DNA from: Bacteroidales bacterium
GTDB lineage: Bacteria; Bacteroidota; Bacteroidia; Bacteroidales; F082
DNA length: 34,463 nt
Direction: 5' to 3'
Assembly (NCBI GenBank): GCA_015489465.1
Contig: WFZS01000079.1
Location: 1 to 34,463, forward strand
Position 1 is the first letter of the stretch. Each line of letters opens with the position of its first letter. Both the position numbers and the translations under genes were made by a program. Of the stretch, positions 1 through 34,463 are shown in pieces. The notes beneath the pieces were generated by a model. The model was not told the DNA's origin. It saw only the letters and a list, made by a program, of their open reading frames with translations, and did no database searches.

Positions 1-53
1 TTTTTCAACTTTATTTAATGCAAGTTGCAAAATAAATTAAACTACGTTTCCGA

Positions 54-87
54 TTTTGGGTTAATAAAATTTAAAAAAGTAAATTTG
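54..87 (+). promoter_or_regulatory. Bacteroidota-type promoter for the ABC importer operon
   Basis: A TTTTG element at 54-58 is separated by 21 bases from TAAATTTG at 80-87, which matches the Bacteroidota -7 consensus TAnnTTTG with the usual spacing. Transcription should begin near 94, leaving a leader of about 16 nt before the ATG at 110. This suggests the operon starts with the permease gene rather than with a binding-protein gene upstream. Confidence 0.55.
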
Positions 88-109
88 CATATACAAAATT
101 CATTACCTG

Positions 110-1150
110 ATGTCTCAATCATCCTTAAAATCAAACTTTAATTTTTTATTCTTAATATTACTTCTTCCGGTTTTATCTTTATTAAATATTTCTTTTGGGT
201 CGGTATCGATAAATTTTTCAGATATTCTTAATGTTTTTACAAAAACAAATACCGGCAACGAAATAAGCATCATCATTATGGATTACCGTTTACCCCGGGT
301 ATTAACAGCCATTGCCGTAGGCTCCGGATTGAGTGTTGCAGGACTTTTGCTTCAAATTGTTTTCAGAAACCCACTGGCGGGACCATCGGTATTGGGTATA
401 AGCGCCGGAGCAAGTTTAGGAGTTGCACTGGTTGTTTTAGCAGGCTCTTCATTGGGTTTGGATATACTTAATAACAGCTTTTTTTTAAGTGATGCAAGTA
501 TGGTAATAGCGGCTTTTGCCGGAGCGTTAACGGTTTTGGCAATAATTACGTATGTTTCTCAAAAAATAGGAAACATAGTAACAATTTTGATAATCGGATT
601 GATGTTGGGATATCTTGTTTCTGCAGTGGTTGGAATACTGCAATTTTTCAGCGGAAGCGATGATTTGCAAGCATATGTAGTATGGGGTTTGGGGAGTTTC
701 TCAAAAAATACACTTGCCAGAAGTTTCGGTTTACTGGTTACAACATTATTACTTATAATACCATTATTTTTTCTTTCAAAACCGCTTAACGCCATTTTGC
801 TTGGTGATGATTATGCAAAAAATACAGGCTTTAACATAAAAAAATACAACCTTGTATTTATCTTTCTTTCCGGCATACTGATCGCTTTGGGAACGGCTTT
901 TACAGGTCCCATTGCATTTTTGGGATTGGCTTCACCTCATATTGCAAGAATATGGTTCCAAACATCCGACAACTCCAAACTAATCCCTGCATCTTTGTTG
1001 ATTGGAAGTAATCTGGCGCTTTTATGTAATTTGGCAGCTTCTCTTCCCGGGTTGGACACGTCTCTTCCCGTAAATGCCGTAACATCACTTATAGGAGCAC
1101 CGATAGTAATTTGGGTAATTGTAAAACGGACAAAAATAAAAGCGGCTTGA
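110..1150 (+). CDS. FecCD-family ABC transporter permease
   Basis: This is an inner-membrane permease subunit of an importer for iron-siderophore, haem or cobalamin, of the BtuC/FecCD class. The 346-residue length is typical. The protein is hydrophobic throughout, with about ten membrane segments. It contains the family motif DYRLPR near residue 58, the segment NPLAGPSVLGI, and GPIAFLGLASPHIAR near residue 266, which forms the coupling region that contacts the ATPase. The start is the ATG 16 nt behind a predicted transcription start. The stop codon overlaps the probable TTG start of the following ATPase gene. No periplasmic binding protein or TonB receptor is adjacent, so the substrate cannot be read from the context. 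Confidence 0.9.
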   Translation: MSQSSLKSNFNFLFLILLLPVLSLLNISFGSVSINFSDILNVFTKTNTGNEISIIIMDYRLPRVLTAIAVGSGLSVAGLLLQIVFRNPLAGPSVLGISAGASLGVALVVLAGSSLGLDILNNSFFLSDASMVIAAFAGALTVLAIITYVSQKIGNIVTILIIGLMLGYLVSAVVGILQFFSGSDDLQAYVVWGLGSFSKNTLARSFGLLVTTLLLIIPLFFLSKPLNAILLGDDYAKNTGFNIKKYNLVFIFLSGILIALGTAFTGPIAFLGLASPHIARIWFQTSDNSKLIPASLLIGSNLALLCNLAASLPGLDTSLPVNAVTSLIGAPIVIWVIVKRTKIKAA

Positions 1151-1926
1151 AAGAATTATTGAAAATAGAAAACCTGGCAACAGGATATGAAATCGCAAAA
1201 AACAAAAGATTGTTTATCCATTCAGGAATAAATGCTACCGTCAAATCCGGTGAATTTATTTCAATATTAGGTCTTAACGGTACCGGAAAATCGACACTTT
1301 TAAAAACAATTGCCGGATTTAATAAAAAATTAGACGGCAAAATATATTATGATAAATCAGAGATTGGTGATATTTCAATTAAGGAATTGGCCAAAAAAGT
1401 TGCCGTAGTATTAACCTCAAAACCGGATGATATATATTTAACCCCGGAAAATATAATTATTACTGGCCGGTATCCTTACGGTTCCATATTTAAAAATTTA
1501 AAAAATGAAGATTTTTCCTTTGTTCACAAAGCTGCAAAACAAACCGGCGTTGAGAACCTTTTAGAAAGAAAATTCGTAACATTAAGCGACGGCGAAAAAC
1601 AAAGAGTGATGATTGCAAGAGCTATCGCACAAAGCACCCCTTTAATCCTGCTTGACGAACCTGCTGCTTTTATTGACTCTCCGGGAAAAGTTGAATTAAT
1701 GCTTTTGTTGAGAAAATTGTCAAAAAACGGGAAAAGTGTAATCCTTACGACGCATGATGTTGAATTGGCTTTGGAATATTCGGATACATTATGGATATTG
1801 GGAAAACAAAATATTTTTGAATCGGGGTCTCCCCGAGAGATTTTAAAAAACGATGTAATAAACAAAGTATTTATCTCAAAAACGGTCAAGTTTGACAATA
1901 AAGAAAAGCGATTCAAGCCCGTTTGA
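1147..1926 (+). CDS. ABC transporter ATP-binding protein (siderophore/cobalamin type)
   Basis: This is the cytoplasmic ATPase partner of the FecCD permease just upstream. Numbered from the TTG at 1147 (259 aa), Walker A GLNGTGKST is at 42-50, the signature motif reads LSDGE near 146-150 instead of LSGGQ, Walker B is LILLDEP, and the H-loop is TTHD. These are all the parts of a working FecE/BtuD-type ATPase. The frame stays open upstream to another TTG at 1111, but that would overlap the permease by 40 nt. The TTG at 1147 overlaps the permease stop as TTGA and gives a normal family N-terminus (MKELLKIENL), so translational coupling is likely. The exact substrate is unknown. Confidence 0.9.
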   Translation: MKELLKIENLATGYEIAKNKRLFIHSGINATVKSGEFISILGLNGTGKSTLLKTIAGFNKKLDGKIYYDKSEIGDISIKELAKKVAVVLTSKPDDIYLTPENIIITGRYPYGSIFKNLKNEDFSFVHKAAKQTGVENLLERKFVTLSDGEKQRVMIARAIAQSTPLILLDEPAAFIDSPGKVELMLLLRKLSKNGKSVILTTHDVELALEYSDTLWILGKQNIFESGSPREILKNDVINKVFISKTVKFDNKEKRFKPV

Positions 1927-1943
1927 ACCAAATATTAAAGGCA

Positions 1944-1974
1944 AGATAACGATACCGTTATTTTACATTTTTTT
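1944..1974 (+). terminator. Possible rho-independent terminator of the ABC operon
   Basis: AGATAACG (1944-1951) pairs with CGTTATTT (1956-1963) around an ATAC loop, with one G-U pair. It is followed by ACA and a run of eight T. The stem is AT-rich and therefore of moderate strength. Confidence 0.45.
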
Positions 1975-2052
1975 AAAGTGATTATATTTAAACCGTTTTC
2001 ATAAACCGGTAAAAAAATTAAAAAATAAAACTCTATTTTTTGAATTTTTTTA

Positions 2053-2082
2053 TTGTCTTTTTGAATAAATAATATATCTTTG
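2053..2082 (+). promoter_or_regulatory. Promoter of tRNA-Phe
   Basis: TTG at 2053-2055, a 19-base spacer and TATCTTTG at 2075-2082 match the Bacteroidota -33/-7 pattern. The 16 bases up to the tRNA contain the block CGCTCTCAAAA, which is nearly identical at the tRNA-Pro gene at 32232. Confidence 0.6.
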
Positions 2083-2098
2083 CGCTCTCAAAAATGGA

Positions 2099-2174
<76 letters not shown>

Positions 2175-2175
2175 C

Positions 2176-2213
2176 AAAGGTCTGGAATTCATTTTCAGGC
2201 CTTTTTTGTTTTT
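2176..2213 (+). terminator. Terminator of tRNA-Phe
   Basis: AAAGGTCTG (2176-2184) pairs with CAGGCCTTT (2196-2204) with one G-U pair. A T-rich tail follows, interrupted by one G. It begins two bases after the encoded CCA. Confidence 0.75.
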
Positions 2214-2303
2214 ATGGATTTAGCTTTCTATTTCACCACTAAGTAATTCCCTTAAAATAATATCATTTCACATTTTACGGTGGATATTACCCTGCCTATT
2301 TCA

Positions 2304-2311
2304 TACATTTG
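2304..2311 (+). promoter_or_regulatory. Candidate -7 box of the aldehyde dehydrogenase gene
   Basis: TACATTTG matches TAnnTTTG and lies 25 bases before the ATG at 2337. No clear -33 TTTG is seen at the expected distance, so only half the promoter is supported. Confidence 0.4.
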
Positions 2312-2336
2312 CATATAAACCAAAAAAGACACAACA

Positions 2337-3893
2337 ATGGACAAAACAAAAGAAATACCTTCAATACTAAAAGAATTGGGTATTGAAGACGTGAATTTAG
2401 GAGTTTCTACAGGAACGGAGTGGTTTGATACGGAAGGTGATATAACTTCATCTTCATCACCTATTGACAATAAAGAGATAGCCAAAGTTAAAAATGCAAC
2501 TTTGGAAGATTATGAAAAAGTTGTAAAAACCGCTCAAGAAGCATTTAAAAAATGGCGCGCTGTTCCTGCACCCGTAAGAGGTGAAATTGTTCGCCAAATA
2601 GGCCTAGCTTTACGTGAGAAAAAAGAAGCGTTAGGAGCTTTGGTAACTCTGGAAATGGGTAAAATTTACCAGGAAGGCTTGGGCGAAGTACAAGAAATGA
2701 TTGATATTTGCGATTTTGCAACGGGACAATCACGTTTAATAAACGGTGTAAATTTACAATCGGAAAGAGTAAATCACAGATTATCCGAACAATACCACCC
2801 GTTAGGATTGGTAGGAATCGTAACTTCCTACAACTTCCCTGTTGCAGTATGGGCTTGGAATACCGCACTTGCAGCCATCGCCGGCGATGTTGTTATTTGG
2901 AAGCCTTCATCAAAAACACCGCTTACGGCTATAGCAACCCAACGTATCATTTCGGATGTTCTTAAAAAGAACAACGTACCAGAAGGTGTTTTCAACCTGA
3001 TAGTAGCCAAATCTTCCGTAATGGGTGATAATTTCCTTAGCGATAAAAGAATTAATCTTTTATCGGTTACCGGCTCAACGGCAGTTGGAAAACGTGTAGG
3101 CGGTATTGTCGGTAAACGCCTAGGTAAAACAATACTTGAATTGGGTGGTAATAATGCCGTTATCATTACACCAAGTGCCGATATACAAATGGCTGTCATG
3201 TCAACGGTTTTCGGCACGGTAGGAACGGCAGGACAAAGATGTACAACAACAAGAAGGGTTATCATTCACGAAGATGTTTACGACGAAGTAAGAGACAAAT
3301 TTATTGCCGCTTACAAAAATATTGTTCCAAGGATAGGTAATCCTTTGGATGAGCACTACCTTGTAGGACCGTTAATTGACAAATATGCCGTTGAACTTTT
3401 CAAAAATGCCGTTAAACAGGTTCAGGAAGAGGGAGGTAAAATTCTTTTCGGAGGCGAAGTTTTGGAAGGTCCGGGATATGAATCGGGCAATTATGTTATT
3501 CCGTGTATTGCCGAAGCTGAAAACCACTATAAAATAGTACAGGAAGAGACTTTTGCTCCTATTGTATATTTCATAAAATACAAAGGCGATGTTACGAACG
3601 CCATAGAAATTCAAAATGACGTTCCCCAAGGACTGTCATCGGCAATATTCACACTAAACATGCGTGAAGCAGAAACATTCCTTTCATATGCCGGTTCCGA
3701 TTGCGGTATAGCTAACGTGAATCTCGGAACATCAGGTGCCGAAATCGGAGGCGCTTTCGGTGGTGAAAAAGATACCGGTGGCGGCAGAGAATCGGGCTCC
3801 GATGCATGGAAAGGTTATATGCGCCGTCAAACCAACACTATAAACTACAGTACCGACCTGCCTTTGGCTCAAGGTATAAAGTTTGACATTTAA
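2337..3893 (+). CDS. ALDH7-family aldehyde dehydrogenase (probable aminoadipate-semialdehyde dehydrogenase)
   Basis: This is a cytosolic NAD-dependent aldehyde dehydrogenase of 518 aa. The catalytic set is complete: Asn166 in SYNFP, Lys189 in WKPSS for the cofactor, Glu268 in ELGGNN as general base, and nucleophile Cys302 in GQRCTTTRR. The sequences ELGGNN and GQRCTTTRR are typical of the ALDH7 (antiquitin/AmaB) family, whose best-known members oxidise 2-aminoadipate 6-semialdehyde in lysine breakdown. No lysine catabolism genes are adjacent, so the substrate is inferred from family only and another omega-semialdehyde remains possible. The gene stands alone between a terminated tRNA and its own strong terminator. 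Confidence 0.9.
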   Translation: MDKTKEIPSILKELGIEDVNLGVSTGTEWFDTEGDITSSSSPIDNKEIAKVKNATLEDYEKVVKTAQEAFKKWRAVPAPVRGEIVRQIGLALREKKEALGALVTLEMGKIYQEGLGEVQEMIDICDFATGQSRLINGVNLQSERVNHRLSEQYHPLGLVGIVTSYNFPVAVWAWNTALAAIAGDVVIWKPSSKTPLTAIATQRIISDVLKKNNVPEGVFNLIVAKSSVMGDNFLSDKRINLLSVTGSTAVGKRVGGIVGKRLGKTILELGGNNAVIITPSADIQMAVMSTVFGTVGTAGQRCTTTRRVIIHEDVYDEVRDKFIAAYKNIVPRIGNPLDEHYLVGPLIDKYAVELFKNAVKQVQEEGGKILFGGEVLEGPGYESGNYVIPCIAEAENHYKIVQEETFAPIVYFIKYKGDVTNAIEIQNDVPQGLSSAIFTLNMREAETFLSYAGSDCGIANVNLGTSGAEIGGAFGGEKDTGGGRESGSDAWKGYMRRQTNTINYSTDLPLAQGIKFDI

Positions 3894-3910
3894 AATTTAA
3901 CGTACCTACA

Positions 3911-3945
3911 AAAAAAGCTGCGCGAGAAACCGTGCAGCTTTTTTT
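3911..3945. terminator. Bidirectional terminator between convergent genes
   Basis: A run of six A and GCTGCGCG (3911-3924) pairs with CGTGCAGC and a T run (3931-3944), giving a 14-bp stem with one G-U pair and a 6-nt loop. The A run on one side and T run on the other allow it to act in both directions. It can serve the aldehyde dehydrogenase on the plus strand and the glycosyltransferase on the minus strand. Confidence 0.85.
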
Positions 3946-3972
3946 ATATGATTCAGTTCATATTATCCTATT

Positions 3973-6900
3973 CTATTGCAAGTCCACCCTGCTTAATCTT
4001 TCTTTAAGCTCTTTATCAAATTTTTTAGCAAGGTCGTCTCTATGATAAGTACGCGCTATCTGTGATGCTCTTTGCAATACCGCAAAACCTTCTTGAATAT
4101 TATCCGAATAGTAATTCATAAATTTCGGCTCAAGCGAGAAATAATAATCCATATCATCGGTATAACGCTTAACTATCTTTTTCAAAACATCATCACCTTT
4201 ATCAAGAGCATTCGATTGGTAATACATCTCTGCCCAAGGCAACATGTAATAATCAAAAATAAACTTTTTATACGGGAAGAAATATAATCCCCTGTCGAGA
4301 ACTTGAACTGCCGAATCATATTTCTGATCGTTTACAAGCGCCTGAGCCAAACGCATATAACTTTGTTTACCCATTGAGGCATTTCTGTAACTTTCCCTGT
4401 CAACGGTAACATCCGGTTCATTAAGACGTCCCCAACGCACCTTATCATTCATCAATACTTTCCATGAGCGTTCAGGGTCAACCCCTCCCACTCTGGGTAT
4501 AAAGTCTTCGGCAATTAAAGGTTTGAAACGGTAAACAACACCTTCCATCGAGCAATATTTATCAACGCCCAAAACTTTATCCACACTGCTTACATTTGCA
4601 AAATAGATAGGCCTCCTCCAATTGTTGGTGGCAACCAAATCCAAAAGAAGTAAATCGTTTCTGAAAAGTCCGGATTGTTTTATTTTCCAATTTATTTTAT
4701 CTACAATTTTAGAGCTGTCTTTTTTGGAAACCGTACCTGTTTTTACGGCGGCATTTTTATCAATCGTCAAAGTAACATTTTTAGTCGGGAAGAAATTTAT
4801 CCAATTACCCGATTGAAGCTGAACCTTTGTCCTTCTGTCATCACTATTTACAAAACCTATGGCATCTTTTAGTTCGGCGTGTTTAAATTTTTCCAAAACG
4901 GGAATATAGTTCTGTTCACCTCTTTTGTATTTTTCAGCAGAGATTGTTAAAGGCAACCTGTCGGATTTATATACTTTACGAGCCATCTGTGTTGTGTACC
5001 AATCACCCGAGGCAAGCATGTAGTTAACAACTCTTACATCCGTTCTAACCCCTTCCACTTCTTGTGCATACCATAACGGGAAAGTGTCATTATCACCATT
5101 AGTAAACAGAATAGCATCAGGCTCACACGATTCCAGATACATTACGGCAAAATCCCTTGCTGCATATTTTCCCGATCTGTCATGCGATTTCCAACCTTCT
5201 TTAGCCATAATTCCGGGAACAAGAAACAAGCTTACAAGTGTTACCAGAACCGCAGCAAGATTTTCTTTCCTTATGACTTTTTTTGCATATTCCCATAATG
5301 CAGGCACACCTAATCCTATCCATATCGCAAATGCGTAAAACGAACCGGCATAAGCATAATCACGTTCCCTCGGCTGCAAAGGTGTTTGGTTAAGATAAAT
5401 AACGATGGCCAGTCCGGTCATAAAAAACAACATAAATACAACCCACGTATCTTTTTTATTGTTTTTATAATGAAAATAAAATCCTAACAATCCCAATAAC
5501 AAAGGTAAAAAGTAGAACCGTGTCCGGGCGGGATTCTGCATGCTCGGAGGCAAGTTAGTCTGATCTCCCAACCTGGCATTATCAATAAAAGGTATTCCGC
5601 TTATCCAGTTACCATGGTCTATTTCACCCTGACTTTCAATATTATTTTGCCTACCTACAAAATTCCACATAAAATACCTGATGTACATGTGGTTAACCTG
5701 ATAGGTGAAGAAAAACCTGAGATTTTCCCAAAATGTGGGCTTATATAATATTTTTGAAGTTCCGTCGGGATTGGTAACTCTAACCGGAACACCTTTCACT
5801 TTTCCGTATTTTTTATAAAGTTCTATATGTTGCGGCTTTTGCCTACTCCACATCCTCGGGAAAAACGTTTCGAAACGTGAATCATAAACCGGTACCGTTC
5901 CCTTTCTATCATCCTTTATAATATACTTTCCCGATTTATTATCTTTCATATAAACCGGAGTACCGTCTTCATAATCTACAATCGGGGCATTGTAATACTG
6001 CCCGTATATCAATGGGTAAGTACCGTATTGTTCCCTGTTAAGATACGACAACATACCGATTGCATCCTTAGGATCATTTTCATTGATTGGGGTATCGGCG
6101 TTAGCCCTTATTATCAAAATGAAAAATGAAGAATAACCTATAAGAATGAAAACCAAAGCCAAAATGATAGTATTCAATACCGGTTTAACATGTTTACGCG
6201 AGTATCTTAAACCGTAAATTATTAAACCTATCAAAAGAACAAAATAGATGATCGTTCCGCTGTTAAAAGGAAGTCCTATATCGTTTACAAAAAAGAGTTC
6301 GAATTTACCTGCCAGGTTAACGATTTGCGGGATAACGATATACATTACCAAGGCAAGAATACCAATACCTATCAACCCCGCATAAATAAAGCCTTTTTTA
6401 GTAACCTTATCGTATTTTTTAAAATAATAAACATATACTATGGCCGGTATCGCCAAAAGATTCAAAAGATGGACACCTATAGATACCCCGATTAAATAAG
6501 ATATTAAGATTATCCAACGGTAACCGTGTCTTTCATCGGCAACCTGCTCCCACCTTAAAATAGCCCAAAACGTTATTGCAGTAAACAAAGAAGACATTGC
6601 ATAAACTTCACCTTCAACAGCAGAAAACCAGAATGAATCCGTAAAAGTATAAGCCAAAGAACCAACTATTCCGGCACCCAAAACAGCCCACTTTTGTCCT
6701 TCCGTTAGTGTTTGGTTCTTATCTTTTACATAAATTCTTTTAGCAAAATAAGTTATTGTCCAGAAGAGGAACATTATAGTAGCACCGCTTGCCAAAGCCG
6801 ACATCCGGTTAATCATTACTGCAACTTTGGTAACATCTCCAAGTGCAAACAATGAAAAAATCCTGCCCATCAATTGGAAAAAGGGAGCTCCGGGAGGGTG

Positions 6901-7047
6901 ACCAACTTGGAGCTTATATGCCGTAGCTATATATTCACCGCAATCCCACCAACTTGCTGTCGGTTCAAGTGTCAGAAAATAAACGGTTGAAGCAACAAAA
7001 AACATTACCCAACCCAGAATAAGATTTAATTTTTTATAATTATCCAT
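3973..7047 (-). CDS. DUF2723 (TMEM260-like) protein O-mannosyltransferase family membrane protein
   Basis: This 1024-residue protein has an N-terminal half with about ten or more membrane segments and a large soluble C-terminal half. Just after the first membrane segment it carries WWDCGEYI (Asp35, Glu38) followed by GHPPGAPFFQLMGRIF, the hallmark of the DUF2723 family and the acidic first-loop motif expected of GT-C transferases using lipid-phosphate sugars. The human relative TMEM260 is an O-mannosyltransferase. Bacteroidota glycosylate many periplasmic and outer-membrane proteins at D-S/T-x motifs, and this family is a candidate for the first mannose, which is an inference. The C-terminal part near residues 905-940 looks TPR-like. 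A -7 box TACTTTTG lies 33 bases upstream. Confidence 0.85.
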   Translation of the reverse strand: MDNYKKLNLILGWVMFFVASTVYFLTLEPTASWWDCGEYIATAYKLQVGHPPGAPFFQLMGRIFSLFALGDVTKVAVMINRMSALASGATIMFLFWTITYFAKRIYVKDKNQTLTEGQKWAVLGAGIVGSLAYTFTDSFWFSAVEGEVYAMSSLFTAITFWAILRWEQVADERHGYRWIILISYLIGVSIGVHLLNLLAIPAIVYVYYFKKYDKVTKKGFIYAGLIGIGILALVMYIVIPQIVNLAGKFELFFVNDIGLPFNSGTIIYFVLLIGLIIYGLRYSRKHVKPVLNTIILALVFILIGYSSFFILIIRANADTPINENDPKDAIGMLSYLNREQYGTYPLIYGQYYNAPIVDYEDGTPVYMKDNKSGKYIIKDDRKGTVPVYDSRFETFFPRMWSRQKPQHIELYKKYGKVKGVPVRVTNPDGTSKILYKPTFWENLRFFFTYQVNHMYIRYFMWNFVGRQNNIESQGEIDHGNWISGIPFIDNARLGDQTNLPPSMQNPARTRFYFLPLLLGLLGFYFHYKNNKKDTWVVFMLFFMTGLAIVIYLNQTPLQPRERDYAYAGSFYAFAIWIGLGVPALWEYAKKVIRKENLAAVLVTLVSLFLVPGIMAKEGWKSHDRSGKYAARDFAVMYLESCEPDAILFTNGDNDTFPLWYAQEVEGVRTDVRVVNYMLASGDWYTTQMARKVYKSDRLPLTISAEKYKRGEQNYIPVLEKFKHAELKDAIGFVNSDDRRTKVQLQSGNWINFFPTKNVTLTIDKNAAVKTGTVSKKDSSKIVDKINWKIKQSGLFRNDLLLLDLVATNNWRRPIYFANVSSVDKVLGVDKYCSMEGVVYRFKPLIAEDFIPRVGGVDPERSWKVLMNDKVRWGRLNEPDVTVDRESYRNASMGKQSYMRLAQALVNDQKYDSAVQVLDRGLYFFPYKKFIFDYYMLPWAEMYYQSNALDKGDDVLKKIVKRYTDDMDYYFSLEPKFMNYYSDNIQEGFAVLQRASQIARTYHRDDLAKKFDKELKERLSRVDLQ

Positions 7048-7079
7048 AATTTTTTATGATATTACCTAGAACGAAAGCG

Positions 7080-7087
7080 CAAAAGTA
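7080..7087 (-). promoter_or_regulatory. Candidate -7 box of the DUF2723 gene
   Basis: Read on the minus strand this is TACTTTTG, a full match to TAnnTTTG, 32 bases before the ATG at 7047. No clear -33 element was found. Confidence 0.4.
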
Positions 7088-7140
7088 CAAATTTTAACAC
7101 TGTAATAACTCATTATACCTTATTAATAAAACAAACCGAA

Positions 7141-7761
7141 TTATCTCAATTTTATTATAAGTCCGGCTGTAAAATCACCTTGTATTATGGTTGAATATGA
7201 ATTAACACTCAAGCCGCAACCTGATCCTCCGGTACCTATTCCACACCATCCTCCCAAACCTGCAAATTGCATTGGCACCAATAATCTTCCTCTCAACATT
7301 AGTCCCAATTTTTCGGTAAAATATATCTTTGCTCCGCCACCTAATGCAGTGGAAAACCTCCAAACCGCCGAACGGTCTTCGGGAGCAAACCATGTTCCTC
7401 CCACGGATAACGATAAAAACGGGTAAATATTTTCGTTAACCGGAGCGCCTTTTATAACACCGATATGCAGGTAGTTAATATTTACATCTCTTACATCTTC
7501 ACTAAGTCCAAAACCTGGATAAGGTCTAAAATGACCTGTTGATTTTGTATGGCTGTATGTTAATTCAATACCGGGTAAACCATTACCTTTATTATAAATT
7601 AAAGACAATCCATAGGTTGCTCCGTCATCAAAATCTATCTTACCTTCGTAAAACTCCGCTTTTCCCGCAAGCATGTAACCTGCAAACGGTACTATTTCCT
7701 GTGATACTGCTTTATAAGTGGTTAATGACAACATTAATATAAACAAAGCATATTTCTTCAT
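7141..7761 (-). CDS. Small outer-membrane beta-barrel protein, function unknown
   Basis: A signal peptide of about 20 residues (MKKYALFILM..., ending AVSQ) precedes alternating short hydrophobic stretches and turns rich in Gly, Asn and Asp, as in eight-stranded OmpA/OmpW-like barrels. The 206-residue length fits such a barrel. The last strand (QGDFTAGLIIKLR) is amphipathic but ends in Arg rather than Phe, so the usual terminal beta-signal residue is missing. Two cysteines in WCGIGTGGSGCGL near residues 173-183 may form a disulphide in a loop; this segment matches no motif I know. It lies 93 bp upstream of the DUF2723 gene on the same strand. No specific function can be assigned. Confidence 0.7.
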   Translation of the reverse strand: MKKYALFILMLSLTTYKAVSQEIVPFAGYMLAGKAEFYEGKIDFDDGATYGLSLIYNKGNGLPGIELTYSHTKSTGHFRPYPGFGLSEDVRDVNINYLHIGVIKGAPVNENIYPFLSLSVGGTWFAPEDRSAVWRFSTALGGGAKIYFTEKLGLMLRGRLLVPMQFAGLGGWCGIGTGGSGCGLSVNSYSTIIQGDFTAGLIIKLR

Positions 7762-7784
7762 AACCGTTATTTTTTAAGTTTGAG

Positions 7785-7792
7785 CAAATTTA
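7785..7792 (-). promoter_or_regulatory. Candidate -7 box of the barrel protein gene
   Basis: Minus-strand TAAATTTG lies 23 bases before the ATG at 7761. The match to TAnnTTTG is complete, but no -33 element is visible. Confidence 0.35.
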
Positions 7793-7852
7793 GTCAAATA
7801 AACAGATATTTGATAATATTGGCATTTAATATAACTTTTAAGTTTTTTAAAC

Positions 7853-7876
7853 AAAAAACGCCGCAAATAAGCGGCG
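7853..7876 (-). terminator. Terminator of metK
   Basis: On the minus strand CGCCGC (7876-7871) pairs with GCGGCG (7864-7859) around a 6-nt loop, directly followed by six T. It lies 32 bases past the metK stop. Confidence 0.8.
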
Positions 7877-7907
7877 CCGTATTTATTTAACATAAAAAAG
7901 TCTTTTT

Positions 7908-9179
7908 TTAAAAGAACGCTTTTTTTATTTCGTCAACTTTGTCAAGTTTTTCCCACGTGAAAAGTTCCACTTCCTTTTCTATTGTAATGACTTCTTTTTT
8001 GGAATAATCAAACATTTTGAATTTTTTTAAAACGGTTTCAGGTGTTCTACCCATATGGCCGTATGAAGAGGTTTCAAAATATATGGGATTCCTCAGTTTT
8101 AAATCCCTCTCTATCGCTGCGGGACGTAAATCGAACAACTGCTCAATTTTTTCCGCAATTTCTCCGTCGGTCATATCCACATTTGCCGTACCATTTGTAT
8201 TTACAAAAACGCCAACCGGTTCGGCAACACCTATTGCATATGACAACTGAACCAATATTTCATCGGCAATACCCGCCGCAACCATATTTTTTGCTATATG
8301 ACGTGCCGCATAAGCTGCAGAACGATCGACTTTTGAAGGATCTTTACCTGAAAAAGCCCCACCTCCGTGAGCACCTTTACCTCCGTAAGTATCAACAATT
8401 ATTTTTCTTCCCGTAAGTCCGGTATCTCCATGAGGCCCGCCAATAACAAACCTTCCGGTAGGATTAACATGATATTTGATATTAGTGTCAAAAAGCTTTT
8501 CGATATCGGTCCCTTCAAACCTCTTAACAACCCTCGGCATTAAAATATTAATAACATCATTTTTTATGGTTGATAACATCTCCGATTCATCTTCCGAAAA
8601 TTCGTCGTGCTGGGTGGAAACTACAATAGTTTCAATTCTTACGGGTTTATTATCATCTGAATATTCTATGGTAACCTGTGATTTTGAATCGGGACGCAAG
8701 TAAGTCATTTCCTTGCCTTCTTTACGGATTTTTGCAAGTTCTTCTACCAAAGCATGGGCTATTACTATCGGCAAAGGCATATAATTTTCAGTTTCATTGG
8801 TAGCATAGCCAAACATCATTCCCTGGTCACCCGCACCTTGAGCAAGAAGTTCACTTCTTTCGACACCTCTGTTTATATCCTCCGATTGGTCATGTATCGC
8901 CGTAAGTATTCCACAAGAATTGCCGTCAAACATATATTCGGCTTTATTATAACCGATTTTATTTATTACTTTTCTGACCTCTTTCATTACGTCAACATAG
9001 GTAACGGTTTTCACCTCACCGGCAACAATAACCTGACCTGTGGTTACCATAGTTTCGACAGCAACTTTAGAATCGGGATCAAAAGCAAGAAAATAGTCGA
9101 GTAAAACATCCGATATTTGATCGGCAACTTTATCGGGATGACCTTCGGAAACAGACTCCGAAGTAAATAAATAAGACAT
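7908..9179 (-). CDS. metK: S-adenosylmethionine synthetase
   Basis: MetK makes S-adenosylmethionine from methionine and ATP in the cytosol. All family marks are present: GHPDK near residue 13, signature one GAGDQG at 115-120, and the P-loop-like signature GGGAFSGKD at 272-280 followed by [10 protein letters not shown]. At 423 residues it is longer than the roughly 384-residue E. coli enzyme. Its C-terminal stretch ends in a charged tail ([15 protein letters not shown]). It is a single-gene unit with its own terminator. The leader on the minus strand carries a structure resembling the SAM-II riboswitch, which would give direct product feedback. Confidence 0.98.
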
Positions 9180-9200
9180 ATAAATTAATTTTTAATAGTT

Positions 9201-9222
9201 AAACACCTTTTGAATGGTATTT
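9201..9222 (-). promoter_or_regulatory. Hairpin in the metK leader, close to the start codon
   Basis: On the minus strand AAATACC (9222-9216) pairs with GGTGTTT (9207-9201), seven pairs with one U-G, around an 8-nt loop, ending 21 bases before the metK ATG. It is not followed by a T run, so it is not a terminator. It could act in the expression platform of the upstream aptamer, which is inference. Confidence 0.4.
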
Positions 9223-9241
9223 GATGATTGGCAGGCTAAAT

Positions 9242-9290
9242 ATTGTTTTAGCATTTTTTTGTGTGGTTGCAATCAATCAAATCCGTCCAC
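9242..9290 (-). ncRNA. SAM-II-like riboswitch aptamer in the metK leader
   Basis: The minus-strand RNA has the order of elements known from SAM-II: P1 5' strand GUGG (9290-9287), loop GAUUU (9283-9279), AUUGCAA (9273-9267), P1 3' strand CCAC (9266-9263), an A-rich loop, then AUGCUAAAA ending at 9246 and CAAU (9245-9242). GCA in the core can pair with UGC before UAAAA. AUUG at 9277-9274 can pair with CAAU at 9245-9242, closing the pseudoknot. From memory, the first alphaproteobacterial SAM-II example has GAUUU, AUUGCAA and GCUAAAAA in the same order but different paired bases, which would be covariation. Its place before metK supports SAM sensing. This is by eye and was not scored with a covariance model. 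Confidence 0.75.
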
Positions 9291-9291
9291 T

Positions 9292-9306
9292 CCGTAACTT
9301 TTACGG
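9292..9306 (-). repeat. Short hairpin at the 5' end of the metK leader
   Basis: On the minus strand CCGTAA (9306-9301) and TTACGG (9297-9292) form a perfect 6-bp inverted repeat with a 3-nt loop. It ends one base before the P1 stem of the SAM-II-like element and begins about where transcription should start. It may stabilise the 5' end or stack on P1. Confidence 0.45.
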
Positions 9307-9311
9307 TCCTG

Positions 9312-9340
9312 CAAATTTATAAAAATATTTTTAGCTCAAA
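9312..9340 (-). promoter_or_regulatory. Promoter of metK
   Basis: On the minus strand TTTG (9340-9337) is 17 bases from TAAATTTG (9319-9312). The spacer is a little short against the usual 19-21. It contains the perfect palindrome TAAAAATATTTTTA (9320-9333). The start of transcription would be near 9305, giving a leader of about 125 nt that includes the riboswitch-like element. The promoter begins eight bases after the gldA stop. Confidence 0.5.
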
Positions 9341-9348
9341 CTACTATT

Positions 9349-10266
9349 TCAACTATTTAACGTTAATGAGTGAAATACGTCTTCCATGCTTTGTTCCACT
9401 TGCATTAAGGAAAGAATATGTATGTTGTTATCCGTTGCAAAAACAAAAAGCGATTCACGAATGTCTTTTCCTTTTTCAGCCTCAACCAACCATTTCCCAT
9501 TCTCTTTTAAGGAAACATTAATAACAAACGGCAATTTTCTCAATAACGATTCATCAATCTCTTCTTTGAATTCAATTTCAAAGTAATTACCCGTTCCTGC
9601 ATATTTCCAAATATTACGTGTTGAATCATCGGCTATTACTTTACCTTTGTGAATTATCACCACCCTGTCGCATACCGATTCAACTTCTTGCATGATATGC
9701 GTGGAAAGTATCACCGTTTTTTCTTTACCCAACTCCGAAATTATATTTCTTATTTCAACAAGCTGATTAGGGTCGAGACCGGAAGTAGGCTCGTCTAGAA
9801 TCAAAATTTCCGGGTCATGAATCAAAGCCTGGGCTAACCCCACCCGTTGTTTATATCCTTTGGAAAGTTCTTCAATTTTTTTATGACTTTCGGGAGTTAG
9901 ACCCGTTAAATGAATAATTTCATCAACCCTGTCTTTTACATCAAATCCGGTTTTATATAACCGCAGTACAAACTCCAAATATTCCCTGACATACAACTCA
10001 CCGTAAAGCGGATTTAATTCGGGTAAATAACCTATACTTTTTCTGGGTGTAAGGCTATCTTCAAGTATATCTATTCCATTAATTATTACGCTCCCGGAAG
10101 TAGGAGTGATAAAGGATGTTATTATTTTCATCAAAGTCGATTTTCCGGCTCCGTTAGGACCCAGCAATCCTACTACCTCTCCTTTATTTATTGTGAGGTT
10201 AATATTGTCCAATGCTTTCTGAGTTCCGTATAATTTTGATACACCTTTTATTTCTATGGTATTCAT
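9349..10266 (-). CDS. gldA: Gliding-motility ABC transporter ATP-binding protein GldA
   Basis: This 305-residue ABC ATPase has Walker A GPNGAGKST at 36-44, ABC signature LSKGY at 134-138, Walker B ILILDEP at 154-160 and the H-loop in STHIMQEVE. The strings GYLPELNPLYGELYVREYLEFV, LTGLTPESHKKI, GLDPNQLVEIRN and STHIMQEVESVCDRV match GldA of Flavobacterium as I recall it, more closely than generic ATPases. GldA works with the membrane proteins GldF and GldG, a transporter needed for gliding in some flavobacteria and kept in many non-gliding relatives. gldF and gldG are not in this window. Its promoter overlaps the terminator of the gene upstream. Confidence 0.88.
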   Translation of the reverse strand: MNTIEIKGVSKLYGTQKALDNINLTINKGEVVGLLGPNGAGKSTLMKIITSFITPTSGSVIINGIDILEDSLTPRKSIGYLPELNPLYGELYVREYLEFVLRLYKTGFDVKDRVDEIIHLTGLTPESHKKIEELSKGYKQRVGLAQALIHDPEILILDEPTSGLDPNQLVEIRNIISELGKEKTVILSTHIMQEVESVCDRVVIIHKGKVIADDSTRNIWKYAGTGNYFEIEFKEEIDESLLRKLPFVINVSLKENGKWLVEAEKGKDIRESLFVFATDNNIHILSLMQVEQSMEDVFHSLTLNS

Positions 10267-10284
10267 TTATATAAAATTTTAAAG

Positions 10285-10316
10285 CAAAAGTAAAAAATAA
10301 AGGCTGCCTTTCGCAA
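10285..10316 (-). promoter_or_regulatory. Promoter of gldA, overlapping the upstream terminator
   Basis: On the minus strand TTG (10316-10314), a 21-base spacer and TACTTTTG (10292-10285) match the Bacteroidota promoter pattern. The -33 element sits in the loop of the terminator of the upstream gene and the -7 box abuts its T run. The leader would be about 12-15 nt. Confidence 0.5.
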
Positions 10317-10328
10317 GACAGCCTTTAT
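10292..10328 (-). terminator. Terminator of the Omp28-like cargo gene
   Basis: ATAAAGGCTG (10297-10306 on the plus strand) pairs with CAGCCTTTAT (10319-10328), a perfect 10-bp stem. On the minus strand it is followed by six T (10297-10292). It starts 21 bases after the stop codon. A related GGCTG/CAGCC hairpin ends sucC at 28262. Confidence 0.85.
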
Positions 10329-10349
10329 CATTTTACTACAAAATGAATA

Positions 10350-12377
10350 TTATTTCATTATGCTAATCTTCTTTGTTAAAGTTTTATTGTTTGCATCTGT
10401 TACGGAAACAAAGTAAACTCCGTTTTCAACATTCGACAAATCTATTACATCATTATTGAATTTATCATTTTCGTAAACAACGGAACCTTTTAAAGAGTAA
10501 ACTTTAACTTTTGATGTTCCGGTTACACCTGAAATATAAAATTTACCCGATGTTGGATTAGGATAAACGTTAACAACATCGGCAGCATTATCCTCAACAC
10601 CGTTAATTATAGAGAAGTTAACTTTATAAGTAATATGTGTTGCAAGATCTTCTCCGTATGTATCAATAGTGGTAGTGCCGGGAATTCCGGTTGCAGGAAC
10701 AACTATTTTCATACCGTTGTCATCCATTAATTCACCGTCAACCACAGGTACTTCGGTAGTTCCTTCAGGAAGCTCAACGTTGTACTCGTAAGTGTCGGGG
10801 TCAAAACCTTCCAAAGGTTCACCGTCAACAGTTAAACTGCTCAATCTTGCTTCCGTGGCAAAAGAACCGTTTTCTACCGAATAGGCCGACTGGTATATTT
10901 TTCTGGAAACTTCATTTTGACAGATAATAGCTACTCCAAGATCATCATACTCCTCAACATTTGTATTCGATAAGTCCACGGTATAAGTAAATGTTTGAGG
11001 TTGTCTATCCGTAACGTTTAAAAGTTCACCGTCGGCATTTGGCAACATCTTCATCATAACGTGTTGGAAGGATGTTTCACCGTTTGAACCGGTATTACCT
11101 GTTGTTTCGTTTTCAAATACAACGGCAAGAAATTTAAGGTTTTCGAAATTTGCAAACGGAACAAATGTAGTGTTAACGGTAATTTCAGTACCCGTAACAC
11201 TAAATGATGAAGCTATTTTTATTAAACCACCTTCTTGTGCAGCTTGATTTATTACAGCTTGAGCAGCCGAAATACTTGTTTCAATTTGACTACCGTCACC
11301 TTCCAACCACGGCACCCATGACACACCGTAATATTGTCTTCTGATTCCACCTTCTTGAGTGTAATAAGGGTCACCTGAACCGGGCCAGTTCATCTGGTAT
11401 TTAACGAGTGTCATTTCATCGGCATGATTTTCACACCAAGGAACAAACTGTGAGTTAAATTGTGCACATGGCGAACATGTTGAACTTGTAAATTCTTCCA
11501 AACATGCTCTTTTATCAACAGTATGACTAACTACATTTATTGTTTTTGTTATCGAATTATTTGATGCATTTTCATCCTCAGCTCCATTAACATTTGTTAC
11601 GGTTAAAGTAACATTGTATGAGCCGATCGGAAAATTAAACTGATCTCCACATGTAAAGTCATAAGTTTCTCCAAATGGTACCGAAATACCGGAAAATGAA
11701 GAGGTATGCACTTCGTCATCTCCCTCAACCTGCCATTCAACATCAAAAGAATTGATTTCTTCAAGTCCGAAGTTTGTAATTTGACCTGTAATATCAACTG
11801 CGCCATTTACATATTCGGGAGTAGAAAAACCGGATAATTGGGCATCAACATTAGCCGGGGCAAAAACCTTAATATCATCCAAATACCAGTAATCAAGATT
11901 ATAAAAATTACCGTTTAGATAAAAACAAATCTGAAAATCACTACTTCCGACATCGGAATTTTGAATTTCAAGTAATTTAAATTCCGGTCCGACATTAGCG
12001 TTAGGTGCAACTTCCCAAACAGAGTTCCAATCACCATTACCGGAACGTGTTGCCACTCCTATTTGATAATTACCTCCACCATAATTATCAAGAAAATGAT
12101 TAAATGAAATAACAACCATATCAACACCTGTTAAATCCATTGGTGGTGAAATAAGTCGTGAAGTACTCACGGTGTTGATCCACTTAAATCTTGCTTCAGG
12201 AGCGGTACCTCCGGCTTTAGATGAGTTTTGAACCGACCATTGTGAAGCCATATTATCAATTGTCCAACCGTTAGGAGGCATTTGATTTGATGTAAAGTCT
12301 TCGGTTAAGAAAACCTGCTGACCAAATGACAATGAGACTAAAATGCTCATCAAAATTGACAAGTAAACTTTTTTCAT
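10350..12377 (-). CDS. Secreted Omp28-related protein with T9SS C-terminal sorting domain
   Basis: This 675-residue protein starts with a signal peptide (MKKVYLSILMSILVSLSFGQ). Domains in order: a cleaved-adhesin/choice-of-anchor-J-like sandwich at about 22-175, a CARDB-like adhesion fold at about 175-285, an Omp28-type thioredoxin-like domain at about 288-495 with Cys301-Ser-Pro-Cys304, a cadherin-like beta-sandwich at about 510-600, and a C-terminal type A sorting domain from about 603 (VYPNPTSGKFYI ... NGVYFVSV ... KKISIMK). The sorting domain sends the protein through the type IX system to the cell surface or medium. Omp28 is an outer-membrane protein first described in Porphyromonas gingivalis. 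The CSPC pair suggests a redox or structural thioredoxin fold, but the function is not known. It is transcribed alone. Confidence 0.88.
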   Translation of the reverse strand: MKKVYLSILMSILVSLSFGQQVFLTEDFTSNQMPPNGWTIDNMASQWSVQNSSKAGGTAPEARFKWINTVSTSRLISPPMDLTGVDMVVISFNHFLDNYGGGNYQIGVATRSGNGDWNSVWEVAPNANVGPEFKLLEIQNSDVGSSDFQICFYLNGNFYNLDYWYLDDIKVFAPANVDAQLSGFSTPEYVNGAVDITGQITNFGLEEINSFDVEWQVEGDDEVHTSSFSGISVPFGETYDFTCGDQFNFPIGSYNVTLTVTNVNGAEDENASNNSITKTINVVSHTVDKRACLEEFTSSTCSPCAQFNSQFVPWCENHADEMTLVKYQMNWPGSGDPYYTQEGGIRRQYYGVSWVPWLEGDGSQIETSISAAQAVINQAAQEGGLIKIASSFSVTGTEITVNTTFVPFANFENLKFLAVVFENETTGNTGSNGETSFQHVMMKMLPNADGELLNVTDRQPQTFTYTVDLSNTNVEEYDDLGVAIICQNEVSRKIYQSAYSVENGSFATEARLSSLTVDGEPLEGFDPDTYEYNVELPEGTTEVPVVDGELMDDNGMKIVVPATGIPGTTTIDTYGEDLATHITYKVNFSIINGVEDNAADVVNVYPNPTSGKFYISGVTGTSKVKVYSLKGSVVYENDKFNNDVIDLSNVENGVYFVSVTDANNKTLTKKISIMK

Positions 12378-12417
12378 AATAAATAAATTTAATGTTTGAC
12401 AAATATTTAACGTGTAA

Positions 12418-12425
12418 CAAATGTA
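12418..12425 (-). promoter_or_regulatory. Candidate -7 box of the Omp28-like gene
   Basis: Minus-strand TACATTTG matches TAnnTTTG and lies 40 bases before the ATG at 12377. The 275-base divergent region 12378-12652 is very AT-rich; beyond this box and a weak one at 12594 nothing else could be supported. Confidence 0.35.
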
Positions 12426-12593
12426 TAGTTTTATATGTAATAAAAAAGTTAAAATTTTAATTTATTTTTAAAAAATAAGTTCATTATGTAAACTTTAATT
12501 TAAAACCAACGTTTTTGCATTTTTTTATTTATCTATTTCGGTGTTTTTTAATTTTTTTAAATAAGTCTATCTTATTTATTAAGTAAATTTTAG

Positions 12594-12601
12594 TATTATT
12601 G
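12594..12601 (+). promoter_or_regulatory. Weak -7 box of the sugar transporter gene
   Basis: TATTATTG differs from TAnnTTTG at one position and lies 51 bases before the ATG at 12653. No -33 element was found, so this is tentative. Confidence 0.25.
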
Positions 12602-12652
12602 CATCTATTAGAATGAAATATTAAGTAATAATTCCAACAAATATTTATCATC

Positions 12653-13945
12653 ATGCAAAATAATGTAGCAGCAAGTAAATCCCCAAAAAACGATTATCTG
12701 GTTCCGATAATCATTATCGGTGTACTTTTCTTTATCTTCGGTTTTGTCACATGGCTGAATGCCACTTTGATACCTTTTCTGAAAACCGCTTGTGAGTTAA
12801 CAACGTTAGAATCGTATTTTGTAACTTTTGCTTTTTACATATCATATTTTGTTATGGCTTTACCGTCATCTTTTGTATTAAAGAAAACAGGTTTTAAGAA
12901 CGGTATGGCTTTAGGATTATTGGTAATGGCTATAGGGGCACTGATTTTTATTCCTGCTGCTTTAACGAGGACTTACGGATGGTTTTTATTAGGTCTTTTC
13001 ATTCAAGGTACGGGTTTAGCCTTATTACAAACGGCTTCCAATCCTTATGTAACAATATTGGGACCTATTGAGAGTGCTGCAAAAAGAATAAGTATAATGG
13101 GCGTGGCAAATAAATTCGCCGGAATTTTAAGCCCTATAATTCTAGGTTCAATAGTTCTTAAAGGTATCGGCAGCATACAAGATAAAGTTGAAACAATTAC
13201 CGATCCTGCTTTAAAAGAACAGCTTTTAAACGATCTTGCATCAAGGGTTATTTTACCATATGTAATCATGGCTGTGGTTCTGATTATCATGGCTGTTGCG
13301 GTAAAATATTCCGGTTTACCTGAAGTGGAAGCGGAGGATGACAGCGAAGTTGCTGAAGACAAATCTCAAACAAAAAAAGGATTATTGTCTTTTCCCTATT
13401 TTTGGTTTGGTGTTATTGCTCTTTTCTTTTATTTGGGAGCAGAAGTTGTTGCCGTGGATACTCTTATAAATTACGGATTAAGTTTGGGTTTTGATATCTC
13501 TCAAGCGAAATTCTTTTCTTCTTTTACTCTTATAGCAATGATAATGGGATATTTCTTCGGGATAATTGCAATTCCCAAATACATATCCCAACAAAAAGCC
13601 CTTAAATATTTTGCAATTTTGGGGATAATTTTTTCGGGTATTGCCATCTCCACCACCGGGTATGTTTCCATTTTATCCATTGCTGCACTGGGTTTTGCCA
13701 ATTCAATAATGTGGCCTGCCATATGGCCACTTGCAATAGACGGTTTAGGTAAATACACCAAGCTGGGCTCGGCATTCATGATAATGGCTATTGCAGGCGG
13801 TGCTACAATTCCATTGCTGTACGGATATCTTGCAGACATCCCGAGCATTGGGCCCACACTGGCTTATTCCGTTTTAATACCATGCTATTTAGTGGTATTT
13901 TTATTTGCTTCCTGGGGATATAAAATAGGTAAAAAAAGAAGTTAA
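12653..13945 (+). CDS. Sugar:proton MFS symporter, FucP/GluP family
   Basis: This 430-residue inner-membrane protein has about twelve hydrophobic segments split by a charged loop near residues 222-240 (EAEDDSEVAEDKSQTKK). The N-terminal stretch FFIFGFVTWLNATLIPFLK and the segment GTGLALLQTASNPYVTILGP are typical of the FucP family, which includes the fucose symporter and the glucose/galactose transporter GluP. The spacing and length suggest GluP-like hexose uptake, but fucose or another sugar cannot be excluded from sequence alone. The gene is single, divergent from the Omp28-like gene and convergent with apbE, whose stop lies one base from its own. No catabolic sugar genes are adjacent. Confidence 0.85.
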   Translation: MQNNVAASKSPKNDYLVPIIIIGVLFFIFGFVTWLNATLIPFLKTACELTTLESYFVTFAFYISYFVMALPSSFVLKKTGFKNGMALGLLVMAIGALIFIPAALTRTYGWFLLGLFIQGTGLALLQTASNPYVTILGPIESAAKRISIMGVANKFAGILSPIILGSIVLKGIGSIQDKVETITDPALKEQLLNDLASRVILPYVIMAVVLIIMAVAVKYSGLPEVEAEDDSEVAEDKSQTKKGLLSFPYFWFGVIALFFYLGAEVVAVDTLINYGLSLGFDISQAKFFSSFTLIAMIMGYFFGIIAIPKYISQQKALKYFAILGIIFSGIAISTTGYVSILSIAALGFANSIMWPAIWPLAIDGLGKYTKLGSAFMIMAIAGGATIPLLYGYLADIPSIGPTLAYSVLIPCYLVVFLFASWGYKIGKKRS

Positions 13946-13946
13946 A

Positions 13947-14951
13947 TTACTCGACTTTTTCAAGTATTAACTTTTTAAAACCTTCGGTGGCATAAGTAAT
14001 GTTATGTCCTGTTTTAGGGTCGGAATAGATAAAAAAAGCATCCATATTTTTTGTTCTTTCAACAAACTTTTTGGCTTTATCAAACCCCATAACCATAAAA
14101 GCTGTTGCGTATGCATCGGCAACGGCAGTATTATCCGTTACCACCGATACACTTAAAAGAGAATGCTTAACGGGATATCCCGTTTTGGGATCAATGGTAT
14201 GTGAATACCTTACACCGTTACGTTCATAATATTTACGATAGCTGCCGGATGTAGCCACCGACTTATCTTTTAATCCTATTATAAGTTTTAGTTTTCTCTC
14301 CGAATTTTTATTTTTAGCAGGCTTTTCAATCCCGACTCTCCATAATTTTCCACCGGGTTTGGTTCCTTTTGCCTTTACCTCTCCTCCTATATCAACAAGG
14401 TAATTCTCAATGCCTTTGTTTTCAAGAAATTCACCCACAAGGTCAACAGAGTAGCCCTGAGCTATAGCATTAAAATCAAGTTTTACTCTCGGATCGGTTT
14501 TTTTAACTTGGTTACCTACCAACTTTATTTTGTCAAACCCGACAAATTGCATCAAACTATCGATAATATGTTTGCTTACATCAACTTTTTCGTCAAAACC
14601 GAAACCCCAAGCCTTAACAACAGGTTCAACGGTACAATCAAAAGCACCCCCCGTGGATTTATAAACTTCTTTCGATATTTTAAAGTTATCTGAAAACCAT
14701 TTATCGACCTTCGTAGTGTCGTTTCTGTTTACTTTTGACAAAATGGAATTGGGAACCCATAATGAAACCGACCTGTCGAACGCGTCTAACAACGAATCAA
14801 TTTCCGGTTTAAAATTTCTATTATGTTGATCATAATAAATTATCGAATAATAAGTTCCCTGAGCTTCACCGGCGAGTTTCACGGGTCTTTTTTCGGGTTT
14901 GCACGAATATATCGTTAAAACCACTAATGCTAAAAGCCAAACTTTCTTCAT
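13947..14951 (-). CDS. apbE: FAD:protein FMN transferase (flavinyltransferase)
   Basis: ApbE moves FMN from FAD to a threonine of target proteins outside the cytoplasmic membrane. This 334-residue form is a lipoprotein: the signal sequence ends in the lipobox TIYSC with Cys17. Family motifs include GTYYS near residue 33, LDFNAIAQGYSVD near 177, YLVDIGGEV near 203, SGSYR...YSHTIDPKTGYP near 247-270 and ADAYATAFMVMG near 285. It follows the nqr operon on the same strand. NqrB and NqrC both carry the D-x-x-S-G-x-T flavinylation motif, so they are its obvious substrates. A separate -7 box and an intervening terminator suggest it can be transcribed by itself. Confidence 0.95.
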   Translation of the reverse strand: MKKVWLLALVVLTIYSCKPEKRPVKLAGEAQGTYYSIIYYDQHNRNFKPEIDSLLDAFDRSVSLWVPNSILSKVNRNDTTKVDKWFSDNFKISKEVYKSTGGAFDCTVEPVVKAWGFGFDEKVDVSKHIIDSLMQFVGFDKIKLVGNQVKKTDPRVKLDFNAIAQGYSVDLVGEFLENKGIENYLVDIGGEVKAKGTKPGGKLWRVGIEKPAKNKNSERKLKLIIGLKDKSVATSGSYRKYYERNGVRYSHTIDPKTGYPVKHSLLSVSVVTDNTAVADAYATAFMVMGFDKAKKFVERTKNMDAFFIYSDPKTGHNITYATEGFKKLILEKVE

Positions 14952-14971
14952 GATTAAAATTTAAATTACGG

Positions 14972-14979
14972 CAAAATTA
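14972..14979 (-). promoter_or_regulatory. Candidate -7 box of apbE, abutting the nqr terminator
   Basis: Minus-strand TAATTTTG matches TAnnTTTG and begins right at the end of the terminator T run. It lies 20 bases before the apbE ATG at 14951. The matching -33 element is not clear. Confidence 0.4.
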
Positions 14980-15009
14980 AAAAAGGGCAACTGTTTTGTT
15001 ACCCTTTTT
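14979..15009 (-). terminator. Terminator of the nqr operon
   Basis: On the minus strand GGGTAAC (15004-14998) pairs with GTTGCCC (14991-14985) with one T-G pair and a 6-nt loop, extended by an A run before and six T after. It lies 28 bases past the nqrF stop and about 30 bases before apbE. Confidence 0.75.
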
Positions 15010-15036
15010 ACTTAAAAAACCATTATAATTTTAAAA

Positions 15037-16299
15037 TTAACTTCCGAAATCGTCGAACATTACATTTTCTTCGGGAACTCCCAAATCATCCAACATTTTT
15101 TTAACAGCAGCAATCATCATGGGCGGACCGCAAAGGTAATATTCTATTTCTTCCGGTTCGGGATGATCTTTCAGATAATTATCGTAAATCACTTGGTGTA
15201 TAAAGCCCACATGTCCTGTCCAATTATCTTCCGGTAACGGTTCCGATAATGCCACTTCGAATCTGAAGTTCGGAAACTCCCTTTCTATTTCACGGAACTG
15301 TTCAACATAAAACAACTCTTTTTTAGACCTGCCGCCATACCAATAACTGGCTTTACGTTTTGTCTTTTTGGTTTTAAAAAGATCGAATATATGTGATCGC
15401 ATAGGTGCCATACCTGCACCACCTCCGATAAACATCATCTCATTATCGGTATCTTTAATAAAGAATTCTCCGTAAGGACCCGAAATTTTTACTTTATCAC
15501 CCTTTTTACGTGAAAAAATATACGAAGAACCTACACCCGGAGGCACATCCATAAAAGCATTTTTCTTTTTATCCCAAGGTGGAGTGGCTATACGAACGTT
15601 AAGCATCACAATATCACCTTCGGCGGGATGGTTAGCCATGGAATAAGCACGGGTTTGCTCCTCGGTATTTTTCATCTTCAAGCTCCACATATTGAACTTA
15701 TCCCAATCTTCACGATACTCGGGTTCTACATAAATATCTTTGGCAAAATCAACTTCAACTTTTGGAATATCTATTTGGATATAACCGCCGGAGCGGAAAT
15801 TCAAATGTTCTCCTTCCGGAAGTTTTACGATAAACTCTTTTATGAAAGTTGCCACATTTCTGTTTGAAACAACTTCGCACTCCCATTTTTTAATACCGAA
15901 CACTTCAGCGGGAACCTCAACTTCCAAATCCTCTCGTACTTTCACCTGACAGCCTAAACGCCAATGGTCCAACTGCTCCTTACGGGTAAAGAACCCTTTT
16001 TCAGTCGGTAATATTGAGCCGCCGCCTTTTAATACCCTTACCCTACACATACCACAGGTTCCCTGTCCGCCACAAGCCGACGGCAACAAGATATTTTCAT
16101 TTGATAGAGTGGATAATAGTGACGAGCCGGGTTCGGTTTCAATAACTTTTTCACCGTTAATGGTAATTTTTACCTTACCCGAAGGTGTCAGCTTGTTTTT
16201 AGCATATAATAAAATCGCGACAAGTAAAAGTGTTATGATAAGGAAAACCCCAACACTTATAGCTACAACAAGACCTATTGATAATTGAAGTATAAACAT
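15037..16299 (-). CDS. nqrF: Na+-translocating NADH:quinone reductase subunit F
   Basis: NqrF takes electrons from NADH through FAD to a 2Fe-2S centre and feeds the rest of the sodium pump. The 420-residue protein has one N-terminal membrane helix (about 5-33). A plant-type ferredoxin domain follows with Cys76, Cys82, Cys85 and Cys117. A ferredoxin reductase domain comes next, with the FAD motif RAYSMAN near residue 217, the NADH site GGGAGMAP near 292 and the C-terminal YLCGPPMM and FDDFGS. The length is close to the usual 408-425. It is the last gene of nqrABCDEF, 15 bp after nqrE, and a terminator follows. Confidence 0.98.
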
Positions 16300-16314
16300 T
16301 GTATCTTATTTTTA

Positions 16315-16932
16315 TTATAATTTAATACCTAAGAAACTCATGAATGCGATGCCCATTAATCCGGTAAGTATAAAAGTTATACCCAATCCACGCAAAGCAG
16401 GCGGGACATTCGAATATCTTATTTTTTCACGTATTGCCGCAATACCTACAATAGCCAGGAACCAACCCAATCCCGAACCCAAACCGAAAGAGGTAGCTTG
16501 CCATACGGTTTGATAATCTCTTTCCTGCATAAATAAAGAACCTCCCAATATTGCACAGTTTACTGCTATTAACGGCAAGAAAATTCCCAAAGATGCATAC
16601 AAAGCAGGTGAGAATTTTTCCACTATCATTTCAACCAATTGTACCATTGATGCTATAACGGCAATAAAAATTATGAAACTCAAAAAACTAAGGTCAACAT
16701 CTTTAAACTGTGCTCCCAACCATGACAAGGCTCCGGGTTTTAATATGTATTCATTTATCAAATAGTTAACGGGAACGGTTATTCCCATAACGAATACGAC
16801 AGCCATACCCAAACCCACGGAAGTCTTTACGGTTTTGGAAACTGCAATATAAGAGCACATGCCTAAAAAATAGGCAAACACCATGTTGTCGATAAATATC
16901 GACTTTATAAATATGTTAAATAGTTCTTGCAT
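16315..16932 (-). CDS. nqrE: Na+-translocating NADH:quinone reductase subunit E
   Basis: NqrE is a six-helix membrane subunit that pairs with NqrD in inverted topology. Cys26 (GMCSY) and Cys126 (AVNCAILGG) match the conserved cysteines that, together with two of NqrD, hold the intramembrane iron centre on the electron path from NqrF. The length of 205 aa is normal. It sits in the fixed order between nqrD and nqrF, with gaps of 18 and 15 bp. Confidence 0.97.
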
Positions 16933-16950
16933 GGTTATATCTTTTTAATT

Positions 16951-17604
16951 CTATTTTTCTATTAACTCACGATTTTTATACCTCTGTACCCAAATTATAA
17001 CTCCAAGCGTAATAAGAGCCATAGGAGGTAAAATCATCAAACCGTTATTTTTATATCCCAATTCATAAAACGACTGGGGAATTACCTGTAATCCGAATAA
17101 CGTTCCCGATCCGAAAAGTTCGCGGAAAAAAGCAACGATTATCAGAATTAAACTGTATCCGGCAGCATTTCCTATTCCGTCCAAAAATGCAGGCCAAGGT
17201 TTGTTACTCATAGCAAAAGCTTCCAACCTTCCCATAATGATACAGTTGGTAATTATAAGACCCACAAATACCGAAAGTTGTTTACTAATATCATAAACAA
17301 AGGCTTTTAAAACCTGGTCAACAAGGATTACCATTGTTGCAATAACAACAAGCTGTACGATTATCCTGATTCGCGAAGGGATTCCTTTTCTCAAAAGGGA
17401 AATCACAACATTTGATGCTGCAAGGACAACCATAACGGAAATTCCCATAACGATGGCAGGTTTTAATTTTGCAGTTACCGCCAATGCGGAACAAATTCCC
17501 AAAACCTGAACCGTAATAGGGTTATTAAGATTCAAAGGTTTTGTAACTAACTTAAGGTTTTTTTGCGAGAATAAAGGTTCGCGTTCTTTTGTCTCAGCAC
17601 TCAT
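16951..17604 (-). CDS. nqrD: Na+-translocating NADH:quinone reductase subunit D
   Basis: This 217-residue membrane subunit has about six helices. Cys38 (LGICSALAVT) and Cys121 (IITNCIIMGRLEAFAM) are the expected ligands of the iron centre shared with NqrE. The N-terminus is about ten residues longer than in Vibrio, with a charged start (MSAETKERE). It starts 6 bp after nqrC and is followed by nqrE. Confidence 0.97.
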   Translation of the reverse strand: MSAETKEREPLFSQKNLKLVTKPLNLNNPITVQVLGICSALAVTAKLKPAIVMGISVMVVLAASNVVISLLRKGIPSRIRIIVQLVVIATMVILVDQVLKAFVYDISKQLSVFVGLIITNCIIMGRLEAFAMSNKPWPAFLDGIGNAAGYSLILIIVAFFRELFGSGTLFGLQVIPQSFYELGYKNNGLMILPPMALITLGVIIWVQRYKNRELIEK

Positions 17605-17610
17605 ATCTTA

Positions 17611-18366
17611 TTATTTTTTCTTATTTCTTAATTTTTCAAAATAGGGCAAATAACTTTCAAGTACGTTTCTAAGCATGTTATCAACGCCATGGCTTGTAAT
17701 TGTTCCACCCGAAATTGCGTCAACACCGTGATTTTGCATTTCGGGAGGTAATGTTTTAACCCCACCTTTTACAACTTTAATGGAAACAAAATTGCCGTTT
17801 TCGTCAAAAATGGTTTTGCCAACAAACTGTTTCCTGAACTTTTCGGTTGTAATCTCTGCACCTAATCCCGGAGTTTCGCCTTTATGGTCGAAATAAACAC
17901 CGACAACGGTATTCAAATCGTCTTTCAAAGCTATGTTTCCCCAAATAGGACCCCATAATCCTGTTCCCAACAACGGGATAACATATATTGTTTGTCCGTT
18001 TTTATTTATCTCGTAGAGGGGCAATTCGTAAGGTTTACCTTGCGATTTTTTAAAAAGTTCTTCTTTTAAGTTGATATTAAAAGCTTTACCTTTTTCCTTG
18101 TGATCTTTATCATAAACGTCAACAACGTTACCGTCTTGATCTATAACAATCTCTTTAGTAACATATTTATTGAAAGCGTTTATCATATCCGAAGTGCTAA
18201 TACCTGTTATACCTGCCGCTTCAAGTATTCCTCCCATCTTTTCAATTGCCATGTTTTTTTCCTGAAACGGTTTAAGCAACAAAGCAGCAGAAGATAGTAA
18301 TGCCGCCGCAATAATAACCATTACCGCTGCATACGTTAAGATATATCCGTTACTGTTTTTATTCAT
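17611..18366 (-). CDS. nqrC: Na+-translocating NADH:quinone reductase subunit C
   Basis: NqrC carries covalent FMN on the outer face of the membrane. The 251-residue protein has one N-terminal helix (about 8-32) and a periplasmic FMN-binding domain. The attachment motif is D216-A-I-S-G-G-T222, with Thr222 the likely FMN acceptor. The usual Ala before the Thr is Gly here. ApbE, the enzyme for this modification, is encoded just past the operon. It sits between nqrB (11 bp gap) and nqrD (6 bp gap). Confidence 0.97.
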   Translation of the reverse strand: MNKNSNGYILTYAAVMVIIAAALLSSAALLLKPFQEKNMAIEKMGGILEAAGITGISTSDMINAFNKYVTKEIVIDQDGNVVDVYDKDHKEKGKAFNINLKEELFKKSQGKPYELPLYEINKNGQTIYVIPLLGTGLWGPIWGNIALKDDLNTVVGVYFDHKGETPGLGAEITTEKFRKQFVGKTIFDENGNFVSIKVVKGGVKTLPPEMQNHGVDAISGGTITSHGVDNMLRNVLESYLPYFEKLRNKKK

Positions 18367-18377
18367 AATTGTAGTTA

Positions 18378-19526
18378 TTAGCTGTTAACAATTGCTTTAA
18401 CACGTTTAAGTCTCTTTTTGATATTTGCTTCAATAACATAATGGTCAATTAACGGAGCAAATACGTTAAAGAGTAAAATAGCGAGCATCATACCTTCGGG
18501 ATAAGCCGGGTTAAATACTCTTATCAAAACGGCCATCATACCTATAAGCAAACCGTAAATATATTTTCCTTTATTGGTTTGAGCCGAGGTAACGGGGTCG
18601 GTAGCCATAAAAACAGCTCCGAAAGCAAAACCTCCCATAACAAGATGGTAGTAAGCGGGTATTTGCATATATTCATTGGCACCCCAAAGATTAAACAAAA
18701 GCCCCATCAAATAACCTCCGGCAAATACCGAAAGCATTATTCTCCATGATGCAACGCCCGTTATTAAAAGTATGGCGGCACCTATTAATATCATTAGTGT
18801 TGATGTTTCTCCCACAGAACCGGGAATATATCCCATAAACATATCTTTGAACGATGCCAAATGGCTGAAGTCACCCACTAGAGCATGCCCCAAAGGTGTC
18901 GCTCCGGAATATGAATCGGCTTTGTCGGCAATCCACACTTTGTCTCCCGACATATCACCGGGATAGGCAAAAAAGAGGAAAGCCCTGGCAAGCAATGCAG
19001 GGTTAACCACATTCATTCCGGTTCCTCCGAACACTTCTTTACCGAAAATTACAGAAAAAGCAACCGCTACGGCAACAATCCATAACGGTATATCGGGAGG
19101 AAGTATTAAAGGAATAAGCATCCCTGTTACAAGATAACCTTCATTAATTTCGTGTCCCCTGATTTGAGCAAAATAAAATTCTATACCCAAACCCACTACA
19201 TACGACACTATTATGACAGGTAGAATTTTCTGCAATCCGAAAATGAAATTTTGCCAAAAACCTGTTGTTTCACCCAGCGACAGATAATGCTGGTAACCGA
19301 CATTCCACATACCGAAAAACAGAGCCGGTAAAGTTGCTATTATAACTGTTGACATTATCCTTTTCATATCCACGGCATCACGGATATGTGCTCCCGACTT
19401 GGTTACGGTATTGGGAACAAATAAAAATGTCTCCAAGCCCTCAAAGGTGGACCATAACCAATGATACTTTCCACCCTTTTCAAAATTAGGCTTTATTTTA
19501 TCTAAATATTTTCTTAACGCTTTCAT
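18378..19526 (-). CDS. nqrB: Na+-translocating NADH:quinone reductase subunit B
   Basis: NqrB is the large membrane subunit, with about ten helices, that carries covalent FMN and riboflavin and forms much of the sodium path. The 382-residue protein has the flavinylation motif D204-S-Y-S-G-A-T210 followed by PLG, so Thr210 is the likely FMN site. The conserved stretches GTGMNVVNPALLARAFLFFAYP and PGSVGETST are present. It starts 18 bp after the nqrA stop and ends 11 bp before nqrC. Confidence 0.97.
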   Translation of the reverse strand: MKALRKYLDKIKPNFEKGGKYHWLWSTFEGLETFLFVPNTVTKSGAHIRDAVDMKRIMSTVIIATLPALFFGMWNVGYQHYLSLGETTGFWQNFIFGLQKILPVIIVSYVVGLGIEFYFAQIRGHEINEGYLVTGMLIPLILPPDIPLWIVAVAVAFSVIFGKEVFGGTGMNVVNPALLARAFLFFAYPGDMSGDKVWIADKADSYSGATPLGHALVGDFSHLASFKDMFMGYIPGSVGETSTLMILIGAAILLITGVASWRIMLSVFAGGYLMGLLFNLWGANEYMQIPAYYHLVMGGFAFGAVFMATDPVTSAQTNKGKYIYGLLIGMMAVLIRVFNPAYPEGMMLAILLFNVFAPLIDHYVIEANIKKRLKRVKAIVNS

Positions 19527-19544
19527 GCGATATATAAATTTTTA

Positions 19545-20897
19545 TTAACTCATTTCTTTACGCATAAGTTCAAGTCCGTTACGAACTATCTCTTGCATAT
19601 TTATCTTTGAAGGATCGATAACTTCGCACAATGCAAAATCTTCGGCATCTATTTCATAAATACCCAAATTTTCCATCAAATCGATATCTTCCACCAATAT
19701 GGCTTTCATCAAGTGCATGGGATAAATATCAAAGGGAAAAACTTTTTCGTAATAACCTGTCACAACAAAAGCTCTTTCACCACCATGCATATTTGTATCA
19801 AGACGGTATTTCTTTTTGCATTTAAACAGTCCCGAAGGATATGTTCTCGAAAAACTCCATTTTCCGAAACCGGGTTTTGCCCAACCCAAAAATTCATAGT
19901 AGTCTCCTTCGGGAATTACGGTTACCTGATTGTCGTAAAATCCTACAAAACCGGCATCGTAAATTTTACTTCCCGTAAGTACGTTACCACTTATAAATCT
20001 GTTATTATCACCTATTACGTTACCCGAAACCATAGTTTCAATACTTGCTCCCAAACGGGTTTTATAATATTTCGGATTTTGGACTTCCGAACCCGTTAAA
20101 GCAATCACCCTTTCGGGATCGTATTTACCCGTAAGAAACAGGTTTCCTATTGTTACAACGTCAACAGCGTTGATATACCAAACAATATCACCTTTATTAA
20201 TAGGGTCAATCCTACTTATGTGAACACTAACGTTACCGGAAGGATGCGGACCGCTGAAAGTATTTATCTGAACATTTTCGGCTTCAAGAAAAACTTTTGA
20301 ACCGGTTAGCTCACTGTGAACGTTCAGATGTACTTTTCCGTCGGTTAATTTTGTCAAAATATCAAGCCCGGCTTGAAACTCTTTTTCTTTACCTTCGACA
20401 AGTAAAGAATAATCGGGAGCCAATGGTGCAGAATCAAAGGCCGTAACAAAAATCGATTTCGGTGTATCTTTAGGGTTGGCAACAATGGCGTAAGGTCGCT
20501 GTCTTAACGAAGGCCAAACACCGCTTTTCAAAAGCTTCTCTTTTACCTCTTCCCTACTCACTTTTCCAATATCGGCTTTACCGAAATCTTCGCTATCGAA
20601 CTTGCCGTCAGATTCAATTATAACCTCCAATATTCTCCTTTTAGCTCCTCTCCTCAACTCCACGAATTTACCGCTTACCGGAGAAGTATAAAAAATATCC
20701 GGACGGTATTTATCATAAAAAAGAGGTGCTCCCGCTTTAACAGAATCACCTTCTTTAACTAACATTTTAGGAAAACATCCGATAAAATCGGTAGGTTTAA
20801 TTGCAAATCTTTTAACATCCAAGTCAACGACAGTCTTCTCCGCCTCACCTATCAAATTGATATTGAGACCTTTTTTAACAGAATAAACAGTTGACAT
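19545..20897 (-). CDS. nqrA: Na+-translocating NADH:quinone reductase subunit A
   Basis: NqrA is the cytoplasmic subunit without membrane helices that starts the operon. I place the start at the ATG at 20897 (450 aa, MSTVYSVKKGLNINLIGEAE), which agrees with the usual N-terminus of the family. The frame stays open 14 codons further to a TTG at 20939, but the extra residues (MLNCVENNIRTNID) look like untranslated leader. Recognisable segments include KRFAIKPTDFIGCFPKMLVKEGD near 29-51, the Rnf/Nqr-type lipoyl-like fold with VSGKFVELRRGAKR, and HPSGNVSVHISRIDPI near residue 220. It is divergent from the T9SS plug gene. Confidence 0.96.
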   Translation of the reverse strand: MSTVYSVKKGLNINLIGEAEKTVVDLDVKRFAIKPTDFIGCFPKMLVKEGDSVKAGAPLFYDKYRPDIFYTSPVSGKFVELRRGAKRRILEVIIESDGKFDSEDFGKADIGKVSREEVKEKLLKSGVWPSLRQRPYAIVANPKDTPKSIFVTAFDSAPLAPDYSLLVEGKEKEFQAGLDILTKLTDGKVHLNVHSELTGSKVFLEAENVQINTFSGPHPSGNVSVHISRIDPINKGDIVWYINAVDVVTIGNLFLTGKYDPERVIALTGSEVQNPKYYKTRLGASIETMVSGNVIGDNNRFISGNVLTGSKIYDAGFVGFYDNQVTVIPEGDYYEFLGWAKPGFGKWSFSRTYPSGLFKCKKKYRLDTNMHGGERAFVVTGYYEKVFPFDIYPMHLMKAILVEDIDLMENLGIYEIDAEDFALCEVIDPSKINMQEIVRNGLELMRKEMS

Positions 20898-21003
20898 ATC
20901 TATATTTGTTCTTATGTTATTTTCGACGCAATTTAACAAATTTTAGTATTTAAAAAATATTTAAATAAATTTTATTTTCAACCGTTTAATATAAAATGAA
21001 TGT

Positions 21004-21011
21004 TACATTTG
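21004..21011 (+). promoter_or_regulatory. -7 box of the T9SS plug gene
   Basis: TACATTTG fully matches TAnnTTTG. It lies downstream of the longest-frame ATG at 20996 and 29 bases before the ATG at 21041, so it decides in favour of the shorter protein. The -33 element is weak. Confidence 0.45.
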
Positions 21012-21040
21012 ATTTTCATAACCTTTACATCATTTTTGCC

Positions 21041-22327
21041 ATGAATAAATACCGGTTTTTCAAATTATTTTTTCTAATAGCAATATCCGTTATTTCGTTA
21101 AAAAGTTTTTCCACGGAAATACAAAACAAAGATCTTGTTTATGACGATAAAATTCATACGGTTTTATTATATCAACAGGGGAACCAGCTATCGGATCCCG
21201 TTATAAAACTTCACAGTAACGATAAGTTAACACTTGAATTTGACGACTTTAGCGACGAAAGTTATAATTTCAGATATACATTTTTCCATTGCGATAGAAA
21301 CTGGAACAGGTCTGACCTAAACCAAATTGATTATATAGACGGAAATCCCGAAGGTTATATTGAGGATTTCGAATACTCGGTAAATGCCATACCTTCTTAT
21401 ATACATTATACGGTAACTTTTCCGTCGGAAGAGATGACAATAAAATATTCGGGTAATTACATACTTGTTGTTTATGTTGACGATTATGAAAACGAAGAAA
21501 ATATAATTTTAACAAGAAGGTTTTTTGTGGTTGAGCCTTTGGTTACCATAAAAACGGAAATACCGTATTATCCCAACAATTTGGAATATACGCGGCACAA
21601 ACAACAAATAAACCTCTCCGTTTTAACTCCCGAAACTTTTAATATACAAGCTTTCGAAAGATTTAATGCTTTTATACAACAAAACGGCAGGTGGGACAAT
21701 ATGGTTAGAAATTTAAAATCCACTGCTGTTTTATCAAACGAACTCCAATATAATTATCCCGACGGAATTGTTTTTAACGGAGGCAACCAGTTCAGGCATT
21801 TTGACATGAAAAGTTTTTACTATCAATCGATGTATATAAAAAAGATTATTAACAGACCCGACGGTTATACCGTTATTCTGCATACCGATTATCCCCGTGC
21901 GGGAAAACAGTATGAAAATATAGCCGATATACACGGTAGAAAACTGATAAAAGCCAGAAACGACCAAAAAACGAGTATTGAAGGGGAGTATGCCGACGTA
22001 AAATTCACTTTGAAAAGCCCTAAATTTGAAAACGCGAATGTTTATATAATAGGACAAATAAACGACTGGCTGTTAAACGATAATAATAAAATGAGGTATG
22101 ACTCAAGGTATCAAGCATACCGGAAAACAATGTTTTTGAAACAAGGCTATTACGATTACATGTATTGCGTTGTTCCCGAGGGTCAAAACAAAGGCGATGT
22201 TACTCTTATAGAAGGTGACTGGTGGGATACACTCAACGAATACAAAGTTTATATTTATTACACTAATCCCATGCCGGAATATGACAGACTGGTAGGGTAT
22301 AAAGATTTCCTTTCCCATTACGAATAA
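21041..22327 (+). CDS. Type IX secretion system plug protein (DUF5103 family)
   Basis: Plug proteins of this family close the periplasmic side of the SprA translocon of the type IX secretion system. The 428-residue protein starts with a signal peptide (MNKYRFFKLFFLIAISVISLKSFS) when read from the ATG at 21041. An in-frame ATG at 20996 lies upstream of the predicted -7 box and would spoil that signal. The body is beta-rich with DUF5103 features: YDDKIHTVLLYQQGNQLSDPVI near 34-55, RYTFFHCDRNWNRSDL near 83-98, GNYILVVYVDD near 145 and LTRRFFVVEP near 163. The C-terminal third holds NVYIIGQINDW and the closing YYTNPMPEYDRLVGY. sprA is not in the window. Confidence 0.85.
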   Translation: MNKYRFFKLFFLIAISVISLKSFSTEIQNKDLVYDDKIHTVLLYQQGNQLSDPVIKLHSNDKLTLEFDDFSDESYNFRYTFFHCDRNWNRSDLNQIDYIDGNPEGYIEDFEYSVNAIPSYIHYTVTFPSEEMTIKYSGNYILVVYVDDYENEENIILTRRFFVVEPLVTIKTEIPYYPNNLEYTRHKQQINLSVLTPETFNIQAFERFNAFIQQNGRWDNMVRNLKSTAVLSNELQYNYPDGIVFNGGNQFRHFDMKSFYYQSMYIKKIINRPDGYTVILHTDYPRAGKQYENIADIHGRKLIKARNDQKTSIEGEYADVKFTLKSPKFENANVYIIGQINDWLLNDNNKMRYDSRYQAYRKTMFLKQGYYDYMYCVVPEGQNKGDVTLIEGDWWDTLNEYKVYIYYTNPMPEYDRLVGYKDFLSHYE

Positions 22328-22353
22328 AGGGTTTCGTAAATTATATCGCTTAT

Positions 22354-22379
22354 AAATTATTATGCATACATAATAATTT
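22354..22379. repeat. AT-rich inverted repeat after the plug gene
   Basis: AAATTATTAT (22354-22363) and ATAATAATTT (22370-22379) form a perfect 10-bp inverted repeat around GCATAC. All pairs are A-T. It may be a weak terminator for the plug gene or an operator upstream of susC; no strong T run follows. Confidence 0.45.
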
Positions 22380-22391
22380 TCAAAAAGGCTT

Positions 22392-22410
22392 AATAGGTAT
22401 TAAACCTATT
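22392..22410. promoter_or_regulatory. Candidate operator upstream of susC
   Basis: AATAGGT (22392-22398) and ACCTATT (22404-22410) are perfect inverted half-sites with a 5-base spacer. The palindrome ends two bases before the -7 box at 22413, covering the -10 to -30 zone, a position suited to a repressor or to an activator. No regulator gene is adjacent. Confidence 0.45.
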
Positions 22411-22412
22411 TA

Positions 22413-22420
22413 TATATTTG
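22413..22420 (+). promoter_or_regulatory. -7 box of the susCDE operon
   Basis: TATATTTG matches TAnnTTTG and lies 42 bases before the susC ATG. No clear -33 TTTG is present at 19-21 bases, which fits a promoter that needs an activator. Confidence 0.45.
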
Positions 22421-22462
22421 TATTTGTTATTGATCATGTTAAACATCACAAAAAAATAACTT

Positions 22463-25400
22463 ATGGCAAAATCATTATTTTTTAAAGTACGACTGTTGGT
22501 ATTAGCATCTATTATAATAGGTGTAATACCGGCATTCGGCCAGGAAGGAACGGTACAAGGAACGGTTACCGATGCTTCCGACGGCAGTCCGTTACCGGGT
22601 GCAACCGTTATTATTAAAGGTACATCAAACGGAACTGCCACCGATTTAAATGGACATTATTCCATTAAAGTAAAACCTAATACGGTACTTGTATTTTCTT
22701 ACGTGGGATATGTCCCCAAAGAAATAACGGTACAACCGGGTAAAACCGTTAATGTTTCTCTTAAAACGGAAGCATTAGGTCTTGATGAAATTGTCGTTAT
22801 CGGTTACGGTGTTCAGAAAAAAGAAGACGCCACGGGATCGGTTTCGGCAATAAGTGCAAAAGATTTTAACAAGGGACAGCTCACATCCCCTTCCGAACTT
22901 ATAAGCGGAAAAATTCCGGGTGTGCAAGTAACCAGTTCCGGTGGAGCTCCCGGTTCAGGTTCGGTAATAAGGATAAGGGGAGGTTCTTCATTACAAGCAA
23001 GCAACGACCCTCTTATTGTTGTTGACGGTGTTCCTTTGAACAGCGACGGAATAAGCGGTTCACGCGATCCTTTAAGCCAGATTAACCCAAACGACATTGA
23101 ATCGGTTAACGTTCTTAAAGATGCTTCCGCAACAGCAATTTACGGTTCCAGAGCTTCAAACGGTGTTATTATCATAACAACAAAAAAAGGTAGGAAAGGA
23201 CAACCGTTTCAATTGACTTACGACGGTAAATTTTCCTTCTATTCACCTACAAAAACCGTTGACATTCTTTCGGCCGACCAATTCAGGAAAGAAATAGAAA
23301 CAAGGTTTCCCAACAGGGTAGGTATGTTAGGAAATACAAAAACCGATTGGCAAGATCAGGTCTTTACCGGTGCTGTGGGAACCGACCAATTTATAGGTGG
23401 TCACGGTTCGACAAAACATATGCCTTACAGATTTTCGGCAGGTTACACTAGCCAAAACGGTATAATCAAAACCGACAAGTATCAAAGAACAACAGCCGAT
23501 GTTTCATTGGTTCCCAGTTTACTTGACGACCATCTTACCATCAATGTAAATGCTAAATTCGGTTACAATCACAACAATTTTGCAAATCAAGGAGCCATAG
23601 GAGCGGCAAACCAATTTGACCCGACTAAACCCGTTTATTCGGATTCGGTTTATTATGTTCCCATACCGGGCACAAATTTATACGACACCACAAATTACGG
23701 CGGTTATTATGCTTGGGTTCAGCCTAACGGTGCTCCAGTTGAACTTGCTACGGCAAATCCCGTTTCATTACTTGAACAAAGAAAAGACGTTTCGGATGTT
23801 TATTCTTTTATAGGTAATGCCAAAATAGATTACAAACTTCATCCGTTACCCGAACTTAAATTCACTTTAAATTTAGGATTGGATTATTCAAAAAGTAACG
23901 GCTCCGTATATGTTGATCCTTATGCCGCCTGGAAATACGATGTAAAAAACGGAGGTGGCGAAAATACAACATACGACCAAAAGAGGAAAAACCAGTTACT
24001 TGACTTTTACGCAACTTACGACAAAGAATTAAAATCCATTAAAAGTCATTTGGTTGGCATGGTCGGATACTCTTGGCAACATTTTTACAGGGAAAACAAT
24101 AATTATTCGACAAATGTTCCTACAAAACCTACAGATACCCTACTGGTTTATAACCAGGATAATTTTGCAACCGAGTATTATTTGGTGTCTTTCTTCGGAC
24201 GTTTAAATTATACTTTTAACAACCGTTACCTTTTAACTTTCACTTTAAGAGATGACGGAACTTCAAGGTTTTCTCCCGATACCCGGTGGGGATTATTCCC
24301 GTCACTTGCTTTGGCATGGAGACTTGACCAAGAGAACTGGTTAAAAAACTCAAACACCGTGTCGCAATTAAAATTAAGACTCGGTTGGGGTATAACCGGA
24401 CAACAGGCTATCAACCAAGGAGATTATCCTTATTTACCAATATATACTTACAGTCAACCCACCGCTTATTACCAATTCGGAGATCAATTTTATCAAACTA
24501 TCAGAGCGGAAGGATATGACCCCAACATAAAATGGGAAGAAACAACAACATGGAATGCCGGTTTTGATTACGGATTTTTGAAAGACAGGATTACGGGTTC
24601 TTTCGATTATTATTATCGCGAAACCAATGACCTTATCAATTATATTCCCGTTCCGGCAGGTTCAAATCTCACCAATTACATTACTACTAATGTAGGTAGT
24701 TTGGTTAACAAAGGTGTTGAATTCAATATTACCGGAAGGCCGGTAGTTACAAGAGACTGGTATTGGAATGTCGGATTGAATTTTTCATATAACAATAATA
24801 AAATTACCAAACTTACCAATGTTGACGACCCCGATTATCCGGGAGTTCCAACAGGTGGAATATCAGGTGGTGTAGGAAATAACATTCAAATCCACAGTGT
24901 GGGATTCCCCGCTTATTCTTTCTACGTTTACGAACAGGTTTACGGAACCGACGGCAAACCCATTGAAGGGGTTTATGTGGACAGAAACGGCGACGGTGTT
25001 ATTAATGACGCCGACAAATACCATTACAAAGACCCTGCTGCAAACTACTATGCAGGTATATCGATGGATATAAGATATAAGGACTTTTCCTTTGCTTTTT
25101 CAGGAAGGGCCAATTTCAACAACTACATATATAATAATGTAGCTTCAGATAACGGTTGGTGGCAAAAAATGTATCGTCCCGAAGGTCCTTATCTGAGCAA
25201 TGTCAGTACATCGGTTTATAAAACCAATTTCCAATTGGCTCAATATATGTCAGATTACTATGTGGAAAACGGTTCCTTTTTCAGAATGGATTATATTTCG
25301 GCAGGATATTTCTTTAAAAACAAAAAGGATGATACAAAAGGTTTGAAGGTATCCTTAACCGTTAACAATGCATTTGTTATTACAAAATACAGCGGTATAG

Positions 25401-25483
25401 ACCCCGAAATATTCCATGGTATTGACAACAATATCTATCCGAGACCTATTTCATATGTATTAGGTGTAAACTATTCGTTTTAA
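22463..25483 (+). CDS. SusC/RagA-type TonB-linked outer-membrane transporter
   Basis: SusC proteins are outer-membrane barrels that import oligosaccharides or other nutrients with a SusD lid. The 1006-residue protein has a signal peptide (1 to about 26), a carboxypeptidase-regulatory-like domain at about 29-103 (VQGTVTDASDGSPLPGATV ... FSYVGY), the TonB box DEIVVIGY at 108-115, and the plug domain at about 120-245 (LIVVDGVPL, IESVNVLKDASATAIYGSRA, GVIIITTKKG). A 22-strand barrel follows, ending in the terminal Phe of VLGVNYSF. It has the usual SusC length. susD follows after 19 bp. No anti-sigma or hybrid sensor gene is next to it, and the N-terminus lacks the extra STN domain used for sigma-factor signalling. 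The ligand is not known. Confidence 0.96.
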   Translation: MAKSLFFKVRLLVLASIIIGVIPAFGQEGTVQGTVTDASDGSPLPGATVIIKGTSNGTATDLNGHYSIKVKPNTVLVFSYVGYVPKEITVQPGKTVNVSLKTEALGLDEIVVIGYGVQKKEDATGSVSAISAKDFNKGQLTSPSELISGKIPGVQVTSSGGAPGSGSVIRIRGGSSLQASNDPLIVVDGVPLNSDGISGSRDPLSQINPNDIESVNVLKDASATAIYGSRASNGVIIITTKKGRKGQPFQLTYDGKFSFYSPTKTVDILSADQFRKEIETRFPNRVGMLGNTKTDWQDQVFTGAVGTDQFIGGHGSTKHMPYRFSAGYTSQNGIIKTDKYQRTTADVSLVPSLLDDHLTINVNAKFGYNHNNFANQGAIGAANQFDPTKPVYSDSVYYVPIPGTNLYDTTNYGGYYAWVQPNGAPVELATANPVSLLEQRKDVSDVYSFIGNAKIDYKLHPLPELKFTLNLGLDYSKSNGSVYVDPYAAWKYDVKNGGGENTTYDQKRKNQLLDFYATYDKELKSIKSHLVGMVGYSWQHFYRENNNYSTNVPTKPTDTLLVYNQDNFATEYYLVSFFGRLNYTFNNRYLLTFTLRDDGTSRFSPDTRWGLFPSLALAWRLDQENWLKNSNTVSQLKLRLGWGITGQQAINQGDYPYLPIYTYSQPTAYYQFGDQFYQTIRAEGYDPNIKWEETTTWNAGFDYGFLKDRITGSFDYYYRETNDLINYIPVPAGSNLTNYITTNVGSLVNKGVEFNITGRPVVTRDWYWNVGLNFSYNNNKITKLTNVDDPDYPGVPTGGISGGVGNNIQIHSVGFPAYSFYVYEQVYGTDGKPIEGVYVDRNGDGVINDADKYHYKDPAANYYAGISMDIRYKDFSFAFSGRANFNNYIYNNVASDNGWWQKMYRPEGPYLSNVSTSVYKTNFQLAQYMSDYYVENGSFFRMDYISAGYFFKNKKDDTKGLKVSLTVNNAFVITKYSGIDPEIFHGIDNNIYPRPISYVLGVNYSF

Positions 25484-25502
25484 ACTTTAAAAGAATATTA
25501 TC

Positions 25503-27101
25503 ATGAAAAGAATAAAATATATTTTCACACTTTTGGCAGGACTGATGTTATTGACTACCGGCTGTATAAAAGATCTTGACACAATTCCTTTGGACGAAGA
25601 TCAAACAACGGCAGCTACCGTTTTCAATGATCCTGCCGCTTACAAACAAATTTTGGCAAAGCTTTATGCAGGTTTGGCGGTTACGGGACAACAAGGACCC
25701 GCAGGGCAACCTGACATCAGCGGTATTGACGAAGGTTTCGGACAATATCTAAGGGCATTGTGGTATCACGAAGAACTGCCTACCGATGAAGCTATAATAA
25801 GTTGGAACGACCAAACGATTCATGATTTTCATAATCAATCGTGGAACTCATCGGATGTTTTCGTAAGCGCAATGTATTATAGAATTTTTTATCAAATAAC
25901 GGCATGTAATGAATATTTGCGTCAAACAACCGACGAAAAACTTGATGACAGAGGTGTGGAACCCGGTCTTAGAGAAAAAATAAAAACTTACAGAGCTGAA
26001 GCAAGATTTTTACGTGCTTTAAGCTATTGGCATGCACTTGACCTGTTCGGAAACGTTCCGTTTGTTACGGAAAACGACCCTATAGGTGCTTTCTTACCTC
26101 AACAAATCAACAGGAAAGACCTTTTCAACTATATTGAAACGGAGCTTAAAGATATAGAAAGCGACCTTAAAGACCCCGGTACCAATGAATACGCGAGAGC
26201 CGATAAAGCAGCCGATTGGATGTTGCTTGCAAAACTGTATCTTAACAGTGAAGTTTATACGGGCGAAGCCAGATATGATGACGTTATTACATATACCGGG
26301 AAAATAATGAACTCGGGAGCATACCAGCTTGATGACAATTATGAATGGCTTTTCCTTGCCGATAACGATAAATCCAAAGAAGTTATTTTTCCCGTGGCAT
26401 TTGACGGTTTCCACACGCAAACATGGGGAGGAACAACGTTTATAATTCATGCTGCCGTAGGTGGTGACATGCAGCCTGCCGATTACGGTATTGACGGCGG
26501 TTGGGCCGGAACACGTACAACAAGTGCATTCGTTAATAAATTTGAAAACGTTGACGATAACGGTGTAAGTCCCGACAAAAGGGCAATGTTCTTTACCCAA
26601 GGACAAAGTTTGGAAATCAACGATGTCGGCAATTTCCAAGACGGCTGGGCAATAACAAAATTTAAAAATATTAACCGTGACGGCTCTGCGGGGAAACACG
26701 CAACATTTCCGGACACGGATTTTCCGATGTTCAGACTTGCCGATGTTTATTTAATGTATGCCGAAGCGGTATTAAGAGGAGGAAACGGTGATATGGCAAA
26801 AGCTTTGGAACTGGTAAACAAATTGAGGGAAAGAGCTTACGGAAACAATTCCGGAGATATTACCCAGTCACAACTTACGTTGGATTTCATATTAGATGAA
26901 CGCGGACGCGAACTTTACTGGGAAGCCCAAAGGAGAACGGACCTTATACGTTTCGGTAAATTTACCGGCGGAGATTATTTATGGCCTTGGAAAGGCGGTT
27001 CTCCCGACGGCATAGCCACCGACAGTAAATACAATTTATTCCCGTTGCCTTCATCGGATGTAAATGCAAACCCGAACCTTGTTCAAAATCCGGGTTATTA
27101 A
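25503..27101 (+). CDS. SusD/RagB-type surface nutrient-binding lipoprotein
   Basis: SusD acts as the hinged lid of SusC and binds the substrate at the cell surface. The 532-residue protein has a lipoprotein signal with lipobox TTGC (Cys21) followed by IKDLD, a charged stretch that fits the Bacteroidota surface-export signal. TPR-like helices are visible in the N-terminal half (YRIFYQITACNEYLRQ, YRAEARFLRALSYWHALDLFGNVPFV). The C-terminal half has the family motifs FRLADVYLMYAEAVLR, ALELVNKLRERAYG and LDERGRELYWEAQRRTDLIRFGKF, ending in PLPSSDVNANPNLVQNPGY. It lies between susC and the SusE-like gene in one operon. Confidence 0.96.
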   Translation: MKRIKYIFTLLAGLMLLTTGCIKDLDTIPLDEDQTTAATVFNDPAAYKQILAKLYAGLAVTGQQGPAGQPDISGIDEGFGQYLRALWYHEELPTDEAIISWNDQTIHDFHNQSWNSSDVFVSAMYYRIFYQITACNEYLRQTTDEKLDDRGVEPGLREKIKTYRAEARFLRALSYWHALDLFGNVPFVTENDPIGAFLPQQINRKDLFNYIETELKDIESDLKDPGTNEYARADKAADWMLLAKLYLNSEVYTGEARYDDVITYTGKIMNSGAYQLDDNYEWLFLADNDKSKEVIFPVAFDGFHTQTWGGTTFIIHAAVGGDMQPADYGIDGGWAGTRTTSAFVNKFENVDDNGVSPDKRAMFFTQGQSLEINDVGNFQDGWAITKFKNINRDGSAGKHATFPDTDFPMFRLADVYLMYAEAVLRGGNGDMAKALELVNKLRERAYGNNSGDITQSQLTLDFILDERGRELYWEAQRRTDLIRFGKFTGGDYLWPWKGGSPDGIATDSKYNLFPLPSSDVNANPNLVQNPGY

Positions 27102-27104
27102 ACA

Positions 27105-28190
27105 ATGAAAAAAATAATAATTATGAAAAAGATATTTTATTTATTACCAGTAATTATGGCGGTGTTTCTTGCTTCTTGCGAGAAAGATATGAATAACCCC
27201 GTATTGGACCTCAATAAAATAGTGCCGCCGGAAATTATCGAACCCGCTAACGGCTCGGTAATCGTTTTAACAGAAGAATCGGCTGCCGATTCCGTTTTGT
27301 TTAAATGGAAAGGAACGGTTTATCCGACGGAAAATCTTCCCGCAACAACTTATACTTTGCAACTTGATGTAGCAAACGGTGATTTTTCAAACCCCGTTAA
27401 CCTGGGAAATACCGTTGATACAGTGTTTGCAGTTTCACAAGAAACCCTTAATCTTACAATTTTAAACAACGACACAAGTATAACAGCCGGCGATACTGCA
27501 GAAATACAGTTACGTTTGGTTTCATATCTTGTAAGAACCAATGCCGAAACGTGGGCTACTTCCGAAGTTATAAAAGTAAAAGTGAAAACTTATGCGGGAA
27601 CTCCTGCAGAACCGGGCAAACTTTGGGTTCCGGGCGATTACCAAGGTTGGAATCCGGCTACGGCTCCTAACATTTTCTCACCTCAACACGACGGTGTATT
27701 CAGAGGATATATTTACTTCCCGGAAGGAGGAACATATCAATTTAAATTCACATCCGCTCCCGACTGGAATCATACTAACTTCGGGTCTGCAGGTGACGGC
27801 CAGCTAACTACCGAAGACGGGTTGAATAATAATTTGGAAGTACCCGGACCGGGCAACTATTTCCTGACTGCCGATACCATTAACCTGACGTGGAGCTACG
27901 ATTTGAGAAATTTCGCTCTCATAGGTTCTTTTAATAATTGGAGCGGTGATGAACCGTTAACATGGGATAATGCTAACTGGCGTTGGGAAATCACCAGAGA
28001 TTTTGAGGCGGGAGCAGAATTTAAATGGAGAGCCAACGGCGAATGGACTTATAATTTGGGTAAAATCGACGATGAAGGTCACCTGGGTCAAGACGGTGAT
28101 AATATTATGATTGAGAATGCAGGTAATTACACCATTTACCTTTATTTATACGAACCTGTTCCCAGATATGAAATTGTACAAAACAAATAA
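27105..28190 (+). CDS. SusE/SusF-like outer-membrane glycan-binding lipoprotein
   Basis: This 361-residue protein begins with a lipoprotein signal ending in LASC and then EKDMN, a likely surface-export signal. An N-terminal SusE-type fold lies at about 38-165 (PPEIIEPANGSVIVL ... FKWKGTVYP). Two starch-binding-like beta modules follow, at about 172-262 (LWVPGDYQGWNPATAP ... YQFKFTSAPDW) and 270-361 (FALIGSFNNWSGDEPLTW ... EFKWRANGEW). Their aromatic residues could stack on sugar rings, as in SusE and SusF, which hold starch at the surface. A second ATG at 27123 gives a shorter signal and is equally plausible. It starts 3 bp after susD. No glycoside hydrolase follows; the operon ends in a terminator. 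Confidence 0.85.
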   Translation: MKKIIIMKKIFYLLPVIMAVFLASCEKDMNNPVLDLNKIVPPEIIEPANGSVIVLTEESAADSVLFKWKGTVYPTENLPATTYTLQLDVANGDFSNPVNLGNTVDTVFAVSQETLNLTILNNDTSITAGDTAEIQLRLVSYLVRTNAETWATSEVIKVKVKTYAGTPAEPGKLWVPGDYQGWNPATAPNIFSPQHDGVFRGYIYFPEGGTYQFKFTSAPDWNHTNFGSAGDGQLTTEDGLNNNLEVPGPGNYFLTADTINLTWSYDLRNFALIGSFNNWSGDEPLTWDNANWRWEITRDFEAGAEFKWRANGEWTYNLGKIDDEGHLGQDGDNIMIENAGNYTIYLYLYEPVPRYEIVQNK

Positions 28191-28203
28191 TGTAAATTGT
28201 TTT

Positions 28204-28236
28204 AAAAAAAGGGTATCGGCAACGGTACCCTTTTTT
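28204..28236. terminator. Terminator of the susCDE operon
   Basis: An A run and GGGTATC (28211-28217) pair with GGTACCC (28224-28230) and a T run, around the loop GGCAAC, with one T-G pair. It lies 15 bases past the SusE-like stop. The flanking A and T runs could let it act in both directions. Confidence 0.85.
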
Positions 28237-28261
28237 ATATGGTAAGAACACTTTTACAAAT

Positions 28262-28290
28262 AAAAAAAGGCTGCCCTTTTGAGACAGCCC
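28262..28290 (-). terminator. Terminator of sucC
   Basis: On the minus strand GGCTGT (28289-28284) pairs with GCAGCC (28274-28269) with a T-G pair, followed by seven T (28268-28262). It lies about 23 bases past the sucC stop. Confidence 0.75.
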
Positions 28291-28312
28291 CATATTATTC
28301 TTTAAACGGGTT

Positions 28313-29512
28313 TTACTTTTGGTTTTTAAGAACTTCGGTAACAAGTTTAGCGGCTTCTTCAAGGGTTGTTGCCGAATAAACTTTCAAACCCGATTTATCG
28401 ATAATTTCTTTACCCTCTTCGGCATTGGTTCCTTGAAGTCGAACGATAATCGGAACTTTAATATCACCGATATTTTTATAAGCGTCAACAATACCGTTAG
28501 CAACGCGGTCGCACCTTACTATACCTCCGAAAATGTTTACCAATATAGCTTTTACATTGGGGTCTTTTAAGATAATTCTGAAAGCATGTTCAACACGTTT
28601 GGCATCGGCGGTACCACCTACATCAAGGAAGTTAGCGGGTTCACCGCCCGACATTTTAATCATATCCATGGTAGCCATGGCAAGACCGGCACCGTTAACC
28701 ATACAGCCTACATTACCGTCAAGTTTAACGAAATTAAGTCCGTATTTTGCCGCTTCAACTTCCATAGGATCTTCCTCTTCGATATCACGCATTTCGGCAA
28801 TATCTTTATGACGGAAAAGAGCATTATTATCAACCACAACTTTGGAGTCGGCTGCAAATATTTTACCGTCGGCAGCTTTTATTACAGGATTTATCTCAAA
28901 AAGACTTGCATCGGCTCCGACATAAGCTTTGTATAATGCCGAAACGAATTTCACCATCTCTTTAAAAGCTACGCCGCTCAAACCCAAATTAAACGCAATC
29001 CGGCGCGCTTGAAATCCTGTAAGTCCCACTTTGGGGTCTATTATTTCGTGAAATATTTGGTCGGGAGTTTCTTCTGCAACCTCTTCAATATTCATACCGC
29101 CTCTGGGTGAATACATAACCATATTACGACCGTGATCACGGTTTAGCAAAATACTCATGTAATACTCTTCCACAGGTTCGGGACCTGGATAATAAATGTT
29201 TTGTTCTATAAGCACTTTGCGAACAAGTTTACCCTCTTTGGAAGTTTGAGGTGTTACAAGACGCATACCGATAATTTGGTCTGCATATTTCCTAACCTCA
29301 TCAAGACTTTTGGCGATTTTAACACCACCGGCTTTACCACGGCCGCCGGCATGTACCTGAGCCTTTACAGCCCACTTGTCCGAGCCTGTTTCTTCCTGTA
29401 TTTTTTTTGCCGCTTCAACGGCTTCGTCTGCATTGTATGCAACTATTCCCATGGGAACGGAAACTCCATAACTCTTCAAAATGGATTTTCCTTGATATTC
29501 ATGTAAGTTCAT
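28313..29512 (-). CDS. sucC: Succinate-CoA ligase (ADP-forming) beta subunit
   Basis: SucC with SucD interconverts succinyl-CoA and succinate with ATP formation in the citric acid cycle or its reductive branch. The 399-residue protein has the N-terminal ATP-grasp domain with [17 protein letters not shown], the region [19 protein letters not shown] near 47-65, and the C-terminal ligase domain with [18 protein letters not shown] near 294 and [17 protein letters not shown] near 323. Its length is slightly above the E. coli protein (388). It is transcribed alone with its own promoter and terminator. sucD is not adjacent. A 15-base inverted repeat overlaps the promoter. Confidence 0.97.
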
Positions 29513-29545
29513 ATCTTAAATCGTTAAATTTTTAACCTTAATTTT

Positions 29546-29560
29546 TTTTGGTCACCAAAA
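29546..29560. promoter_or_regulatory. Candidate operator at the sucC promoter
   Basis: TTTTGGT, one central base C and ACCAAAA make a perfect 15-base inverted repeat. Its right half overlaps the -7 box at 29556-29563, so a protein bound here would block RNA polymerase. Confidence 0.45.
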
Positions 29561-29563
29561 TTA
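29556..29563 (-). promoter_or_regulatory. -7 box of sucC
   Basis: Minus-strand TAATTTTG matches TAnnTTTG and lies 43 bases before the ATG at 29512. No -33 element at the right spacing was seen. Confidence 0.4.
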
Positions 29564-29645
29564 TGATATTTATCCGTAATTGTGTAATTTATATATCAAA
29601 AGAATAAGCTAAAAGTGTATTTAGAAATGATTTTAAACAATCAAC

Positions 29646-30707
29646 CTAAATTTTGTCAATAAAATCTTTCAATTCATCCCCGTTATCAATTATGTATTCC
29701 AATATTTTTATTTGTGTTCGTGTCCGCACGAGGTTATGCTCCGGATATTTAACCTTATAATAAGGATTGTTCAAAAGATAATCCGTTAAGAACCTCAATA
29801 TCTGTTCATAAATGATAGTCTTGGCTCCAAGCAACAAATTATCTTTTTCAACCGGTTCCAAATCACCTTCAAGACCCTCAATGTATCCTTTTGTCAATGC
29901 CTCGAAATGCTCTTTGCGAAAACCGACTTTGGTAATATCTTTTTCATCTTCCGGTGCAGGACTGGTGAATGTTCTGACCATATCACCGTAATCGAAAAGA
30001 ACCGTTGACGGCATAATCGTATCAAGGTCTATAACCAGTGTTTTATTATCATCATCATAGAACAAGATGTTATCAAGCTTGGTGTCGTTATGTGTTACTT
30101 TTGAAGGCAGTTTATTAACGACAGCATTGTATTCTCCAACAATATTTTTATTTTTCAATGAAAATTCTATTTCAGGTATAGCCTTTTTATACAGATCTTT
30201 ATCTGTCACTTTCAAAGCTTCTTCAAAAGCTTTAAATCTTCTCTCGGGGTCGTGAAAATTAATAATGGTAAAATCGAATTCATCAGACGGCAAAGTATTA
30301 AGGAAAAGCTGAAACCTGCCCATAGCTTTTGCGGCATTGTAAGAAACATCCGCGTCCGGTGAAATGGCATAAGCTTTTGCACCGGGAATAAATTCCGCAA
30401 GCCTCCATACCGAACCTTCTTCATCAAAAACATGAAAATCCCCGTTAACGGATTTCAGGATGTCAGGTGTCAGTTTAACATTATTTTTTTTCTGATACTC
30501 GAAAATGTTTTTCAAAACAATACCGTAATTCTTAACGATGGCATCTGTTCTGAAAACATTTTTGTTAACCTTTTGAAGTATATATTTTTGATTATCAACG
30601 CTTGTAATCAGAAAGGTATCGTTTATATGGCCGCCACCGAAAGGTTCGGCACTTTTAATATTTTTTGTTTCGTGATAGCTTTCTAAAATGTTTTCGGGAA
30701 TTTTCAT
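29646..30707 (-). CDS. APH-fold sugar kinase, N-acetylhexosamine 1-kinase-like
   Basis: This cytosolic protein of 353 aa has an aminoglycoside-phosphotransferase/choline-kinase fold. Visible motifs are the glycine-rich GGGHINDTF near residue 24, the catalytic H206-x-D208-x4-N213 in THNDTKLDN, and the metal site DLD at 227-229. Together with FDYGDMVRT they resemble NahK, which phosphorylates N-acetylhexosamines at the anomeric carbon. The pyrophosphorylase gene ends 2 bases before this ATG. The pair could therefore make a sugar 1-phosphate and then an NDP-sugar. AmgK, the MurNAc/GlcNAc kinase of cell-wall recycling, is an alternative relative. The ATG at 30707 is preferred over the upstream in-frame TTG at 30719, which would overlap the previous gene. 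Confidence 0.75.
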   Translation of the reverse strand: MKIPENILESYHETKNIKSAEPFGGGHINDTFLITSVDNQKYILQKVNKNVFRTDAIVKNYGIVLKNIFEYQKKNNVKLTPDILKSVNGDFHVFDEEGSVWRLAEFIPGAKAYAISPDADVSYNAAKAMGRFQLFLNTLPSDEFDFTIINFHDPERRFKAFEEALKVTDKDLYKKAIPEIEFSLKNKNIVGEYNAVVNKLPSKVTHNDTKLDNILFYDDDNKTLVIDLDTIMPSTVLFDYGDMVRTFTSPAPEDEKDITKVGFRKEHFEALTKGYIEGLEGDLEPVEKDNLLLGAKTIIYEQILRFLTDYLLNNPYYKVKYPEHNLVRTRTQIKILEYIIDNGDELKDFIDKI

Positions 30708-30709
30708 AT

Positions 30710-31612
30710 CTATTTCCAAAGATTTTCGGGATAAACACCCGATTTAACCAATTCGTTTATTTTTTCAATGGTAAAAGGTTTGTCTTCTTTATATGTAACA
30801 CCGAACCATTGTGCTTTGGATTCGAGAACTTTTACAGTGGCCTCTCCTTTTTTGATAAGATTATTAACAACCAACGGGATATAAAATTCCGCTTTTAATT
30901 TATCGGCGTTTTTCACAATAAAGTCTTTAAAATCCTCTTCAAGTTGCGGGAAAAATGCCGGAGTAAAACCCCAAAAATTCATTGAAACCAAAACATCTTC
31001 ATCAATTTCATATTCTTTTCCGTCTTCAATAAAAACAATCTTATCGCCTTTACGTTCAATACTTGTACGCTCCACAACATCGGTCAAATATCCTTTTTCG
31101 TCAATAGCGCAAACACCTCTCGAAACAGACCCGAAATCAGATAAAGTATTTTTTAACTTGTAACCCACCATCGAATAATCGGTTTCATCGTTATTCCGCT
31201 CTTTCAAGAAATCACTCATTACAAAATAAGCATCCCTACCGTAAAAATCATCGGCATTAATAACGGCAAAAGGTTCTTTAATAACGTCTTTTGCCATTAA
31301 AACAGCATGCCCGGTACCCCAAGGCTTTACCCTTTCGGGATTAAATTTTACACCTTCAGGTATGTTTGTTATCTCCTGTAAAACATAATCCGTTTTAATT
31401 CTGCCTTTGAGTCTGGGTTCGTAAATTTCTTTAAAATCATTTTCTATCTTGGGATTAAGAACAAAAACAACCTTGTCAAATCCCGCTTGTATAGCATCGT
31501 ATATCGAGTAATCTATTATACTTTCTCCGGAAGGACCAACTTTGTCCATTTGTTTTACACCGCCGTATCTTGAACCTAATCCGGCAGCTAATATTAACAA
31601 TGTGGGTTTCAT
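30710..31612 (-). CDS. NDP-sugar pyrophosphorylase (nucleotidyltransferase)
   Basis: This 300-residue enzyme of the GT-A-like nucleotidyltransferase family joins a sugar 1-phosphate to a nucleotide, releasing pyrophosphate. The N-terminal signature is LAAGLGSRYGGVKQMDKVGP near residues 7-26, followed by PWGTGHAVLMAKD near 100 and the metal-binding VINADDFYG near 118. There is no C-terminal left-handed helix domain, so it is not GlmU. The ATG at 31612 is preferred (MKPTLLILAAGLGS); the in-frame TTG at 31639 lies inside a palindrome upstream. The kinase that follows probably supplies its substrate, by analogy with NahK with a UDP-sugar pyrophosphorylase or AmgK with MurU. Confidence 0.82.
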   Translation of the reverse strand: MKPTLLILAAGLGSRYGGVKQMDKVGPSGESIIDYSIYDAIQAGFDKVVFVLNPKIENDFKEIYEPRLKGRIKTDYVLQEITNIPEGVKFNPERVKPWGTGHAVLMAKDVIKEPFAVINADDFYGRDAYFVMSDFLKERNNDETDYSMVGYKLKNTLSDFGSVSRGVCAIDEKGYLTDVVERTSIERKGDKIVFIEDGKEYEIDEDVLVSMNFWGFTPAFFPQLEEDFKDFIVKNADKLKAEFYIPLVVNNLIKKGEATVKVLESKAQWFGVTYKEDKPFTIEKINELVKSGVYPENLWK

Positions 31613-31630
31613 ACCTTTTAGTTTTTTAGA

Positions 31631-31646
31631 AATTTGCATGCAAATT
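31631..31646. promoter_or_regulatory. Perfect palindrome upstream of the sugar-nucleotide operon
   Basis: AATTTGCATGCAAATT is a 16-base perfect palindrome 19 bases before the ATG at 31612. Its minus-strand half overlaps TTAATTTG (31648-31641), one mismatch from the -7 consensus. It is a good candidate for a dimeric repressor site. Confidence 0.5.
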
Positions 31647-31707
31647 AAACATATATTTTATTCGGTTTATTCCAAACGGAAATAAAAATGACAAATATCA
31701 ATATTGT

Positions 31708-32112
31708 TTAACCTTCGATTACCGTGACTACCGCTTTTCTGATACTGCGGGGTCCGTCAAACTCACAAAAGAAGATGTTTTGCCAGGTGGATAAACCAAG
31801 TTCACCGTTAATCAAAGGTATAGTTTCCGAAGGACCTACAATTCCGGCTTTAAGATGCGCGTCACCGTTACCATCCTGAATATCATGCAGCCAAACACCT
31901 TTGGGAATAAGTTTTCTTAACAGATGTACAACATCGGTTTGCACCGAATCATCCCAATTTTCCTGTATCATTATTGCAGCCGTGGCTCCTTGTGCATAAA
32001 CATTGACCAACCCGTTTTTTACACCCGATTCTTTTACTGTTTTCCTTACAACATCAGTTATATCAACAAGGGTTTCACGTCTGTCCGTTGAAAAATTTAT
32101 CACTTTATGCAT
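31708..32112 (-). CDS. YjbQ/UPF0047-family protein
   Basis: This 134-residue protein belongs to the UPF0047 (YjbQ) family. Marks are ETLVDITDVVRKTV near residue 11, VYAQGATAAIMIQEN near 37, LKAGIVGPSETIPLINGELGLSTWQNIFFCEFDGPR near 83-118 and the final RKAVVTVIEG. Some members have weak thiamine-phosphate synthase activity, and the true role is unsettled. The start is the ATG at 32112 (MHKVINFSTD); an in-frame upstream ATG would add 12 residues that look unlike the family. It sits between the sugar-nucleotide operon and tRNA-Pro and is probably transcribed by itself, because its neighbour starts 95 bases away. Confidence 0.85.
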   Translation of the reverse strand: MHKVINFSTDRRETLVDITDVVRKTVKESGVKNGLVNVYAQGATAAIMIQENWDDSVQTDVVHLLRKLIPKGVWLHDIQDGNGDAHLKAGIVGPSETIPLINGELGLSTWQNIFFCEFDGPRSIRKAVVTVIEG

Positions 32113-32190
32113 AATTCGTTTTTTTATTAAATACCCGGGGCTTTTCAAATTACATTAAAAAAAATTGAAGAAACAAAATTTTTCAAAATA

Positions 32191-32220
32191 TTGTTTATAA
32201 CAATGATATTATTATTTTTG
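32191..32220 (+). promoter_or_regulatory. Promoter of tRNA-Pro
   Basis: TTG at 32191-32193, a 19-base spacer and TATTTTTG at 32213-32220 match the Bacteroidota pattern. It is followed by CACTCTCAAAA, nearly the same as after the tRNA-Phe promoter. The two promoters also share the 19-base spacing. Confidence 0.6.
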
Positions 32221-32231
32221 CACTCTCAAAA

Positions 32232-32306
32232 CGGGGTGTGGCGCAGCCCGGTTAGCGCGCGTCGTTCGGGACGACGAGGTCGAAGGTTCGAATCCTTTCA
32301 CCCCGA
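32232..32306 (+). tRNA. tRNA-Pro (CGG)
   Basis: The cloverleaf is complete. The acceptor stem is CGGGGTG/CACCCCG, the D stem GCGC/GCGC, and the anticodon stem CGTCG/CGACG closes the loop TTCGGGA with anticodon CGG. The variable loop is AGGTC and the T arm GAAGG-TTCGAAT-CCTTT has one G-T pair. The discriminator is A at 32306. CCA is not encoded (the next bases are CAA), in contrast to tRNA-Phe in this window. The G after the anticodon is usual for tRNA-Pro. Confidence 0.96.
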
Positions 32307-32313
32307 CAATAAT

Positions 32314-32352
32314 AAAGGATAACTTGTTGAATTTCAGGTTATCCTTTTTTTA
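32314..32352 (+). terminator. Terminator of tRNA-Pro
   Basis: AAAGGATAACTTG (32314-32326) pairs with CAGGTTATCCTTT (32335-32347) with one T-G pair and an 8-nt loop. A T run continues directly after it. Confidence 0.85.
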
Positions 32353-32382
32353 TTCCGGAATTTATCCGGCAGTATTCAAAAT

Positions 32383-32892
32383 TTAATGTTTATGCGGAAT
32401 TCCTTTTATATGTAAGGCCAAGTGATTTTCATCACCTGTTTTATTAACCCAACCGAAATCGGCGTCTTTCTTTGAATCCAAAACATCTATATAGGGCTTG
32501 ATATCCAAAACAGGTGTACCGTCATAACAATCGATGGAACTTATGTGAACGATATTTTTTGAGATACCGTAGAGTTTAACAATACTTATCCCTATAGGAT
32601 TGGGACGGTTTGGCGAACGGCTGGCAAAAACACCCACCTCCGTTTCCGGTGCCCACGGAGGATTTATCAACATTTTAACGGTTTTTACGGTAATCCTGTC
32701 CAAAGCGTAAATTACATAGATGTATTTAAACGTGTCCAATAATTTCAAACCGTCAGCATATTGAGGTTCCAATACCAATTTAAATTCACCTTCATCCGTT
32801 TGAACAGGTTGATACGGTGCGGAGTCTTTATACGGAGTTCGTATGATACCTATGTTGTGAAAAACGTGATATGATTTCGGTAAAACAGACAT
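32383..32892 (-). CDS. trmO: TrmO/TsaA-family protein (probable tRNA m6t6A37 methyltransferase)
   Basis: TrmO methylates N6-threonylcarbamoyladenosine at tRNA position 37 using SAM. This 169-residue protein has the family start (YHVFHNIGIIRTPY) and the signature GVFASRSPNRPNPIGISIVKL near 87-107, followed by DCYDGTPVLDIKPY near 122-135. It is a single-domain form: the C-terminal domain that makes E. coli TrmO about 235 residues long is absent, as in shorter archaeal relatives. The gene starts 6 bases after hypC in the hydrogenase-maturation operon. That position raises the question of a second role, but the sequence looks like an ordinary family member. Confidence 0.82.
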   Translation of the reverse strand: MSVLPKSYHVFHNIGIIRTPYKDSAPYQPVQTDEGEFKLVLEPQYADGLKLLDTFKYIYVIYALDRITVKTVKMLINPPWAPETEVGVFASRSPNRPNPIGISIVKLYGISKNIVHISSIDCYDGTPVLDIKPYIDVLDSKKDADFGWVNKTGDENHLALHIKGIPHKH

Positions 32893-32898
32893 TATTTG

Positions 32899-33204
32899 TC
32901 AATCTTCTTTTGCCTCGTCTTCTTTATCGGTTGACGGATATTCAGGTGGTTGGTTACCGTAACTTAAATCACTTATCTCATCCATCTGATACAAAATATC
33001 CATGGTTTCCCTGGCTTCTTTTTCATCCACAATACTAATTGCACTACCCACATGAACCAAAACGTAATCACCTATTTTTGCCTCGGGAACCATAGCTAAA
33101 TTTACTTCTTTAACGATGCCGTCAAAACTTACTTTGGCTATTCTGAAAACATCATCCAACTGATCGTCAATACTGATTATTTTTCCGGGAATTGCTAAAC
33201 ACAT
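32899..33204 (-). CDS. hypC: Hydrogenase maturation chaperone HypC
   Basis: HypC works with HypD to assemble the Fe(CN)2CO part of the NiFe site and hands it to the hydrogenase large subunit. The 101-residue protein starts MCLAIPGKII with the essential Cys2, and VSFDGIVKEVNLAMVPEAKIGDYVLVHVGSAI (about 27-58) is the typical OB-like core. An acidic tail (PSTDKEDEAKED) follows, making the protein slightly longer than E. coli HypC (90). hypB lies 40 bp upstream and trmO 6 bp downstream. Confidence 0.95.
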   Translation of the reverse strand: MCLAIPGKIISIDDQLDDVFRIAKVSFDGIVKEVNLAMVPEAKIGDYVLVHVGSAISIVDEKEARETMDILYQMDEISDLSYGNQPPEYPSTDKEDEAKED

Positions 33205-33244
33205 AATTAATTAACCGTTATTAAGTTTAAAATATTTTTTCAGC

Positions 33245-34039
33245 TTATTTTTGGTTCAACAGCCAATCATACCATTTATTCATACCCTCACCGGTGGTGG
33301 CTGACAGTTCAAAAAATATCAGATTGGGATTAACTTGTCTGGCATACTCTTTTGCCTTTTCAACGTCAAAGTTCAAATAAGGCAGCAAATCGATTTTATT
33401 AATGATACAAACATCCGATCCTGCAAACATATCGGGATATTTAATGGGCTTATCGTCACCTTCGGTAGTACTTACTATAACAACTCTGGCGTTTTCACCC
33501 AAATCAAACGCGGAAGGACAAACCAGATTTCCTACATTTTCAATCATTACTATCGAATCAGGTTCCGGATTCAGCCTTGTTATGGCCCGGTTGACCATGT
33601 CACTATCCAAATGGCATGCTTTGCCCGTATTAATTTGCACCACAGGAACCTTTAAAGCATCTATGCGCGAAGCATCATTCATTGTTTGTTGATCTCCTTC
33701 AATCACATAAAACTTTTTCTTGTCTTTATTATCCGCCAATGTTTTTTCCAGTAACGTGGTTTTTCCCGAACCCGGCGAACTTACCAGATTGACGGCAAAA
33801 ATATTTTTACCCAGAAAATAGCCGCGATTTCTTTCGGCTAACAACTGATTTGCTTGTAAAATGTCTTGTTCAACATCTATAACCGTTCGTTCATCATGGT
33901 GGTGGTGATGATGATGAGTGTGAGGATGTCCGTGGTCATGATGCGCTTCGATATTAATATCGGTAACCAATGATGCCACATCACCGGGCATTTGTATTTT
34001 AACTTCATCGGTTTCACCGCATCCGCATGTTGTACACAT
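33245..34039 (-). CDS. hypB: Hydrogenase nickel-insertion GTPase HypB
   Basis: HypB is a GTPase that delivers nickel to NiFe hydrogenase together with HypA. The 264-residue protein combines two metal devices at its N-terminus: the high-affinity CxxCxC site (Cys2, Cys5, Cys7) and a His-rich stretch at 33-48 with a run of seven His, which can store nickel. The GTPase domain has Walker A SSPGSGKTT at 87-95, the switch region with Cys142-His143 that binds metal at the dimer interface, and NKID near 215 for guanine recognition. It is between hypA (57 bp gap) and hypC. Confidence 0.97.
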   Translation of the reverse strand: MCTTCGCGETDEVKIQMPGDVASLVTDINIEAHHDHGHPHTHHHHHHHDERTVIDVEQDILQANQLLAERNRGYFLGKNIFAVNLVSSPGSGKTTLLEKTLADNKDKKKFYVIEGDQQTMNDASRIDALKVPVVQINTGKACHLDSDMVNRAITRLNPEPDSIVMIENVGNLVCPSAFDLGENARVVIVSTTEGDDKPIKYPDMFAGSDVCIINKIDLLPYLNFDVEKAKEYARQVNPNLIFFELSATTGEGMNKWYDWLLNQK

Positions 34040-34096
34040 AATATTATTATTTAAATGTTTCCGGTATATTTCGTTTTAATTCTTTCTTCTAATATT

Positions 34097-34435
34097 TCAA
34101 ACCTCCAATGATTTCACCCGCATCTCTTTACCTCGATAAATATCCTTAAAATGACTACCGCATTCGGGACAAGCATCAAAATAATTATCTATCTCGAAAT
34201 CAAACCCGCAATCCAGACATTTGGCTCTCGCTTTAATGATTTTTATTCTTTTTTCGGCATTTTCCAATACACTGTCGGCAACAGCAATAGGCCACGCAAA
34301 GTTCAAAGCTTCTATTTCAACACCGGAAAGACTACCTATCTCCAAATCTATTGCTTTTACTTCACTTACATTTGCTTTTTCAGCCTCTTTTTCAGCTATT
34401 TCCACTATTCCCATAGCTATTGACAATTCATGCAT
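34097..34435 (-). CDS. hypA: Hydrogenase nickel-incorporation protein HypA
   Basis: HypA binds nickel and zinc and passes nickel with HypB. The start is placed at the ATG at 34435, giving MHELSIAMGI with nickel ligand His2 at the required place (112 aa). A frame extension of six codons would bury that His and would run into the -7 box. Zinc ligands are in CLDCG near residue 73 and CPECG near 89. This appears to be the first gene of hypA-hypB-hypC-trmO, since a promoter box precedes it at the window edge. hypD, hypE and hypF are not seen here. Confidence 0.95.
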   Translation of the reverse strand: MHELSIAMGIVEIAEKEAEKANVSEVKAIDLEIGSLSGVEIEALNFAWPIAVADSVLENAEKRIKIIKARAKCLDCGFDFEIDNYFDACPECGSHFKDIYRGKEMRVKSLEV

Positions 34436-34450
34436 AGCGTTTCTTTTAAG

Positions 34451-34458
34451 CAAAGTTA
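34451..34458 (-). promoter_or_regulatory. -7 box of the hypABC-trmO operon
   Basis: Minus-strand TAACTTTG matches TAnnTTTG. Transcription would begin close to 34444, leaving a leader of only about 10 nt before the hypA ATG. The -33 element would lie outside the window. Confidence 0.45.
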
Positions 34459-34463
34459 TAAAT

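Follow-up and report, generated by a model that had tools for sequence, protein, structure and literature searches.

What does the leader of metK carry in this Bacteroidales genome, and by what route might it act on the gene behind it? The window, as we call the whole stretch of 34,463 nt that was analysed, had been predicted from its letters to hold a SAM-II riboswitch before metK, with a P1 stem GUGG/CCAC, the segments GAUUU, AUUGCAA and GCUAAAA and a pseudoknot AUUG/CAAU. All of these parts lie in the sequence where they had been placed, and the claim itself is borne out by the Rfam family RF01726 (66.9 bits versus a cut-off of 44) together with the assignment of the gene to TIGR01034 (Table 1).

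Table 1. Features of the metK leader and its surroundings in the window.
Feature	Position	Strand	Basis
P1, 5' strand GUGG	9287..9290	minus	Rfam alignment, sequence, relatives
P1, 3' strand CCAC	9263..9266	minus	Rfam alignment, sequence, relatives
Pseudoknot, 5' strand AUUG	9274..9277	minus	third pair covaries
Pseudoknot, 3' strand CAAU	9242..9245	minus	third pair covaries
SAM-II long-loop aptamer, RF01726	9238..9296	minus	model positions 1-60 of 60, 66.9 bits
Small hairpin CCGUAAAAGUUACGG between presumed 5' end and P1	9292..9306	minus	sequence and fold
Hairpin a, GCUAAA-ACAAUA-UUUAGC	9235..9252	minus	minimum-energy fold
TTTG, candidate –33 element	9337..9340	minus	sequence; 17 nt before –7 element
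TAAATTTG, candidate –7 element matching TANNTTTG	9312..9319	minus	sequence
Putative anti-aptamer strand GCCAAUCAUCAAAU	9219..9232	minus	minimum-energy fold; complements aptamer AUUUGAUUGAUUGC (9282-9269)
CCAUUC, would extend the anti-aptamer helix onto P1 5' side GAGUGG (9292-9287)	9212..9217	minus	fold
Hairpin c, AAAUACC-loop-GGUGUUU, overlaps anti-aptamer	9201..9222	minus	–6.0 kcal/mol, z –0.64, p 0.24
metK, methionine adenosyltransferase, 423 aa	7908..9179	minus	NCBIfam TIGR01034 equivalog, 508 bits, cut-off 309.4
gldA-like ABC transporter ATPase	9352-10266	minus	TIGR03522, 405.6 bits, cut-off 402.6
tRNA gene	2099-2171	plus	Rfam scan
tRNA gene	32232-32306	plus	Rfam scan

Identity and position of the aptamer

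The metK leader segment is a SAM-II riboswitch aptamer of the long-loop form. The cmscan match on the minus strand at 9296-9238 has an E-value of 5.5e-11 over the whole window and 4.8e-13 over the local stretch, and it is the sole match to RF01726 in the genome with E≤0.001. RF01726 is also the only riboswitch reported among 4227 Rfam families, even up to E 10, and the conserved core positions of the aptamer agree with the consensus of the model. What did not hold was the choice of RF00521 as the model to match: this family is absent from the leader matches listed up to E 10 and gives no match at E≤0.001 across the genome, the latter being a weak negative, as none of 14 control genomes matched it either. 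The SAM/SAH family RF01727 likewise gave no match in the window, or in the leader up to E 10. Leader matches to KCNQ1OT1_3, SNORA50 and GlsR13 were set aside as chance-level.

The window aptamer is the same as the SAM-II long loops in full-length match, phylum and fold. The blocks GAUUU, UUGCAA and GCUAAA are, we assume, common to it and to RF00521 SAM-II, which sits on methionine genes such as metA or metZ, whereas the window aptamer sits on metK. One stem with a pseudoknot is also how the alphaproteobacterial SAM-II/metA element is described (PMC1273637).

Both helices are kept in related metK leaders, and among the sequences compared P1 and the pseudoknot covary. The count rests on 160 listed leaders, 9 of them repeats, hence 151 distinct ones, with L013 and L140 missed by the pattern. 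Most leaders were retrieved with a DNA pattern in which pseudoknot pairs 1 and 2 and the larger part of the core are already set; independent evidence therefore comes only from P1 and from pseudoknot pairs 3 and 4. P1 reads GUGG/CCAC in 99 distinct listed leaders, GAGG/CCUC in 46 and AUGG/CCAU in 2, and full pairing was found by script in 147/151; the remaining four (three CAGG/CCCU, one GAGG/CCCU) pair one base over, as judged by eye. The third pseudoknot pair is standard in 144 of the 151 and takes five forms (U-A 64, C-G 62, U-G 16, G-C 1, A-U 1; non-standard 7), while the fourth is looser than the third in the 160 listed leaders. Thus the score lies above threshold, for RF01726 instead of RF00521, and the pairings named in the original prediction are retained among relatives. 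Hairpin a is an alternative pairing of the 3' conserved strand of the aptamer and is variable among relatives, as judged by eye. Some aptamers also depart from the usual letters: in the metK leaders L156, L158, L159, L163, L164, L177 and L181 UUGCUUGCAACC replaces UUGAUUGCAACC, and L167, L172, L174, L185, L187 and L188 have AAUUUG for GAUUUG.

The gene whose 5' leader holds the aptamer belongs to methionine/SAM metabolism, and a promoter element stands just upstream of the aptamer. The candidate –7 element (9319-9312) lies 29 nt before the first base of the search-pattern match, and TTTG at 9337..9340 is presumably the –33 part of the Bacteroidota promoter consensus. In 167/180 distinct listed loci TANNTTTG is found no more than 70 nt upstream of the core, versus 6/180 in a control segment further upstream (191/204 versus 9/204 listed loci if repeats are kept). 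TAnnTTTG is given as the –7 part of the sigma-A consensus (PMC9723704). Given a Bacteroidota-type –7 element just upstream of it, the aptamer therefore probably stands right at the 5' end of the mRNA; the candidate transcript would begin a few bases past this element, close to the aptamer.

Occurrence of RF01726 before metK

The original prediction implied that SAM-II on metK would be new in Bacteroidota, and this part has to be given up, since metK turned out to be the usual gene. RF01726 was found in 131 of 149 genomes of the window's taxonomic family, the window's own included. Among the 18 family genomes that lack it, 11 have no metK in the assembly, in five (G007, G016, G060, G122, G137) the contig ends within the metK gene or its leader, and two have a metK leader with no aptamer (G105 and G113). 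One of these two leaders, L223 (G113), keeps a pyrimidine tract resembling the anti-aptamer strand discussed below; the other is L221 (G105).

All 70 family loci checked (30 from the RF01726 family search and 40 fetched afterwards) have metK behind the aptamer, with the frame broken in one (L181). In a phylum sample, 45/296 genomes gave an RF01726 match, 41 of them above the cut-off, and metK starts close downstream in 29/29 loci examined, the window's own apart. A pattern scan of contigs for the aptamer yielded at least 120 stretches. Adding the first 31 loci and the window itself gave 152 listed matches, of which 147 have an ORF of at least 100 aa behind, the five with no downstream ORF being excluded; BLAST placed metK behind 141 of these 147, all three counts including repeats (the window twice, some contigs in both collections). 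Because of the family, phylum and listed-locus counts, metK control is the rule for the long-loop RNA and not an oddity. The window aptamer adds a further member to a described family, on the gene where that family usually sits, and nothing in it differs from RF01726. 'SAM-II long loops' appeared in print in 2010 with the taxa 'Bacteroidetes, marine' (PMC2864571), and SAM-II in the Bacteroides group was reported in 2005 (PMC1273637).

Another protein follows the aptamer in the remaining 6/147 listed loci. The only one of the six that was scanned, the gene at L039, is an O-acetylhomoserine sulfhydrylase (TIGR01326); at L052, L054, L059, L105 and L132 a gene of the same type follows, by likeness of the first residues. 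Genomes with several matches contributed three extra places. L233 precedes metK and L234 gave no match. On one contig, L232 carries two full copies of RF01726, one at 694-753 with 60.2 bits and one at 7371-7430 with 64.4 bits, besides a partial copy at 43-79. The copy at 694 is followed by an ORF of 1995 aa that combines glycosyl hydrolase family 2 domains with a sorting tail for a secretion system and is overlapped at its start by a 170-aa ORF, and the copy at 7371 is followed by metK; judging by this order, the leader seems to have been duplicated, with a gene coming to lie between the copies. In the window, the gldA-like gene is the direct upstream neighbour of the metK leader, on the same strand. 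A piece of an ABC ATPase is also upstream at L232, and at L233 an ORF there resembles one.

A strand complementary to the aptamer

The metK start at 9179 is separated by 62 nt from the last base of the pseudoknot (9242). Among 161 listed leaders the spacer length is centred on the same value (median 62 nt, range 43-230), spacers >250 nt being left out. Folded with no constraint, the window leader is predicted not to form the aptamer, as CAAUCAUCAAAU (9230-9219) in the spacer pairs with aptamer AUUUGAUUGAUUG. This pairing stands out against shuffles (z –2.67, p 0.03), and the whole leader is not unusually stable (z –1.16). In many listed leaders the spacer holds a comparable pyrimidine-rich stretch that can base-pair with the 5' half of the aptamer. 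The target of 23 nt is common to them, but the part of it that is paired differs between lineages, with CAAUCA (9230-9225 on the minus strand in the window), UCAGUC or GUCAAAUC, as seen by eye.

Statistics across relatives point in the same direction. In 133 of 135 listed leaders (L014 and L059 were dropped, also from the accessibility test below), grouped into 70 clusters, the spacer pairs with the aptamer better than dinucleotide shuffles at p≤0.05 in 40 clusters, with a mean z of –2.0. With 41 stricter clusters from 161 listed leaders, 18 reach p≤0.05, 32 p≤0.2 and 4 lie above 0.5. Spacers also prefer their own aptamer: the pairing energy is –15.7 versus –13.7 kcal/mol with permuted aptamers and 0/20000 permutations are as good (70/20000 for the L1 part alone), in a test where clustering reduces shared ancestry and does not remove it. 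For 13 leaders with unusual L1 bases, six favour their own aptamer over both common forms (L106 and L120 are examples), two tie and five do not; among them, L013, which tied, and L140, which favoured its own, are out of register, and the count without them is five better, one tie and five not. These pairing statistics cover loci other than 13 family loci with a core off the search pattern and 29 phylum loci.

Anti-aptamer strands are a common device of riboswitch expression platforms. Comparative statistics support such a role for the downstream strand, as the putative anti-aptamer of the platform. The platform may be the only part of this system not yet in print: we found no published description of a long-loop expression platform in the literature searched, Additional file 1 of PMC2864571 lying outside that search.

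The complementarity might instead follow from base composition and shared ancestry and play no part in switching, with the true platform elsewhere. Purines dominate the 5' half of the aptamer and pyrimidines the spacer, and a pairing energy of about –11 kcal/mol is reached with shuffled spacers as well; moreover, 30/70 clusters miss p≤0.05 and the permutation test retains shared ancestry. Still, native pairing exceeds both dinucleotide shuffles and swapped aptamers, and separate lineages hit separate parts of the target, which makes this explanation decidedly unlikely in our judgement.

From aptamer to metK expression

We return to the anti-aptamer as the working reading. By analogy with the SAM-II family, SAM binding would hold the P1/pseudoknot fold. 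When SAM is lacking, the downstream strand CAAUCAUCAAAU...CCAUUC would pair with the 5' half of the aptamer and dissolve it; when SAM is bound, this strand would be freed and the leader would adopt a second state that lowers metK expression. SAM would thus switch the gene off, as product feedback on metK, a direction suggested by the pathway. We regard as quite probable the joint reading of a long-loop SAM-II RNA on metK in which an anti-aptamer competes with the aptamer and SAM lowers expression. If SAM is the ligand, GAUUUGAUUGAUUG and GCUAAAACAAU are expected to be protected in a SAM-dependent manner, with a much weaker effect of SAH.

What the second state might look like is suggested by a group of relatives. 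In 15 of the 110 listed leaders whose spacer does not exceed 70 nt, versus 1.4% of mononucleotide shuffles, a run after the pseudoknot can pair over at least 8 bases (8-12 in this group) with those just before the start codon. This start-covering helix varies in pairs at the same places (GUUGC/GCAAC, CUUGC/GCAAG, AUUGU/ACAAU, UUUAC/GUAAA, by eye), and where we looked the anti-aptamer sits in its loop. In MAFFT alignments of two leader groups some helix arms are out of register, therefore the arms were compared directly by script and no pair counts were taken from the alignments. Ten of the 15 sources are titled Flavobacteriaceae, four uncultured Bacteroidetes and one Candidatus Arcticimaribacter; going by isolate names, most would be marine. 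In these leaders the 8-12 pairs of the helix would, once the aptamer has folded, mask the bases before the start codon. As Bacteroidetes mRNAs are described as having no Shine-Dalgarno sequences, with translation tuned by structure and bases near the start (PMC6847099), such a helix would repress translation, which suggests for these 15 relatives a control of translation start that does not use a Shine-Dalgarno sequence. Only tentatively, at somewhat less than an even chance, do we put forward a Bacteroidota-wide version: the long-loop leaders would have a platform of their own in common, whose anti-aptamer and 5' aptamer half co-evolve, and in one lineage or more a helix covering the A-rich region before AUG would carry the anti-aptamer in its loop, so that SAM would control the start of Shine-Dalgarno-free translation. 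The leader set provides a concrete, mutable model of possible riboswitch action in a phylum that does without Shine-Dalgarno sequences.

A script scan for the start-covering helix found none in the window leader, and the predicted unpaired fraction of its start region (–12..–1) is 0.66 in the free and 0.72 in the aptamer-bound state, that is, accessibility does not fall. Across the 133 listed leaders, predicted accessibility of –12..–1 with the aptamer held falls by >0.1 in 45 and rises in 9; by cluster, it falls in 22/70 and rises in 6/70.

Other routes from ligand to gene have precedents in related RNAs. In direct occlusion the ribosome site would lie within the pseudoknot and be hidden on SAM binding, so that no alternative helix is needed; a review gives this mechanism for the SAM-II class, with alphaproteobacterial metX (PMC10907184). 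The RF00521 form has its ribosome site inside the pseudoknot, whereas in the window and its relatives the spacer given above keeps the pseudoknot far from AUG, and the described lack of Shine-Dalgarno sequences in the phylum also speaks against a hidden one; we hold this route to be very unlikely. Stopping of transcription with SAM, by hairpin c, by the freed strand or by Rho acting on the exposed C-rich, G-poor strand, deserves more weight and yet seems somewhat unlikely to us. Putative terminators are reported in many alphaproteobacterial SAM-II leaders (PMC1273637, PMC2258182), the anti-aptamer strand is pyrimidine-rich in most listed leaders by eye, and U-runs follow the pseudoknot in some relatives, e.g. 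L004 and L022; in the window, however, no intrinsic terminator-like site was found in 9150-9400. The ligand, too, could be SAH, or SAM and SAH alike, as in the SAM/SAH riboswitches (RF01727), small aptamers that precede metK in Rhodobacterales and are confined to that order as PMC2864571 describes them. The lack of an RF01727 match in the window, the Rfam scan in which RF01726 is the only riboswitch reported and the fit of the conserved core to its consensus leave this idea hardly any credit.

Taken alone, the part downstream of the aptamer shows only weakly unusual stability: the mean z over 40 clusters is –0.5, and 8 of them reach p≤0.05. Hairpin c, which is not significant in the window, is a weak candidate for the SAM-bound state there. 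The same hairpin is stronger in some relatives, namely L162, L029, L179 and L183.
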